A stretch of DNA of 64,000 nucleotides from assembly GCF_000427335.1 (NCBI RefSeq), contig NZ_ATMR01000095.1, positions 1 through 64,000 of the forward strand, given 5' to 3'. Source of the DNA: Winogradskyella psychrotolerans RS-3 (GTDB lineage Bacteria; Bacteroidota; Bacteroidia; Flavobacteriales; Flavobacteriaceae). Every line of letters starts with the position of its first letter. Position 1 is the stretch's first letter. This document shows positions 1 through 64,000 of this stretch, in pieces. A program made the position numbers and the translations under genes. The notes under the pieces were generated by a model, which was not told where the DNA came from, made no database searches, and worked only from the letters and a program-made list of their open reading frames with translations.

Positions 1-56
1 TATGTTTTTTTATATTTGAGAATTACACCTATATAAGGATTAATCGCAATTATTGA

Positions 57-664
57 ATGAGCTTATTTCGTAAATTCTTCGGAAAAAAATCTGAACAAAC
101 TGAAGAAAACATACCAAATCATGAACGTGGCAAATATATGCCAGAAGTAAAGCTACCTGTAGATGAACGTTTTACAATCAACTTCAAACGCAATGGTGGT
201 AAGTTTCTATATTGTGAAAATTTAGAAGAAGTTAAGGAAAGTTTTAATTCTATTTTAGAGGAGAATAATTGGCATAATGATAAAGTTTTTCTAATCGATC
301 AACGTTTAACAGAATTATTTAAAGATTTTAATCTTAACAGTAGTACAAAACTCTCTGAAACTGCTTATTTTTTATCTACCTGCGAGTATTTAATTTCTGA
401 CGATGGCTCATTATTGATTTCTTCAAATCAAATTGCAGAAAAAAATTAATAGAATTACCAGATCATTTTATAATCTATGCTACAACCAGTCAGTTTGTAG
501 AAACTATTGGCGAAGGTTTAAAAGGTATTAAAGCTAAAAGTAAAACAAAAATACCAACAAACATTACTACAATAAAGCATTTCAAAGCCGCTGACGATAA
601 AGACTTTCTAACTTACGGAAGTAGTTCAAAAAACCTATACCTACTTTTATTAGAAGACTTATAA
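57..664 (+). CDS. LUD-domain (LutC/YkgG-like) protein, frameshifted
   Basis: Small LUD-domain protein of the kind that precedes cdsA in many Flavobacteriaceae; its biochemical role is not established. The first frame runs from the ATG at 57 to a stop at 447-449 and holds the N-terminus and the stretch around 'SDDGSLLISSNQIAEK'. The rest of the domain ('LPDHFIIYATTSQFVETIGEG' region to 'LLLLEDL') continues at once in the -1 frame to a stop at 662-664. The switch falls in an A7 run at 439-445; one more A would restore a single ORF of about 202 residues. The stop overlaps the cdsA start by one base, as in an operon. It could be a sequencing indel (most likely), a -1 slippery site or a real mutation. 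Confidence 0.8.
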
Positions 665-1479
665 TGAAAGAACTAGCCATAAGAGCCATTTCTGGTGCTA
701 TCTATGTTTTACTTCTAATAGGTTCACTTTACTCACAAATAGCTTCTGTTATTTTAATTGGAGTATTTGGTGTCATTTGTTTAACAGAATTAAGCCGTCT
801 TATAAAGCTTAAATCTTTTATGCAATATCTCATATTTCTTATTTTATATGGAGGATTTTGGTATTTAAGTGTCAATAATTCAACAAATTTAATGAGCGAT
901 GAAGCCATTCAAATTCTACTAGTAATTACCATATTTGTCAATCTTATTTTAATCAAGGATTTATTTGCCTCAAAACGGATTCCTCTTTTTGAATCTAAGC
1001 GGTATATTGTGGCTGCTTTTTATTTGGCTAGTGGTTTTGTGTTTATGTTACTCATTGCTAACTACCATAATGAATTTACGCCACTTTTATTATTAGGTGG
1101 ATTTATACTCATTTGGGTTAACGATAGTGCAGCATACATTGTTGGAAAGAATTTTGGTAAACAGAAATTATTCCCAAGTATATCACCAAAGAAAACAGTT
1201 GAAGGGTTCCTAGGTGGTTTATTTTTTGCCTGTATTTCCAGTTATTTTATTGCTTCTTACTCAGAAACGCTTACGTTTACACCATGGTTAATATTAGCCA
1301 TTATCGTTAGTGTTTTTGGTACATTTGGTGATTTAATAGAATCTAAATTTAAACGCCAAGCAGGCGTTAAAGATAGTGGAGTTATAATGCCAGGACATGG
1401 AGGGCTTTTAGATCGACTAGATAGTATTATCTTTGCTGCTCCATTTATATATTTATTTTTAAGAATTATACACTTTTAA
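664..1479 (+). CDS. cdsA: Phosphatidate cytidylyltransferase
   Basis: Makes CDP-diacylglycerol from phosphatidic acid and CTP, the branch point of phospholipid synthesis, at the inner membrane. The 271 residues form about seven to eight hydrophobic segments. The family signature lies near residues 227-253 (S-K-F-K-R, then K-D-S-G, then the P-G-H-G-G-L-L-D-R-L-D core). A conserved N-D-S-A-A-Y stretch near 153-158 precedes it. The start overlaps the stop of the LUD gene by one base, and psd follows after 12 bases, so this is a lipid-synthesis operon. Length is normal for the family. Confidence 0.96.
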   Translation: MKELAIRAISGAIYVLLLIGSLYSQIASVILIGVFGVICLTELSRLIKLKSFMQYLIFLILYGGFWYLSVNNSTNLMSDEAIQILLVITIFVNLILIKDLFASKRIPLFESKRYIVAAFYLASGFVFMLLIANYHNEFTPLLLLGGFILIWVNDSAAYIVGKNFGKQKLFPSISPKKTVEGFLGGLFFACISSYFIASYSETLTFTPWLILAIIVSVFGTFGDLIESKFKRQAGVKDSGVIMPGHGGLLDRLDSIIFAAPFIYLFLRIIHF

Positions 1480-1491
1480 GAGATTAAAACT

Positions 1492-2145
1492 ATGTTTCAT
1501 AAAGAAGGCCATAAAATTATATTTATTACACTAGTAATAGTTATCGGTTCATTTTTTTTAATTGATGAATTTATTATTAATGAATGGTTAAGAAAAGGAT
1601 TGATGCTAGCAATTTTAGTATTCTTCATTCTAATTTTACAGTTCTTTAGAAACCCTAAACGCAACACGCATTCTAGCGAAAAACAAGCGTTATCTCCTGT
1701 AGATGGCAAAGTTGTGGTTATTGAAGAAGTTGAAGAGACTGAGTTTTTTAAAGATAAACGTATTCAAGTTTCAGTATTTATGTCTCCTATAAATGTACAT
1801 GTTACGCGTTACCCAATTTCGGGAAAAGTGACTTTTAGCAAGTATCATCCAGGAAAGTTCTTAGTCGCTTGGCACCCAAAAGCAAGTGAGGAGAATGAGC
1901 GCACTACCGTAGTGGTTGAAAATGAATATTTTGGTAAAGTATTATACAGACAAATTGCTGGTGCATTAGCGAAACGTATTGTAAATTATGCTAAAGTTGA
2001 TACTAAAATCGAACAAGGATCTGATTCTGGATTTATAAAATTTGGGTCGCGTGTTGATTTATTCTTACCTTTAGATGCAGATATTAAAGTAGAACTTAAT
2101 CAAAAAGTTCGCGGTGGTGAAAGCATCATTGCAGAAATTAAATGA
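1492..2145 (+). CDS. psd: Phosphatidylserine decarboxylase family protein
   Basis: Decarboxylates phosphatidylserine to phosphatidylethanolamine using a pyruvoyl group. This is the short form (217 residues) typical of Bacteroidota. Two hydrophobic segments lie near residues 8-25 and 36-52. An S-P-V-D-G-K motif is at 68-73, V-H-V-T at 102-105, and the self-cleavage site F-G-S-R-V-D is near 184-189, where cleavage between Gly185 and Ser186 would create the pyruvoyl group. Its place directly after cdsA fits the pathway (CdsA product to phosphatidylserine to phosphatidylethanolamine); the phosphatidylserine synthase is not in the window. The stop overlaps the next start by four bases (ATGA). Confidence 0.95.
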   Translation: MFHKEGHKIIFITLVIVIGSFFLIDEFIINEWLRKGLMLAILVFFILILQFFRNPKRNTHSSEKQALSPVDGKVVVIEEVEETEFFKDKRIQVSVFMSPINVHVTRYPISGKVTFSKYHPGKFLVAWHPKASEENERTTVVVENEYFGKVLYRQIAGALAKRIVNYAKVDTKIEQGSDSGFIKFGSRVDLFLPLDADIKVELNQKVRGGESIIAEIK

Positions 2146-2408
2146 CTTCCAAAGAATTAAACATAGAATTTCAAGACGCAGTAGATCGTGTAAACGATCA
2201 TACTGAACCTTTTCCTGCGGATTTTTTACTTCGCCTATACGCCTATTTTAAAAAAGCAACCAATAATTACGATCAGCCAAGCAGTCGTAAGCCCATAATT
2301 AATGCGTTTAAGGCAAATGCTTTATTTCAAGTAAAGGATATCTCTAAAGATGAAGCTAAAAAAGAGTATATCAATCTTGTTACGAATTATTTTTTATATC
2401 GTAAGTAA
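2142..2408 (+). CDS. Acyl-CoA-binding protein
   Basis: Small cytoplasmic four-helix protein (88 residues) of the ACBP family, expected to bind long-chain acyl-CoA. The family's Y-x-x-F/Y-K-x-A-T motif is seen as 'LYAYFKKAT', and the K-D-I-S-K-D-E-A-K-K-E-Y-I stretch near 65-77 matches the third and fourth helices. The Trp usually found before it is replaced by aliphatic and Phe residues. It overlaps psd by four bases, so it is translated with the phospholipid genes; acyl-CoA supply for lipid synthesis is a reasonable role but is inferred. Confidence 0.88.
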   Translation: MTSKELNIEFQDAVDRVNDHTEPFPADFLLRLYAYFKKATNNYDQPSSRKPIINAFKANALFQVKDISKDEAKKEYINLVTNYFLYRK

Positions 2409-2771
2409 AGATTTCAAAAGACTTAAGCTCCCTTTGCTGTTGTTAGAAATAAGATAAAAACTTGAGAGCAACTAACTGACCACCTCAGGACTTCCTATTT
2501 AATCAATCAATACCATTTATTATTTAAAATGAGTTATAAATAATAATTGGAATAAGAGACAAATCTGTTTGCTACAATCAGAAATATCTATAGCCCCATA
2601 ATAGTTTAGCAATTTATGTTTTTGTTTTATTAAAACATCGCTCAAGGGACAAACTACTCAATTCTGATCGATCAAAATTAGCAATTTAACCCTATAATAA
2701 ATAATACGTATTATACCTTTTTATGTCCTACGTCTTTGTTCGATATTCCTGATTCTAAAAATATAACAAAT
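2409..2771. other. Intergenic stretch with no recognised gene
   Basis: About 360 bases between the convergent ends of the acyl-CoA-binding-protein gene and the guanidino hydrolase gene. I see no open frame of useful length, no RNA gene and no strong terminator hairpin; it is AT-rich with scattered short repeats only. Confidence 0.6.
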
Positions 2772-3683
2772 TTATTCTCTTATCAAAGGCAGTGTAGAAC
2801 ACCTTAATAAACCTTCTTGCTTTGCAATCTCTGCATAAGGGACTTCTTCAACAGTAAAGCCATTTTCTCGTAACCAAGTATTCAGTCTCGTGAAGTTTTT
2901 TTCCGAAATAATAACATCTTCAGAAATTGAAAATATATTACTATTCATACTATACATTTCCTCTTTTGTGATTTCGAACACATTCTCTTTCCCGAAAAAA
3001 TTCAATAACCATTCATATTCCCTTTCAATTAAGAATCCATTTTTATGAAGTATAGCTTTGTCTTTCCCTATAGGCTGAAAACAACAATCTAAGTGAAGCG
3101 CATTTTCCTTAGGATCCGTGTTTGATTTACGAAGTTCGAATGCTTTCACGGTTTTATGCGGAAACAATTCCTGAATAGCAATTACAGCATCCATATTAGT
3201 CCTCGCTGTAATGTAATCTGAATAGTCTTCACCTGAATAGGTTCCTATAAACACAAAATCATTCCATGGCATTACATCACCACCTTCTACATGGCACTCC
3301 TCTGGAAGAATGATAATGTTCTCATCCCCTATTTTCTCTATCACATGATGAATTGCTTCATACTCGCGTTCGCGATCTGGTAATATATTAGCTTTTATAA
3401 ATTTATCATCAATGACAAAAGCTATATCTCTAGAAAATATTTGGTTGTAGTCCTTAATAACCTCTGGTCTATAAACCGTAACATCATATTTTTCAAATAT
3501 TTCAGCAACAGCATCCATTTCCTTAATCATATCGCTTTCTTTAGGATACGTGCCTGCCTTTATATGTAGAATAGATTTAGGATCGTAAGCCTCGTCAATT
3601 GAAGGAATAGAACCAATACTTTCGGCTGTACCAAGAATAACTGATCTTAGACGTGAAGTTTCGTTTTGTATATTAAGTTTCAT
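2772..3683 (-). CDS. Arginine deiminase / DDAH-family guanidino hydrolase
   Basis: Member of the pentein superfamily (arginine deiminase, dimethylarginine dimethylaminohydrolase, amidinotransferase), which attacks a guanidino carbon with a cysteine. The 303 residues show the expected catalytic set: S-R-D near 84-86, E-G-G-D at 133-136, the H-L-D motif at 197-199 and a C-terminal Cys at 295 in 'EGLLRCSTLPL'. Substrate cannot be told from motifs alone; arginine, methylarginine and related compounds are all possible. It lies downstream of gltA but a terminator separates them at about 3788-3818, so it probably has its own promoter. Confidence 0.85.
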   Translation of the reverse strand: MKLNIQNETSRLRSVILGTAESIGSIPSIDEAYDPKSILHIKAGTYPKESDMIKEMDAVAEIFEKYDVTVYRPEVIKDYNQIFSRDIAFVIDDKFIKANILPDREREYEAIHHVIEKIGDENIIILPEECHVEGGDVMPWNDFVFIGTYSGEDYSDYITARTNMDAVIAIQELFPHKTVKAFELRKSNTDPKENALHLDCCFQPIGKDKAILHKNGFLIEREYEWLLNFFGKENVFEITKEEMYSMNSNIFSISEDVIISEKNFTRLNTWLRENGFTVEEVPYAEIAKQEGLLRCSTLPLIRE

Positions 3684-3785
3684 AAGTATTATTTATTCTT
3701 TTCAACGATCATGTATTATATCTTAATTACGATCTTATAGATGTATTAAAACACTTTACTATGGCCATTTCAAATGTCTAAAAAC

Positions 3786-3820
3786 AGAAAAAGCTCCATA
3801 AATATCTATGAAGCTTTTAT
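3786..3820 (-). terminator. Intrinsic terminator after gltA
   Basis: On the minus strand the sequence forms AAAGCTTCATA, loop, TATGGAGCTTT, followed by a T-rich tail, about 20 bases after the citrate synthase stop codon. It should end the gltA transcript. Confidence 0.75.
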
Positions 3821-3836
3821 TTATAAATTCAGAGAA

Positions 3837-5124
3837 TTATCTTTTATCAATAGATTTAAAATCTCTATGAGTTTCTCCTATGTATAGTTGTCTTGGACGA
3901 CCAATAGGTTCATTACGCATACGCATCTCTTTCCATTGAGCAATCCAACCTGGTAAACGACCCATAGCGAACATTACAGTAAACATTTCTACCGGAATTC
4001 CCATAGCTCTATAAATAATACCAGAGTAAAAATCTACATTTGGATATAATTTTCTATCCACAAAGTAAGGATCTTCTAATGCTTCTTTTGCTAAGCCTTT
4101 AGCGATATCTAAGATAGGATCTTCAATACCTAAATCTGCTAATACTTCATCAGCTGCTTTCTTAATAATAAGAGCTCTAGGATCAAAGTTTTTATAGACT
4201 CTGTGACCAAAGCCCATTAAACGGAAAGGATCATTTTTATCCTTAGCTTTAGCCATATACTTCTTAGTATCACCACCATCAGCTCTAATAGCTTCAAGCA
4301 TTTCTAAAACGGCTTGGTTAGCACCACCATGAAGTGGTCCCCAAAGTGCCGAAATACCAGATGCCAATGATACAAATAAACCAGCATGAGAAGAACCAGC
4401 AATTCTTACTGTAGAAGTAGAACAGTTTTGTTCATGATCTGCATGTAAAATTAAAAGTTTATCTAAGGCATTTACTAAAATTGGATTTTGTTCGTAATCA
4501 CCACTTGGGCTTTTAAACATCATCTTTAATAAATTCTCTACATAACCCAATTTATTATCTCCGTAATCTAAAGGAAGACCATTCTTTTTACGTAATGTCC
4601 AAGCGACTAAAACAGGGAATTTAGCTAAAATTCTAACAATAGCTTTATACATTTCCTCTTCAGAACTAACATCTACTGTAGATGGGTAAAAATGCGGTAA
4701 GCGCACTAGTTAAAGAAGATAGCACTCCCATTGGATGTGCAGATTTAGGAAATGCATCCAAAATCTTTTTAATATCATCATCAACAACTGAATGTGCTTT
4801 AATATCGGCATCAAATTTTGTTAATTGCTCTTTCGTTGGTAATTCACCGAAAATAAGAAGGAACACGACTTCTAAAAAACTACCTTTCTCAGCTAATTCT
4901 TCAATAGAATATCCTCTATATCTTAAAATACCTTTTTCACCATCTAGAAACGTAATAGCACTTTCACAACTTCCTGTATTTTTATAGCCCGGATCTAAGG
5001 TAATAACACCTCCTGTTGAACCTCTTAAACTTTTAATATCAATAGCGACTTCTTTTTCTGTTCCAGTTATGATAGGAAATTCATACTTCTCGCCATTAAT
5101 TTCTAATGTAGCTTTATCTGACAT
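3837..5124 (-). CDS. gltA: Citrate synthase, split by a one-base insertion
   Basis: Condenses oxaloacetate and acetyl-CoA at the entry of the citric acid cycle. The protein is read in two frames: residues 1-145 from 5124 down to about 4690, then the rest from about 4688 to 3837. Removing one A from the A5 run at 4688-4692 (T5 on the coding strand) restores a 428-residue protein of normal length. The catalytic residues are present in the reconstructed protein: His265 in W-G-P-L-H-G-G, His307 in G-F-G-H-R-V-Y, and Asp364 in N-V-D-F-Y-S-G. Because the remainder is so well conserved, I regard the shift as a sequence error rather than a lost enzyme. The gene stands alone between a divergent outer-membrane gene and its own terminator. 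Confidence 0.93.
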
Positions 5125-5298
5125 ATTTTCTTTTCGGATTTTAATAAATTATAAGGATTGTAAATTTACAAAATATCAAACGATTTATAAAGCAGATTTA
5201 TAATGGTTTTAACAATTTCGGGGTGTTCTATCAAACTACTATAATTTTAGCCTATTGAAATATAAAAAATGGGCCTATTTTTGCCAGTTATTTTGAAT

Positions 5299-6056
5299 AT
5301 GAAACATTTCATCTTACCACTTTTTTTTTGACATTTAGTTTTAATTGTATGTATTCACAAATTGTGAATGTAGAATCTTTAAGACGTGTTTCTGATACAT
5401 CGAAATGGTCTGGATCTGCAAGTTTAGATATTGGACTCATAAAAAACACACAGTCAATTTTTAAGATCACTAATAATTTGAGGCTTCAATATAATTTTGA
5501 AAAGAACCTCTATCTTTTTATTAATGATTTAAAACTTGAACAAATTGAAAACAATTCTTTTGTAAATAAAGGTATTCAGCATTTAAGATATAATAGAAAA
5601 ATTACAGAACGTTTAAAGCTTGAAGTTTTTGCGCAAAGTCAGTACGATGCTATTTCCGATATAAATTTTAGAGGATTATTAGGTGTTGGACCACGATTTA
5701 AACTCTCTAAAAATGACAATTACAGGTTTTATTTAGGAACACTTTTAATGTTTGAACACGAAGAATCCTCGGATCAAAGTATCGATATTCTAAGAGATTT
5801 TAGAGGTAGTATCTATTTTTCTAGTAGCTTATATCCTTTAGAAAATATATCTATAGTGAGCACTACATATTACCAGCCACTATTGAAACAATTCTCTGAT
5901 TTTAGAATTTCTAATCAAACGTCTCTTGGTATTAAAGTCTTAAAAAATCTACTATTTAAAACCTCATTCACCTATAATTTTGATGCTAGTCCTATTATTG
6001 GTATTCCTAAGACGCAATATGAGTTGACGAATGGCATTGTTTATACGTTTGATTGA
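5299..6056 (+). CDS. DUF481-type outer-membrane protein, frameshift in signal peptide
   Basis: Predicted beta-barrel protein of about 252 residues resembling the DUF481 (YdiY-like) family: many alternating aromatic/polar strands and a final strand ending in 'YELTNGIVYTFD'. The open frame as it stands can only begin at a TTG near 5328. Upstream, an ATG at 5299 opens a signal peptide beginning M-K-H-F-I-L-P-L-F-F that runs into a stop in a T9 run (5321-5329); one more T joins it to L-T-F-S-F-N-C-M-Y-S-Q, a normal signal-peptidase end. The gene is divergent from gltA. Function unknown. Confidence 0.75.
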
Positions 6057-6173
6057 AAAAGCGATATTAGACCGTCCCGTTATCGCAACTGTTAGATCAT
6101 AGAACTTAGACTCCAATGTAAATAACTGATGAAGTGATAGCACAAATAGAACTAAGATAATTGTGGATAAATA

Positions 6174-7469
6174 CTAATTTCGGTTTAGAATTTCCCTAAA
6201 CTGATAAAAGAAACGTTCTATTAATCTTAAGTCTTCAGTAATAATCTCTGCAGTGCCTCTCATTTCTTGTTTAAACTCTATGTCTTTATTATAGGAAGTA
6301 ATCATTTTCTCAGGCAACGAAACATCAATAAAATACAAACCTTCTTTATCTGGAATTAATGATATGTTTTTCACTTTTCCGTTTAACACACCAAATTCAG
6401 TATCTGGATAGTTTTCTAATTTTACATTTACCTTTTGCCCAATTTTAATTTTACCAGAATTTTGTGCTGGTGTCTTTAGCTTTGCAATATATGCTGCATT
6501 CTCATTTGGAATGATAGTAAACACCAAATCTCCTTGATTAACGGTTTGATTGGTGTCCCAATAATTTAAAAAAGAAACCTTACCATTAATATTTGAGCTT
6601 AACACATATTGAAACTCCCAATCTTTAACGGCTTTCTTGAGTTGATTAAAGGATTGAATTACATTTTTAAGTAAGGTCATTTCTTCTTTAACACGATTGA
6701 TTTCTGTTCCTTTTGAAGTCATGTTCGCATTACTGATACCTTCTCTAATTTGAGAAATTGAGGCTTCAAAATTTTTAAAGTTACGCTCAGCTTGCGCGTA
6801 TTGCAATTGCTTGTTTTCGTATTCTTGCGCCGAAATCACTCCTTTTTCAAATAAGGTGGTTTGCCTGTTTAAATCTTTTAAATTGAATTCTAGTTCGGTT
6901 TTGTTAAGGTCTCTTTGAGATTTTAAACTTTGTAAACGTCTATTTAATTCTGAAATGGAATATCGATTTGCTATAGCTTCATTAGAAAATGGTTCTAACT
7001 CTTTGTTTAATTTATATTGTATATAACTGTTCTCAAATAATGCATATTGCGATTCTATATCTCCTAAAAATAATATGGGTAAACTGTCTAGTGGAAAATA
7101 AAACGATTTACTATTTACTGTGATGGTATCAATCACAGATTTTAGTATAAAAACATCTTTATAATTAGCTGTGTTTTCTAAAATGGCTAAAGATTGATTT
7201 TCTGTTACAACTTCGTTATCTGAAACTAGAATAGTATTCAACTTTCCTGTAATTTTAGCATATTCTTTTTGTGGTGGCACTTGTGTGGTTACCAAAGCTT
7301 CAGAAACAATAATATCTGGATATTTTACAAACCAAGAAATACCCAATAACATCAGAATTAAAAATAGGAACAAGACATTTCCCCAACGTATCATCCAATG
7401 TGGTACTCTGGTGAGTATTTCTTGTACTTCTTCGCTTCTTAGTTGTATGTTGTCTAGTTTGTTTTCCAT
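6174..7469 (-). CDS. HlyD-family membrane fusion protein (peptide exporter adaptor)
   Basis: Periplasmic adaptor for the peptidase-ABC exporter encoded upstream. The 431 residues begin with a short cytoplasmic tail, one membrane segment near residues 31-48, a first lipoyl-like half ('ITGKLNTILVSDNEVV'), a long coiled-coil hairpin of roughly residues 165-270, the second lipoyl half ('INGKVSFLNYWDTNQTVNQG') and a beta-barrel region. It is the last gene of the minus-strand cluster, separated from the exporter by a 229-bp repeat element. No TolC-like gene lies in the window, so an outer-membrane partner must come from elsewhere, or the peptides are released in the periplasm. Confidence 0.92.
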   Translation of the reverse strand: MENKLDNIQLRSEEVQEILTRVPHWMIRWGNVLFLFLILMLLGISWFVKYPDIIVSEALVTTQVPPQKEYAKITGKLNTILVSDNEVVTENQSLAILENTANYKDVFILKSVIDTITVNSKSFYFPLDSLPILFLGDIESQYALFENSYIQYKLNKELEPFSNEAIANRYSISELNRRLQSLKSQRDLNKTELEFNLKDLNRQTTLFEKGVISAQEYENKQLQYAQAERNFKNFEASISQIREGISNANMTSKGTEINRVKEEMTLLKNVIQSFNQLKKAVKDWEFQYVLSSNINGKVSFLNYWDTNQTVNQGDLVFTIIPNENAAYIAKLKTPAQNSGKIKIGQKVNVKLENYPDTEFGVLNGKVKNISLIPDKEGLYFIDVSLPEKMITSYNKDIEFKQEMRGTAEIITEDLRLIERFFYQFREILNRN

Positions 7470-7491
7470 TTATTTCATTGTATTCAATCAA

Positions 7492-7720
7492 AAAACACCC
7501 CTAAAGTCCCCTCAAGGGGACAATTGTACGATTAAAATTTATTTTTATATTAAACTTTATAAATGCAATAATGCTTATTTTGAGCTTACATTAATTTGTA
7601 AGCATCAAAAAAAATATTTTGTTTTTAACCTATTCTCTAAAGGGACATTTTAAAAAAATCTTTTAGATTTTTTTCCGCAACAGCGAGACTGTCCCTTTGA
7701 GGGGACTTTAGGGGTGTTTT
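7492..7720. mobile_element. MITE-like element with about 31-bp terminal inverted repeats
   Basis: The left end (7492-7522, starting AAAACACCCCTAAAGTCCCC) and the right end (7690-7720) are inverted copies that match at 30 of 31 positions by eye. The 229-bp element holds no convincing gene; the small open frames crossing it are of low complexity. A further partial copy of the end motif, AAAGGGACATTTTA, lies inside at about 7639-7652. It sits between the exporter and the HlyD gene, so it is transcribed with them unless it stops transcription. Confidence 0.75.
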
Positions 7721-7736
7721 AAAAAAATTTGAATGT

Positions 7737-9929
7737 CTAGTTCCCCAATTCTAACTGATTCTTTACCAAATGAAAGTAATTCCCTTTCTGCTTCACCAAA
7801 GCCTCATGATTCCCAACTTCTACAATTTTTCCTTTATCTAAAACCACTATTTGATGTGCGTTTTTTACAGTACTTAATCTGTGTGCGATTACTACAACGG
7901 TTTTATCTTCGAAAAAGGTGTTTAGTTTTTCCATAATTACTTTTTCATTATTGGCATCTAAAGCCGATGTAGCTTCATCAAAGAATAAGAAATTTGGGTT
8001 TTTATAAACTGCCCTAGCGATTAATAACCTTTGTTTTTGGCCTGTGCTAACGCCTACACCTTCCATTCCAATTTTGGTATTGTAACTTAATGGTAAACTC
8101 TCTATAAACTCTTTAATATTAGCCACATCTACTGCATGTGCTAATTTCTTTTTATCGACATAATCTTCGCCAACCGCAATATTATTGGCTATAGTATCAT
8201 TAAATATATAACCTTCTTGCATCACCACTCCACATTGATGCCTCCATGTTTTTTGAGATACGTTTTGTAAATCGTGGTTTCCAATTTTTATTTGTCCGCT
8301 ATTTGGGTCATAAAATTTCAGTAATAATTTCATCAAGGTAGTTTTTCCACTTCCACTGACTCCAACAATTGCCGTTACTTTATTAGATGGAATGGTTAAG
8401 TCTAAATCTTGTAATACCATTTGTTCTGAACCAATATACCTAAACGAGACTTTAGATAATTCTAAATTAGCATCTAAAGGAATGTCTGTAATTTTCTCAG
8501 CATCTTGTTGTTCTTCGTCTTCTTTATTGTGGATTTCGGCTAAACGCTCTAAAGATATTTTAGCATCTTGGACTTCTCTAATAAAGTTAATGAGTTGTGC
8601 AATTGGCGAATTTAATTGCCCAACGATATAACTTATAGCTAACATCATACCTAAAGTAATTTCACCATCGATGACCAATTTTGCGGATAAAACTGTTATT
8701 AATATATTCTTAACTTCATTGATAAAACCTGAACCCACACTTTGGTATTGTTCCAATGCCAAACCTTCAATAGAGACTTTAAACAAACGTGCTTGTACAA
8801 ACTCCCAAGACCAACGTTTTTGTTTTTCTGCGTTGTGTAATTTTATTTCTTGCATGCCATTGATGAGTTCAATGACCTTACTTTGTTCTTGGCTTACTAC
8901 AGAAAAACGTTTATAATCTAAATCTCTACGTTTTTTAAGAAAAATGATAATCCATAAAAAATACAGAAAACTACCCGTTAAAAATATACCAAACAACATT
9001 AAATTATAATATGCCAATACAAAACTAAACACCAATAAATTAACCATAGAAAACAGCACATTTAAAGATGATGTAGTTAAAATGCGCTCTATACGCTTGT
9101 GGTCATTGATACGCTGAAGAATATCACCTGTCATTCGCGTATCAAAAAACGCAATAGGCAAATTCATTAACTTAATAAAGAAATCTGAAACTAAAGAAAT
9201 ATTGATACGTGTACTAAGATGTAACAAGATCCAACTTCTAATCACCTCAATGGCTGTTCTGCCAATAAACAAAGCTAATTGGGCAAATAAGATTAAGTAG
9301 ATAAAATGAATGTCTTGGTTTTTAATACCTACATCTACTATACTTTGAGTTAAAAAAGGAAAGATGAGTTGTAGTAAACTGGCTGCAATTAAACCAATGA
9401 CTAATTGCCATAAGAAGCGTTTGTATTTGAAAAGGTATTTGGATAAAAAAATGAAGCCGAATTCTTTTTTATCGGTATCGAAATCTGAGTTGTAAAATTT
9501 AGCTGTAGGCTCTAATAATAATGCTATACCTTCTTCGGTTTGATCTGTAGCGTTATTACCTATCCAATGTTTTAAAAATTCTTCTTTATTATATTTAAGT
9601 AAACCATGTGCTGGATCTGAGATGTAAAAAGCTCCTTTCTTTATCTTGTATAAAACTGCGTAATGGTTTTTATTCCAATGTAGAATGCAAGGTAGAGGAG
9701 CCTCTTCAATACGCTCTAAAGTAAGTTTAACTCCTAGACTTCTAAATCCTAATTTTTCAGATGCTTCGCTTAAACCTAAAAGACTACTACCAATTCTAGT
9801 GGTTTCACTTATGGCTCGAAGCTTTTGAATGGATATAGTTCTATTATAGAACTTAGCTATTATCTTTAAACAAGTTGGTCCGCAGTCTTTTGCATCCCTT
9901 TGTTTGTAATGCGGAAAGTTTTTTAGCAT
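7737..9929 (-). CDS. Peptidase-containing ABC transporter (C39 protease-exporter)
   Basis: Cleaves double-glycine leader peptides in the cytoplasm and exports the core peptide. The 730 residues contain a C39 protease (about 1-135) with Gln10, catalytic Cys16 in D-C-G-P-T-C, His89 in N-K-H-Y-A-V and Asp105 in S-D-P-A-H. An ABC membrane domain follows (about 160-450). The ATPase domain has Walker A at 523-531 (G-V-S-G-S-G-K-T-T), a slightly unusual signature V-S-T-G-Q at 627-631, Walker B L-F-F-D-E at 648-652 and switch His683. All residues needed for cleavage and transport are present. Its natural substrates are the three GG-leader peptides encoded upstream in the same cluster (inferred). Confidence 0.96.
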   Translation of the reverse strand: MLKNFPHYKQRDAKDCGPTCLKIIAKFYNRTISIQKLRAISETTRIGSSLLGLSEASEKLGFRSLGVKLTLERIEEAPLPCILHWNKNHYAVLYKIKKGAFYISDPAHGLLKYNKEEFLKHWIGNNATDQTEEGIALLLEPTAKFYNSDFDTDKKEFGFIFLSKYLFKYKRFLWQLVIGLIAASLLQLIFPFLTQSIVDVGIKNQDIHFIYLILFAQLALFIGRTAIEVIRSWILLHLSTRINISLVSDFFIKLMNLPIAFFDTRMTGDILQRINDHKRIERILTTSSLNVLFSMVNLLVFSFVLAYYNLMLFGIFLTGSFLYFLWIIIFLKKRRDLDYKRFSVVSQEQSKVIELINGMQEIKLHNAEKQKRWSWEFVQARLFKVSIEGLALEQYQSVGSGFINEVKNILITVLSAKLVIDGEITLGMMLAISYIVGQLNSPIAQLINFIREVQDAKISLERLAEIHNKEDEEQQDAEKITDIPLDANLELSKVSFRYIGSEQMVLQDLDLTIPSNKVTAIVGVSGSGKTTLMKLLLKFYDPNSGQIKIGNHDLQNVSQKTWRHQCGVVMQEGYIFNDTIANNIAVGEDYVDKKKLAHAVDVANIKEFIESLPLSYNTKIGMEGVGVSTGQKQRLLIARAVYKNPNFLFFDEATSALDANNEKVIMEKLNTFFEDKTVVVIAHRLSTVKNAHQIVVLDKGKIVEVGNHEALVKQKGNYFHLVKNQLELGN

Positions 9930-9952
9930 TTAACAATTTTTATTTAAAACTA

Positions 9953-11353
9953 CTACCAAAACTTATGATTCTTAACATCCTTTAATTTACGCAAAAACTG
10001 AGGCTCCTGCGGATGGTAAAATGCTTGGTCTATTAAATTCATATCCTTATCTATTAAGATATATCTTGGGATGGATTGCATTTCGATAAATTTCATGAAT
10101 TCCTTAGTGTCACTATCAGTTTCATCTAGCCAATATGAAATTGACTGCCCTAATTGTTTTGTTTTAATCCTCCATTTCTCTTTATCTTTTTCTTTATCTA
10201 TACTGATGCTTATTACGGATACATTGTTTGGCATGTCAATTTCTTTCATGGTTTTGACACCTTTTATACATGGTGCGCACCATGTGGCCCAAAAATCAAT
10301 TAAATAATAATCTGTTTGATTTTGTTTAATGATATTTGTAAAATCAATTGATTCATCCGATTTACCAAAAAACTGAAGTTGAGACAAATTCTTTTTAAAA
10401 TCCTCATTGTCTATTGGCTCAATTTCCTTGTCAATTATAATTTTATTATTAGAATATAAATTAGTTTTCTTAAGCCATTTTGTTGCTGCCGGATATTTAT
10501 CATTACCTTTATTATCCTCAAATCTTAAAAAAGAAAAAACACCTATAGATAACAGATTAATATATTCTTCAGAAAAATTTATGATATTTAAATTTTTATA
10601 ATCAAAAATATTTATTCTATTTTCAACATAACTAAAAAGCAATCTCCTTAAGGTTTTACTAGCAATTGGATCTGACAAAGTTTTAATAAAATGATCTACT
10701 TTTTCGCTTAAAGGGTTTATCATTTGTAGTTTTTCAAAATAATAAATATCATTTAATTGAACCTTTTTTGTGTTATTTTTTTCAGTATATAAGTTATTGT
10801 AAAAAAGATATAATGAATCTAACTCCTTTTGATAGATTTCCTTGTTTTCAGTTTGAAAAATTTTTGATCTTAATCTTCTATAGTTTTCTGTTATAGAATC
10901 TATATTTGAACTATTATGCTTGAAAATATATTTTTCTGAATCATATTCTAAAACCAGTCTAGAATTTCCTTTCGAAATTAAATAATTTTGCTTTATATTT
11001 TCAATTTTATTTTGACCAGAAATATATACACCATACCCTACAACCATTGAACTATAAGCACTAGACAGAACATGAGTTACTCTTCTTTCTTCGTGCTTTT
11101 CATTGTTAAAAGTTAGTGAATAATTATGTAATAAAGCATCAGGGACATTAATAATTGCCCTACCATCTTGATTAAAATTTACTGATATATATATAGAATC
11201 ATTTTCTATATTAATTTTATTCGAGATTTCCTCTTTTACTATTTCTTTATTATTTTTTTTACAATTAAACAATAAAGCTAGTAACAAAAGAAGTAACAAG
11301 CTGTACAGCTTGTTACCCCAAAATTTGGCATTATGTTTAATAATTTTAATCAT
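9953..11353 (-). CDS. TlpA-like thioredoxin lipoprotein (copy 3)
   Basis: Predicted lipoprotein with a C-terminal TlpA/ResA-type thioredoxin domain. I choose the ATG at 11353, four bases after the stop of the peptide gene; it gives a signal peptide ending in the lipobox L-A-L-L-F-N-C. Upstream in-frame ATGs would overlap the peptide gene by about 55 bases. The thioredoxin motif W-C-A-P-C has its cysteines at about 359 and 362 of 466, and the cis-proline loop is S-I-P-R-Y. The middle of the protein resembles the helical region seen in Bacteroidota TlpA proteins. It is a close paralogue of copy 2, nearly identical over the last 55 residues. It probably acts on the cysteines of the neighbouring peptide in the periplasm (inferred). 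Confidence 0.88.
   Translation of the reverse strand: MIKIIKHNAKFWGNKLYSLLLLLLLALLFNCKKNNKEIVKEEISNKINIENDSIYISVNFNQDGRAIINVPDALLHNYSLTFNNEKHEERRVTHVLSSAYSSMVVGYGVYISGQNKIENIKQNYLISKGNSRLVLEYDSEKYIFKHNSSNIDSITENYRRLRSKIFQTENKEIYQKELDSLYLFYNNLYTEKNNTKKVQLNDIYYFEKLQMINPLSEKVDHFIKTLSDPIASKTLRRLLFSYVENRINIFDYKNLNIINFSEEYINLLSIGVFSFLRFEDNKGNDKYPAATKWLKKTNLYSNNKIIIDKEIEPIDNEDFKKNLSQLQFFGKSDESIDFTNIIKQNQTDYYLIDFWATWCAPCIKGVKTMKEIDMPNNVSVISISIDKEKDKEKWRIKTKQLGQSISYWLDETDSDTKEFMKFIEMQSIPRYILIDKDMNLIDQAFYHPQEPQFLRKLKDVKNHKFW
11293..11316 (-). promoter_or_regulatory. Perfect 24-bp palindrome at the start of tlpA copy 3
   Basis: A perfect palindrome (half GTAACAAGCTGT) lies 42 bases after the peptide stop and inside codons about 13-21 of the following TlpA gene. 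In RNA it is a strong hairpin that could protect the 3' end of the peptide message or lower translation of the TlpA gene. Equivalent hairpins follow the other two peptide genes. Confidence 0.6.
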
Positions 11354-11357
11354 AAAA

Positions 11358-11612
11358 TTATTGACCAAAACCATCATGTTCACAATCATAATGACAACCA
11401 CTGGTTTCACCATTAGTTATATCATCAACACATGCATTATTTGCGGCACCTGAAGCACCTGAATCGCTAGAAGAAAAACTTCTTAAGATAAGCATATATG
11501 ACGAGCCGTCGGAATGCGTAATAATACATTTTTGTGCACCACCACTTACGTTCTCTAACTGTTTTTTACCAAGCACAGTAACTCCTTCTAAATTTAAAAT
11601 GTTTTGTAACAT
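11358..11612 (-). CDS. Double-glycine leader peptide precursor 3 (four Cys)
   Basis: An 84-residue precursor. Residues 1-25 form a leader of the Bacteroidota type (L-N-L-E-G-V-T-V-L-G-K-K...N-V-S-G-G) with cleavage expected after Gly25, leaving a 59-residue core. The core has four cysteines at 29, 61, 73 and 77 and is rich in Ser, Gly and Ala; it ends in C-H-Y-D-C-E-H-D-G. The pattern of Cys and the C-x-Y-D-C-x-H-D-G end are shared with precursor 2, which suggests two disulfides. The gene is followed at once by a TlpA-like gene. Whether the product is a bacteriocin, a signal or something else cannot be told. Confidence 0.85.
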   Translation of the reverse strand: MLQNILNLEGVTVLGKKQLENVSGGAQKCIITHSDGSSYMLILRSFSSSDSGASGAANNACVDDITNGETSGCHYDCEHDGFGQ

Positions 11613-11617
11613 AATTT

Positions 11618-11671
11618 TAATATTTAATTGTTAAAAAATACTTGAACCATTATAGACACTCAAGTTGTGTC
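11618..11671 (-). promoter_or_regulatory. Conserved leader before peptide 3 with competing hairpins
   Basis: The stretch directly upstream is almost identical to that before peptide 2. On the minus strand it reads GACAC-AACTTGA-GTGTC and then ACTTGA, 14 bases, TCAAGT followed by ATTTTTT. The two stems (11655-11659 with 11667-11671; 11640-11645 with 11660-11665) cannot form together, and the second looks like a weak terminator. TATAAT is also present, so part of this may be a promoter instead. Confidence 0.4.
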
Positions 11672-11699
11672 GTTTCCTTATATCTTTCCGATTAGAATT

Positions 11700-13082
11700 T
11701 TACCAATACTTATGATTCTTAACATCTTTTAACTTTGACAAAAACTGAGGCTCTTGTGGATGATAAAATGCTTGGTCTATTAAATTCATACCTTTATCTA
11801 TTAAGATATATCTTGGGATAGATTGCATTTCGATAAATTTTATGAATTCCTTAGTGTTACTATCTGTTTCATCTATCCAATAAGAAAGAGATTGCTCTAA
11901 TTCTTTAGTCTTAGTTTTCCATTTCTGTTTATCCTTCTCTTTATCTACACTTATACTAATTACCTTTATGTTTTTCGGTAACTGCATATTATTCATTATT
12001 TTAACGCCTTTTATACATGGTGCACACCACGTCGCCCAAAAATCTAACAAATAATAACTACTAGGGTTTTGCTTGATGACTTGAGCTATACTCAAATCAT
12101 TTTGCTCGGTATCAGCTAAGATTAGTTTATGTATTTTTGTTTTGAATAAATTACTGTCTAAAGGTGTGATCTTTTTCTTGATATGTAAAGAGTCCTTTTT
12201 GTAAAAGTCTGTGGTTTTTAACCAATCAATTGCTGATTGATATTTTTTGTCTCTTTTATTATCTGGGTCTTTTAAAAAATTATAGTGTCCTATTGCTATA
12301 AGTTCTAAATATTTTTTTCCATATTTCTTTTCATTAAGTGTGTTGTAGTCAAACATCTTAATTCTTGTCTTTGTATAATTATATAGCAACGAATACAATT
12401 CTTTACTAGCTACAGGATCAATCGTTCTTTTTAGAAAATTATCAACTTCTTCATTAGTTGAATCTAAATTCTGTAATTTATTATAATAATATATATCATT
12501 ATATTGTAACAAGCCGCTTTTATTTTCAGATGAATACTTTTGCACAAATTTTCTATACAACGTGTCTAATTTTAATATTGATTTTTTTTCATTGCTTTTT
12601 GATACATCCCATTTTTCATTTACTAGAGATTTATAATTTTCAAAAACATAATCAATATTGTTCATGCTTTTTGAAAAAACATAATTATCAGCAAGGAATG
12701 TCAATTTAAGAGTATCCGTTTTATCCGTTAAAAGATAAGCTTGAGTAATTTTTTGAAATTCATTATTGTTATACACCAACCCTTTATATTTAATAACCTT
12801 ATACTTCTCTGTGATAGGTATTTTTTTTATGATTGAGGTGCTATCGTTTGTCTCACTTTTAAAACTTAAGAAATTATTATTTAAATAATCATCAGGTATA
12901 TTAAATCCTACCTCACCTACTCCGATAAATTCAATAGACACTACTATTGAGTCTTTTTGGGTCGTATTGTTTTTTTCAACATAAACTTCTCTCTCTTTTT
13001 CTTGAACACATGAGAAGAAAAGCAAGAGAATAAACTGTAAACCCATATAAGATTTACAGTTTAAGTTTTTTATTCTATTCAT
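11700..13082 (-). CDS. TlpA-like thioredoxin lipoprotein (copy 2)
   Basis: Paralogue of copy 3, with the same layout: lipoprotein signal ending F-I-L-L-L-F-F-S-C, a long variable middle, and a TlpA-type domain with W-C-A-P-C (cysteines at about 353 and 356 of 460) and S-I-P-R-Y. I use the ATG at 13082, just after the stop of peptide 2 at 13096; the longer frame to 13142 would overlap the peptide gene and lacks a signal peptide. The last 55 residues are almost the same as in copy 3, while the middle has diverged. Likely role: reduction or shuffling of disulfides in the partner peptide in the periplasm (inferred). Confidence 0.88.
   Translation of the reverse strand: MNRIKNLNCKSYMGLQFILLLFFSCVQEKEREVYVEKNNTTQKDSIVVSIEFIGVGEVGFNIPDDYLNNNFLSFKSETNDSTSIIKKIPITEKYKVIKYKGLVYNNNEFQKITQAYLLTDKTDTLKLTFLADNYVFSKSMNNIDYVFENYKSLVNEKWDVSKSNEKKSILKLDTLYRKFVQKYSSENKSGLLQYNDIYYYNKLQNLDSTNEEVDNFLKRTIDPVASKELYSLLYNYTKTRIKMFDYNTLNEKKYGKKYLELIAIGHYNFLKDPDNKRDKKYQSAIDWLKTTDFYKKDSLHIKKKITPLDSNLFKTKIHKLILADTEQNDLSIAQVIKQNPSSYYLLDFWATWCAPCIKGVKIMNNMQLPKNIKVISISVDKEKDKQKWKTKTKELEQSLSYWIDETDSNTKEFIKFIEMQSIPRYILIDKGMNLIDQAFYHPQEPQFLSKLKDVKNHKYW
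13031..13063 (-). promoter_or_regulatory. Hairpin inside the start of tlpA copy 2
   Basis: An 11-bp perfect stem (TAAACTGTAAA with TTTACAGTTTA, 11-base loop) lies 33 bases after the peptide 2 stop, within codons about 7-17 of the TlpA gene. Its sequence differs from the hairpin at 11293-11316 though the genes are paralogues, so the structure rather than the sequence seems kept. Confidence 0.55.
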
Positions 13083-13095
13083 AGATTTACTAATT

Positions 13096-13347
13096 TTAAC
13101 CTGGCCCATCATGTGAACAATCATAAAAACATCTATCGGCATTTTCTAATAGTTGACCACATGCTTGTTGCGCAGCTGCTGTTTGCGACTCAGCAGTTTC
13201 ACCTACACTTCCTCCCATAATGATATACTCTTCAGAATCATTATTAGTTAAAGTGGTTAGCCTACAGCTGCCTCCACCATTTATCGCGCCTTGCTGTGTT
13301 TTACCGAGCACAGTAACTCCTTCTAAATTTAAAATGTTTTGTAACAT
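13096..13347 (-). CDS. Double-glycine leader peptide precursor 2 (four Cys)
   Basis: An 83-residue precursor whose first 16 residues are the same as in precursor 3. Cleavage is expected after Gly25 in A-I-N-G-G, leaving a 58-residue core with cysteines at 28, 63, 73 and 77, ending C-F-Y-D-C-S-H-D-G-P-G. The leader is almost unchanged from precursor 3 while the core differs strongly except at the cysteines and the end, the usual pattern for exported peptides with a shared transporter. It lies between a VKOR-fusion gene and a TlpA gene. Confidence 0.86.
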   Translation of the reverse strand: MLQNILNLEGVTVLGKTQQGAINGGGSCRLTTLTNNDSEEYIIMGGSVGETAESQTAAAQQACGQLLENADRCFYDCSHDGPG

Positions 13348-13352
13348 AATTT

Positions 13353-13406
13353 TAATATTTAATTGTTAAAAAATACTTGAACCGTTATAGACACTCAAGT
13401 TATGTC
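13353..13406 (-). promoter_or_regulatory. Conserved leader before peptide 2
   Basis: Near-identical to the leader before peptide 3 (only a few changes in about 55 bases). The ACTTGA...TCAAGT stem with its ATTTTTT tail (13375-13380 with 13395-13400) is intact; the alternative outer stem is weakened by one change (GACAC against ATGTC). Homology ends just beyond, which marks one edge of the duplicated peptide-TlpA unit. Confidence 0.4.
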
Positions 13407-13410
13407 TCAT

Positions 13411-14997
13411 TCATGCATGAATATTATTAATCTCTTTTTTAGTTTTTAACATCTCTTGTTCTAAGATTGGTTCAACAAAATGCTCAATGTCTTTAAAGCT
13501 ATAATTTTTTGGAAAAAGTTTTTTGTTAATTAAAATTATAGGTGTGCTTTCTATCCCTTGTTTTAAGCACCAATATATTTGTTGACTTAGTATTTTATTA
13601 TACTTTAAATCTTTACATTTCCCCCATTTTTTAGTCCATATTTTTGTATTGCCATTGCTATACCAATCATTAAAAGCGTTTAAAAAAACTTTTGTATCGT
13701 TTTCAAAATACAATTGCAGTAAGCGTTCTGAGATTATAGTTTTATTGTCTGCTCTATCTTTATTTGGAACTAAAAACCTAAAGTTTAACTGAATGCTATC
13801 CTTATACTTTTGTAATAAATCTATATATGTTTTATGAGCTTCGATACAGCTTTTGCATAAAGGATTGGTAATAATTGTAAGTTTTATGATTGGGTTTTCA
13901 GCTCCTAGTACAATTTGCGGTATAGTACAATCTTCTGTGTCAAGTTGTGTTAACGCGTTATAATAAGGAATAAACAATTTATGATTTCTTCTAAAACTTA
14001 GATTTTCAATTTCGAGCGTAATATTTTTTTGTTCTAATAATAATAGTGGTTTAAGTGCTAACCAACCTATTATTGTTATAGCTAAAACTGTTGTTAGCAA
14101 TAAAATATCGCTGTATTGAAATAGAGTCGTTTCATAAGTTGCTAAGAGTGTAGAAAATTGTAATACCAAAACAAAAGCCACACCTAAACATAAAGGACAC
14201 CACTTTTTAATCGTAAAATATTGTTGGTAAATTGAATATAAAACTACAGGTAACGCAATTGCTGAGATAATTAAAGCCAATATACTAAAAGGCCGTAAAA
14301 GGCTATAGACAGTAATAACTGTAAAATACATTATAACCGTATCACTAAGGTCTATAGTTTTAAAAACCTTGGCACTTTTTGAGTTAAGTACATTTACGCA
14401 ATTCGTAATTGTTGTTATTTTACAGTATTTGGAAGCAAAGGTTTGTTGCCCAATTTTCTCCTTAATAATAAGATACCCTAAACCGAGACCAATAAGCGAT
14501 AATGCAAAATATGTAGTTAACAATATTGAGTTTGTGACGAGAAATACATATCCCAAAAATGATAAGGAAAACAATAGCAGAAAAACTTTAGTAATAGAAT
14601 CCTTTGATAAAGAAGCTTTACCAATCGCTTTGTTTTCTTCAATGGCAATTATAAAACCTGTCCAGTCGTTTAAAAATTGATTCTCTGAGAGCGTTACTAT
14701 TTTCTCTTCACTTAACTGTATTTTTATGGTGTTGTTAGTTTCTTTAGATGCTAAAGCAATATATTCCGTTTTACCATTACTTACTTGTGCAATAAAATGA
14801 TGAGGCAGTTGCTCTAATGCGGTTTTTGGAACATTAGCCGCAATGTGTTCTACATTAAAATAATCTAAAGTATTTGTAAAACTTAAAACTAAATTATCTG
14901 AATCACTAAGAAGCCGCAATGCCAGTTGCTGCTTACTAATAGAATACTTATATTCTTTTAGAAGCTGTGCAAGTAAAAAAACAGATGCATCTTTCAA
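13411..14997 (-). CDS. C39-like / VKOR / thioredoxin-fold fusion oxidoreductase (copy 2)
   Basis: Membrane protein of 528 residues in three parts. Residues 1-115 resemble the C39-like domain of peptide exporters but have no catalytic Cys. Residues about 135-320 are a VKOR core with loop cysteines Cys192 and Cys200 and the active pair Cys267-P-L-Cys270, in several membrane segments. Residues about 340-528 are a thioredoxin/DsbA-like domain with Cys381-K-S-Cys384. VKOR homologues oxidise thioredoxin partners and pass electrons to quinone, so this should drive disulfide formation. The N-terminal domain could hold the GG leader while the core is oxidised; that is my inference. The adjacent peptide has four cysteines. 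Confidence 0.88.
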   Translation of the reverse strand: MKDASVFLLAQLLKEYKYSISKQQLALRLLSDSDNLVLSFTNTLDYFNVEHIAANVPKTALEQLPHHFIAQVSNGKTEYIALASKETNNTIKIQLSEEKIVTLSENQFLNDWTGFIIAIEENKAIGKASLSKDSITKVFLLLFSLSFLGYVFLVTNSILLTTYFALSLIGLGLGYLIIKEKIGQQTFASKYCKITTITNCVNVLNSKSAKVFKTIDLSDTVIMYFTVITVYSLLRPFSILALIISAIALPVVLYSIYQQYFTIKKWCPLCLGVAFVLVLQFSTLLATYETTLFQYSDILLLTTVLAITIIGWLALKPLLLLEQKNITLEIENLSFRRNHKLFIPYYNALTQLDTEDCTIPQIVLGAENPIIKLTIITNPLCKSCIEAHKTYIDLLQKYKDSIQLNFRFLVPNKDRADNKTIISERLLQLYFENDTKVFLNAFNDWYSNGNTKIWTKKWGKCKDLKYNKILSQQIYWCLKQGIESTPIILINKKLFPKNYSFKDIEHFVEPILEQEMLKTKKEINNIHA

Positions 14998-15058
14998 ATC
15001 CTTAATCTTTTAAGAAGCTTAAAATTAAGGCATTAAAAACAAAAGCTAGTACACAAAA

Positions 15059-15076
15059 GCTTACTTTAAAGTAAGC
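15059..15076 (-). terminator. Palindrome after the response-regulator remnant
   Basis: GCTTACTT-TAAAGTAAGC is a perfect 18-bp palindrome followed on the minus strand by TTTTGTG. It lies 12 bases beyond the stop of the response-regulator fragment and may be its old terminator, or a hairpin in the leader of the next gene. Confidence 0.4.
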
Positions 15077-15088
15077 AAAAACGGAAAT

Positions 15089-15175
15089 CTAAATAAAACC
15101 ATTTGTTCTAGCAGCCAACACTAAATCTCTATCGCTATTACTCTCAATATTAAATATATGTTTATTGACAATACT
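15089..15175 (-). pseudogene. Remnant of a response-regulator 3' end
   Basis: Read on the minus strand this encodes N-I-E-S-N-S-D-R-D-L-V-L-A-A-R-T-N-G-F-I and a stop. The intact response regulator at 18732-19415 ends N-I-D-S-N-S-D-R-D-L-V-L-A-A-K-A-K-G-F-I. The bases just after both stop codons also match (GGAAATCTAAATA and GTAAGCAAAAACG read on the plus strand). So a second copy once stood here; only its last 25 or so codons remain. It separates two modules of the peptide cluster. Confidence 0.8.
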
Positions 15176-15220
15176 CCTATATACAAATAGATTTATTTTT
15201 TTTAAGAGGGAAAATTATTT

Positions 15221-16684
15221 CTATTCTGATATTTCAATTTTATTAATAATATCATTGAATTCCAAAGTATCATTTGGAGAGGGCGAATTAATCAAAACAA
15301 CATTATTATTATAATCTAAAATAGCATAATGAGGAATAGTACTCACGTTAAAAAATGCTATTAAATGATTGCTTTGAGTTTTACTAATCACATATTGATT
15401 TTTATCCATCCCAAATTCTTGTAATTCGGCAACTTTTTTTCTCCAACTTTCTTGATTCTCGTCTATTGAAAAATAGTAGAATTCTACATTTTTATTCTGA
15501 ATTAATTTTTTTCTAAACTCATGACTACTTTTAATTTCTTTAATACATGGTGCACACCAACTTGCCCAAAAATCAATTATTTTAATTGTATTGCCCTGAT
15601 TTTTTAAAATATCTTTTAATGTAATTCTTTCTCCATCAATATCTAATAAAATAGAACCGTAAACATTTTCTGCTAATCGATTATTAATCTTATTTAATCG
15701 TTCATTTATTCTCTCTAACACAACTTTATATTTTTCTTCTTTTATTTGCGGCAAGTAAATCATAATTTTATCTTGTAGGTTCTTTGAATTTTTTGTAATC
15801 GAATGACTATCAAATTCAAATATCATTTTTGTAATCGCATATTCTTTAGTGTTACCAACCAAATTTTTATTGATTAAATCTAATTGAAAATCTAGTGATT
15901 CTATTGAATATGTATTATTGCCAAATTTTTCTTCAGATACAATATTTAGATATTTTGTTAATGCAAGATAAAAATTCACATTATCATCTTGGTCATTTCT
16001 ATTAAAATCATTGATAGATATACCTTTTAAATATTCTGTATAATTAGTTATGGCGCCTTTAGGAATGCTGTTCTGATTTAATATCCCATTGATATACTGA
16101 AATTTAAAAACATCTTTTATTTTATTATAAAACAAATCTGAAACATTTTTGTTTTTTGCATACTGATCTAAAAACTGTTGCTTATTTTTATAATAATTTT
16201 CATGAACTTTCTTATATTCAGAAATTCCAAGTTGCTCATTATATCTTGGGTAATTTAGGTTTAAATTATAAAGTTCTTTAAAAAAATTATAATGGGCTTC
16301 ATTATTGCCATTAAAAGTTATTATGCTATTATCCAATTTATAACTAAGCGTATCACCTGGAGTTACATATATAAAAAACGCAATTGAGCTAGGTTTAAAA
16401 CTAGCAAACCTAAATAGTCTTGGTGATTCCAATTTAAAACTAAAGTTTAAATTTTCATGTTCATTCTTTGCTTTAAGCAAAAAAGACTGTTTATTAAATT
16501 CAATATGGGTTTCATCAAGCAATACTGATTCTATTAAAGTGTCTCCTGGTTGTTCTGCAAACAAGTAAACTTGCTTTGAAGTTTCTATTAGTTTTGATCT
16601 TTCTTTTTTTAGATTAAAAACAAGAATCCCAATAACAATTACGACAAGTAAAATTGTTAAGACTCTTTTTGGGGCTCTTATCAT
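15221..16684 (-). CDS. TlpA-like thioredoxin protein, membrane anchored (copy 1)
   Basis: C-terminal TlpA/ResA-type domain with W-C-A-P-C (cysteines at about 377 and 380 of 487) and the cis-proline motif S-T-I-P-H-Y. The N-terminal part has the 'YVTPGDTLSY' and 'FNGNNEAHYNFF' type of motifs common in Bacteroidota TlpA proteins. I choose the ATG at 16684, which puts a membrane anchor at residues about 8-24; the longer frame starts from a GTG at 16738 that lies inside a hairpin. It is more distant from copies 2 and 3 than they are from each other. Its partner would be peptide 1, encoded just upstream. Confidence 0.87.
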   Translation of the reverse strand: MIRAPKRVLTILLVVIVIGILVFNLKKERSKLIETSKQVYLFAEQPGDTLIESVLLDETHIEFNKQSFLLKAKNEHENLNFSFKLESPRLFRFASFKPSSIAFFIYVTPGDTLSYKLDNSIITFNGNNEAHYNFFKELYNLNLNYPRYNEQLGISEYKKVHENYYKNKQQFLDQYAKNKNVSDLFYNKIKDVFKFQYINGILNQNSIPKGAITNYTEYLKGISINDFNRNDQDDNVNFYLALTKYLNIVSEEKFGNNTYSIESLDFQLDLINKNLVGNTKEYAITKMIFEFDSHSITKNSKNLQDKIMIYLPQIKEEKYKVVLERINERLNKINNRLAENVYGSILLDIDGERITLKDILKNQGNTIKIIDFWASWCAPCIKEIKSSHEFRKKLIQNKNVEFYYFSIDENQESWRKKVAELQEFGMDKNQYVISKTQSNHLIAFFNVSTIPHYAILDYNNNVVLINSPSPNDTLEFNDIINKIEISE

Positions 16685-16729
16685 AATATTATTTTTTTTG
16701 TGAAATTTATATAAAAATACGTTTTTAAA

Positions 16730-16759
16730 TTTAGCCACCTTTTGCCAAAGATGGCTAAA
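16730..16759 (-). promoter_or_regulatory. Strong hairpin between peptide 1 and its tlpA gene
   Basis: TTTAGCCA and TGGCTAAA pair perfectly, and the inner CTTT pairs with AAAG around a four-base loop: about 13 pairs in all. It starts about 15 bases after the peptide stop and is followed by an AT-rich run. It may end part of the transcripts or protect the peptide message from 3' decay. Confidence 0.65.
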
Positions 16760-16774
16760 TAAACAGTTAATAAA

Positions 16775-17014
16775 CTATGGTGTGAATTCTTTAGTTGGTG
16801 GGTCTAAAGGATTTGGATAATCACAACTGCAACAATTAACTCCCATTTGCCCTTCCTGTCTACAAGAAGCCCCAGTACTAGAACAGCCAGATACACCTTC
16901 AAGGTCGCCATTGTTACAAGTTACTTTACATACGCTTCCTGCTCCTCCACCTCCATTAATAGAGCGCATTTCACCTCTTGAAAGCTGCTCCTTTTTCAAA
17001 CTAAAATTTATCAT
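16775..17014 (-). CDS. Double-glycine leader peptide precursor 1 (seven Cys)
   Basis: A 79-residue precursor. The leader is short ('LKKEQLSRGEMRSINGG') with the Gly-Gly site at residues 21-22, followed by two more Gly. The core has seven cysteines at 29, 33, 44, 51, 61, 62 and 64, including a C-C-x-C group, and a Pro-rich C-terminus (P-N-P-L-D-P-P). The odd number means at least one Cys would be unpaired, or the peptide pairs with another chain. It is unlike peptides 2 and 3. It lies between its own VKOR-fusion gene (33 bases before) and TlpA gene. Confidence 0.83.
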   Translation of the reverse strand: MINFSLKKEQLSRGEMRSINGGGGAGSVCKVTCNNGDLEGVSGCSSTGASCRQEGQMGVNCCSCDYPNPLDPPTKEFTP

Positions 17015-17047
17015 AATAATTAGTATTAAATTATTGCCTACTCTTTT

Positions 17048-18645
17048 TTAGCTTTTCGGCATCGCTATTTTATATTTTTTAACGTACAACGATTTGTCAT
17101 CCAACAGTTCTTCTATATAAAATGGTAAATCGGCAATATCATATTCTTTTGGGTAACGGTAACCATTTATAAATAAGCATGGTGTAAAGTTGAGACTGTT
17201 TTCTTCAAACCAACTATTCTGTTTGTCTAAAAGTATTTCACCTTCACTCGTATTTATATTAATTTGATATTTATTTAACCATTTCTTATGCTCTTTTACT
17301 TGATACCAATAATCCATAGCTTCATAATAATGAGCATTACCTTTTTTTAATTTCAACTGTGTAATAGTAATAGCAAAATCTCTTAATATCAAATTATTTA
17401 GACTGGCATTATAAAAAATTGAAATATTTAGTTGTTGTTCATATTTATCTAATAAAGATTTGAGTAGATAGTGAGGTTCTTCACAAAATCCACAATATGG
17501 ACTGGTGATGATACTTATCTTTAAATTAGCATTTTTATTACCAAAAACTAATTTCGTTTCTGGGAGGTTATATCGATCTTCTGATGTTAAAAGCAATTTG
17601 AACGTATTATAATTCCTCTTAAACCTATTGGCTTTTAACTCAACAGTTTTTAAATCATTTACTTTTTTTAAGATTTTTTTTAATGGCAACCATACTGCTG
17701 TTAGTAGTGAGATTGTGGCGAAGAACAACAATATGCTAAGCAATCCTATATTAAAGCCAAAATTTGAATGTATTAAAATTACAGCAATAAACTCCAAAAT
17801 GACAACACCAATGATTGATAAACATATTGGACACCATTTTTTTTCGATATATTTTTGATAATACAAGGAGGCAATTATAACAGGTACCGAAAAGAGCAGC
17901 ACTACAATCTGTAATGAGAAATACGCAGAGTATAGATTTAAAAGCCCCATCAAGAACAACCCAACAAGTTGCGTAGAAAAGAAAAGGATGCCTAGATCGC
18001 TAAAGCTTATGGTATCAAAAAATTTCCATTCAGTTGAGTTAACTACAGTTTTACAACTGGTATTAGCTGTTACATTACAAAATTTATTGAAGAGTTCACT
18101 CTTTGTAATAATTAGATCTTTTAGTGCAGCTGTAGAAAATAACAGCCCTAAGATTGGCAATGTGTAGAACAATAGAAACCATTTTTTTGGAGCGGTCAAT
18201 ACTATAACTGCAATAATTAGTGCTATAGTAACTATTGGTATTATGTAATTGTATTTTGGCTTTGATTTCGCTTTTGGAACTATATTTTCATTCTCCACCA
18301 ATAATACAATATCGGTCCATAAAGCCTCAAAATCAGTTTTTGCTATTGAATTGTTCTCAACTCCATTAGAATATATAACAGTATCATCCTTTTTTTGAAC
18401 GTAGGATAAAAAATCTGAGTTACTCTTATTTAATCTTGCAAAAAATTTATTTGGCAATAATTCAATCTCTGACTTATTTACATTAAATGCACCATTCTTA
18501 ATGTTGAAGAATGTTAAAGTGTCGCTTAATGCTAAAAGCGTAGGGAAATCTGGATGCGAATTAAACTGAAAATTAAATTCTTTTTTATCGATATATATAT
18601 ATCTTCTGCTTCTAAATAATTAAAAAGTGATTTTATATTACTCAT
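17048..18645 (-). CDS. C39-like / VKOR / thioredoxin-fold fusion oxidoreductase (copy 1), frameshifted
   Basis: Same three-part layout as copy 2: a C39-like N-terminus without catalytic Cys, a VKOR core (loop pair C-N-V...S-C, active pair W-C-P-I-C) and a thioredoxin-fold domain with C-G-F-C. The continuous frame only begins near 18457 at a TTG. Upstream sequence in that frame encodes F-N-S-H-P-D-F-P-T-L-L-A-L-S-D-T, typical of the C39-like domain, and an ATG at 18645 (M-S-N-I-K-S-L-F-N-Y-L-E) supplies the start in another frame. The frames meet at an (AT)6 tract, 18591-18602; five units would give one ORF of about 531 residues, against 528 in copy 2. So the gene is off as written, by one dinucleotide. 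Confidence 0.82.
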
Positions 18646-18731
18646 ATAAGAAATTTATTACAATAAAATTAGAACAATGAGCATATTTTACAGGATACAA
18701 ATGCGCACAATAAGTAAGCAAAAACGGAAAT

Positions 18732-19415
18732 CTAAATAAACCCTTTGGCTTTAGCAGCCAAAACCAAGTCTCTATCACTATTACTATCAATATTAAATTT
18801 TCGTTTTAAAAGCCGTTTTCTCTTATCTATCGCAGATTTAGACAAATGCACTAACTTTAACAAATCTCTCATATTAGAGCCATTAGCAAGTTCTTTAAGT
18901 ATTATAAAATCATAAGTATCTAATTGAATATTATTGAGCGACTTTTGCTTAATAGCGTTTATTATAGTTTTGCTATAATGTGTTTCTCCTAATAGCACCT
19001 TATTGATAGCAATCATATAATTTGTAAAACCTACATCTTGCTTATTTAAAAAGCCCAAAGGATTATAGGCATTAATAGTCTGCCTAATTCTATGACTATT
19101 GGTATATGACGTAATCACCAATATCTTAGTATTTGGAAATTGTCCTCTAATGCATACACCCAAATCATCACCAGAATGTAAATTAAGTTGTGGTGCTGGT
19201 GGGAGGCTTAAATCTAAAATGATCAAATCTAAAGGTTTTGCAATAGAATAGCTTTGAATTTTTTGATGAGCGGTTTCGCAATCCCTAGCACTTTCGGTTT
19301 TAAAACACAACTTATCTGATTGATCTTGCATATATTGAAGTGTATTTATAACCGCTTCAATAATAATGGGATGGTCATCTATGATTAAGACGTTAACGGA
19401 TTTTTTATTCATCAA
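18732..19415 (-). CDS. Response regulator with receiver and HTH output domain
   Basis: Cytoplasmic transcription regulator of 227 residues. The receiver domain has the acidic pair Asp13-Asp14, phospho-acceptor Asp68 in L-I-I-L-D-L-S, Thr/Ser near 102 and Lys125. The C-terminal 60 residues ('YDFIILKELANGSNMRDLL' and 'LSKSAIDKRKRLLKRKF') look like a LuxR/NarL-type helix-turn-helix, somewhat diverged. It heads the peptide cluster on the same strand, so control of the cluster is likely. No sensor kinase gene is nearby. A decayed copy of its 3' end lies at 15089-15175. The start could also be the second Met. Confidence 0.87.
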   Translation of the reverse strand: MMNKKSVNVLIIDDHPIIIEAVINTLQYMQDQSDKLCFKTESARDCETAHQKIQSYSIAKPLDLIILDLSLPPAPQLNLHSGDDLGVCIRGQFPNTKILVITSYTNSHRIRQTINAYNPLGFLNKQDVGFTNYMIAINKVLLGETHYSKTIINAIKQKSLNNIQLDTYDFIILKELANGSNMRDLLKLVHLSKSAIDKRKRLLKRKFNIDSNSDRDLVLAAKAKGFI

Positions 19416-19732
19416 TATTGCTCAGTTTTTAGAGCCTAATGTTTAGGCTATCAAAAAATTAAATATGTGTAATCAACAATGAATTAATTAATCCTTAGGG
19501 TAAGAATTTGTATAAAACTAATACTTTTTTCTCACAAATAATAATAATAATAAAGGTGTAGTTGAACTATATTTTTCTATATATCTAACTTAATTTTTAT
19601 ACTAAAGTTATAATAGTATATAACTTTAGTCCATAAAAAAACCATCTAAAATTAATATTTTAGATGGTTTAGTATAAGTAAGATATTTCGACTGCGCTCA
19701 ATGTGACAATCTTTTACAAAAAACTATTTTAA
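19416..19732. other. Intergenic region between the peptide cluster and eno
   Basis: It contains, from left to right, a 7-bp-stem hairpin in the response-regulator leader (AGCCTAA-TGT-TTAGGCT, 19433-19449), an (ATA)n run near 19536-19553, the eno terminator (19633-19668) and a short fragment at 19684-19711 (TTTCGACTGCGCTCAATGTGAC) resembling dispersed repeats of Flavobacteriaceae. I find no gene and no clear TAnnTTTG promoter before the regulator. Confidence 0.55.
19633..19668 (-). terminator. Intrinsic terminator after eno
   Basis: ACCATCTAAAAT and ATTTTAGATGGT form a perfect stem followed by T6 on the minus strand, about 65 bases after the enolase stop. It insulates eno from the peptide cluster. 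Confidence 0.85.
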
Positions 19733-21061
<1,329 letters not shown>

Positions 21062-21092
21062 CTATAACGTCTATAAAACCTTACAGGTCATC

Positions 21093-21100
21093 CAAATTTA
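21093..21100 (-). promoter_or_regulatory. Probable -7 promoter element for eno
   Basis: TAAATTTG fits the Bacteroidota TAnnTTTG element, 65 bases before the ATG. A TTTG lies upstream but only 15 bases away, closer than the usual spacing, so the -33 element is uncertain. Confidence 0.4.
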
Positions 21101-21175
21101 CGAAAATCTACAGCGCAAAACTTGACAAAAATCATATTTATGATTAATGATTACGATAATGATTTCGTAACTAAA

Positions 21176-21210
21176 AAAACGCAATAAAAAGGGTGTTTTA
21201 TTGCGTTTTT
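21176..21210 (-). terminator. Intrinsic terminator downstream of the large surface protein gene
   Basis: ACGCAATAAAA and TTTTATTGCGT form an 11-bp stem with a short loop, with T-runs on either side, so it may work in both directions. An almost identical stem follows carA at 23867-23894. Confidence 0.8.
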
Positions 21211-21269
21211 GGTAAAGTAATAAAATATTTAAAATGAAATATTATTCTATTTCGTTTCGAAATGAGCGA

Positions 21270-23708
21270 TTACTCTTTTAATGAAGTCTTTAAATTTAGT
21301 GTCGAAATTTGTGATACAAATTCCCCTTGTGAATCATAACCTTCAATATAAAAATTAATAATGTCACTTTTTGTATCAGGAAATTTTAATATCTGAGATT
21401 TATTACCTCCGACAAAAACATCTGGAAACCAAGCTATAACGCCATAGTATTTAAAAATATCTATGCGATAACTTTTATATTTTGGTGCATAAAAACTCTT
21501 GGATTCGGTAAATCCGTTATTCGCTAATCTTGTAAAAGCAAATTCATCATTTTTTTTTGGAATGTCTTCAAAGGAAGTTCTACGAGTATATAATCTAATA
21601 ACTCCGTTTGCTCCTATCATTCCTGTTCCAAAACCCGTTTTATCAACATTTATTCCTTCAAAATCTGCTGTTGACATATTGAGCAATAAATCAAAGTCCG
21701 TCAATTGTACATCGTCTAAAAAAACCGCTGGAGATTTATTAGCATCAATAGTAATAGGCTTAAGATTAACAATATCAACTCCACCTGTCTGTGACGCTCG
21801 CGATACCTGGTAACCCTGAGTATGTATGTAGTCTAAAATTTTAGGAAAGCTTCTAACAAAACTTTCCGTTACTTGAATAAAATTATCTTTCCCTGATAAC
21901 AAATTCATTTTTATACCAAAAGAATTAAGTTTTTTCTCAGGCGCTTTAGACTTAGGCTCCAGCATAACTTCATCTAATTCTATCACATCATTATAAAAGA
22001 AACTTTCGAAAGAGCTTTTACTTATAAATTCCGATTTTTTAAATATTGAATTATTATATTTTAAATCTTCATTTGAAATATAATCGTTGAAAGCATTCAA
22101 TTTCGCATTAAGATAAATTTTCGGTTTAATCAATTTTCCTTCTTTATCCATATAAGAAACTCTTATAGCTTCATCTTTTATCACGAAAAAATTATCTACT
22201 CTAAAATTATTATTTTCTTTTACATTTACTGTAGTCCAATTATATCCAATAAGCTTGGGTTCTTGAATTCGTATTTTGGTTATTTCTTCTGAAGAATGTA
22301 TTTTCCCCTCTAAAACCACACCGTTTTCAAATTCATATAAGGCCTTGGGCGCATTATTAAAAATAGAATGCCAATTGTATCTGCTCCAACCTTGAGTTAA
22401 CAGTAATAAATCTAACTCAAACTCTTTTTTCATCGTGATATCTGTAAAATAATAACTAGCCTTCTCTACATAGCCTTTTACATACGGTTTGAGTCTATTT
22501 GCAGATATAATATTATGATCAGGATCATAACCCACAGTGCTTTCAGGTAAAACTGAAATACTTAAATCGGTATATTCTTTAAATTCCCCTGATGTTTTGT
22601 TTAATGCTGTAGATATTGAAACAGCTACAGAGTCTTCAGCTAAATTGAGAGCACTTATTAAAATCTCATTACCATCGTCAATACTCTTATTAATATAAAT
22701 TAAACGCTCTAATAATGGTGTGTTATTTTCATCAAAAACAGTAAATGTATTTACCCCTTTAAATAAATCCGATTTGGAATACTCAAAAATCTGAGTTATT
22801 TTATCCTGAAATGAAAATGGTAAAGATTTTAATTTACCATTTTTATGTAACAACAATCTATAAGTTTTGTCCTTAATAGATTTCAGCGTTTCCTTATTGG
22901 TACTTACCGTAACATAAACCTTTTCTGGATGTTGACTATTTACTTTAATTGCAATTCCTGTAGGCTCTATGTTAGTAATGTCTTGAATGATTTCCCTACT
23001 ATTACTTGTTGTTATTTTTGCTACATATTGCTTTCCTTTTTTAGGATTAAATAAAAAACTACCAATTCCAAAAGTATTACTCTTAAAGGAGGTAATCTCC
23101 ACATCGGAATCGTCATAAATAGTTCCTATAACTTTAACACCTTGACCTTTAGTATTAATAATTTTAAAACCTACGTTATTATTAACATCAGTAATTAAGT
23201 GACCTCCTTCGGGTAAAAACTGCATATCATATTCCGTATTTATAACGTCTGGTTTATGCTCTTGTAAGTCGTTACTTATGACTCTTATTTTTTGAATGAA
23301 GGCATCATTTTCTTCAAAATTCTTCATCCAATTCGTAGACGCTTTTATATAATATTCACCTGTTTTAAATGTGGAATCAATTTGAATATTACCTTTTCCT
23401 GATCCGTCATAGCAGAACCACAAATAATTTTTTACAAGCACCCCGTTTTCATCATAAATGCCAACGTTTACATTGGTTGTTTTTTTAGATCGTAAACTGT
23501 TGTGTCTGTCAAAAACATAGGATTTAAACCACACACTTTCTCCAACAATAAACGATGTTTTATTAAGATGTACAAAAATGGATTCTCTTGGCAATTCAAA
23601 ATACGACTTGTACTTTTCAAATAGTTCATTATCCGCAGAGTTCATTGGACTTTGCGCGAAGATTAGTGTGCCGAAAAACAGAAGAAATGTCGTATAAAAT
23701 TTAGCCAT
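21270..23708 (-). CDS. Secreted protein with MG2-like region and TonB-receptor-plug-like domain
   Basis: An 812-residue protein with an N-terminal signal peptide ending I-F-A-Q. Residues about 40-130 ('ESIFVHLNKTSFIVGESVW') resemble macroglobulin MG2-type domains, a beta-rich middle follows, and residues about 600-720 resemble a receptor plug ('VDIVNLKPITID', 'PAVFLDDVQLTDFDLLLNM', 'GANGVIRLYTRR'). No barrel domain follows the plug, so it is not itself a transport channel. Such proteins are common in Bacteroidota and their role is not known; surface or periplasmic location is inferred. It is transcribed alone between carA and eno. Confidence 0.8.
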   Translation of the reverse strand: MAKFYTTFLLFFGTLIFAQSPMNSADNELFEKYKSYFELPRESIFVHLNKTSFIVGESVWFKSYVFDRHNSLRSKKTTNVNVGIYDENGVLVKNYLWFCYDGSGKGNIQIDSTFKTGEYYIKASTNWMKNFEENDAFIQKIRVISNDLQEHKPDVINTEYDMQFLPEGGHLITDVNNNVGFKIINTKGQGVKVIGTIYDDSDVEITSFKSNTFGIGSFLFNPKKGKQYVAKITTSNSREIIQDITNIEPTGIAIKVNSQHPEKVYVTVSTNKETLKSIKDKTYRLLLHKNGKLKSLPFSFQDKITQIFEYSKSDLFKGVNTFTVFDENNTPLLERLIYINKSIDDGNEILISALNLAEDSVAVSISTALNKTSGEFKEYTDLSISVLPESTVGYDPDHNIISANRLKPYVKGYVEKASYYFTDITMKKEFELDLLLLTQGWSRYNWHSIFNNAPKALYEFENGVVLEGKIHSSEEITKIRIQEPKLIGYNWTTVNVKENNNFRVDNFFVIKDEAIRVSYMDKEGKLIKPKIYLNAKLNAFNDYISNEDLKYNNSIFKKSEFISKSSFESFFYNDVIELDEVMLEPKSKAPEKKLNSFGIKMNLLSGKDNFIQVTESFVRSFPKILDYIHTQGYQVSRASQTGGVDIVNLKPITIDANKSPAVFLDDVQLTDFDLLLNMSTADFEGINVDKTGFGTGMIGANGVIRLYTRRTSFEDIPKKNDEFAFTRLANNGFTESKSFYAPKYKSYRIDIFKYYGVIAWFPDVFVGGNKSQILKFPDTKSDIINFYIEGYDSQGEFVSQISTLNLKTSLKE

Positions 23709-23862
23709 AAGTTTGAGTATCAGTATTAAATATAGCGTTTTTAAAAATCATAATCATCATAAAAACTGATATTTAACATTTTAAATCTACTTCTAAATAA
23801 GATATTTATTTCTAGATATAAGAATAAACAAAATACTTTTTACTGTTAGTTTGTAGTAACGA

Positions 23863-23896
23863 AAAAACGCAATAAAAATTAAATTTTATTGCGTTG
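23863..23896 (-). terminator. Intrinsic terminator after carA
   Basis: ACGCAATAAAA...TTTTATTGCGT stem with T6 on the minus strand, about 25 bases after the carA stop. Confidence 0.85.
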
Positions 23897-23920
23897 TCTA
23901 TTTTAGAAAATGAAATTGTT

Positions 23921-25024
23921 TTAATTATTTTTTATATTTTCTATAAACTGGTCAAACAAATACAAGGAGTCATTTGGTCCAGGACTTGCCTCAGGATGGT
24001 ACTGAACTGAAAAACAGTTTTTGTCTTTTAGTTTGATACCCGCAACAGTATGATCATTTAAATGCACATGTGTTATTTCAACATTAGAATTGGCTTCAGT
24101 TTCTTCTCTATTGATAGCAAATCCGTGATTTTGAGAGGTGATTTCACCTTTACCTGTCACCAAATTTTTTACAGGGTGATTGATACCTCTGTGACCATTA
24201 TGCATTTTATAAGTTGAAATGCCATTGGCCAAAGCAATGACTTGATGTCCTAGGCAAATTCCGAATAAGGGTTTGTTATTTGCAATAATCTCTTTAGCCA
24301 AATTGATAGCATCAGATAATGGTTCTGGATCACCAGGTCCGTTAGATAAGAAATAGCCATCTGGATTAAAAGCTTCTAACTCTTCAAATTTTGAATTGTA
24401 TGGAAACACTTTTATGTAAGCATCTCGCTTAGCTAGGTTTCTAAGAATATTCTTTTTGATACCGATATCTAAAGCTGCAATTTTATATGTTGCGTTTTCA
24501 TCACCAACAAAATAAGGTTCCTTGGTTGACACTTTTGATGCTAATTCTAAACCTTTCATTGAAGGGAATTCTGCTAATTGCTCTTTTAGTGCGTCTATAT
24601 TATCAACCTCAGTAGTAATTACGGCATTCATAGCTCCATTATCTCTAATGTAGCTTACTAATGCTCTTGTATCGACGTCTGCAATGGCTAAGGTATTATG
24701 CTTTTCAAAGAACTCTTCTAAGGACGCATCTGCTGCTGGTCTAGAATAATTAAAACTGAAGTTCTTACAAATTAAACCTGCTATTTTTACGTCATCAGAT
24801 TCTACTTCGTCTTCTTTGGTTCCGTAATTACCAATATGTGCATTGGTCGTTACCATGAGTTGACCATAATAAGAAGGATCCGTGAATATTTCTTGATAAC
24901 CTGTTGTACCAGTATTAAAACAAACTTCACCAAAAGCAGAACCTTCTTTTCCTATGGACTTACCATGAAAAATTGTTCCGTCTGCTAAAAGAATAAAGGC
25001 TTTTTTTCTTTGTTTGTATTTCAT
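23921..25024 (-). CDS. carA: Carbamoyl-phosphate synthase small (glutaminase) subunit
   Basis: Hydrolyses glutamine to feed ammonia to CarB for carbamoyl phosphate, used in pyrimidine and arginine synthesis. The 367 residues contain the N-terminal small-chain domain ('LLADGTIFHGKSIGKEG', 'TTGYQEIFTDPSYYGQ') and a class I amidotransferase with the nucleophile in F-G-I-C-L-G-H-Q and the His/Glu pair in Q-Y-H-P-E-A. carB is not nearby, which is usual in these bacteria. The gene follows rplQ but a terminator separates them, leaving a leader of about 200 bases. Confidence 0.97.
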   Translation of the reverse strand: MKYKQRKKAFILLADGTIFHGKSIGKEGSAFGEVCFNTGTTGYQEIFTDPSYYGQLMVTTNAHIGNYGTKEDEVESDDVKIAGLICKNFSFNYSRPAADASLEEFFEKHNTLAIADVDTRALVSYIRDNGAMNAVITTEVDNIDALKEQLAEFPSMKGLELASKVSTKEPYFVGDENATYKIAALDIGIKKNILRNLAKRDAYIKVFPYNSKFEELEAFNPDGYFLSNGPGDPEPLSDAINLAKEIIANNKPLFGICLGHQVIALANGISTYKMHNGHRGINHPVKNLVTGKGEITSQNHGFAINREETEANSNVEITHVHLNDHTVAGIKLKDKNCFSVQYHPEASPGPNDSLYLFDQFIENIKNN

Positions 25025-25229
25025 TGTCGTTGCGTTGAGTCGTTTATTGCTGTTAAATCGATATTGTTACTCGTTTCTTGTAGGCTTTTATAACCTATGT
25101 TTTGCGTTAGTGATTGAACGGTTTGTTTGAGCTCCTCGCAGAGAGCGAGTAGTGAAAGCGTGACCGAATAAGTTTTCTTAAAAACTTGTTGGGTAACGCC
25201 CAAATCATTCTTCTATACTTTGCAAAAAT

Positions 25230-25269
25230 CCAAAAAAAAGGATAAACTGAAACAGTCTATCCTTTTTAT
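25230..25269 (-). terminator. Intrinsic terminator after rplQ
   Basis: AAAAAGGATAGACTG and CAGTTTATCCTTTTT form a 15-bp stem (one G-T pair) around TTT, followed by more T on the minus strand. It ends the long ribosomal transcript about 115 bases after rplQ. Confidence 0.85.
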
Positions 25270-25382
25270 TTATTAATGCTTATTAACACTCGATAATCGA
25301 GATTTGTATAATACGAAAGCCAGTATAAATTTTTTATACATATTGCATTGAAAATCTTCTCGAACCTTCGTTAGCATATTTA

Positions 25383-25859
25383 CTATTCTTCTTCTTCGTT
25401 TGAAGCTTTAGATTCAGTAGCTGGTGCCGCAGCAGCTTTACTACCACCTCTTCTACTTCTACGAGTTGTTTTCTTAGGTGCTTTATCAGCATTGTAGATT
25501 TCGTTGTAATCAACTAATTCTATCATTGCCATATCAGCGTTATCACCTAATCTGTTTCCTAATTTGATGATACGTGTGTAACCACCTGGACGATCACCAA
25601 TCTTTGGTGCTACATCTCTAAACAATTCTGCAACCACTTCTGTTTGTCTTAGCTTAGCCATAACAATACGTCTGTTGTGCGTCGTATCTGTTTTAGATTT
25701 TGTAATCATAGGTTCTACAAACTGCTTTAAAGCTTTGGCTTTTGCAACGGTAGTGTTAATACGCTTGTGCTCTATTAAAGAACAAGCCATATTTGCTAAC
25801 ATTGACTTTCTGTGTGCTGTTTGTCTTCCTAAGTGGTTGAATTTTTTTCCGTGTCTCAT
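25383..25859 (-). CDS. rplQ: 50S ribosomal protein L17
   Basis: Large-subunit protein at the exit-tunnel side. The first 116 residues are the conserved L17 fold ('[20 protein letters not shown]'); a lysine- and alanine-rich, then acidic tail of about 40 residues ('[18 protein letters not shown]' to E-E-E-E) is the extension usual in Bacteroidota. Last gene of the ribosomal block. Confidence 0.97.
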
Positions 25860-25975
25860 GACTTTTGTTTTATCATCTTGCTACTAAACTCTTTATTGAG
25901 GAGCAAAATATGATTATTAATAATTATTTAAAATATGAATGCCACTCCCATAAAAACAGCAATGGCAAACTATAT

Positions 25976-26968
25976 TTAGTCTTTATCTAATTTATATTTG
26001 CTTAAGTCCATTCCGAAGTTTAAACCTTTTACATTCACTAGTTCTTCTAGCTCAGTTAAAGACTTCTTACCGAAGTTTCTGAATTTCATTAAATCGTTTT
26101 TATTGAATGATACTAAGTCACCTAAAGTATCTACTTCTGCAGCTTTTAAACAATTAAGCGCACGTACAGAAAGATCCATATCAACTAGTTTAGTTTTCAA
26201 TAGTTGTCTCATGTGAAGAGATTCTTCATCATAAGTTTCAGTCTGTGCTATTTCATCAGCTTCTAAAGTGATACGCTCATCTGAGAATAACATGAAGTGG
26301 TGAATTAATATTTTAGCAGCTTCTGTTAAAGCATCTTTAGGATTGATAGAGCCATCAGTTCTAATTTCAAAAACTAATTTTTCGTAATCCGTTTTTTGCT
26401 CAACACGGAAGTTTTCGATAGCATATTTTACATTCTGGATTGGTGTAAAAATTGAATCTGTAAAGATTGTTCCTATTGCTGCTGAAGCTTTCTTATTTTC
26501 TTCTGCTGGAACATAACCTCTTCCTTTTTCAATAGTCAATTCCATATTGATGTTTACTTTAGGATCTAAGTTACAGATTACTAAATCTGTATTTAATACT
26601 TGGAAACCAGAAATAAACTTCTGAAAATCACCAGCTGTAATTTGATTTTGTCCTGAGATAGAAATTGTAACAGTTTCGTTATCAACTTCATCAATTTGAC
26701 GCTTAAAGTTAACTTGCTTTAAGTTCAAAATCATTTCAGTAACATCTTCAACAACACCAGCGATAGTAGAAAACTCATGATCTACACCTTCTATTCTCAC
26801 AGAAGTAATTGCAAAACCTTCTAAAGAAGATAATAAAACTCTTCGTAAAGCATTACCTACTGTTAATCCGTATCCTGGTTCTAAAGGTCTAAATTCAAAT
26901 TTACCTTCGAAATCAGTAGAATCAATCATGATTACTTTATCCGGTTTCTGAAAATTTAATATTGCCAT
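25976..26968 (-). CDS. rpoA: RNA polymerase alpha subunit
   Basis: Scaffold for RNA polymerase assembly and promoter UP-element contact. The 330 residues contain the N-terminal dimerisation domain ('[20 protein letters not shown]', '[11 protein letters not shown]') and the C-terminal DNA-binding domain ('[20 protein letters not shown]'-like, '[17 protein letters not shown]'). Sits between rpsD and rplQ as in most bacteria. Confidence 0.98.
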
Positions 26969-27062
26969 ATTATTCTTCGTTTTAATTGTTATTTAGTTGC
27001 GCGATTTAAAAGTATGAAGAAGACTAATAAATCCTTTGGCTAAATACCAATATGATTAGTTA

Positions 27063-27668
27063 TTATTTAGAGTAAAGTTCAACGATCAATTGCTCGTTGA
27101 TTTGTTCTGGAATTTGGATTCTTGCAGGAACAGCAACATAAGTACCTTCCATTGTGCTTGTATTCCAAGTAATCCATTCAAAAACATTGCTAGAATTAGA
27201 CAATGAATTTTGTATCGCTTCTAATGATTTAGACTTTTCTCTAACACCTACCACATCACCAGCTTTTAATTGGTAAGAAGGAATGTTTACCTTTTCACCG
27301 TTTACTGTGATATGTCTGTGAGATACTAATTGTCTTGCACCACTTCTAGAAGGAGAGATTCCCATTCTATAAACAACGTTGTCTAAACGAGACTCACATG
27401 ATTGAAGTAAAACTTCACCAGTAATTCCTTTAGCAGATGTTGCTCTTTTGAACATGTTTCTGAATTGCTTTTCTAAAATACCATAAGTATATTTAGCTTT
27501 TTGCTTTTCCATTAACTGAACTGAGTATTCAGATTTTTTCCCACGACGTCTTGCGTTTCCGTGTTGTCCTGGAGGATAATTTCTTTTTTCGAAGGCTTTG
27601 TCGTCTCCGAAAATAGCTTGTCCAAATTTACGAGCTATTTTAGTTTTAGGACCAGTATATCTTGCCAT
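27063..27668 (-). CDS. rpsD: 30S ribosomal protein S4
   Basis: Primary 16S rRNA binder (201 residues). The N-terminus lacks the Cys zinc ligands of the zinc form, and the S4 RNA-binding domain ('[20 protein letters not shown]', '[19 protein letters not shown]') is intact. It is 215 bases from rpsK, with a terminator-like hairpin between, so it may be uncoupled from the genes before it. Confidence 0.97.
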
Positions 27669-27784
27669 TTTAAATTGTTTTTTAAGAGTGATAAATGAAT
27701 TAAGGTCTTAATCTTATCCTTCAAAAATCGTTGATCTCTTGTTGATACTTGTTAATATTTTTCAGTTTGCAAATTTATACAAAA

Positions 27785-27823
27785 TAAACTAATATCAGCA
27801 CATAAATGTGAGATATTAGTTTA
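27785..27823 (-). terminator. Hairpin between rpsK and rpsD
   Basis: TAAACTAATATC pairs perfectly with GATATTAGTTTA (12 bp) and is followed on the minus strand by TTTTGT. It looks like a terminator or attenuator inside the ribosomal block; rpsD, rpoA and rplQ may use read-through or their own promoter. Confidence 0.65.
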
Positions 27824-27883
27824 TTAATAAATTTAAGTAAGTATTTCTAACTGTTATAATTAGAAAACTGAATAGAATTCAGA

Positions 27884-28267
27884 TTAAACTCTACGTCTTT
27901 TTGGCGGACGACAACCGTTATGTGGTAATGGAGTTACATCAATGATTTCTGAAACTTCAATACCAGCATTGTGTATAGATCTTATTGCAGATTCTCTACC
28001 GTTACCTGGTCCTTTTACGTATACTTTCACTTTCTTTAAACCAGCTTCTTTAGCTACTGCCGACGCATCTTCTGCAGCTAACTGCGCAGCGTAAGGTGTA
28101 TTCTTTTTAGAACCTCTAAAGCCCATTTTACCAGCTGATGACCATGAAATTACGTCACCTTTTTTGTTTGTTAAAGAAATAATGATGTTGTTAAAAGATG
28201 CTGTGATATGAGCTTCTCCAATTGCATCAACTATAACTTTACGTTTTTTAGTACTTGCTTTTGCCAT
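27884..28267 (-). CDS. rpsK: 30S ribosomal protein S11
   Basis: Small-subunit platform protein, 127 residues, with '[20 protein letters not shown]' and the C-terminal [11 protein letters not shown] end that marks S11. 99 bases follow rpsM. Confidence 0.98.
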
Positions 28268-28366
28268 TTTATTTTAGCTTTTAGTATTAGTTTATAGTCG
28301 CTAGAATCCTAAACCGTTAAATTTCAAACAGATTCTTTCCAACGTCTAATAGACTAAAGACTATTA

Positions 28367-28741
28367 TTACTTAGTTACTTTCTTCTTGTTAGCAACTGTT
28401 TTACGTCTTCCTTTTCTTGTACGTGAGTTATTCTTAGTACGTTGACCTCTTAATGGAAGACCAACTCTATGACGAATACCTCTATAACATCCAATATCCA
28501 TTAATCGCTTAATGTTCATCTGTGTTTCCGAACGTAATTCACCTTCGATTTTAAAAGTTCCAACAGCTTCTCGGATTGCTCCAATTTCGTCATCAGTCCA
28601 ATCTTGTACTTTTGTGTTCTCATCAACTTTAGCTGCTGCTAAAATTTCTTGAGATCTACTTCTACCTACTCCGTAGATATAAGTTAAAGAGATAACTCCT
28701 CTTTTCTGTTTTGGTATGTCTACACCTGCAATTCTTGCCAT
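28367..28741 (-). CDS. rpsM: 30S ribosomal protein S13
   Basis: Small-subunit head protein, 124 residues: '[19 protein letters not shown]' start, '[20 protein letters not shown]' and a basic tail that contacts tRNA. Follows rpmJ after two bases. Confidence 0.98.
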
Positions 28742-28743
28742 AA

Positions 28744-28860
28744 TTACCCTTGTCTTTGTTTGAATCTAGGATTCTTTTTGTTAATGACGTAAAGTCTACC
28801 TTTCCTGCGCACCAACTTACAGTCTGCGCTTCTTTTCTTTACTGATGCTCTAACTTTCAT
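28744..28860 (-). CDS. rpmJ: 50S ribosomal protein L36
   Basis: A 38-residue [14 protein letters not shown] to F-K-Q-R-Q-G. Only one Cys (position 14) remains of the usual C-x2-C...C...H zinc site, so this is the zinc-independent form. It lies between infA and rpsM as is usual. Confidence 0.95.
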
Positions 28861-28864
28861 CGTA

Positions 28865-29080
28865 TTAGTATCTATATGTTATGCGAGCCTTCGTTAAATC
28901 GTAAGGACTCATTTCTAATTTCACTTTATCTCCTGGTAGTAATTTAATATAATGCATACGCATCTTACCAGAGATATGTGCAGTCACTATATGACCATTT
29001 TCTAATTCAACACGAAACATAGCATTTGATAATGCCTCTATAATTGTTCCGTCTTGTTCTATTGCCGCTTGTTTTGCCAT
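28865..29080 (-). CDS. infA: Translation initiation factor IF-1
   Basis: Binds the ribosomal A site during initiation. 71-residue OB-fold: '[19 protein letters not shown]' and '[20 protein letters not shown]'. Sits between secY and rpmJ without adk or map, as is common in Flavobacteriaceae. Confidence 0.98.
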
Positions 29081-29089
29081 AATTATATC

Positions 29090-30454
29090 TTATTGCGCAA
29101 CCGCTTTTCTGTTCTTTCCTGTTTTCATCAAGCCATCATAATGCTTATTCAATAAATAAGAATTTATCTGTTGCATAGTATCAATAGCCACACCAACCAT
29201 AATTAATAAAGATGTACCACCAAAGAATAATGCCCAACCTGCTTGCACGCTCATTAATTTCATAACGAATGCTGGAAAAACAGCAACTAAAGCTAGAAAT
29301 ATAGAACCTGGTAAGGTTATCTGTGACATAATTTTGTCTAAATACTCAGAGGTTTCAGATCCTGGACGTATACCAGGAATAAATCCACCACTACGTTTTA
29401 AATCATCTGCCATCTTGTTTGTTGGTACTGTAATTGCCGTATAGAAATAGGTAAATACTATAATTAATAAAGCAAATATTAAATTGTACCAGAACCCAAA
29501 CATGTCTTGAAAATTAGTTTGCATCCAAACTCCCGTGCTAGTATCTTTTAACCAAGCAGAACCACCTATTAAACTAGGAACAAACATAATTGCTTGTGCA
29601 AAGATAATTGGCATTACACCCGAAGCATTAAGCTTTAAAGGTAAAAACTGACGTGAACCGAATACATTCTTTTCATAACCACCAGAAGCAGTTCTCCTTG
29701 CGTACTGAACAGCTATCTTTCTAACTGCCATTACTAAGAATATAGATGCTAATATAATAAGGAACCAAATTACCATTTCTATTAAGATCATCATGAATCC
29801 ACCGTTACCACCTTCTAAACGAGAAGCAGCATTTTGAATAAATGATTGTGGTAATGTTGCTATAATTCCAACCATAATTAGTAATGAAATACCATTCCCT
29901 ATTCCTTTGTCTGTAATTTTTTCACCTAACCACATTGCGAATACACAACCAGTTACTAAAATAATTACTGAAGAAAAGTAAAATATATTTTCATTAAAAC
30001 CAGGAACTAACATAGCACTCATTGAAGAGGAACCTGATAATCCTGGAATACTAGCCAAATAGCCTGGAGCTTGAACCATACAAATACCGATGGTTAACCA
30101 ACGTGTAATTTGTGTGATTTTCTTCTGACCACTAGCTCCTTCTTTCTGAAGTTTTTGTAGATAAGGAATCGCAATACCCATTAATTGAACAACAATGGAA
30201 GCAGAAATGTAAGGCATAATACCTAAAGCAAATACTGAGGCGTTAGCAAATGCTCCACCTGTAAATGCATTTAACAACCCTAATATACCACCATCCATAC
30301 CAGCTTGCAAACCACCTAACGCATCAATATTAATGCCCGGTAATACTACCTGAGCACCAAAACGATACACTAATAACAGACCTAAGGTTAGAATAATTCT
30401 ATCCTTAAGTTCTGTGATTTTCCAAACGTTTTTTAATGTTTCTATTATTTTCAT
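29090..30454 (-). CDS. secY: Protein translocase subunit SecY
   Basis: Channel subunit of the Sec translocon in the inner membrane; 454 residues with about ten membrane segments. Family motifs: 'GILGLLNAFTGGAFANASVF' near the plug, 'ALGIMPYISASIVVQLM', and 'KRSGGFIPGIRPGSETSEYL' in the cytoplasmic loop that binds ribosomes and SecA. Ends nine bases before infA. Confidence 0.98.
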   Translation of the reverse strand: MKIIETLKNVWKITELKDRIILTLGLLLVYRFGAQVVLPGINIDALGGLQAGMDGGILGLLNAFTGGAFANASVFALGIMPYISASIVVQLMGIAIPYLQKLQKEGASGQKKITQITRWLTIGICMVQAPGYLASIPGLSGSSSMSAMLVPGFNENIFYFSSVIILVTGCVFAMWLGEKITDKGIGNGISLLIMVGIIATLPQSFIQNAASRLEGGNGGFMMILIEMVIWFLIILASIFLVMAVRKIAVQYARRTASGGYEKNVFGSRQFLPLKLNASGVMPIIFAQAIMFVPSLIGGSAWLKDTSTGVWMQTNFQDMFGFWYNLIFALLIIVFTYFYTAITVPTNKMADDLKRSGGFIPGIRPGSETSEYLDKIMSQITLPGSIFLALVAVFPAFVMKLMSVQAGWALFFGGTSLLIMVGVAIDTMQQINSYLLNKHYDGLMKTGKNRKAVAQ

Positions 30455-30463
30455 CCTATAATC

Positions 30464-30916
30464 TTATAAAGTTACAGCTTCACCACCAGCAGCTTCAATA
30501 GCAGCCTTTGCCGTAGCAGTAAATTTATGAGCAGTTACTGTTAATTTTGATTTTAACTCACCTCTACCTAAAATTTTAACTAGTTCATTTTTACCAGCTA
30601 ATCCCATAGTTACGAAAGATTCAAAACTAACACTATCCTTAATTACTTTTTCATCTATTAACTTTTGTAAAGTATCTAAGTTTATACCTTGATATTCTAC
30701 TCTGTTAATATTTGTAAATCCAAATTTAGGAACACGTCGTTGTAATGGCATTTGACCACCTTCAAATCCTAATTTCTTAGAATAACCTGAACGAGACTTT
30801 GCACCTTTGTGACCACGAGTTGCAGTACCACCTTTACCAGATCCTTGTCCACGTCCAATACGTTTTCCTTGATTTTTTACTGAACCTTCTGCAGGTTTTA
30901 AATTACTTAAATCCAT
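30464..30916 (-). CDS. rplO: 50S ribosomal protein L15
   Basis: 150-residue large-subunit protein with the basic, Gly-rich N-terminus ('GKRIGRGQGSGKGGTATRGH') and the C-terminal globular domain. Lies 15 bases after rpmD and nine before secY. Confidence 0.98.
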   Translation of the reverse strand: MDLSNLKPAEGSVKNQGKRIGRGQGSGKGGTATRGHKGAKSRSGYSKKLGFEGGQMPLQRRVPKFGFTNINRVEYQGINLDTLQKLIDEKVIKDSVSFESFVTMGLAGKNELVKILGRGELKSKLTVTAHKFTATAKAAIEAAGGEAVTL

Positions 30917-30931
30917 TTTTAAGTTATATTA

Positions 30932-31111
30932 TTAAGCTTCTTCTACAGAAACTAAGTGTTCAACTTTCTTAACCATACCAAGGATGTTTGGTGTGGCGTC
31001 GTGCTCTACAACTTGACCAATCTTCTTTAGACCTAAAGCTGCTAATGTAAGCTTTTGTCTTTTAGTACGATTGATTGCGCTTTTTACTTTCTTTACTTTA
31101 ATCTTTGCCAT
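30932..31111 (-). CDS. rpmD: 50S ribosomal protein L30
   Basis: A 59-residue ORF, M-A-K-I-K-V-K-K-V-K-S-A-I to L-V-S-V-E-E-A, with 'QKLTLAALGLKKIGQVVEH' typical of bacterial L30. It fills the gap between rpsE and rplO, where L30 is expected. Confidence 0.95.
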   Translation of the reverse strand: MAKIKVKKVKSAINRTKRQKLTLAALGLKKIGQVVEHDATPNILGMVKKVEHLVSVEEA

Positions 31112-31124
31112 CTTATCCTATCGA

Positions 31125-31649
31125 TTATCCGTTAAATACTTTTTCAAGTGAAATACCACGCTCTTTAGCTACAGACTTAGCATCTCTCAATTGTAATAAA
31201 GCATCAAAAGTTGCTTTTACTACATTGTGAGGGTTAGAAGATCCTTGTGACTTAGATAATACATCATGTATACCTACTGCCTCAAGAACAACTCTTACCG
31301 CACCACCTGCAATAACTCCTGTACCAGGTGCAGCTGGAATTATGTTAACTCTTGCTCCACCGTATTTACCTTTTTGCTCATGTGGAATAGTTCCTTTAAG
31401 AATAGGAATTCTCACTAAGTTTTTCTTAGCATCTTCAACAGCTTTAGCAATTGCGGTAGCAACATCTTTAGACTTACCTAAACCTTGTCCTACAACATTT
31501 GTTTCGTCACCTACAACAACAATTGCAGAAAAACCAAATGCTCTACCACCTTTTGTTACTTTAGTTACACGCTGAACGCCAACTAAGCGATCTTTTAATT
31601 CTAATCCGCTTGGTTTAACAAGCTCTGCGTTTTTATATTTTTGATACAT
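31125..31649 (-). CDS. rpsE: 30S ribosomal protein S5
   Basis: 174 residues; takes part in translational fidelity with S4 and S12. The double-stranded RNA-binding domain is seen in '[20 protein letters not shown]' and the C-terminal domain in '[20 protein letters not shown]'. Confidence 0.98.
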
Positions 31650-31655
31650 AATGTC

Positions 31656-32012
31656 TTAAAATTTAAGTCCTGCTTCTCTAGCACCTTCTGCTAATGATTT
31701 TACTCTACCATGATATAAGTAACCACCTCTATCAAAAGAAATAGTATCAACACCAGCCTTCTTAGCTTTTTCACCAACAGCTTTACCTACTAAAGTAGCT
31801 ACTTCTGTCTTATTTCCTTTAGACTTTACAATGTCCTTATCTCTTGAAGATGCAGCAGCTAAAGTTTTACCAGTAACATCATCTACAACTTGAGCATAAA
31901 TTTCTTTATTACTTCTAAAAACAGCCAATCTTGGTCTTGTTTCAGTACCAGATACTACCTTACGGATTCTGCTCTTTATTCTTAATCTTCTTTCGTTCTT
32001 TGTCAATGCCAT
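31656..32012 (-). CDS. rplR: 50S ribosomal protein L18
   Basis: Binds 5S rRNA; 118 residues with '[20 protein letters not shown]' and the C-terminal '[20 protein letters not shown]'. Ten bases after rplF. Confidence 0.98.
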
Positions 32013-32022
32013 AACTTAATTA

Positions 32023-32565
32023 TTAAGCTGATTTACCTGCTTTTCTTCTAATTTCTTCACCAACAAACTTGATACCTTTTCCTTTGTAAGGTTCTGGCCT
32101 TCTAAAACCGCGAATCTTTGCAGCAACTTGGCCAACTAATTGTTTGTCAAAAGACGTTAATTTAACTCTTGGATTCTTACCTTTTTCTGAGATTGTCTCT
32201 ACTGTTACTTCTGGAGCGATGTCCAAAACAATATTATGAGAAAATCCTACGGCTAAATCTAATTTTTGTCCTTGATTAGATGCTCTATATCCTACACCAA
32301 CTAATTCTAGTTCTTTGGTCCAGCCTTTTGAAACACCTTCTATCATATTAGCAATTAATGCTCTGTAAAGACCATGTTTTGCTCTTAAATCTTTCTTATC
32401 AGAAGCACGATCTAAAGTAATAGTTCCGTCTTCTAATGTAATCTCAATCTCCGAATACTCCTGAGTTAACTCTCCAAGTTTACCTTTAGCGGTAATCATG
32501 TTGTCTTTAATCTCAAGTGTTACACCTTCAGGAACTGTTATTGGGTTTTTACCTATTCTTGACAT
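32023..32565 (-). CDS. rplF: 50S ribosomal protein L6
   Basis: 180 residues, two related alpha/beta domains; starts 'MSRIGKNPITVPEGV' and carries the C-terminal 'IRGFRRPEPYKGKGIKFVGE' signature. Confidence 0.98.
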   Translation of the reverse strand: MSRIGKNPITVPEGVTLEIKDNMITAKGKLGELTQEYSEIEITLEDGTITLDRASDKKDLRAKHGLYRALIANMIEGVSKGWTKELELVGVGYRASNQGQKLDLAVGFSHNIVLDIAPEVTVETISEKGKNPRVKLTSFDKQLVGQVAAKIRGFRRPEPYKGKGIKFVGEEIRRKAGKSA

Positions 32566-32577
32566 AATTTCCTGTTT

Positions 32578-32975
32578 TTAGTATACGTAACAAATAACTT
32601 CACCACCAACATTTTCTCTCTGCGCTTGTTTTCCTGTCATCACTCCGTGAGATGTAGAAACAATTGCAATACCTAAACCGTTAAGGATTCTTGGCATTTC
32701 GTTAGAAGAAGCATATTTACGTAAACCTGGTTTACTGATTCTTTGAATTTTTTTGATGACTGACTCTTTAGTGTCTTTGCTGTACTTCAAAGCAATTTTG
32801 ATAGTACCTTGTACTGAAGAATCGTCAAACTTATAACTTAAGATAAATCCTTGATCGAATAAAATCTTAGTTATTTCTTTTTTAAGTTAGATGCAGGAAT
32901 CTCAACCACTCTGTGATTTGCCTTTACTGCGTTTCTAACTCGCGTTAAATAATCCGCTATTGGATCTGTGTTCAT
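32578..32975 (-). CDS. rpsH: 30S ribosomal protein S8, split by a one-base deletion
   Basis: Essential 16S rRNA binder and usual translational repressor of the spc operon. The N-terminal part reads from the ATG at 32975 ([16 protein letters not shown]) to '[10 protein letters not shown]' and a stop; the rest ('[17 protein letters not shown]' onward) is in the next frame to the stop at 32578. One more base in the T6 run at 32878-32883 (A6 in the coding strand) restores a 132-residue S8. Loss of S8 is not viable, so this is almost certainly a sequence error. Confidence 0.95.
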
Positions 32976-33037
32976 ATGTATTAATTTGCGGTAGCGGTTT
33001 TCAGCACTATTGCCAAACCTGAAACCAATTTATAATT

Positions 33038-33307
33038 TTACCAACTTGCTTTTCTAACACCAGGAATTAATCCTTGGTTAGCCATTTCTCTAAACATTAC
33101 ACGAGAAATTCCAAATTGTCTCATGTAACCTTTAGGTCTTCCTGTAAGTTTGCAACGGTTGTGCTGACGTATAGGTGATGCATTTTTAGGTAACTTTTGT
33201 AATGCTTCATAATCGCCAGCTTCTTTTAAAGCTTTACGTTTCTCTGCATATTTAGCTACCGTTTTAGAACGCTTAACCTCACGGGCTTTCATTGATTCTT
33301 TAGCCAT
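33038..33307 (-). CDS. rpsN: 30S ribosomal protein S14
   Basis: 89-residue form without zinc-binding Cys pairs ('[20 protein letters not shown]'). Two bases after rplE. Followed by 62 bases before rpsH, the longest gap in this part of the block. Confidence 0.98.
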
Positions 33308-33309
33308 AA

Positions 33310-33861
33310 TTAATTCTTTTTAAATGGTAATCCTAGTTCTGTTAATAAAGACTTTGCTTCCTTATCGGTTTCAGCAGAAGTCACAAATGTGATATCCATT
33401 CCTGAAATTTTATTGACTTTATCAATATCTATTTCTGGAAAAATAATTTGCTCTACAATACCTAAGTTATAGTTTCCACGTCCATCAAAACCTGTAGCTT
33501 TAATTCCGTTGAAATCTCTTACTCGTGGTAAAGCTGAAGTTACTAAACGATCTAAGAACTCATACATTTGCTCTCCTCTTAATGTTACTTTGGCACCAAT
33601 TGGCATCCCTTTACGTAACTTAAAAGAAGCAACATCTTTCTTAGACATTGTATGTATAGCTTTCTGTCCTGATATTTTTGTAAGTTCTTCTACTGCGTGA
33701 TCGATTAATTTCTTATCCGCAACAGCAGCACCAACACCTTTAGATATTACTATCTTAGTAAGCTTAGGTACTTGCATTACATTTTTATATCCAAATTCTT
33801 CCGTAAGAGCAGGAACAATTTTGTCCTTGTACTCTTGTTTTAATCTTGCAACGTAAGCCAT
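33310..33861 (-). CDS. rplE: 50S ribosomal protein L5
   Basis: Binds 5S rRNA and contacts P-site tRNA; 183 residues, with '[20 protein letters not shown]' and '[20 protein letters not shown]'. Confidence 0.98.
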
Positions 33862-33863
33862 AG

Positions 33864-34175
33864 TTAAATTACTTCATTAGATTTTTTAGAAAATCTCACT
33901 TTATTATCGCCATCCATTTTATAACCAACTCTAGTTGTTTCTCCTTTAGAAGTTAACAACGATAAGTTAGAGATATGCATAGATGCTTCTTTCTCTACAA
34001 TACCACCTTGAGGACTTTGTGCACTTGGTTTAGTATGTTTCTTAACCATATTTACACCTTCCACGATGGCTTTGTTCTTATCTATTAATACTTTAAGTAC
34101 TTTACCTTCTGATCCTTTATGATCACCAGCGATTACTTTTACTGTATCTCCTGATTTTATTTTAAGCTTTGTCAT
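33864..34175 (-). CDS. rplX: 50S ribosomal protein L24
   Basis: Assembly initiator protein with a KOW motif ('[20 protein letters not shown]'). I take the ATG at 34175 (M-T-K-L-K-I-K) over a TTG at 34187 that would abut the rplN stop; the result is 103 residues, the normal length. Confidence 0.96.
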
Positions 34176-34187
34176 TTTATTTATCAA

Positions 34188-34556
34188 TTAAAGCACTTCT
34201 GGTGCTAATGATACTATTTTCATGAATTGTTTATCACGAAGTTCTCTTGCTACAGGACCAAAGACACGAGTTCCTCTCATCTCCCCTTGAGGATTTAAAA
34301 GCACACATGCATTGTCATCAAATCTAATATAAGATCCATCAGGACGTCTTACTTCTTTAGCTGTACGTACAACAACTGCTGTAGAAACAGCACCTTTCTT
34401 AATGCTACCGTTTGGTGCAGCATCTTTTACAGATACTACGATTTTATCCCCTACAGAAGCATACCTTCTTTTGGTTCCACCTAGTACACGGATAGTTAAA
34501 ACTTCCTTTGCACCAGTGTTATCAGCTACTTTTAATCTTGATTCTTGTTGTAACAT
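34188..34556 (-). CDS. rplN: 50S ribosomal protein L14
   Basis: 122 residues; '[20 protein letters not shown]' start and '[20 protein letters not shown]' end are diagnostic. Confidence 0.98.
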
Positions 34557-34558
34557 AA

Positions 34559-34816
34559 TTACTTCGCTCTTTCAATTATTTCTACTAATCTCCAACATTT
34601 AGATTTACTTAAAGGTCGTGTTTCCATGATCTTTACTGTATCTCCTTCGTTGCAGTCGTTTGTCTCATCGTGTGCGACATATTTCTTAGTCTTTAACACG
34701 AATTTTCCATACATAGGGTGTTTTACCTTCTTAACTTCTGAAACAACAATAGATTTCTCCATTTTGTTACTAGTTACGATCCCTATACGTTCTTTTCTTA
34801 AGTTTCTTTTTTCCAT
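34559..34816 (-). CDS. rpsQ: 30S ribosomal protein S17
   Basis: 85-residue OB-fold protein, '[20 protein letters not shown]' and '[20 protein letters not shown]'. Two bases before rplN. Confidence 0.98.
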
Positions 34817-34833
34817 CTTTCAGCAGAATACAA

Positions 34834-35025
34834 TTATTGTACGTCTCTATTAGTTAATTCTGTTGCTACTCTAGCTACTGTGCGACGAGCTACTCGTAAC
34901 TGAATTGGGTTATCTAAAGGAGAAATTGTATGAGCCATTTTCAGGTCCGTATAACTCTTCTTAGATTCACTAAGTTTCTCTTGTAACTCAGCTATTGAAA
35001 GCTGTTTAATTTCTGATTGCTTCAT
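34834..35025 (-). CDS. rpmC: 50S ribosomal protein L29
   Basis: 63 residues, helical ('MKQSEIKQLSIAELQEKLSE'), near the tunnel exit. Between rplP and rpsQ as usual. Confidence 0.97.
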   Translation of the reverse strand: MKQSEIKQLSIAELQEKLSESKKSYTDLKMAHTISPLDNPIQLRVARRTVARVATELTNRDVQ

Positions 35026-35037
35026 AATATCTTTCTA

Positions 35038-35457
35038 TTAAGCTTCGTAATCTCTAGCTATGATAAACTTAGTTTTTACAGGAAGTTTCTGTGCTGCCAA
35101 TCGAAGCGCTTCTTGAGCTGTTTCTAATGGCACACCGCTTATTTCAAATAACATACGTCCTGGTCTTACAACTGCTGCCCAATATTCAACGGCACCTTTA
35201 CCTTTACCCATACGTACTTCAAGAGGTTTCTTTGTGATAGGCTTGTCTGGAAAAATTTTAATCCATAACGATCCTTCTCTTTTCATGTAACGAGTAGCGG
35301 CAATACGCGCTGCTTCTATTTGACGTGCAGTAATAAAAGTTGATTCTAATGATTTAATACCGAAAGTTCCATTTGATAACAAATGACCTCTTCCCGCATT
35401 TCCTTTCATACGTCCTTTTTGCTGCTTACGAAATTTTGTTCTTTTAGGCTGTAACAT
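35038..35457 (-). CDS. rplP: 50S ribosomal protein L16
   Basis: 139 residues; '[20 protein letters not shown]' start and '[20 protein letters not shown]' signature. Contacts the A-site tRNA. Confidence 0.98.
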
Positions 35458-35477
35458 TTTGTCTTTTCTTTAAAAAA

Positions 35478-36197
35478 TTACTTTCTACGACGAGATTGGT
35501 TCTTGTTTCCACCACGTCCACCTTTACCTTTTTGTTGTTTAGATAAACCGACTAATGGAGAAAGTTCTCTTTTACCATATACTTCGCCTTTCATTATCCA
35601 AACTTTGATGCCCAATCTACCATAAGTAGTATGTGCTTCTACTAGAGCATAATCAATATCAGCTCTAAAAGTAGACAAAGGAATACGTCCTTCTTTATAG
35701 TGTTCAGAACGTGCCATTTCAGCACCATTCAAACGACCACTAATCTGAATTTTAATTCCTTCAGCATTCATACGGATGGCAGCGGCAATAGCCATTTTTA
35801 TTGCACGTCTATATGAAATTCGGCTTTCAATTTGACGAGCAACACTTGCTGCTACTAAAAATGCATCTAGTTCAGGTCTTTTAATTTCAAAGATGTTCAA
35901 TTGAACTTCTTTGCCAGTAATTTTCTTAAGCTCTTCTTTTAACTTATCTACCTCTTGGCCACCTTTACCGATAATAATACCAGGTCTAGCAGTAGTGATA
36001 GTAACGGTTACAAGTTTAAGCGTACGCTCAATAATTACTCTACTTACACTAGCTTTAGATAAACGCGCGTGAACGTATTTTCTAATCTTATCGTCTTCGG
36101 CAAGTTTATCACCATAATCGTTTCCTCCGTACCAGTTAGACTCCCATCCTCTGATAATTCCTAAGCGATTTCCGATTGGATTTGTCTTTTGTCCCAT
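35478..36197 (-). CDS. rpsC: 30S ribosomal protein S3
   Basis: 239 residues with a KH domain ('[20 protein letters not shown]') and the C-terminal S3 domain; ends in a basic Gly-rich tail. Forms part of the mRNA entry tunnel. Confidence 0.98.
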
Positions 36198-36206
36198 ATC
36201 TCTATC

Positions 36207-36614
36207 TTAGCTTTGTGTTTTATTTATTGCATCTACAATCACTGTTACGTGATTAGATCTCTTTCTAATTCTGTGTGCTCTACCTTGAGGTGCTGGACGC
36301 AATCTCTTTAACATAGAACCACCATCTACTCTAATTTCTTTGATAAACAATTTAGCTTCTTCAACATCAGCATCTTCGTTTTTAGCTTGCCAGTTTGCAA
36401 TTGCAGACATTACAAGTTTTTCTAAACGACGTGACGCTTCTTTTTGACTAAATCTAAGAATCTGAAGAGCTTTCTCCGCCTTCTCACCTCTAACTAAATC
36501 CGCTACTAAACGCATTTTTCTTGGAGATGTAGGACAGTTATTTAGCTTTGCAAAAGCAACCTGCTTTTTCTCGGCTTTAATAGCTTCCGCCATTTGTTTT
36601 TTACGACTTCCCAT
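36207..36614 (-). CDS. rplV: 50S ribosomal protein L22
   Basis: 135 residues. The conserved core starts at '[20 protein letters not shown]'; the N-terminal 18-residue extension (M-G-S-R-K-K-Q-M) is usual in these bacteria. Its beta-hairpin ('[20 protein letters not shown]') lines the exit tunnel. Confidence 0.97.
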
Positions 36615-36619
36615 GATTC

Positions 36620-36898
36620 TTATTTTTTACCTTTATTCTTAGCACCTGCATGACCTCTAAAAGATCTTGTTGGTGAAAATTCTCCTAATTTATGACCTAC
36701 CATATTTTCAGTAACAAATACTGGAACAAATTGACGACCATTGTGAACTGCTATAGTTTGTCCAACGAAATCCGGAGAAATCATTGAAGCCCTAGACCAA
36801 GTTTTGATCACCGTCTTTTTGTTTGAAGCTACATTTTCTGCAACTTTCTTATCTAATTTATAGTGGATATAAGGTCCTTTTTTTAATGAACGTGCCAT
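36620..36898 (-). CDS. rpsS: 30S ribosomal protein S19
   Basis: 92 residues, '[20 protein letters not shown]' and '[20 protein letters not shown]'. Small-subunit head. Confidence 0.98.
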
Positions 36899-36908
36899 AC
36901 TATCTTAA

Positions 36909-37736
36909 TTATTTCTTTCTACGTTCTACAATATACTTATTACTCGCCTTTGTCTTAGAACGTGTTCTAAATCCTTTAGCAGGAATACCGTTTCTAGATC
37001 TTGGATGACCACCTGAAGATTTACCTTCACCACCACCCATTGGGTGATCGACTGGGTTCATCACTACTGGTCTTACTCTTGGACGTCTTCCTAACCATCT
37101 ACTTCTACCTGCTTTACCAGATACTAGTAATTGATGATCTGAATTTGAAATCGCACCAATAGTAGCCATACAGGTTACTAGAATCATTCTAGTTTCACCA
37201 GACGGTAACTTTACTGTAGCAAATTTATCACCTCTTGCCATTAACTGAGCAAATGCACCAGCACTACGAGCCATTACAGCACCTTGTCCAGGACGTAACT
37301 CAATACAAGAAATAATTGTTCCTAATGGTATTTCACTTAAAGGCATTGCATTCCCAATTTCAGGAGCTATACCTGTTTCACCAGACACTATGTTTTGCCC
37401 TACTTGTAAACCATTTTGAGCGATAACGTAACGTTTCTCACCATCTTGGTAGTTTAATAGCGCAATAAATGCTGTTCTGTTCGGATCGTATTCAATTGAC
37501 TTAACTTCACCAGGAATCCCAGCTTTATTACGTTTGAAATCGATAATACGATACCTTTTCTTATGACCTCCACCTACTTGGCGAATCGTCATTTTTCCTT
37601 GACTGTTTCTACCACCAGATCTCTTTTTCGGAGCAAGCAAGCTTTTCTCCGGCTTATCAGTAGTAATGGCGTCAAATCCATTTACTACTCTAAATCGCTG
37701 ACCTGATGTGATCGGTTTTAATTTTCTTACTGACAT
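36909..37736 (-). CDS. rplB: 50S ribosomal protein L2
   Basis: 275 residues; needed for subunit joining and peptidyl transfer. The signature '[20 protein letters not shown]' holds the conserved His region. Confidence 0.99.
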
Positions 37737-37748
37737 TAATGTCTAAAA

Positions 37749-38039
37749 TTACATGTTAGTGTATAAATCTATTGTTTCACCTTCCGCCAGTTGTACAATT
37801 GCTTTTTTAATAGCATTTGTTTTACCATGCTGAACACCAGTTTTTGTAAACTTGGTCTTACGATCTGGACGGACATTTATTGTACGAACTTTTTCAACAG
37901 AAACTCCATAAGCAGCTTCCACTGCTTTTTTGATTTCTACCTTGTTCGCCTTAGTGTTCACTTCAAATGCATATGCATTAAACAACTCACTTTGTTTCGT
38001 TGCCTTTTCTGTGATTATAGGTTTTCTTAAGATACTCAT
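37749..38039 (-). CDS. rplW: 50S ribosomal protein L23
   Basis: 96 residues, 'MSILRKPIITEKATKQSELF' and 'GVSVEKVRTINVRPDRKTKF'. At the tunnel exit, docking site for trigger factor and SRP. Confidence 0.98.
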   Translation of the reverse strand: MSILRKPIITEKATKQSELFNAYAFEVNTKANKVEIKKAVEAAYGVSVEKVRTINVRPDRKTKFTKTGVQHGKTNAIKKAIVQLAEGETIDLYTNM

Positions 38040-38044
38040 CTGTT

Positions 38045-38674
38045 CTATTTACTTAAATTCGATTCAATTCCTTCTAAAGCACTTTCAATTAGAATCACTT
38101 TATTAGCATTCATAATTTTATAAGTACTTAATTCTGAGGCCGTTATAACTTCAGAACCTTTAAAATTGCGTGAGGACAAATATACATTATTATTTGTACC
38201 ACCCAACACAATAAGAGATTTTTTGTTTTCAACCTCTAAAGCCTTTAAAACATTGAGGAAATTTTTAGTCTTTGGAGCTTCAAAACTGAAATCTTCCAAT
38301 ACTAAAATTGACTTATCATTTGCTTTAATACTTAATGCAGATCTACGTGCTAATCGCTTAAGGTTTTTATTTAACTTAAAACCATAATTTCTTGGTCTAG
38401 GACCAAACATACGACCACCACCTCTAAATACACCAGACTTAATACTACCTGCTCTCGCAGTACCAGTACCTTTCTGTTTCTTTATCTTACGTGTACTTCC
38501 AGAGATTTCTGCTCTTTCTTTTGCCTTGTGCGTCCCTTGTCTTTGATTTGCTAAGAATTGCTTAACATCTAAATAGACAGCGTGATTATTAGGCTCTATA
38601 GCGAATACGTCTTTAGAAAGCTCAGCTTGTCTACCCGTATCTTTTCCGTTTATATCTAAAACTGCTATCTTCAT
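38045..38674 (-). CDS. rplD: 50S ribosomal protein L4
   Basis: 209 residues; the tunnel-loop region is seen in 'KKQKGTGTARAGSIKSGVFR'. Its start codon overlaps the rplC stop by one base, so the two are translationally coupled. In E. coli L4 represses its own operon through the S10 leader; whether it does so here is unknown. Confidence 0.98.
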   Translation of the reverse strand: MKIAVLDINGKDTGRQAELSKDVFAIEPNNHAVYLDVKQFLANQRQGTHKAKERAEISGSTRKIKKQKGTGTARAGSIKSGVFRGGGRMFGPRPRNYGFKLNKNLKRLARRSALSIKANDKSILVLEDFSFEAPKTKNFLNVLKALEVENKKSLIVLGGTNNNVYLSSRNFKGSEVITASELSTYKIMNANKVILIESALEGIESNLSK

Positions 38675-39291
38675 TATTTCTCAATGATTACATAAGAATT
38701 CTTGTGACCAGGAACACATCCTTTTACCACTAGTAAGTTCTTTTCAGGAACTACTTTGTAAACTCTTAAATTTTGAACTTTAACTGTGTCACCACCCATT
38801 CTACCCGCCATCTTCATTCCTTTGAATACTCTCGCAGGATAAGAAGCTGCACCAATAGAACCTGGAGCTCTTAAACGGTTATGTTGACCATGCGTTGCTT
38901 GACCTACACCACCGAATCCGTGACGCTTTACTACACCTTGAAAACCTTTACCTTTAGATGTACCTGCGATATCCACAAATTCACCTTCAATAAATTGTTC
39001 TACTGTAATAGCATCACCTAATTTGTACTCCGCATCAAAACCTTTGAATTCAACAACTTTGCGTTTTACAGAAGTACCCGCTTTTTTAGCATGACCTAAG
39101 TCTGCTTTAGTAGCGCTTTTTTCTGTCGCGTCATCGAAACCTAATTGAAGGGCTGAATAACCATCCACTTCTTCAGTTCTGACTTGGGTAACGATACATG
39201 GTCCAGCTTCGATTACTGTACAAGGAATGTTCTTCCCATTTTCATCGAAAATGCTGGTCATACCGATTTTTTTTCCAATTAACCCAGACAT
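38674..39291 (-). CDS. rplC: 50S ribosomal protein L3
   Basis: 205 residues, '[20 protein letters not shown]' start and '[20 protein letters not shown]' near the peptidyl-transferase loop. It is 222 bases from rpsJ, unlike the tight spacing elsewhere, and that gap is full of hairpins. Confidence 0.98.
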
Positions 39292-39307
39292 AATTTTTAA
39301 TTTATGA

Positions 39308-39469
39308 ACAAGTTTTGACTTGTCCTTATGTTATTTTATTTAGTTAAGTCGCGACTTAACCTTTTTGTTCTTTGATAAGCTAAAGCTTATCTGTAAGACA
39401 ACTCGCGAATTGTCTATGTGTATATAAAATACAAGGCCGAAAATACGTTTCAGCCTTGAATTGTATTTT
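39308..39469 (-). promoter_or_regulatory. Array of five hairpins between rpsJ and rplC
   Basis: In about 160 bases there are five inverted repeats: ACAAGT-TTTG-ACTTGT (39308-39323), GTTAAGTCGCGACTTAAC (39343-39360, perfect), GATAAGCT-AA-AGCTTATC (39374-39391, perfect stem), GACAACTCGCGAATTGTC (39397-39414, one mismatch) and a longer stem AAAATACAA...TTGTATTTT with an inner CAAGGC/GCCTTG (39426-39469). The last could act as an attenuator. They lie in the untranslated leader of rplC, where ribosomal-protein feedback or a processing site could act. Confidence 0.6.
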
Positions 39470-39513
39470 TACCGTTTTCCTTCGCTCGCAGCTCAGGACA
39501 TGTTAATGTGTAA

Positions 39514-39819
39514 TTACACTTTGATCTCAACTTCAACTCCACTTGGCAATTCAAGTTTCATTAAAGCATCAATTGTTTTAGAAGATGAAGAGTAAATATC
39601 TAATAAACGCTTGTAAGAGCTTAATTGAAATTGTTCTCTAGATTTCTTATTTACGTGTGGTGAACGTAATACAGTGAAAATTTTCTTGTGAGTTGGTAAA
39701 GGAATTGGTCCTGTTACTACTGCACCTGTACTTTTTACTGTTTTTACAATCTTATCAGCAGACTTATCTACTAAGTTATGATCGTAAGACTTTAATTTTA
39801 TTCTAATTTTTTGACTCAT
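39514..39819 (-). CDS. rpsJ: 30S ribosomal protein S10
   Basis: 101 residues; '[20 protein letters not shown]' and '[20 protein letters not shown]'. Also the NusG partner in transcription. Twelve bases after fusA. Confidence 0.98.
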
Positions 39820-39831
39820 TTTCTTAACTTT

Positions 39832-41958
39832 TTAAGATTGTTCTCCTTTTGCTGCTTTAATTACATCAGCAGACACATTAGAAGGTGTTTCTGCATAATG
39901 TGAAAATTCCATTGTTGACGTTGCTCTACCTGAAGATAATGTTCTTAATGTAGTTACATAACCAAACATTTCAGATAATGGGACAGTAGCTTTTACAGTT
40001 TTTGCACCAGCTCTATCACCCATACTTGTCATTTGTCCTCTTCTTCTGTTTAAGTCACCTACAATATCACCCATGTTTTCTTCTGGTGTAATCACCTCAA
40101 GCTTCATGATAGGTTCCATTATAACCGCTTTCGCTGCTTTCGCTGAATTTTTAAACCCAAGCTTAGCTGCTAATTCGAATGATAATTGATCAGAATCGAC
40201 ATCGTGATAAGATCCATCTCTCAATGTCACTTTCATTGCGTCTACTTCAAAACCAGCTAATGGTCCGTTTTGCATAGCCATCTTAAATCCTTTTTCAATT
40301 GAAGGTATAAATTCTTTAGGAACGTTACCACCTTTAATTACAGATTCAAATTGCAATCCTACAACACCTTCATCTGCTGGTTCAATCGTAAATACGATAT
40401 CAGCAAATTTACCACGACCACCAGATTGTTTCTTATAAACCTCTCTATGATCTGCAGATTGTGTAATAGCTTCTTTATATTCAACTTGTGGCTGACCTTG
40501 GTTAACCTCTACATTAAATTCTCTACGTAAACGATCAACAATTACATCTAAGTGTAATTCACCCATTCCAGAAATAATAGTCTGTCCTGAAGCTTCGTCT
40601 GAACGCACAGTAAATGTTGGATCTTCTTCAGCTAATTTAGCTAAACCAATACCTAATTTATCAACATCTGCTTTCGTCTTAGGCTCAACTGCGATACCAA
40701 TTACGGGATCTGGAAAGTCCATAGATTCTAAAACAAGTGGATGCTTTTCGTCTGTAAGTGTATCTCCTGTTTTAATAGATTTAAATCCAACAGCAGCTCC
40801 AATATCACCCGCTTCTATAAAATCAATTGCATTCTGTTTGTTAGCATGCATCTGATAGATACGAGAAATACGTTCTTTCTTACCAGAACGATTGTTCAAT
40901 ACGTAAGAACCTGCATCTAAACGACCAGAATAGGCTCTAAAAAAGGCTAAACGACCTACGAAAGGATCCGTAGCAATTTTAAATGCTAATGCAGCGAAAG
41001 GCTCCTTAACACTTGGCTTACGAAGCTCTTCTTTTTCAGTATCTGGATTCATACCAACGATACCATCCTTATCCATTGGAGAAGGTAAATAACGACATAC
41101 AGCATCTAATAAAAACTGCACTCCTTTATTTTTAAAAGCAGAACCACAAATCATAGGAATGATAGCCATATCCATTACAGCAGCTCTAAGCGCAGCATGC
41201 ACTTCGTCTTCTGTAATAGAATCTTCATCTTCCATGAACTTTTCTAATAAGTTCTCATCGTAACCTGCTACTTCTTCAATAAGTAATGCTCTATATTTTT
41301 TAGCTTCAGCTTTAAGGTTCTCTGGGATTTCAATAACATCAAAAGTTGCCCCTTGCGTTTCATCATGCCAAACAATAGCTCTATTCTTAACTAAATCTAT
41401 AATTCCTTTAAAATCTTCTTCGTCACCAATGTTTAAAACAATTGGCACCGCGTTAGACTTCAACATATCTTTTACCTGTTGACAAACACTTAAAAAGTCA
41501 GACCCTTGACGGTCCATTTTGTTAACAAAACCAATACGAGGAACTTTATAATTATCAGCAAGTCTCCAGTTAGTTTCAGATTGTGGCTCAACACCATCAA
41601 CTGCACTAAACAAGAAAACTAAACCATCAAGTACACGTAATGAACGATTTACTTCTACAGTAAAATCAACGTGACCTGGAGTATCAATAATATTAAAATG
41701 GTAACTCTGCGCTTCTGGAGTAGGCTCTGCATTTTCTTTAGGAAAAACCCATTCACAAGTAGTAGCTGCAGAAGTAATTGTAATACCTCTCTCTTGCTCT
41801 TGCTCCATCCAGTCCATAGTTGCAGCACCATCATGCACCTCACCTATTTTATGCGAAACACCTGTATAATAAAGAACACGTTCTGTAGTTGTAGTTTTAC
41901 CAGCATCAATATGAGCGGCAATACCTATATTTCTTGTAAGTCTTAAATCTCTTGCCAT
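39832..41958 (-). CDS. fusA: Elongation factor G
   Basis: Translocation GTPase, 708 residues. GTP-binding motifs: A-H-I-D-A-G-K-T-T at about 16-24, D-T-P-G-H and N-K-M-D. '[15 protein letters not shown]' is the switch I region. Domain IV ('[18 protein letters not shown]') is intact. It follows rpsG after three bases. Confidence 0.99.
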
Positions 41959-41961
41959 TTC

Positions 41962-42438
41962 TTAAAATCTAAAGTGTGAAAAAGCTTTATTTGCTTCTGC
42001 CATCTTATGAGTATCTGTTCTTTTCTTAACAGCTGCTCCTTCTTCTTTAGCTGCAGCTAATACTTCTGCTGCTAAACGTTGCGCCATAGATTTTTCGTTT
42101 CTTTTACGTGAAAAGCTAATTAGCCATTTCATCGCAGTTGAAACCTTACGGTCTGGACGAATCTGCATTGGAATCTGGAATGTAGCACCACCAACACGAC
42201 GACTACGCACTTCTACGTGAGGCATTACGTTAGATAAAGCTTCTTTCCAAATTTCTAAAGCTGTTTTTTCGTCATCATTCTTTTTCTCTTCAACAATATC
42301 AATTGCATCATAGAATACTTTAAAAGCGATAGACTTCTTACCGTCCCACATCATCATGTTAACAAAACGTGTTACTAACTGATCGTTGAATCTTGGATCT
42401 GGTAAAAGCGGTCTCTTTTTTGCTGCTCTTTTTCTCAT
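41962..42438 (-). CDS. rpsG: 30S ribosomal protein S7
   Basis: 158 residues, '[20 protein letters not shown]' and '[20 protein letters not shown]'. Organises the small-subunit head; in E. coli it represses the str operon. Confidence 0.98.
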
Positions 42439-42460
42439 GTCTTCTTCTTAAAGTTTTTAA

Positions 42461-42835
42461 TTACTTCTTAGGGCGTTTTGCACCATACTTAGATCTACGT
42501 TGTGTTCTTCCTGATACACCTGCTGTATCTAAAGCACCACGAACGATGTGATATCTAACTCCTGGCAAATCTTTTACCCTTCCACCTCTAACCAATACTA
42601 TCGAGTGCTCTTGTAAATTGTGACCTTCTCCACCAATGTATGCATTTACTTCGTTTCCGTTTGTTAAACGAACCCTTGCTACCTTACGCATTGCTGAGTT
42701 AGGTTTCTTAGGTGTCGTTGTATAAACACGAGTACATACACCACGTCTTTGAGGACACGAATCTAAAGCAGCCGATTTACTCTTCTTGGTTATTTTGGCT
42801 CTTCCTTTTCGTACTAATTGTGAAATTGTTGGCAT
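42461..42835 (-). CDS. rpsL: 30S ribosomal protein S12
   Basis: 124 residues; decoding-centre protein. The loops '[20 protein letters not shown]' and '[20 protein letters not shown]' carry the usual residues at positions where streptomycin-resistance changes occur, so it looks wild type. First gene of the ribosomal block. Confidence 0.99.
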
Positions 42836-42858
42836 ATATTTCTATATAAAATTTTATT

Positions 42859-42876
42859 AACCCTCACTTTTGAGGG
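42859..42876 (-). promoter_or_regulatory. Hairpin in the rpsL leader
   Basis: CCCTCA-AAAG-TGAGGG on the minus strand, directly after the promoter and about 25 bases before the ATG. It would be near the very 5' end of the str-operon message. Confidence 0.5.
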
Positions 42877-42879
42877 CTG

Positions 42880-42910
42880 CAAAGGTAGAAATTAATATCT
42901 ATAATTCAAA
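42880..42910 (-). promoter_or_regulatory. Bacteroidota-type promoter for the str/S10 block
   Basis: On the minus strand TTTG (42907-42910), exactly 19 bases, then TACCTTTG (42880-42887). This is a full match to the TTTG-N19-TAnnTTTG promoter of Bacteroidota, about 45 bases before rpsL. Confidence 0.85.
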
Positions 42911-43007
42911 CAGTTGTGAATTAATTTTTCAATTAAATATATATTTTTTTTAAAGTCCTATATATTATACCCTATTTTTACGTTACTATTATGAGTTATT
43001 CCATTTA

Positions 43008-44701
43008 ATGCCAATGCTGTTTTTTAGCCGAATTATTTTTTTACTTCACTTCTGATTTTCTCAAATCAATGCATAGCTCAATCACTTAATTTAAATATTA
43101 TTGGAGAAAACGAAGCCTCAACTAAAGTTATTGATTCTATAGGCTATTTAAAATATTTCAGTAACTACAATGGTTTACAAGCAGAAATCAACCAACTAAA
43201 AGAAAAATTAACGAAGCTAGGTTATATTGACACCACTCTTGAAACTGTAAGCAAACAGAATGACACATTGTTCATAGCGAAATTCAGATTAGGTAAACAA
43301 GTACATAAAATTAGAGTGTATTATGATGCAAATTTTGATGTTGACCTTTTAAAATTAAACAACAATTTAAAAGGTGAAAATTTCTTCGAACTTAAAATAA
43401 CAGAACTCGAAACTTATTTAAAAAGCTTAAATTCTAGAATAGCAGAGCAAGGTGATCCGTTTTCAACATTACAGCTTGTTAATATTTCTAAGTTGACTTA
43501 CAAATTATTATCAGCAGATTTAAAAATTGTTTCCAACGAGAAAAGACGTATTGATAAGATCATTATCAAAGGTTACGAAAAGTTCCCGAAATCTTATCTA
43601 AAACATTTTATGAAGTTGAAAACTGGAAAATCCTTCAACTTAAATGCCATAAAAGAAAAGGTAGAGTTATTAAATGAACTGCGCTTTGCTTCTAAGATAA
43701 AAGATCCCGAAGTACTTTTTACTCAAGATTCGACTACACTATATATATATGTAGAAAAAACCAAAACGAATAGCTTTGATGGTTTTTTAGGTTTTGGCAC
43801 CAACGAAAACACCAATAAAATTGAATTTGATGGCTATTTAGATTTACGACTCATTAACAATCTTAATTTTGGAGAAACATTAAACCTCCTATACAAAAGT
43901 GACGAAATAGATCAACAAACCTTTATGGTTGATGCCGATTTACCTTATTTATTTAGCTCCCCTATAGGACTTCAAGTTGGCCTGAACATTTTTAGAAAAG
44001 ATTCAACGTTTTTAAATGCTAAACAATATGCTAAAATTAATTACCTCATTAATGCACAGCACAAAGTTGGAGTTGGAATCAATACCACTACGTCAACTAA
44101 TTTATTAGAAAATGATACTGATATCTTAAACGATTATAAATCGAATTACTACACACTTCATTATAATTACACTAAGCCACAGCCCTACGATCCTTTATTT
44201 CCTGTGAATTTTTGGTTCGATTTTTCATCTGGACTTGGAAGCAGAACCAATAATTTAGGAAAAGAAAACCAAACTATATTCACCTTAGACGCGTATAAAA
44301 TTTTTAACCTTAATAATAAGAACAGCTTCTACACCAGAATAAACAGTGCAACATTAGCTTCTGACAATTATTTAGATAACGAATTGTTTCGTTTTGGTGG
44401 CATCAACTCTATCCGTGGGTTTGAAGAAAATAGCTTAGTGGCTAATCTGTATGGCGTTCTTAGTACAGAATATCGTTACCGATTAAGCACTAGTCTATAT
44501 GTCCATTCTGTATTAGATGCGGCATATTTTGAAAACAAACTTACAGACAACAAAGAAAAACTCTTTGGTTTTGGTTTTGGACTTGGCCTACTTACCAATG
44601 CTGGACTTTTTCGTCTTAATTACTCTAGCGGAAAAACTGAAAATAGACAGTTTAAATTATCGGATTCGAAAGCACACCTTAGTTTAACCGCCACTTTCTG
44701 A
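43008..44701 (+). CDS. BamA/TamA-family outer-membrane protein, frameshift in signal peptide
   Basis: About 564 residues when joined. After the signal peptide come POTRA-like repeats ('YEKFPKSYLKHFMKLKTGKS') and a C-terminal barrel with the R-G-F motif of the family in 'FGGINSIRGFEENSLV'. The ORF as it stands opens only at 43268 (a TTG). The ATG at 43008 starts M-P-M-L-F-F-S-R-I-I, hits a T7 run (43036-43042) and stops; one more T joins it to L-L-I-F-S-N-Q-C-I-A-Q and the mature protein with no other gap. It may insert or move outer-membrane proteins or lipids; the substrate is unknown. Confidence 0.83.
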
Positions 44702-45178
44702 GAACTTTACTAAGACGAATCAGAAAAAGCTTTATGTCAGCAAACTGAATAAAGCCACGAGGTCATACAATTAAGAGATATATAATTAATATTCATACCT
44801 TATATTATGTAGTTAAGTCAAAAAATATAGATACAACTATATTCATAAATTTAGATCTACTAAAACACGTTAGTGTCTTTATTTTTAAAATTCATGGCAT
44901 CCTATCTCAAACAAAAAAACAGTTATGAAACAATCGAAAGTTATTCTTACATAATTAGTAACTGTCTCTATTATTAATATTTACAGTCAAAAGAACAAAT
45001 TCGCTTTTACTATAGTACTTTTAAGAGAAAGCAACCTGGCATTAATTATAAAAGCTTTTTTTAACAATTTATTAAAAAAAACATTTCATTAAACAAAATA
45101 AAATTTATCTCATAATTATAGGTTTTTTAACAAAATTTTATCATATTTGATAACAATCACATCTAATCTATAATAAAT
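44702..45178. other. Region upstream of susC with a possible gene remnant
   Basis: Nearly 480 bases with no intact gene. An ATG at 44925 opens M-K-Q-S-K-V-I-L-T then a stop; without that stop the frame continues L-V-T-V-S-I-I-N-I-Y-S-Q-K-N-K and about 20 more residues, which looks like a signal peptide. It may be the stump of a lost secreted protein. I see no certain TAnnTTTG promoter for susC; CATATTTG at about 45143-45150 is close. Confidence 0.35.
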
Positions 45179-48100
45179 ATGAAAACAAAATTCAGAGGAC
45201 TTTTAACACTTCTATTAGTGTTTCTTGTACAACTCACGTTTGCGCAAGAAAAAACAATTTCGGGCGTGGTGTCTGATGACTCAGGGCTTCCCTTACCTGG
45301 AGTTAATGTCATTATTAAAGGGACCGCAACTGGCACACAGACAGATTTCGATGGTAAATTCATGCTGAAGGCTAATGTAGGCGATATTATAATAATTAGC
45401 TACATAGGACTTAAAACTGAAGAAGTTGAAGTAGGTAGTTCAAATACTATTAATGTTTCACTAAAAGAAGACGCATCCTCCTTGGATGAAGTAGTTGTAA
45501 CAGCTTTCGGTATTAAAAGAAACGCAAAATCATTAGGATATTCTGTTAAAGCAGTTACATCTGAAGAAATTGTAGACAACTCAGAACCAGATTTAATCCG
45601 TTCATTAAACGGTAAAGTCCCTGGTGTAAACGTTAACGTTTCCACTGGAGTTGCCGGAGCTTCCAACAAAATCACGATTAGAGGTACTACTTCCTTTCAA
45701 GGAACCAACCAGCCTTTATTTATTGTTGATGGCACGCCTTACAGCAACGATCAAATCACAACATCAAGCCAAATTACTGGCGGTGGTGGTTATGAGTCTG
45801 GTATATCTACCTTAGACCCAAATAACATTGCAGATGTACAAGTCTTGAAAGGTTCAGTTGCCGCTGCTCTTTACGGATCTAGGGCTGTGGACGGGGTAAT
45901 TGTAATCACAACTAAATCTGGAAAATCCGGAGGAAATTCTAGAAAAGGGTTTGAGGTTAGTTTAACTAGTGGTGCATATTTTGAAAAAATAGCAAACCTA
46001 CCAGATTACCAAAACACTTATGGCCCTGGAACCAACTTCAGCTACGGTAATTTCAATGGATCTTGGGGTGCTCGTTTTGACTCGCGTGAAACAATTCCAA
46101 CATGGAACACTTTACTCACTGCTTTCCCTGATCAATTTGGGCCGACGGTAGCTTATGAAGCTAGACCAAATAATGTAAAAGATCTATTTAAAACAGGATT
46201 CGTAAGAGATAATTCAGTATCATTCAGTTCTAATGGAGAAAATTCTAATTTCAATGTTACTATTTCGAACCTAGATCAAGAAGGCTATATTCCTTTTAAC
46301 ACCTACAAAAGAACCAATTTTTCTGTAGGTGGAAATACCAAATTAGAAAATGGCTTAACTATTGGAGGTAATTTAAGTTATTCCGACGGATACCAAGTCG
46401 GTGCTTTCTTTGGTGAAAATCAATTTGCTGGTGCAGCTTCTTCTTTCGCTAGAACTTTGGTATTAGGTCGTAATTGGGATCTAAATCTACCATACGAAGA
46501 TGCTAATGGCGCCCCTGTAATACCTAATGGTGGTTGGGATCATCCATTATGGTCTTGGGAACATAATCAAATCAGAACTGGAACAAACAGAACCGTTGCT
46601 AACGTAAATTTCTCATATGACTTCAATAGTCACATTAGTGCACGATATCAGTTAGGGGTCAACAGATATAGTCTAGGAAGAATTGAAATTACGGATAAAG
46701 GCTCTAGAGCAGCTGCGACTCTTGGACGTATTGTTACAGAAGATTATGACAGTGAAGAAATCGAATCTACCCTTACGATAAACTTTAATTATGACTTATC
46801 TGACGACATAAATTTGAATTTAATTGTAGGAAATAACGTCAATCAGCAATCTACCCATGATGTAGGTTATACAGGTACAGAACTAATTGCAGATGATATT
46901 TTTACTATTAACAACACCGCTAATGTTACATCCGATTATGATATTACTACGCGTAGACGATTAGTTGGTATGTTTGGAGATCTAGGGCTAAGTTTTAAAG
47001 ATTATTTATTTTTAAACGCTACAGCTAGAAATGATTTGTCCTCAACATTACCGCTAGACGATAACAGCTCATTCTACCCTTCAGTATCTGCATCTTTCGT
47101 CTTCACGGATGCGTTAGGTATTGATAATGAAATTTTAAACTATGGTAAAATTCGTGGTGGATGGGCTAACGTGAGTCGTGATGCACAACCTTATCAAATT
47201 AATAAGGTTTTTGGTATAGGTTCTGTGTGGGGCGGTCAACCAAATGTATTTATTCCTGCGACACTAGGAAACCCTAGTCTAACTAAAGAGAATACTGAAG
47301 AGTTTGAAATTGGAGCTGATTTGGAGTTTTTTAATAAGCGGATTATTCTAGATTTTACATATTACACGAAAACGACAACAGATTTAATTTCTGGTGTAAA
47401 TGTGCCTAACTCAACTGGATATTCTTCGTTTCTAACAAACATTGGAGAAATGGAAAACAAAGGTTACGAGATCGGGTTAACTTTAACTCCTATTCGTACA
47501 GACGACTTTTCATGGACCATGTTTACCTCTTTTACTAAAAACAAAAATGTTGTAAACGAATTAATCGAAGGTTTAGACCAGTTTGCCATTGATGTTAATC
47601 AAATTGCGTATGCTAAAAAAGGGCAACCTTTTGGAGTGTTTTATGGGACGGCTTTTGCGAGAGACGCAAACGGCAACTTCTTAATTGAAGAAGGCGGTGG
47701 AGGTGTTCTACAAGCTTTAGATAATAAAGTTATTGGTGATCCAACTCCAGATTTTAAGATTGGTTTTATCAACACTCTTAAATACAAAGGATTTACTTTT
47801 GGTGCACAGATCGATTGGAAAGAAGGTGGAGACATCTCTTCTTCTACAATTAGTTCACTATTAGGTAGAGGTGTAACTAAGGATACAGAAGACAGAGAAG
47901 GAACATATATTATCCCTGGTTTCTACGGTGATCCAACTTCAGGTCTGCCAATTTTAGATGTAAATGGTAATCAAATACCAAACACAACACAACTGACGGC
48001 GAATAATTTATATTTCTCCCCTACTACTAATTCTAATACTTTTGCTATTAATAGTGTCGATGAAGCGAATATATATGATGGAACTGTGTATCGATTAAGA

Positions 48101-48334
48101 GAAATATCCTTAGGTTATGATGTTCCAAGAAAACTTTTAGAAAAAACATTTATTGGATCTTTAAATATATCTATCATAGGAAACAATCTTTGGTACTTTG
48201 CACCAAACGTTCCGAAGTACACCAATTTTGATCCAGATATCACTGCATATGGCAGCAGTAATCTTCAAGGTATTGAGACACAGTCTGCACCGAACTCAAA
48301 ACGATATGGAATAAGACTTAATGTTACATTTTAA
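45179..48334 (+). CDS. SusC/RagA-family TonB-linked outer-membrane receptor
   Basis: Outer-membrane importer of 1051 residues. Signal peptide ends T-F-A-Q. Residues about 25-100 form the carboxypeptidase-regulatory-like domain ('SGVVSDDSGLPLPGVNVIIK'), then a TonB box and plug ('DEVVVTAFGIKRNAKSLGYS', 'DVQVLKGSVAAALYGSRAVD'), then a 22-strand barrel ending L-N-V-T-F. With the SusD protein 12 bases downstream it should import an oligomer (glycan, peptide or other). No glycosidase or peptidase lies nearby, so the substrate cannot be named. Confidence 0.97.
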   Translation: MKTKFRGLLTLLLVFLVQLTFAQEKTISGVVSDDSGLPLPGVNVIIKGTATGTQTDFDGKFMLKANVGDIIIISYIGLKTEEVEVGSSNTINVSLKEDASSLDEVVVTAFGIKRNAKSLGYSVKAVTSEEIVDNSEPDLIRSLNGKVPGVNVNVSTGVAGASNKITIRGTTSFQGTNQPLFIVDGTPYSNDQITTSSQITGGGGYESGISTLDPNNIADVQVLKGSVAAALYGSRAVDGVIVITTKSGKSGGNSRKGFEVSLTSGAYFEKIANLPDYQNTYGPGTNFSYGNFNGSWGARFDSRETIPTWNTLLTAFPDQFGPTVAYEARPNNVKDLFKTGFVRDNSVSFSSNGENSNFNVTISNLDQEGYIPFNTYKRTNFSVGGNTKLENGLTIGGNLSYSDGYQVGAFFGENQFAGAASSFARTLVLGRNWDLNLPYEDANGAPVIPNGGWDHPLWSWEHNQIRTGTNRTVANVNFSYDFNSHISARYQLGVNRYSLGRIEITDKGSRAAATLGRIVTEDYDSEEIESTLTINFNYDLSDDINLNLIVGNNVNQQSTHDVGYTGTELIADDIFTINNTANVTSDYDITTRRRLVGMFGDLGLSFKDYLFLNATARNDLSSTLPLDDNSSFYPSVSASFVFTDALGIDNEILNYGKIRGGWANVSRDAQPYQINKVFGIGSVWGGQPNVFIPATLGNPSLTKENTEEFEIGADLEFFNKRIILDFTYYTKTTTDLISGVNVPNSTGYSSFLTNIGEMENKGYEIGLTLTPIRTDDFSWTMFTSFTKNKNVVNELIEGLDQFAIDVNQIAYAKKGQPFGVFYGTAFARDANGNFLIEEGGGGVLQALDNKVIGDPTPDFKIGFINTLKYKGFTFGAQIDWKEGGDISSSTISSLLGRGVTKDTEDREGTYIIPGFYGDPTSGLPILDVNGNQIPNTTQLTANNLYFSPTTNSNTFAINSVDEANIYDGTVYRLREISLGYDVPRKLLEKTFIGSLNISIIGNNLWYFAPNVPKYTNFDPDITAYGSSNLQGIETQSAPNSKRYGIRLNVTF

Positions 48335-48346
48335 AAAAAAATAATT

Positions 48347-50056
48347 ATGAAAAATATATTTAAAATAAATCCAAAAAGAATTTTGGTGTTGGGTATAACA
48401 TTAATTTCTGTTATTTGTTATAACTGCAGCGATTATCTAGATGTTAATGAAGACCCCAATAATCCCACTGCTGTACCAATAGTGCAGTTATTAACAGACG
48501 CTGAAATAAATTTTAATAATATTACTGAATTTAGGTTGTACTCGGCGGAGGTCCTTTCTGCTTATGTTCATCAGTTCGTGTTCCGTGAAGAACAAGATCA
48601 ATATGGTGCTAAACAAGATAATATTACCGTTAATAATACTTGGAATGTAGCATACTCTGTATTCACCTCGACAAATCAAATCATTGCACAAGGTACTACT
48701 GAAAATGAAATGATTACTGTTGGTATGGCACAAGTATTAAAAGGTTATGCTACTACTATTATTGTTGATATTTGGGGTGATGCCCCATATACGGAGGCTG
48801 CTCAATTAGAGGTTGGCATATTAAGCCCTGTGTTTGAAGAACAAATGGCAGTTTATCAAAACGCCTTAGATTTAATTGATCAAGGTTTAGCAAATATAAA
48901 TAGTGGTGAAGGATCAAATCCTGGAACTCAAGATTTATATTATGGTGGAGATATTACCAAATGGAACAAATTTGTGAATACACTTAAATTGAAACTTTAT
49001 AATGAAATTCGACTTTCAGCATTGTTTGACGCAAGTAAATTAAGCACATTAATTTCTCAGGGTGATTTTATGGCTAGCAGTGCTGATGATTTCCAATTTA
49101 ATTATTCAACAACACAATCTCCAGCAGAAGAAAGACATCCTCTTTTCAGAGATTCTTATTTAACAGGTCAGACAGCTCACCATGCAAGCCCATGGTTTTA
49201 TGAAATTTTAAAAGGTTGGAATCCAACAATTCATAATGATGTAGCAGATCCAAGATTACCTTATTACTATTTTAACCAATTGACCCCTGGACAACTACCA
49301 CCAGATGTTGGAGATCCAACTACTGGCGATCCTAAAGCGGATTACTTTGATTCTTCCTCTGGTTTCCATTCAATTAGATTCGGTAGTGTTGGACCGGATC
49401 GAGATGGCTCTTCAAGAAATTCATCAACTTACCCAGGAATATTTGTTGCTGGTGGAAGATATGATGACGGACTAGGAGGAAATGCAGATGTAAGCGCAGG
49501 AACTGGAGCAGCACCACATAGGATATTAACATACGATGAATATTTATTTATTAGAGCAGAACTTATCAACGTAGGTTTAGTTGCTGGAGATGCTAGAGCA
49601 ACCTTACAAAGTGGAATTATGGCTTCATTTACTAAAGTAGATCAAGTTGTTGCTAATTCTCAAACGTCGCAAACTGTCCCTTTATTAGCAGGCACAACTC
49701 GCGCAAATGACTTCATTGATGGTATTTTAGCTGAATATGACACCACATCAACTGAAAAGAGGCTTGAAATTATTATGACGCAAAAATGGGTGGCTACTTT
49801 TGGGGATCCATTTGATCAATATAACGATTACAGACGAACGGGTTATCCTATCTTAGCTGATCCTAATGGTCCATCGCCAGAATATCAATTAGATATCAAG
49901 GTGCCTGGTAATTTTGCTCCTTTAGTAGACAGCGAAACTGAAAGCAATCGACCTTATCAAGTGTCACTATTCTGGCCACAGTCTGAATTGGAGGTTAACC
50001 GTAACTCACCTGACCAGAAAGATGCAACGACGTACACTATATTTTGGGATAACTAA
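48347..50056 (+). CDS. SusD/RagB-family substrate-binding lipoprotein
   Basis: Surface lipoprotein of 569 residues that caps the SusC barrel. Lipobox V-I-C-Y-N-C near residues 23-28, then 'DYLDVNEDPNNPTAVP', a hallmark of the SusD/RagB SusD-like-2 type. Helical repeats follow. It is immediately after susC and before a third lipoprotein. Confidence 0.95.
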   Translation: MKNIFKINPKRILVLGITLISVICYNCSDYLDVNEDPNNPTAVPIVQLLTDAEINFNNITEFRLYSAEVLSAYVHQFVFREEQDQYGAKQDNITVNNTWNVAYSVFTSTNQIIAQGTTENEMITVGMAQVLKGYATTIIVDIWGDAPYTEAAQLEVGILSPVFEEQMAVYQNALDLIDQGLANINSGEGSNPGTQDLYYGGDITKWNKFVNTLKLKLYNEIRLSALFDASKLSTLISQGDFMASSADDFQFNYSTTQSPAEERHPLFRDSYLTGQTAHHASPWFYEILKGWNPTIHNDVADPRLPYYYFNQLTPGQLPPDVGDPTTGDPKADYFDSSSGFHSIRFGSVGPDRDGSSRNSSTYPGIFVAGGRYDDGLGGNADVSAGTGAAPHRILTYDEYLFIRAELINVGLVAGDARATLQSGIMASFTKVDQVVANSQTSQTVPLLAGTTRANDFIDGILAEYDTTSTEKRLEIIMTQKWVATFGDPFDQYNDYRRTGYPILADPNGPSPEYQLDIKVPGNFAPLVDSETESNRPYQVSLFWPQSELEVNRNSPDQKDATTYTIFWDN

Positions 50057-50069
50057 TAAAAAAAAAGAC

Positions 50070-50951
50070 ATGAAAAATTTAAAAATTATAACCTTTGTTT
50101 TAGCATTTTGCGTCATCAATATCGCCTGTGAAAATGACGGTGGAGATTCTGTAATAGGATACAAAAATGGAGCATTGGGCAATTTAACAATAGTCGATGG
50201 TAGTGCTACCTCTATTATAAACACAACATTTGCAACCTTAAATCTTGAATTTAATGTTGATTTAGCCATAGGCAACCCTAATTCATATGATTTGAGAGCG
50301 CTATATCAAACAGTAGATGGAGATTTTTACGGACCTGTTACTTTAGACGCAGGTGTAACAACCTTTCCTAAAGACTATGTTATTACTGGTGCAGAAGTTA
50401 TTAACGCTTTCGCTGAGTTGACTGGTCCTTCAGACTTGATGGCTGGAGATATCCTTTATTTTTATCCTGCATTTACTTTAAGCGACGGTACTGTAGTAGA
50501 AACCTTAACTAGCGATGGGAGCACAAATTATTATGCAGCGGATTTCAATCAAATTGACAACAACACTTACTTCCTGCAATATGCTGTAAGTTGTGCTCCC
50601 CAGCCAGGTACTTACCGAGTTGAAATGCATGACAGCTACGGAGACGGATGGCAAACAAATGATGCAAATGGAGGTAACGGCTTACAATTATTTTTGGATG
50701 GCGTTTTAGATCAAGAAGTGGGATTATGTAATCCTTATGTCGACGTTCCTTATGATTGTGTTGACGAATCTAGTAATGGAACTGCAACTCTAACCATTCC
50801 TAATGGTGTAGAAACGGCGGTATGGTTTTACCCTGGTGATGAATATGGTGAGATTTCATTTGAAATTTATGGCCCTGATGATCAGCTTCTTTTAGCTGTT
50901 GAAGCAGGATCTGATGGAGGGCCACTTTCGGTAATTTTATGTGCCGAATAA
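50070..50951 (+). CDS. Lipoprotein accompanying the SusCD pair
   Basis: About 293 residues from the ATG at 50070, which gives a lipoprotein signal ending V-I-N-I-A-C; the upstream frame start at 50022 lies inside susD and lacks a signal. The first two thirds are beta-rich. The last third has D-S-Y-G-D-G-W near residue 187, a motif seen in many secreted proteins of Bacteroidota, plus several Cys. Likely a surface accessory to the SusCD importer (inferred from position); function unknown. A terminator follows. Confidence 0.8.
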   Translation: MKNLKIITFVLAFCVINIACENDGGDSVIGYKNGALGNLTIVDGSATSIINTTFATLNLEFNVDLAIGNPNSYDLRALYQTVDGDFYGPVTLDAGVTTFPKDYVITGAEVINAFAELTGPSDLMAGDILYFYPAFTLSDGTVVETLTSDGSTNYYAADFNQIDNNTYFLQYAVSCAPQPGTYRVEMHDSYGDGWQTNDANGGNGLQLFLDGVLDQEVGLCNPYVDVPYDCVDESSNGTATLTIPNGVETAVWFYPGDEYGEISFEIYGPDDQLLLAVEAGSDGGPLSVILCAE

Positions 50952-50998
50952 ACGAATCCGACATAAAATTAGATAGATTTATTATATCTTAAAATAAA

Positions 50999-51031
50999 AA
51001 CCGTTGAATTAACTTTCAGCGGTTTTTTTAT
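50999..51031 (+). terminator. Intrinsic terminator of the susCD operon
   Basis: AACCGTTGAA and TTCAGCGGTT pair (one G-T) around a short loop, followed by T6. It lies about 50 bases after the accompanying lipoprotein gene. Confidence 0.85.
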
Positions 51032-51153
51032 TTGGCTATACTTCTAAAAAAACTATAAAAAAGAATAGTTGTTATAGGCTAAATATTTTTATAAAATGAA
51101 AATCAAATATCATTTTATTTGGTTTCATTAAAATATCCCTGATTATAATTTCT

Positions 51154-52437
51154 TTACAGACCTAAATTTAAAATAGCACTATCTGTAGGCAAATAATTAT
51201 AAGCTCTCCAAAAACTACCGACTTTATTGTACTTCCACACAATTTCTTTTTCTCTGGTAACTTCCCAAAATCCATAATCTCCTTCACAAATAAGCGTATT
51301 TCCATTTTTGAGGCGCACCGCACCAGAAATTCTTTGATTAAACAAATCTTCATGAGTAAAACTCCATGCTACTTCTGGCTCATTATCAGAATTTGGCACT
51401 AAATTATAATTAGTCGGCATTACAAGTTCATAAATAATAGACTGTCCTTGACTTGCACCATTATTAAAAATTAGAATATTTCCAGCACCTGGTTCATTAG
51501 ACTCTAGGAAATTTGGAAAATGATTATTATCAAATAATCGTGTACCACTCAAATTATTATAAGCACCAGGATTACCAAACCTATAAATCAAATCTCCTCC
51601 TTTACCATAATTACCACCAACATCAGTAGAAGCTTCAGTGATAGTAGTAGAGTGATCGATAACCCAGACTTCACTAAAGAAATTGATACTTAAAAAAATC
51701 ACATCTTTTTCAGGATCATAATCGATTCCATTACCATGCATAATATCTCCATTATCACTTAAGGCGTAATTAGGATTAATCAGCTGTGGGTTATCTGCTA
51801 TAATGCCATAGTTAGGTAAAGTTTCATCAATATCTTGCACAAAATGGTCTTTAGAGTGCCACTCCCAAATTATCGCATTACTACTTGGGTTAACTTCGAT
51901 TAACATTTCAGGATAAACATCATCAACAGCATTAATCCCATACGATTGAACCTCACTTTTAACAACTTTCTCCCATACTAAAATTAGAACATTTCCATTT
52001 GGTAAAATCTCTATATCATGATGTGCTAAATATGTACTAGAATGATAATCAAACTCCCAATCAATAGAACCATCAGTATTTATGATTTTAATGACACCGC
52101 CATATCCGCCAAATGAAAACTCAAGATCACCATCTGGCTTAAAAATACCTAATAGTTTGCCACTTGGCAATATTACTAAATCATTACCCAAGTTATTTTC
52201 AAAATTCCATTCCTTTAGTTTCCGTCCTGTTTTATCAATTAAAAAAGAATACGTACCTCCATTTATAACACCAAGAACTAAGCTGTTTTCAAGTTTATCT
52301 GAATCGTATAATTCTACCTCCTCTGAAAGCACTACTTCTTCTATTATTTCAGTTGTAGTATCACTATCATCTTTATTACATGACCATACAATTACAACTA
52401 AGAAACATATAGAAATTACTTTAATTTTCATAATCAA
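51154..52437 (-). CDS. Arylsulfotransferase-family (beta-propeller) lipoprotein
   Basis: 427 residues with lipobox V-V-I-V-W-S-C and repeats that match arylsulfotransferase (ASST) beta-propellers: 'AHHDIEILPNGNVLILVWEK', 'INTDGSIDWEFDYHSSTYLA', 'NGNTLICEGDYGFWEVTREK'. Whether it transfers sulfate is unclear: many Bacteroidota members of this fold have no known substrate. It is convergent to the susCD operon and divergent from rlmB. The start may be the third residue (M-K-I-K-V). Confidence 0.85.
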   Translation of the reverse strand: MIMKIKVISICFLVVIVWSCNKDDSDTTTEIIEEVVLSEEVELYDSDKLENSLVLGVINGGTYSFLIDKTGRKLKEWNFENNLGNDLVILPSGKLLGIFKPDGDLEFSFGGYGGVIKIINTDGSIDWEFDYHSSTYLAHHDIEILPNGNVLILVWEKVVKSEVQSYGINAVDDVYPEMLIEVNPSSNAIIWEWHSKDHFVQDIDETLPNYGIIADNPQLINPNYALSDNGDIMHGNGIDYDPEKDVIFLSINFFSEVWVIDHSTTITEASTDVGGNYGKGGDLIYRFGNPGAYNNLSGTRLFDNNHFPNFLESNEPGAGNILIFNNGASQGQSIIYELVMPTNYNLVPNSDNEPEVAWSFTHEDLFNQRISGAVRLKNGNTLICEGDYGFWEVTREKEIVWKYNKVGSFWRAYNYLPTDSAILNLGL

Positions 52438-52480
52438 GAACTTTTAGTGAAAGATATTAAATTATTAAGCTATTAAAAAC

Positions 52481-52488
52481 TAATTTTG
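52481..52488 (+). promoter_or_regulatory. Probable -7 promoter element for rlmB
   Basis: TAATTTTG fits TAnnTTTG and lies 36 bases before the ATG. No good TTTG is found 19 bases upstream. Confidence 0.4.
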
Positions 52489-52524
52489 CAATATAACTTT
52501 TAAATAAAACCCAGCTTTTATAGC

Positions 52525-53259
52525 ATGAAAAACGAAACTACCATTTTTGGAATTAGAGCAATTATAGAAGCTATTAAATCTAACGAAACCATTGACAAGG
52601 TTTTTATGCAAAAAGGTTTGCAAGGTGAATTGTTTAAAGAACTAGAGCAAGCTATTCGTTCTGCAGGTATCAATTCATCATACGTACCTATCGAAAAGTT
52701 GAATCGCTTAACACGTGGAAATCATCAAGGTGCTGTTGCTCAAATTTCGCCAATTGAGTTTCATGATATTGACGACTTAGTAATGAGCGTTATTGAATCT
52801 GGAAAAACACCGTTATTCCTTTTACTAGATCAATTAAGTGATGTTAGAAATTTTGGTGCTATAGTCCGTACTGCAGAATGTACTGGCGTTAATGGTATTA
52901 TTATTCAGAAAAAAGGTGGAGCTCCTATAAATGGAGATACGATTAAAACAAGTGCTGGTGCTATATTTAAAATGCCAATTTGTAAAGTTGATCATATAAA
53001 GGATGCCGTTTTTCATATGCAATCTTCTGGAATTAGAGTTATTGCAGCAACAGAAAAAGCAGAGCATTATTTATACGATGTATCATTTAAAGAACCGTGT
53101 GCTATAATAATGGGTTCTGAAGATAGAGGTATTAATCCGTCTGTATTAAAAGTAGTTGATGACCAAGCCAAACTTCCAATATTAGGCGAAATAGAATCCT
53201 TGAATGTTTCTGTAGCTTGTGGTGCGTTTTTGTATGAAGCTGTTAGGCAACGTAGTTAG
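52525..53259 (+). CDS. rlmB: 23S rRNA 2'-O-ribose methyltransferase, RlmB/TrmH family
   Basis: SPOUT-class methyltransferase of 244 residues. The N-terminal substrate-binding domain ('TTIFGIRAIIEAIKSNETID') is followed by the knotted domain: motif 1 'SDVRNFGAIVRTAECTGVNG', motif 2 'CAIIMGSEDRGINPSVLKVV' and motif 3 'LPILGEIESLNVSVACGAFL'. The target is probably G2251 of 23S rRNA. A heptamer repeat array starts one base after the stop. Confidence 0.94.
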   Translation: MKNETTIFGIRAIIEAIKSNETIDKVFMQKGLQGELFKELEQAIRSAGINSSYVPIEKLNRLTRGNHQGAVAQISPIEFHDIDDLVMSVIESGKTPLFLLLDQLSDVRNFGAIVRTAECTGVNGIIIQKKGGAPINGDTIKTSAGAIFKMPICKVDHIKDAVFHMQSSGIRVIAATEKAEHYLYDVSFKEPCAIIMGSEDRGINPSVLKVVDDQAKLPILGEIESLNVSVACGAFLYEAVRQRS

Positions 53260-53260
53260 T

Positions 53261-53292
53261 TAGCCTTTAGCCTTTAGCCTTTAGCCTTTAGC
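53261..53292. repeat. Heptamer tandem repeat (TAGCCTT, 4.6 copies)
   Basis: Perfect 7-base units directly after the rlmB stop, between convergent genes. A second, different heptamer array follows rarA in the same way. Confidence 0.95.
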
Positions 53293-53363
53293 AAAAATTG
53301 TAAAATTGAACTTAAATCATTTTTTACCTTGAATCACATTAGCTGCTCTTTTGCTGATAAAAT

Positions 53364-54131
53364 TTAGTCTTCCTTTTTCTTAAAGATATAATTGATGCTT
53401 TGAGCTTGATTTATTTTAGGTTCAATATTGAGTTCAGATTCATTTTCGATTTCGACTTCAGGTTCAAATTCAATAAAGTTTCCGTTTTCATCAAAGTGTT
53501 TCATAAACGGATCATCATCTTCGTTATAATCGGGTTGTTCCCATTTATAACGGTCGGGTTTTGCTACTTGTTTTCTAAAAATTAAAGCGAACACCAAACC
53601 TGTAACTAAACCGCTTAAATGGCCTTCCCAAGACATCCCACTTTTTATAGGGAACACATACCAAATCATACTTCCGTAAAGGAATATAACAACTAACGAT
53701 AGCGCTATAAGCCGGTAATGTTTGGCAAAAATGCCTTTAAAAAACATAAAGCTGACTAAGACATAAACCAATCCACTAGCCCCAATATGATTTCCTGAAC
53801 TCGCGATAAGCCACGTTAAAAAACCAGAAAGTAAAATACCAAAGCCGATAACCTGCCACGCTATTTTATTATAGAAATAAAATAAGGCTACACTCAGCAC
53901 AAAGAGAGGAATTGAATTATTGTAAATATGATTAATATCTCCATGTAAAAATGGACTTGTAATAATTCCTGAAAGCCCTTCTAACCTCTGAGGCCTTATA
54001 CCAAAAGCCTTTATACCACTATCAATCCTTACCTGATACCAAAACACCAACCAAATAGCAAATAAAATCATCAAAGGATAGATAATAATAGTGTTAGAGT
54101 ATTTAAAATGTTGCGTTTTGCTCATATTCAA
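53364..54131 (-). CDS. Rhomboid-family intramembrane serine protease
   Basis: 255 residues with about six membrane segments. The catalytic Ser119 lies in N-H-I-G-A-S-G and His171 in W-E-G-H-L-S-G; the first-segment residues H-G-D-I-N-H-I-Y-N-N form the conserved oxyanion region. A soluble acidic C-terminal tail of about 60 residues is rich in Glu and Asn. Cleaves membrane proteins; substrate unknown. Confidence 0.93.
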   Translation of the reverse strand: MNMSKTQHFKYSNTIIIYPLMILFAIWLVFWYQVRIDSGIKAFGIRPQRLEGLSGIITSPFLHGDINHIYNNSIPLFVLSVALFYFYNKIAWQVIGFGILLSGFLTWLIASSGNHIGASGLVYVLVSFMFFKGIFAKHYRLIALSLVVIFLYGSMIWYVFPIKSGMSWEGHLSGLVTGLVFALIFRKQVAKPDRYKWEQPDYNEDDDPFMKHFDENGNFIEFEPEVEIENESELNIEPKINQAQSINYIFKKKED

Positions 54132-54263
54132 ATTTAACTAAAGTCTTTCAAATTTATAGCCAAAATTGAATTGTCTGAAATAATGGCAGAAACATAAAAT
54201 TCATCCCCTTCAGTTTTAACATGAATTTCATAGATTTCATTAATCCATCACAAAAGCATTTCG

Positions 54264-54271
54264 TAATTTTG
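54264..54271 (+). promoter_or_regulatory. TAnnTTTG element next to the rarA start
   Basis: TAATTTTG ends only four bases before the ATG. If used, the message would be leaderless or nearly so. It could be a chance match in AT-rich DNA. Confidence 0.3.
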
Positions 54272-54275
54272 AATT

Positions 54276-55553
54276 ATGAATATTCCACTAGCAGAACGTT
54301 TAAGACCAAATACATTAGATGATTATTTAAGTCAGCAACATTTAGTAGGTAAAGATGGTATGCTCTATCAGCAAATTAAAAATGGCGTGATTCCTTCTCT
54401 TATACTCTGGGGCCCTCCTGGTATCGGAAAAACAACACTTGCCAATGTAATTGCTAATGAATCTGACCGTCCATTCTTTAAGTTAAGTGCTATAAATTCT
54501 GGTGTTAAAGACATTAGAGAAGTTATAGATAAAGCTAAGAAAAGTGGTGGTATGTTCACTACAAAAAACCCGATATTGTTTATTGATGAAATCCATCGTT
54601 TTAGCAAATCGCAACAAGATTCACTTTTAGAAGCTGTTGAGAAAGGGTGGGTAACGCTAATTGGTGCAACCACAGAAAACCCAAGTTTTGAAGTTATTTC
54701 TGCATTATTATCGCGTTGCCAAGTTTATACTCTAAATGCTTTTAGTAAAGCTGATTTAGAAGCCTTATTACAACGTGCCATAAAAAAAGACACCACACTT
54801 TCTAAATTAAATATTGAACTAAAAGAAACCGAAGCTTTACTCCGTTTATCTGGAGGTGACGCTAGAAAATTACTTAATATTTTTGAATTATTAGTCGCGT
54901 CGTTTGAAGGTGATCAAATTATTATCACTAATGATTTAGTGACCAAACAAGTACAAAGCAAAGCCGCTCGTTACGACAAAGCTGGCGAACAACATTACGA
55001 TATTATTTCGGCATTTATAAAATCGATTCGTGGTAGCGATCCTAATGCTGCTGTATATTATTTAGCTAGAATGATTGAAGGAGGAGAAGACGTTAAGTTT
55101 ATTGCCAGACGATTATTAATTTTATCTAGTGAAGATATTGGTAATGCTAATCCGACAGCTTTAGTGATTGCGAATAACACGTTTCAGGCTGTATCTGTTA
55201 TAGGTAATCCTGAATCTCGAATTATATTAAGTCAATGCGCCACCTATTTAGCAAGTTCTCCAAAAAGTAATGCGGCCTATGAAGCTATTGGAAAAGCACA
55301 ACAATTAGTGAAAGACACTGGAGATTTATCAGTTCCGATTGCGATGAGAAATGCACCAACGAAGCTGGTGAAAGAGCTCGGTTATGGTGATACCTACAAA
55401 TATTCGCACAGTTACGAAAACAATTTCGCGGCTCAAGAATTTCTTCCTGAAGAAATAGCCAACACTAAATTATACAACCCAGGTAATAATGCTCGCGAGC
55501 AAGCCCAACGCAATCATTTAAAGATGCTTTGGAAAGAGAAGTATGGGTATTAG
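54276..55553 (+). CDS. rarA: Replication-associated recombination protein A (AAA+ ATPase)
   Basis: Clamp-loader-like ATPase acting at stalled replication forks; 425 residues. Walker A G-P-P-G-I-G-K-T-T near 46-54, Walker B I-L-F-I-D-E-I-H-R near 103-111, sensor 1 'LIGATTENPSFEVISALLSR' and the C-terminal tetramerisation domain ('SIRGSDPNAAVYYLARMIEG') are all present. A heptamer array follows the stop. Confidence 0.97.
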   Translation: MNIPLAERLRPNTLDDYLSQQHLVGKDGMLYQQIKNGVIPSLILWGPPGIGKTTLANVIANESDRPFFKLSAINSGVKDIREVIDKAKKSGGMFTTKNPILFIDEIHRFSKSQQDSLLEAVEKGWVTLIGATTENPSFEVISALLSRCQVYTLNAFSKADLEALLQRAIKKDTTLSKLNIELKETEALLRLSGGDARKLLNIFELLVASFEGDQIIITNDLVTKQVQSKAARYDKAGEQHYDIISAFIKSIRGSDPNAAVYYLARMIEGGEDVKFIARRLLILSSEDIGNANPTALVIANNTFQAVSVIGNPESRIILSQCATYLASSPKSNAAYEAIGKAQQLVKDTGDLSVPIAMRNAPTKLVKELGYGDTYKYSHSYENNFAAQEFLPEEIANTKLYNPGNNAREQAQRNHLKMLWKEKYGY

Positions 55554-55601
55554 TTGTTGGTTGTTGGTTGTTGGTTGTTGGTTGTTGGTTGTTGGTTGTT
55601 G
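55554..55601. repeat. Heptamer tandem repeat (TTGTTGG, 6.9 copies)
   Basis: Perfect 7-base units that begin immediately after the rarA stop codon and end six bases before the end of the convergent gene. Confidence 0.97.
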
Positions 55602-55606
55602 AAAAA

Positions 55607-56401
55607 TCAGAATTTAATATTCAATTTTTTCTCTATTGTTGAAGCTCCATTATTTTCAGAATAAATCCACTGCCCTTCTTTATTAAAAACAATGGCATTT
55701 TTATCTTTAACGATAAAGACGTCTTTCGCTGAAGAATCCAACAAAATCATAACAACCTTTGGTTCTGAGTTTACTAACTGAAATCCATTTGTTATGGCTT
55801 GAGCATAATACAGCTCTTGCTTCACTTCGTTAGATGATATGGCTGCAGTTTTCGTAGTTACGTCCTTAGGCTTAACTTTAGTTTTCACTATTTTACTAGT
55901 TTCTTTAACTTCAACATACGTTAAAGACTGCTTGTCTTCTTTAGGTTTAGCTTCAACACTTTCTTTAGAAGCATACTCATAATTTAAGTTTTGGAAGGTT
56001 TCAAACGCTTCTCTTAAAGCTTCGTTATAAGCCTTTTTATAGTCCTTTACTCTTGATTCACCTATTTGAGATTTCATAATGACCACATCATAACAATCTT
56101 TCAGTATAATTTCTAATTTAGTTTTAAACAAACTACCTTCATCATTAGACACCTCAGCAATTAATCCTAAACAACGATCTGACTTTAAATCATCGGGTAA
56201 CTCTTCAACAAAATAAGCGTCATATCCATACTTATTGAATAAAAATTTAGTTAAAGAATTTAGTTGGTACTGATCATCACTTTTAGAGAATTCATACGCT
56301 TTCGGAATAATTATATATTTATAATCATTCATGTTTTTTTGTGCATATCCTAAACAACTTATGATAACAAATGAAATGGTAAATATTATTTTCTTTAACA
56401 T
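55607..56401 (-). CDS. Hypothetical secreted protein
   Basis: 264 residues with a signal peptide ending C-L-G-Y-A-Q. Residues about 25-145 form an alpha/beta region ('YKYIIIPKAYEFSKSDDQYQ', 'RCLGLIAEVSNDEGSLFKTK'), followed by a Lys/Thr/Val-rich linker and a C-terminal strand-rich part. I do not recognise a catalytic motif. It lies 11 bases after the HAD phosphatase gene and probably shares its transcript. Conserved unknowns of this form occur in Flavobacteriaceae. Confidence 0.75.
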   Translation of the reverse strand: MLKKIIFTISFVIISCLGYAQKNMNDYKYIIIPKAYEFSKSDDQYQLNSLTKFLFNKYGYDAYFVEELPDDLKSDRCLGLIAEVSNDEGSLFKTKLEIILKDCYDVVIMKSQIGESRVKDYKKAYNEALREAFETFQNLNYEYASKESVEAKPKEDKQSLTYVEVKETSKIVKTKVKPKDVTTKTAAISSNEVKQELYYAQAITNGFQLVNSEPKVVMILLDSSAKDVFIVKDKNAIVFNKEGQWIYSENNGASTIEKKLNIKF

Positions 56402-56412
56402 GGGTTTAAATT

Positions 56413-57099
56413 TTAAAGGTGATTAATAAGCATTCTTAAATTTGTGATGCGATTATAACTATGATTATTATACGAATCATTATAATCAAAATGGATGGTT
56501 TGCATGCCTGTTTTATGCGCACCTTCAATATCGGCTTCAATATTGTCTCCAATCATAACACTTTCATTGGCATCTGCCTTAGCTAAATTTAAAGCAAAAT
56601 TAAAAATTTTAGGATTTGGTTTTTTAACCCCAACCATTTCCGAATTTGTTACTGTTCGAAAATACTGTTTAATATTTGAAGTCACCAATTTTTTCTCTTG
56701 TGCTTCTTCAAATCCATTAGTTATAATATGAAGCTGATATTTATCTTTTAAATAATTTAGAATTTCAAAAGTTCCATCAAATAAGTGATTAAAAGTTGTT
56801 AATTGATCTATATAAGCGTCAGACAAAAGGTGAATCATATCATCTTCAACCTTAACTCCTACTCCATCAAAAGCTTCTTTTAATCTTCCATAACGCAATG
56901 CTCCTTTTGTGACTTTCTCTTCTCTATAAAGCTTCCAATACTTAAAATTGATAGGTTCGTAAACCGATAAAAAGTCATTAAGTTTAACGTCAATCTTATT
57001 CAGGTTAAAAATCTTTTCAAACGCTAAACCTGAGTTTTTATCAAAATCCCAAAGCGTATGATCTAAATCGAAAAAAACGTGTTTAATTTGGGTTTTCAT
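56413..57099 (-). CDS. HAD-family nucleotidase, YjjG type
   Basis: 228 residues. HAD motif I F-F-D-L-D-H-T-L-W-D-F (nucleophile Asp11, Asp13), motif II 'LHIITNGFEEAQEKKL', Lys in 'VGVKKPNPKIFNFAL' and motif IV 'VMIGDNIEADIEGAHKTGMQ'. YjjG-type enzymes dephosphorylate non-canonical pyrimidine nucleotides, a house-cleaning role. The start overlaps the stop of the gene before by four bases. Confidence 0.9.
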   Translation of the reverse strand: MKTQIKHVFFDLDHTLWDFDKNSGLAFEKIFNLNKIDVKLNDFLSVYEPINFKYWKLYREEKVTKGALRYGRLKEAFDGVGVKVEDDMIHLLSDAYIDQLTTFNHLFDGTFEILNYLKDKYQLHIITNGFEEAQEKKLVTSNIKQYFRTVTNSEMVGVKKPNPKIFNFALNLAKADANESVMIGDNIEADIEGAHKTGMQTIHFDYNDSYNNHSYNRITNLRMLINHL

Positions 57100-58390
57100 T
57101 CTGCTGATTCTAATATTAAATTAAATAACGATCTAAACCCTTTCCAGCGTTCTAAATCACTGAACGTATAGTTGTGAAATACCATTGTAAAAGTACCATT
57201 CACCGCTTTTACTTCATTAATTATTTTTTGTAAATGTTCGGTTTTGTCTAATTGCGAATTATACTTCAATAATGCAAAATCTAAACAATGGTATGGATTA
57301 ATTTGCAATGGTGTTTGCACTTCGTAATCTAAATCGTAAAATTGAAAAGGCGTACAAGTACCGGCTCTAAAACCTAATGTATTAATGTAACCCATTGTAA
57401 AATCTTGATGAATTTCTAATTCGACTAAATTACGATACGATGTTGGTAAATTCAACTTTGAAAACGAATGACGCACGGCTTTTAAATCGGTATGTGTTGT
57501 GGATTCCATTTTGTTTTTTCCTTCTTTAGAATCGAAATATCATTTAAAGAAAAATAGGACGCTTTTAAGCCTACATCACAATAGTCGGCAACGGACTTAA
57601 TCAGAGAGACAAACTCTTTTTTGTTGGTGTTTATATTTTTATCATAGGTTGAATAGTCACCTATTAAAAACAATACCATAAATTTAAAAGGATGTTGTTT
57701 TTGTTTCCTAATAATCCATTTGAACGTATCGTAAGGATCGCGTTTAAAACCAAAAAGCACTAAATAGCGAGAATACAGTTGTTTTATTTGTAAACGCCTC
57801 AAGTCATTTAACGTGCCACCGATGGTTCTTAAAAAACCTTTGTATTTAAAATAATATGCCATTGGCACATCAATTACAGGCTGCACTTTATATTGCCTTT
57901 TAGGAAACTCGTAACCTGGAAAGCGCACTTCTAAAACATCTTTGAGTTTATACGCCCAAATATCTACGACGGGTTGGTGTAGAAACTTGTTTTCAAAAGC
58001 TAGACTTTCAGAGGCTAAAAACCGTCCGTAATCATCCTTAACATGAGGTAAATACTCTTCATACCGACTTAATAAATAAAAAGATGCTGCAAAAATATCG
58101 AAAGGCAAATCACTTCGTTCCCCGGTAGCAAAAAATCCTTTTGTGTTTTCCCATTGCAATACATTAATATCGATATCCGATAGACCTGTTTCAAATAATA
58201 ACTCGTTACTTCTAATAAATAACTCATTACTTAATGGTTGTTTTGTATAAGACATCTTAAGACTATCGTGCGCAATAAAATCTTCAACCTTAGACGTAAA
58301 AAGCACCTCAACACCTAAAATACGCTTGCATATATGCTTAAACGTATAGGTAACGCGTGGTGTGATTTTATGTGTATAAACGAGTAGCAT
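57096..58390 (-). CDS. Polysaccharide deacetylase-like protein, frameshifted
   Basis: Conserved protein of Bacteroidota related to polysaccharide deacetylases; about 431 residues when joined. The first part runs from M-L-L-V-Y-T-H-K-I-T-P-R (ATG at 58390; a further 14 codons upstream look non-coding) to 'FSLNDISILKKEKTKW' and stops near 57482. The rest ('ESTTHTDLKAVRHSFSKLNL' to the stop at 57096) is in the next frame. One more T in the T6 run at 57514-57519 joins them as K-E-K-N-K-M-E-S. 'VRHSFSKLNLP' and 'LGFRAGTCTPFQFYDLDYEV' are the best conserved parts. Precise reaction unknown. Confidence 0.8.
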
Positions 58391-58481
58391 AAAGTATTGT
58401 GAATTCCAAAGGTTAAAAATAACAAATTCCAACCGTAAACGCTCTAATTATAACGGTTGTCTGTGGATCTATTTTTAAAGT

Positions 58482-59181
58482 TTACCCCATTTGGTTTTCA
58501 TCAGCAAAACTATAATAGGCACTCTCAGTAATAATAAGATGATCTAAAACAGAAATATCTAGACTTTGAGCAGCTGTTTTAATTTTTTGTAATGTCTTTA
58601 TCCGCCTGACTTGGTTTTAAAGTGCCCGATGGGTGATTGTGACACAATATTAAAGCTACTGCCCCAACTTCTAGCGCATTTTTAAGCACCAATCGCACAT
58701 CTACCAAAGTCCCTGTTATTCCTCCTTTACTTAATTGGTTTTTGCGAATCACTTTATTAGAATTGTTAAGGTATAAAATCCAAAATTCTTCATGTGGTAA
58801 ATCGCCAAGTATAGGTTGCATCACATCAAAAACCGAACGGCTCGATGAAATCTTATCCAATTGCATAGCGTCTTCCAAACGACGGCGACGTCCTAATTCT
58901 AAAGCTGCAACAATTGATATGGCTTTGGCTTCACCAATACCTTTAAACTCCATAAGTTGCGCAATGGTGAGTTTACCCAAGGCATTTAAGTTATTATCAA
59001 CACTTGCAAAAATGCGCTTGCACAAGGCCACAGCACTTTCCTCTCTGTTTCCTGAACCTATTAAAATAGCGATTAACTCAGCATCACTAAGGGTTGTTTT
59101 ACTTTTGTCTCTAAGTTTTTCTCTAGGCTGATCGTCTTGAGACCAATTTTTAATTGAAAATGAAGCTGGTTTTTCTGACAT
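58482..59181 (-). CDS. radC: RadC-family JAB-domain protein, frameshift near the end
   Basis: About 232 residues when joined. Helix-hairpin-helix region ('LTIAQLMEFKGIGEAKAISI') then the JAB/MPN metal site with H-N-H-P-S-G-T and downstream Asp in 'KPSQADKDIT'. The frame stops at 58579 in an A6 run (T6 at 58583-58588 on the plus strand). Read one base out, the sequence goes on K-I-K-T-A-A-Q-S-L-D, D-H-L-I-I-T-E-S and F-A-D-E-N-Q-M-G, the normal end. Removing one base or adding two restores it. Function of RadC is not settled despite its name. Confidence 0.88.
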
Positions 59182-59273
59182 GCATTAAAGATAAAAAATT
59201 GTAAATTTCGAATGTCATTAAATTAGTATAAATTTTAAAACAAGGGTTTAAAACCCATTTAGGCAGATAAAAC

Positions 59274-59864
59274 ATGAATTATCCTCCGCAACATCATCAA
59301 GATAACGACATCAATCATATGATTGAAGTGATAAAAACGTATCCTTTAGCAACTGTTATTTCAATTGATAATAATGAGCCGCTAATTACGCATTTACCAT
59401 TAATTTATAGCAATGGAAAATTGATTGGTCATATTGACATTAACAATCCACACGCACAATTATTGCAAAACAACACAGAGGTGACGCTTATTTTTAGTGG
59501 ACCAGAGTGTTATATTTCTCCAAGTATTTTTTCGAGTACGCAACTCCCAACATGGAATTATATTAAGGTGCATCTTAAAGGAAAAGCCCAAGAAAACCTA
59601 GATAAAATGGCGTTAAAACAGTCTTTAATTAGCATGACTAAATTTTTGGAAGCACCCGACCATAAGTACATTTTAAGTACCGATAATCCGCGATTAGATA
59701 AATATCTCGATTATATTTTAATGTTTGAAATTGAAATTACCCATTGGGAAGGAAAATTTAAACTATCACAAGACAAAGAGCCAAACGATATAATAGCTGC
59801 TCGTGAAGAATTAATTAGAGCTAATCAAGAAAGTGTTATTCAATTTTTAAATAAAGTATTTTAA
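59274..59864 (+). CDS. PaiB-like FMN-binding split-barrel protein
   Basis: 196 residues of the PaiB family ('MIEVIKTYPLATVISIDNNE', 'LIGHIDINNPHAQLLQNNTE', 'VTLIFSGPECYISPS'). Such proteins bind FMN and, in Bacillus, act as a transcription regulator linked to sporulation and protease genes; the role here is not known. Starts a + strand run with the small secreted protein 11 bases on. Confidence 0.88.
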   Translation: MNYPPQHHQDNDINHMIEVIKTYPLATVISIDNNEPLITHLPLIYSNGKLIGHIDINNPHAQLLQNNTEVTLIFSGPECYISPSIFSSTQLPTWNYIKVHLKGKAQENLDKMALKQSLISMTKFLEAPDHKYILSTDNPRLDKYLDYILMFEIEITHWEGKFKLSQDKEPNDIIAAREELIRANQESVIQFLNKVF

Positions 59865-59875
59865 ACCCAAAGACC

Positions 59876-60283
59876 ATGAAGTATCTGTTTACATTATTTA
59901 TTATTCCACTGTTACTACTCAATACTACAACTAAAAAAGAAAATTTCATAGGCAAATGGGCTGGTGAAGACCAAAACCAAATTGGGTATATAACATTTGA
60001 CAACGACGGTTATGCTGCTTTTGAAATCAACGGCGAAGTTATGGGTGGCAAGGAGTTTTACATCAAAGGTCAAAAAGGAAAAATGACTTATACCATTAAT
60101 TACGACACCAACCCTATTGAAGTTGATTTTACAATTACAAAAATACAATCTGGAGAATCTAATAAAATTCTTGGTATCGCAGAATTTACAGATGTAGATA
60201 CATTCATTTTTGACCTGAGTTTTAATAATGATAGACCTACTGCGTTTGGAGATAATTCTATTACCCTTAAACGTGTTAAATAA
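59876..60283 (+). CDS. Small secreted protein, lipocalin-like
   Basis: 135 residues with a hydrophobic N-terminus (about 1-20), then a run of short strands starting F-I-G-K-W, a beginning typical of small lipocalin-like proteins in Bacteroidota. No Cys for lipid attachment. Function unknown; next to the PaiB-like gene. Confidence 0.75.
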   Translation: MKYLFTLFIIPLLLLNTTTKKENFIGKWAGEDQNQIGYITFDNDGYAAFEINGEVMGGKEFYIKGQKGKMTYTINYDTNPIEVDFTITKIQSGESNKILGIAEFTDVDTFIFDLSFNNDRPTAFGDNSITLKRVK

Positions 60284-60359
60284 TTACAAAACAAGAGTTT
60301 ATAATTTTCGAAATTTGTAATTTAACACATTGGTTTATCATTAATTAAAACAACCACTT

Positions 60360-61246
60360 ATGAAAGACTTAAAAAAAGAAGACATTAAACAAGAAGTTTT
60401 CGATTTATACGATGACTATGCCCACAACAAACTCAACCGAAGACAATTTGTTGAAAAGCTATCAATATACGCTGTAGGTGGCTTAACCGTTTCTTCATTA
60501 TTGAGTTTTGTATCTCCTAATTACATCGATAATTTATTAGTCGCACCTAATGATCCTACTTTAAATTCAGATTATATAACTTATGAATCTCCAAAAGGAG
60601 GTGGCACTATAAAAGGCTTACTATCCCAACCAAATGATAAGAAAACCAAATTACCGGGTGTTATTGTAGTACATGAAAATAGAGGTTTAAATCCATATAT
60701 TGAAGATGTAGGCAGACGCACCGCAAAAGAAGGTTTTATTCTTTAGCTCCAGATGCACTAAGTCCACTTGGTGGTTATCCTGGAAATGATGACGATGGTA
60801 GAACGATGCAAAAAGAGCGTAACCAACAAGAAATGCTTGAAGATTTTATTGCAGCCTATCATTATCTTAAAAATCATGATAATTGTGATGGCAACGTCGG
60901 AGTTGTTGGGTTCTGTTTTGGCGGATGGATTTCAAATATGATGGCCGTACGCTTACCAGATTTAGGAGCAGCAGTGCCTTATTACGGCAGACAACCAGAA
61001 GCTGAAGATGCTGTAAAAATTAAAGCTCCACTTCTACTCCAGTATGGTGAATTAGACACTAGAGTCAATGCTGGTTGGCCGGCTTTTGAAGAAATTTTAA
61101 AAGCCAATAATATTGAACATACAGCTTATATTTATCCTGAAGTGAATCATGGGTTTCACAATAACACCACACCAAGATATGATAAAGCAGCGGCAACTTT
61201 ATCTTGGGAACGTACTATTGCTTTTTTTAAGAAACATCTTAAGTGA
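60360..61246 (+). CDS. Dienelactone hydrolase family protein, frameshifted
   Basis: About 295 residues when joined. The N-terminus has a twin-arginine-like stretch ([10 protein letters not shown]) and a hydrophobic segment, so export is likely. The alpha/beta-hydrolase fold has the nucleophile Cys in G-F-C-F-G-G, Asp in G-E-L-D-T-R and His in V-N-H-G-F-H-N. The frame breaks at about 60741: 'TAKEGFI' is followed by a stop, and the next frame continues [13 protein letters not shown] single missing base (G before CTTTAGCTCC would give the usual A-L-A-P-D) accounts for it; here the site is not a homopolymer. Substrate unknown. Confidence 0.85.
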
Positions 61247-61267
61247 TAATTTTAATTTAAGTTGCCG

Positions 61268-62224
61268 ATGGAAATGTTAATTCTTTATATCGGATTTTTA
61301 CTTGCAGCCTATGCAGTAATAGGTAATGATGTAATACAGACCTTAGGCACATTTCTCACGTCTAATGACAAAACGCATTGGCTTATACTATGGGCTTTTG
61401 CATCCACAATTTTAACTGTGACTTTATTCTATGGTTGGTATTTCTACAATGGAGATGTCTCATACAATAGACTAGATAAAATTCCGCTTCCTGAAACATT
61501 GAGATGGTGGCATTTATTAGCACCACTTACACTATTAATAATAACACGATTGGGAATCCCTGTCAGTACGACATTTATGATTCTAAGTGTTTTTTCGAGC
61601 CAGCAGATCATCGAAAAAATGATAATAAAATCAGTGTATGGATATGGCCTTTCTGTTATCTCGGCCTTTCTACTTTATATTATAATTGCGAAAAGATTCG
61701 AATCTAAAAAATCTATTGCTAAAGTAAATGAGGCCAAGCAAAAAAAGTACTGGATCTTTGCGCAATGGGTTTCTACTGCTTTTTTATGGTCGCAATGGTT
61801 AATACAAGATTTTGCTAATATCTTTGTCTTTTTGCCGCGAAGACTGTCCATCTATGAGTTCATTGGATCGCTCTTAGCGATATTAGCCATAATGGCATAT
61901 TTGTTTAAAAACCGTGGAGGAAAAATTCAAGAAATTGTTAACCAGAAGGTAAATACAAGAAATATTCGTTCTGCAACAATTATTGATTTTTGTTATGGCA
62001 TGATTCTCTTTTTATACGGAAACTATAATGCTATCCCGATGAGCACTACTTGGACATTTATAGGTATCCTTGCTGGACGTGAAATTGCAATAAACTACAT
62101 GCTCAATAAAAAACAACTAAAAAATTCCTATAAACTTATAGCTAAAGACTTTGCAAAAGTAAATATTGGTCTGGCTGTTAGTATTTTTGTCGTCTATATT
62201 ATTCAACTTATTAAAGAGTTTTAG
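61268..62224 (+). CDS. PiT-like membrane protein
   Basis: 318 residues with about nine to ten membrane segments. Two related halves carry the motif pair of inorganic phosphate (PiT) transporters in weak form: 'GNDVIQTLGTFL' near 20-31 with 'IPVSTTFMILSVFSS', and 'QDFANIFVFLPRR' with 'IPMSTTWTFIGILAGREIA'. This suggests a distant member of that family, shorter than usual. The ATG at 61268 is preferred to a TTG at 61262. Ion specificity cannot be told. It follows the hydrolase gene after 21 bases. Confidence 0.7.
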   Translation: MEMLILYIGFLLAAYAVIGNDVIQTLGTFLTSNDKTHWLILWAFASTILTVTLFYGWYFYNGDVSYNRLDKIPLPETLRWWHLLAPLTLLIITRLGIPVSTTFMILSVFSSQQIIEKMIIKSVYGYGLSVISAFLLYIIIAKRFESKKSIAKVNEAKQKKYWIFAQWVSTAFLWSQWLIQDFANIFVFLPRRLSIYEFIGSLLAILAIMAYLFKNRGGKIQEIVNQKVNTRNIRSATIIDFCYGMILFLYGNYNAIPMSTTWTFIGILAGREIAINYMLNKKQLKNSYKLIAKDFAKVNIGLAVSIFVVYIIQLIKEF

Positions 62225-62359
62225 TACGCAAATTCACTCTTTTTTTTAAGATGCTATAATTCAAATATTATTTTTTTTATAGCATATCCTCATTTTATTT
62301 GACAGTCCCAAAAAAATAAACCACCTTCGTTTTACAAGACTAATAAAACACAATTCTAA

Positions 62360-63304
62360 ATGCCATTAACGTTATTATCTTCACCTTTACAAGGGTTTAC
62401 AGATTTCCGATTTCGGAATGCCTTTAACCATTATTTTGGAGGCATTGACACGTTTTATGCTCCTTACATTCGTTTTAATAATAAGTTGATTATTAAAAAT
62501 TCTTATAAACTCGATTTACAACTCGAAAACAATACAGAACTCGAAGTCATTCCACAAATTATGACCAATAGTGCTGATGAGTTTTTATTCGTAGTCGATT
62601 ATATTCAGGAATTAGGGTATAAAGAATTGAACTGGAATTTAGGTTGTCCCTATCCCATGGTGACGAATCGAGGCATGGGTTCTGGACTCATTTGCGACCC
62701 AGAAAAAATCAATCATATTTTAGAACGCGTGCATAAAGAAACGGACATTGTGGTGTCTATGAAAATGCGCATGGGTTACGAAAATCCTGAAGAAATTTTA
62801 GACACCTTTCCTATTCTAGACGCTTATCCTCTTAAGAATATTGCCATTCACGCACGTATTGGCAAACAACTTTATAAAGGAGGTGTGAATCTTGACGCTT
62901 TTGGAAAGTGTATAGAAAGCACCAAACACAAATTATATTACAACGGTGACATTACTTCTGTTTCCAAACTGAAAGAAATGCAAACCCGTTTTCCGAGTAT
63001 CGATCATTTTATGATTGGTAGAGGACTAATTGCAGATCCGTTTTTACCAAGCATGATTAAAAATGACACGACAGAATATCCAGAAAACCGATGGGACATT
63101 TTTAGAGAATTTCATGATACCATTTATCAGCAATACGATGCGGCACTTTCTGGCCCTACTCCGATTAAAATGAAAATGCAAGGGTTCTGGGAATTCTTTG
63201 CACAGTCGTTTTCAAATCCGCAGAAAGCATTTAAGAAAATTAAAAAAGCGAATAATCCAAGAGCATACCAACAAGCTGTTAGTGAGATTTTGAAGAATGG
63301 GTAG
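62360..63304 (+). CDS. tRNA-dihydrouridine synthase family protein
   Basis: Reduces uridines in tRNA using FMN. 314 residues: start 'LLSSPLQGFTDFRFRNAFNH', catalytic Cys96 in N-L-G-C-P-Y-P-M-V, 'GSGLICDPEKINHILERVHK', 'VSMKMRMGYENPEE', H-A-R-I-G-K and 'FMIGRGLIADPFLPS' for the flavin. Which Dus subgroup and which position are modified cannot be decided by eye. Confidence 0.9.
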   Translation: MPLTLLSSPLQGFTDFRFRNAFNHYFGGIDTFYAPYIRFNNKLIIKNSYKLDLQLENNTELEVIPQIMTNSADEFLFVVDYIQELGYKELNWNLGCPYPMVTNRGMGSGLICDPEKINHILERVHKETDIVVSMKMRMGYENPEEILDTFPILDAYPLKNIAIHARIGKQLYKGGVNLDAFGKCIESTKHKLYYNGDITSVSKLKEMQTRFPSIDHFMIGRGLIADPFLPSMIKNDTTEYPENRWDIFREFHDTIYQQYDAALSGPTPIKMKMQGFWEFFAQSFSNPQKAFKKIKKANNPRAYQQAVSEILKNG

Positions 63305-63338
63305 GTATAAATACCTTATCTTTATTTAAACCACAATC

Positions 63339-63460
63339 GTCAGTTCGAGTGTTTAGTTATTTGAAGAGAAACGAAGAAGAACTAAATGTATCGAGAACCT
63401 TCGGCACAACAATTGTTCTCGATACAATTTTATCGTACCTCAAAAATCACTCGAACTGAC
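63339..63460. repeat. Palindromic repeat, copy 1 (122 bp)
   Basis: Bounded by GTCAGTTCGAGTG (63339-63351) and its exact inverse CACTCGAACTGAC (63448-63460); within lie GTATCGAGAAC (63388-63398) and its inverse GTTCTCGATAC (63415-63425). The whole unit can fold as a two-step hairpin. Confidence 0.92.
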
Positions 63461-63506
63461 AGAAGGATAAAATTGAAAATCCAAACCACTCAAGCGAACC
63501 ACCTAC

Positions 63507-63628
63507 GTCAGTTCGAGTGTTTAGTTATTCGAAGTGAAACGAAGAATAAATAAATGTATCGAGAACCTTCTGTACAACAAATGTTCTCGATACAATTTTC
63601 TCGTGCCTCAAAAATCACTCGAACTGAC
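63507..63628. repeat. Palindromic repeat, copy 2 (122 bp)
   Basis: Same ends and same inner pair as copy 1, exactly the same length, with about ten scattered changes. It begins 168 bases after the start of copy 1 and ends 10 bases before the end of the GIY-YIG gene. Confidence 0.92.
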
Positions 63629-63638
63629 GGAAAGAACT

Positions 63639-63929
63639 TTATTTAAAATTCTTTTTTGCCAAATTGGGCAACTTATCAAATTCATTATTAATTAAAGCTT
63701 CCTTTTTAGCTCTAGACCACTTTTTAATTTGTTTCTCAGTTTCTATGGCGAGATTAATATCGGTAAATTCCGCGTAGAATTTTAATTCAACAGGTCGCCT
63801 TTTGTACGTATAACTATCTATATGTGCTCCTGATTTATGTTCAAATAATCGCTTATTTAAATTACTTGTAACACCAGTGTAGTACGTATAATCTGAGCAT
63901 TTTAAAATATAGACATATGATATTTTCAT
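63639..63929 (-). CDS. Small GIY-YIG nuclease-like protein
   Basis: 96 residues forming one GIY-YIG domain: Y-V-Y near 5-7, Y-Y-T-G-V near 16-20, Arg27 in K-R-L-F-E-H-K and Glu65 in A-I-E-T-E-K-Q-I-K-K-W-S-R. These match the catalytic set. Stand-alone proteins like this (URI/YhbQ-type) are frequent in Flavobacteriaceae; their role is unknown. It is flanked on both sides by copies of the same palindromic repeat, which suggests a link between the protein and the repeat (inferred). Confidence 0.9.
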   Translation of the reverse strand: MKISYVYILKCSDYTYYTGVTSNLNKRLFEHKSGAHIDSYTYKRRPVELKFYAEFTDINLAIETEKQIKKWSRAKKEALINNEFDKLPNLAKKNFK

Positions 63930-63964
63930 AGTTAAAGTTATAAAATCTAAAATAAACCTACAGC

Positions 63965-64000
63965 GTCAGTTCGAGTGTTTATTCATTTGAAGTTTAACGA
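63965..64000. repeat. Palindromic repeat, copy 3 (cut by window end)
   Basis: Starts GTCAGTTCGAGTGTTTA like copies 1 and 2, then continues with TTTGAAGTTTAACGA as the window ends. It lies on the other side of the GIY-YIG gene. Confidence 0.8.

What the first reader, a model, noticed from the sequence alone, without database searches (positions are those of the whole stretch)
6174..19415. Disulfide-peptide biosynthesis cluster: three GG-leader Cys-rich peptides with VKOR fusions, TlpA partners and a C39 exporter
Seen: three short Cys-rich precursors with Gly-Gly leaders, each followed by a TlpA-like gene; two C39-like/VKOR/thioredoxin fusions; one C39-ABC exporter; one HlyD; a response regulator, all on one strand. 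Known: C39 exporters cleave GG leaders, VKOR makes disulfides, TlpA reduces or shuffles them. Inference: a dedicated line in which a dead C39 domain docks the leader, VKOR oxidises the core, TlpA proofreads and the exporter secretes it. I see no radical-SAM, lanthionine or other modification enzyme, so disulfides may be the only maturation.
Basis: partly seen in the sequence, partly recalled or inferred. Interest (0 to 1): 0.85.

Follow-up and report, generated by a model that had tools for sequence, protein, structure and literature searches.

The report
Flavobacterial disulfide-peptide maturation and export cluster
A marine flavobacterium carries genes that make small cysteine-rich peptides, probably lock them with disulfide bonds and export them; similar clusters occur widely in its phylum, and the oxidising enzyme seems to sit in the membrane the other way round from its known relatives.

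Summary
Window 6174-19415 (Winogradskyella) encodes three GG-leader Cys-rich precursors, each followed by a TlpA-like gene, two C39-like/VKOR/DsbA-like fusions, a C39-ABC exporter, HlyD and a response regulator, all on the - strand. It is not isolated: 328 relatives of the fusion were found; in 75 of 79 examined loci a leader-like small ORF lies beside it (307 sense, 6 antisense). Cores nearly always have an even Cys number (144 of 154 core clusters with three or more Cys), a strong sign of disulfide pairing. The fused C39 domain keeps the peptidase fold but not the catalytic Cys. TlpA partners mark a minority subtype (6 of 79 loci), yet core and TlpA N-domain diversify together. New here: loop charges in the fusions are reversed against unfused VKORs (canonical in 0 of 42 against 16 of 16), so oxidation is predicted on the cytoplasmic face, before export. 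No other VKOR and no DsbB was found in the genome. VKOR2 is 5'-broken and P3 has seven Cys. Activity and TlpA role are untested. Closest known: bacteroidetocins.

The parts
6174..7469 (-). HlyD-family adaptor
   Evidence: PF13437 E 4e-13; a 42-71% identical HlyD in 8 of 10 fetched same-genus regions other than W. costae
7737..9929 (-). C39-peptidase ABC exporter (catalytic motifs intact)
   Evidence: PF03412 E 4e-35, ABC_membrane, ABC_tran; DCG, NH and DP motifs; only ABC-type C39 in the genome
9953..11353 (-). TlpA1, lipoprotein-type N-terminus, variable N-domain + thioredoxin domain WCAPC
   Evidence: Thioredoxin_8 E 1.3e-10; type-A N-domain
11358..11612 (-). precursor P1, GG leader + 59-aa core with 4 Cys
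   Evidence: relatives in L117, L118, L119, L107
11700..13082 (-). TlpA2, lipoprotein-type N-terminus
13096..13347 (-). precursor P2, GG leader + 58-aa core with 4 Cys
13411..14997 (-). VKOR1: C39-like domain without catalytic Cys (1-125), extra hydrophobic helix 132-155, VKOR core, DsbA-like domain (349-515)
   Evidence: C192, C200, C267, C270, C381, C384 invariant in the 42-row alignment
15069..15155 (-). near-copy of the response-regulator gene's 3' end (repeat unit 2)
   Evidence: 88.5% over 87 bp to 18798-18712
15221..16684 (-). TlpA3, membrane-anchored, different N-domain
   Evidence: Thioredoxin_8 E 9e-11; no N-domain match to TlpA1/2
16775..17014 (-). precursor P3, GG leader + 57-aa core with 7 Cys
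   Evidence: TIGR04149 only below its cut-off, E 0.0033
17048..18619 (-). VKOR2 fusion; open frame to 18619 but start codon (TTG) only at 18457; 5' part out of frame
   Evidence: PF07884 E 1.2e-9; 523-codon open frame; DNA
18712..18798 (-). repeat unit 1 (3' end of response-regulator gene and following DNA)
18732..19415 (-). response regulator
   Evidence: PF00072 E 1.3e-8; a relative directly upstream of the fusion in 11 of 79 related loci

Best explanation
It is a production line for exported disulfide-bonded peptides (bacteriocin-like). The precursor's GG leader docks on the dead C39 domain of the VKOR fusion. The fusion's DsbA-like domain oxidises the core's cysteines and its VKOR core passes the electrons to membrane quinone. 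The fusion carries one extra hydrophobic helix in front of the VKOR core and reversed loop charges, so both soluble domains and the active site are predicted in the cytoplasm: disulfides are made before export. The C39-ABC protein then cuts after GG and, with HlyD (and an outer-membrane channel encoded elsewhere, assumed), secretes the core. The TlpA proteins are peptide-specific partners on the envelope side, either folding/export partners or self-protection. Shown by computation: gene set, folds, lost catalytic Cys, even Cys numbers, recurrence, core/TlpA co-diversification, charge reversal. Inferred: docking, oxidation of these peptides, side of the membrane, secretion, activity.
Against: Topology rests on the positive-inside rule; no experiment, and the AF2 monomer says nothing of orientation. 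The conserved lysines by CxxC may have another role and so bias the test, though the near-absence of K/R in the other loops does not depend on them. Leader docking is by fold only; no complex was modelled. His and Asp columns of the C39 triad are kept in 7 and 11 of 81 rows. Co-diversification of neighbours can come from linkage alone. C39-ABC is missing from 27 of 66 loci with >=8 kb downstream held; there the exporter presumably lies elsewhere. In W. costae the cluster lost its exporter yet keeps peptides. P3, and a group of 7-Cys cores in Dokdonia, break the even-Cys rule.
Confidence: 0.6

Rival explanations
1. Same line, but with canonical VKOR topology: the DsbA-like domain is periplasmic, the extra hydrophobic helix does not span or the C39-like domain is itself periplasmic, and oxidation follows translocation.
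For: VKORs with solved structures and the bacterial VKORs studied in culture act outside the cytoplasm (recalled); the TlpA partners look like envelope proteins (sequences).
Against: Canonical charge order in 0 of 42, 2 of 79 and 0 of 29 fusions; two hydrophobic segments before the loop Cys in 42 of 42 with the VKOR fold matching only from residue 157; a periplasmic leader-binding domain would meet no leader if the exporter cuts it inside.
Confidence: 0.25
2. The TlpA proteins are immunity proteins: each protects against its own peptide, so the units are toxin-immunity pairs.
For: Peptide-then-TlpA order; core and N-domain diverge together; a 2-kb block with the 3' end of VKOR1, P2 and most of TlpA2 is 99.6-100% identical to W. 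costae while chromosomal flanks are ~90%, so it moved recently; two type-A TlpA genes stand without a visible peptide (L120, L121) and one follows another TlpA in tandem (L117); no C39 was found in L121's genome.
Against: In the bacteroidetocin study neither the thiol oxidoreductase nor the TM protein protected when expressed in trans, and deletion of the oxidoreductase attenuated the toxin (PMC6671954 section 7). The lone genes may be ordinary TlpA paralogues.
Confidence: 0.35
3. The fusion is the cell's general disulfide oxidase and merely lies near peptides.
For: No other VKOR and no DsbB was found in the genome.
Against: 58 of 68 same-genus genomes show no match to it; leader-like ORFs adjoin it in 75 of 79 loci; it carries a C39-fold domain.
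Confidence: 0.05
4. The cysteines are not in disulfides but in another linkage or bind metal.
For: No mass data; modifying enzymes elsewhere in the genome were not searched for.
Against: Even parity, an oxidase in the operon, no other modification enzyme by Pfam among the eleven genes.
Confidence: 0.06
5. In this particular genome the line, or at least the VKOR2-P3-TlpA3 cassette, is decaying and makes little or nothing.
For: VKOR2 5' end out of frame, P3 with 7 Cys, rearrangement scar; the sister cluster in W. costae lacks VKOR2-P3-TlpA3, exporter and HlyD and has a stop in the RR gene.
Against: VKOR1, P1, P2, TlpA1, TlpA2, exporter and HlyD are all open; P1 differs from W. costae by three synonymous changes only.
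Confidence: 0.2

Closest known systems
Bacteroidetocins (PMC6671954: sections 7 and 8 read, other passages by search; PMC8546649: two passages)
   Same: Bacteroidota; GG-leader peptide with four Cys; gene order multi-TM protein, peptide, thiol oxidoreductase, C39-ABC; disulfides indicated by gel shift
   Different: Leader 15 aa and core 42 aa there, leaders 22-25 and cores 57-59 aa here; the terms VKOR and C39 do not occur in that paper's main text and its four-gene region names no HlyD or regulator; several peptide-TlpA pairs per locus here. Sequence relation, and whether its five-TM protein is VKOR-like, were not tested
Emticicia oligotrophica plasmid pEMTOL02 cluster (RefSeq annotation)
   Same: VKOR-family protein - small ORF - TlpA units, a second VKOR-family protein, then peptidase-domain ABC and HlyD: the same architecture
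   Different: Cytophagales plasmid, far diverged (23.8% identity); annotated gene by gene with no system named; its small ORFs were not checked for GG leaders
HlyB C39-like domain
   Different: Part of the transporter there, of the oxidase here
VKOR of Aeropyrum pernix and work on topological plasticity of disulfide-forming enzymes (Hibender 2017, Hatahet & Ruddock 2013; titles seen only as reference-list entries)
   Same: By title, such oxidation can take place in the cytoplasm as well as outside
   Different: Not tied to a peptide or a C39 domain (recalled)

Membership tests
GG-leader peptides exported by C39-ABC (class II bacteriocin-like) | GG leader with conserved pattern | tested here: met
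   P1-P3 leaders end in GG; over 307 ORFs L-12 in 292, K-10 in 272, E-8 in 214; the -7, -4, -2 and -1 letters are partly built in by the regex that chose them
GG-leader peptides exported by C39-ABC (class II bacteriocin-like) | C39-ABC exporter with catalytic motifs nearby | tested here: met
   7737-9929
GG-leader peptides exported by C39-ABC (class II bacteriocin-like) | Antibacterial activity of the core | not testable with these tools
   -
Bacteroidetocin family | 15-aa leader, 42-aa core | tested here: not met
   leaders 22-25, cores 57-59 aa; paper's values
Bacteroidetocin family | sequence similarity to bacteroidetocins A/B | not tested
   no bacteroidetocin sequence was fetched
VKOR family | helical core with CxxC and loop Cys pair | tested here: met
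VKOR family | canonical topology (active site outside the cytoplasm) | tested here: not met
   charge pattern reversed; a prediction, not a measurement
C39 peptidase (fused N-domain) | fold | tested here: met
C39 peptidase (fused N-domain) | Cys-His-Asp triad | tested here: not met
   Cys column: T, S, gap, Q, N, P are the commonest of 81 rows (only the top six letters were printed), His kept in 7 and Asp in 11 rows; 2 of 80 have any Cys in the first 22 residues
TlpA/ResA-like thiol oxidoreductase | thioredoxin fold with WCxxC | tested here: met
TlpA/ResA-like thiol oxidoreductase | N-terminal domain of known fold | tested here: inconclusive
   nearly all listed matches cover 305-459 only; not folded alone

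The most novel reading that the evidence does not exclude
A widespread bacterial family of topologically inverted VKOR oxidases, fused to a dead GG-leader-binding domain, makes disulfides in exported peptides inside the cytoplasm of ordinary mesophilic bacteria, one docked precursor at a time, before a C39-ABC transporter releases them; the enzyme can serve arrays of hypervariable Cys-rich peptides because it reads only the leader, while envelope TlpA proteins co-evolve with each core as its private partner.
Probability: 0.4. Interest if true: 0.9.

Novelty: new variant of a known kind. Interest (0 to 1): 0.72.

Why it matters
It would give a leader-guided, genetically compact way to make disulfide-rich peptides in a reducing cytoplasm, explain how Bacteroidota without DsbB could make such peptides, point to hundreds of unstudied Cys-rich peptides (307 leader-like ORFs in 75 loci), and supply a natural case of membrane-protein inversion by gain of one helix. 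It also turns a vague RefSeq label ('vitamin K epoxide reductase family protein') into a testable enzyme-substrate pair.

Tried and rejected
Considered and dropped: rSAM-modified RiPP (TIGR04149 matches P3 only below its cut-off, and no rSAM gene is in the cluster); TlpA as a part of every cluster (6 of 79 loci); 'orphan TlpA in three genomes' (L118 turned out to have a peptide that my regex missed, leaving two). Parabacteroides L152 has separate C39-like and VKOR-Trx ORFs, but they overlap and may be one broken gene, so I do not use it for topology. I hoped to reach the bacteroidetocin five-TM gene through; no locus from them was identified as one. The TlpA2 N-domain has no clear fold match in the rows shown; one row (4yod) spans 159-455; it was not folded alone. 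Phmmer of the VKOR core alone against PDB: nothing.

My errors and losses: the TlpA1 and TlpA2 queries were out of frame (mended); TlpA statements rest and later, or on hits through TlpA3 or the WCxxC pattern. The leader regex misses P3 and L118's peptide, so peptide counts are lower bounds. The non-leader null is dominated by low Cys counts, so one half is the fairer yardstick for parity. Searches failed on script errors. In one search, 17 of 78 loci gave no VKOR signature by regex and were dropped, and duplicates were merged, leaving 29 fused and 20 unfused; the three unfused exceptions are two 145-aa ORFs (L177, L202) and L178, a frame-split fusion. In one search ten of 18 control loci were missed by a narrower regex and one duplicate merged; one search recovered all but L171 and merged L159. 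In one search the loops compared differ in length. L029 (W. costae) was left out of counts over 79 loci. Of 328 relatives only the 80 kept were examined. 'ABC-type C39' was judged by match position and frame length, not residue by residue.

Not in print, as far as searched: VKOR with double-glycine leader, C39 or bacteriocin (no paper; one paper, from its title and abstract on another subject) and Tenacibaculum + bacteriocin + disulfide (two, likewise), in the open-access library only; most subscription papers are not held. Papers seen only as passages: PMC10352776, PMC5306230, PMC12453122, PMC4460558.
Full report

Same genus. 10 of 68 genomes have the fusion, own genome included. Nine of these 10 have an ABC-type C39 and it lies in the same region as a fusion; of 10 genomes without the fusion that I tested (20 of 68 genomes in all were given to that call) one has a C39. 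The exception, W. costae, keeps RR (with a premature stop), VKOR1, P2, TlpA2, P1 and TlpA1 but has only a broken remnant of the exporter gene and no HlyD there; it also lacks the VKOR2-P3-TlpA3 segment between the two 87-bp repeats. In the ten other fetched same-genus regions (L019-L028) different GG-leader Cys-rich small ORFs are seen in 8, C39-ABC in 9 and HlyD in 8.

Wider family. A pattern-and-tblastn scan of genome contigs found 328 relatives; the best 80 were kept, from Tenacibaculum, Aquimarina, Kordia, Bizionia, Dokdonia, Psychroserpens, Flagellimonas, Bacteroidales and others. Leaving out L029 (W. costae), 75 of 79 loci have a same-strand leader-like small ORF near the fusion: 307 sense, 6 antisense. 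Some Tenacibaculum loci hold more than ten. C39-ABC is in 43 of 79 loci, and in 39 of the 66 with at least 8 kb held downstream. In an even draw of the phylum 61 of 395 genomes match the profile, the weakest by the VKOR or C39 part alone.

Disulfides. Of 298 cores with three or more Cys, 263 have an even number; taking one per core cluster at 50% identity, 144 of 154 (binomial p 1e-31 against one half; clusters are not fully independent). Small ORFs without the leader in the same loci: 148 of 449 even. P1 and P2 obey (4 Cys); P3 (7) and a Dokdonia group with 7 do not. In the own genome no VKOR besides the two fusions and no DsbB was found.

Which side of the membrane. All 42 aligned fusions have two hydrophobic segments before the loop Cys; the nine unfused VKORs printed have one, and the VKOR fold in VKOR1 is matched only after the first. 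Mean K+R in TM2-3 / active-site loop / TM4-5 is 0.12 / 2.07 / 0.57 in 42 fusions and 3.94 / 0.06 / 2.88 in 16 unfused Bacteroidota VKORs. The canonical order is seen in 0 of 42 fusions and 16 of 16 unfused; in a wider regex-found set in 2 of 79 fusions; in a further set in 0 of 29 fused and 17 of 20 unfused (17 of 78 loci dropped for lack of a recognised signature, duplicates merged). By the positive-inside rule the fusions' active site, C39-like domain and DsbA-like domain face the cytoplasm. That puts the oxidase where the leader is still attached, which is what a leader-binding domain needs. It is a prediction, not a measurement.

TlpA partners. Only 6 of 79 loci carry a TlpA-like gene on the same strand within 5 kb downstream of the fusion, but the arrangement recurs: VKOR-[peptide-TlpA]x3-ABC-HlyD in L107 and, by annotation, the Emticicia plasmid. 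Cores of the type C...C...C.YDC..DG (P1, P2, L107 middle, L117, L118, L119) precede one TlpA N-domain type; CC.SC-type cores precede others. Over 12 pairs core and N-domain similarity correlate (Mantel r 0.88, p 1e-4; core against Trx domain 0.80; leader against N-domain 0.39) (L118 was found later and is not included). A 2-kb block with the 3' end of VKOR1, P2 and most of TlpA2 is 99.6-100% identical to W. costae while chromosomal flanks are ~90%, so this stretch moved recently. Linkage alone could give all this. Two type-A TlpA genes stand without a visible peptide (L120, L121), and no C39 was found in L121's genome. This fits immunity, but in the bacteroidetocin study the oxidoreductase did not protect and its deletion attenuated the toxin (PMC6671954 section 7). 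I leave the role open.

Comparison. It works like the bacteroidetocin system (PMC6671954, sections 7 and 8 read) but does not share its leader or core length, and sequence relation was not tested. RefSeq annotates the parts singly. I found no paper linking VKOR to GG-leader peptides in the open library. Verdict: a real, widespread, little-described variant of a known kind, with one surprising and testable feature, the predicted inverted oxidase.

Noticed in passing
window 3837-5124: Citrate synthase is split between two frames (ORFs 4666-5124 and 3837-4706) while W. costae has one 428-aa ORF (L017 14353-15639): pseudogene or sequencing error.
   Followed up: no
window 18590-18650: VKOR2's 5' end lies in another frame; the frames meet at a short AT run, so error, decay or switching are all possible.
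   Followed up: partly
window 15069-15155 and 18712-18798: 87-bp direct repeat from the RR gene's 3' end flanks the VKOR2-P3-TlpA3 cassette, which W. costae lacks.
   Followed up: yes
window 11559-11671 and 13294-13406: 113-bp near-identical repeat (96.5%) covering the 5' leader and leader-peptide codons of P1 and P2.
   Followed up: partly
L017 7146-13060: W. costae keeps precursor genes but has lost the exporter and HlyD there, and no ABC-type C39 was found in its genome.
   Followed up: yes
L035, L036, L038, L043, L093, L105: Tenacibaculum loci with more than ten different leader-like Cys-rich small ORFs around one VKOR fusion.
   Followed up: partly
L152 3987-6936: Parabacteroides distasonis record filed as plasmid, with separate C39-like and VKOR-thioredoxin ORFs beside two small hypothetical proteins and a 6-bladed beta-propeller; housekeeping neighbours suggest chromosomal DNA.
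   Followed up: partly
L117 2252-5064: Two type-A TlpA genes in tandem after a single peptide.
   Followed up: no
L077, L094, L103: Dokdonia loci with runs of 7-Cys cores, a consistent exception to the even-Cys rule.
   Followed up: no
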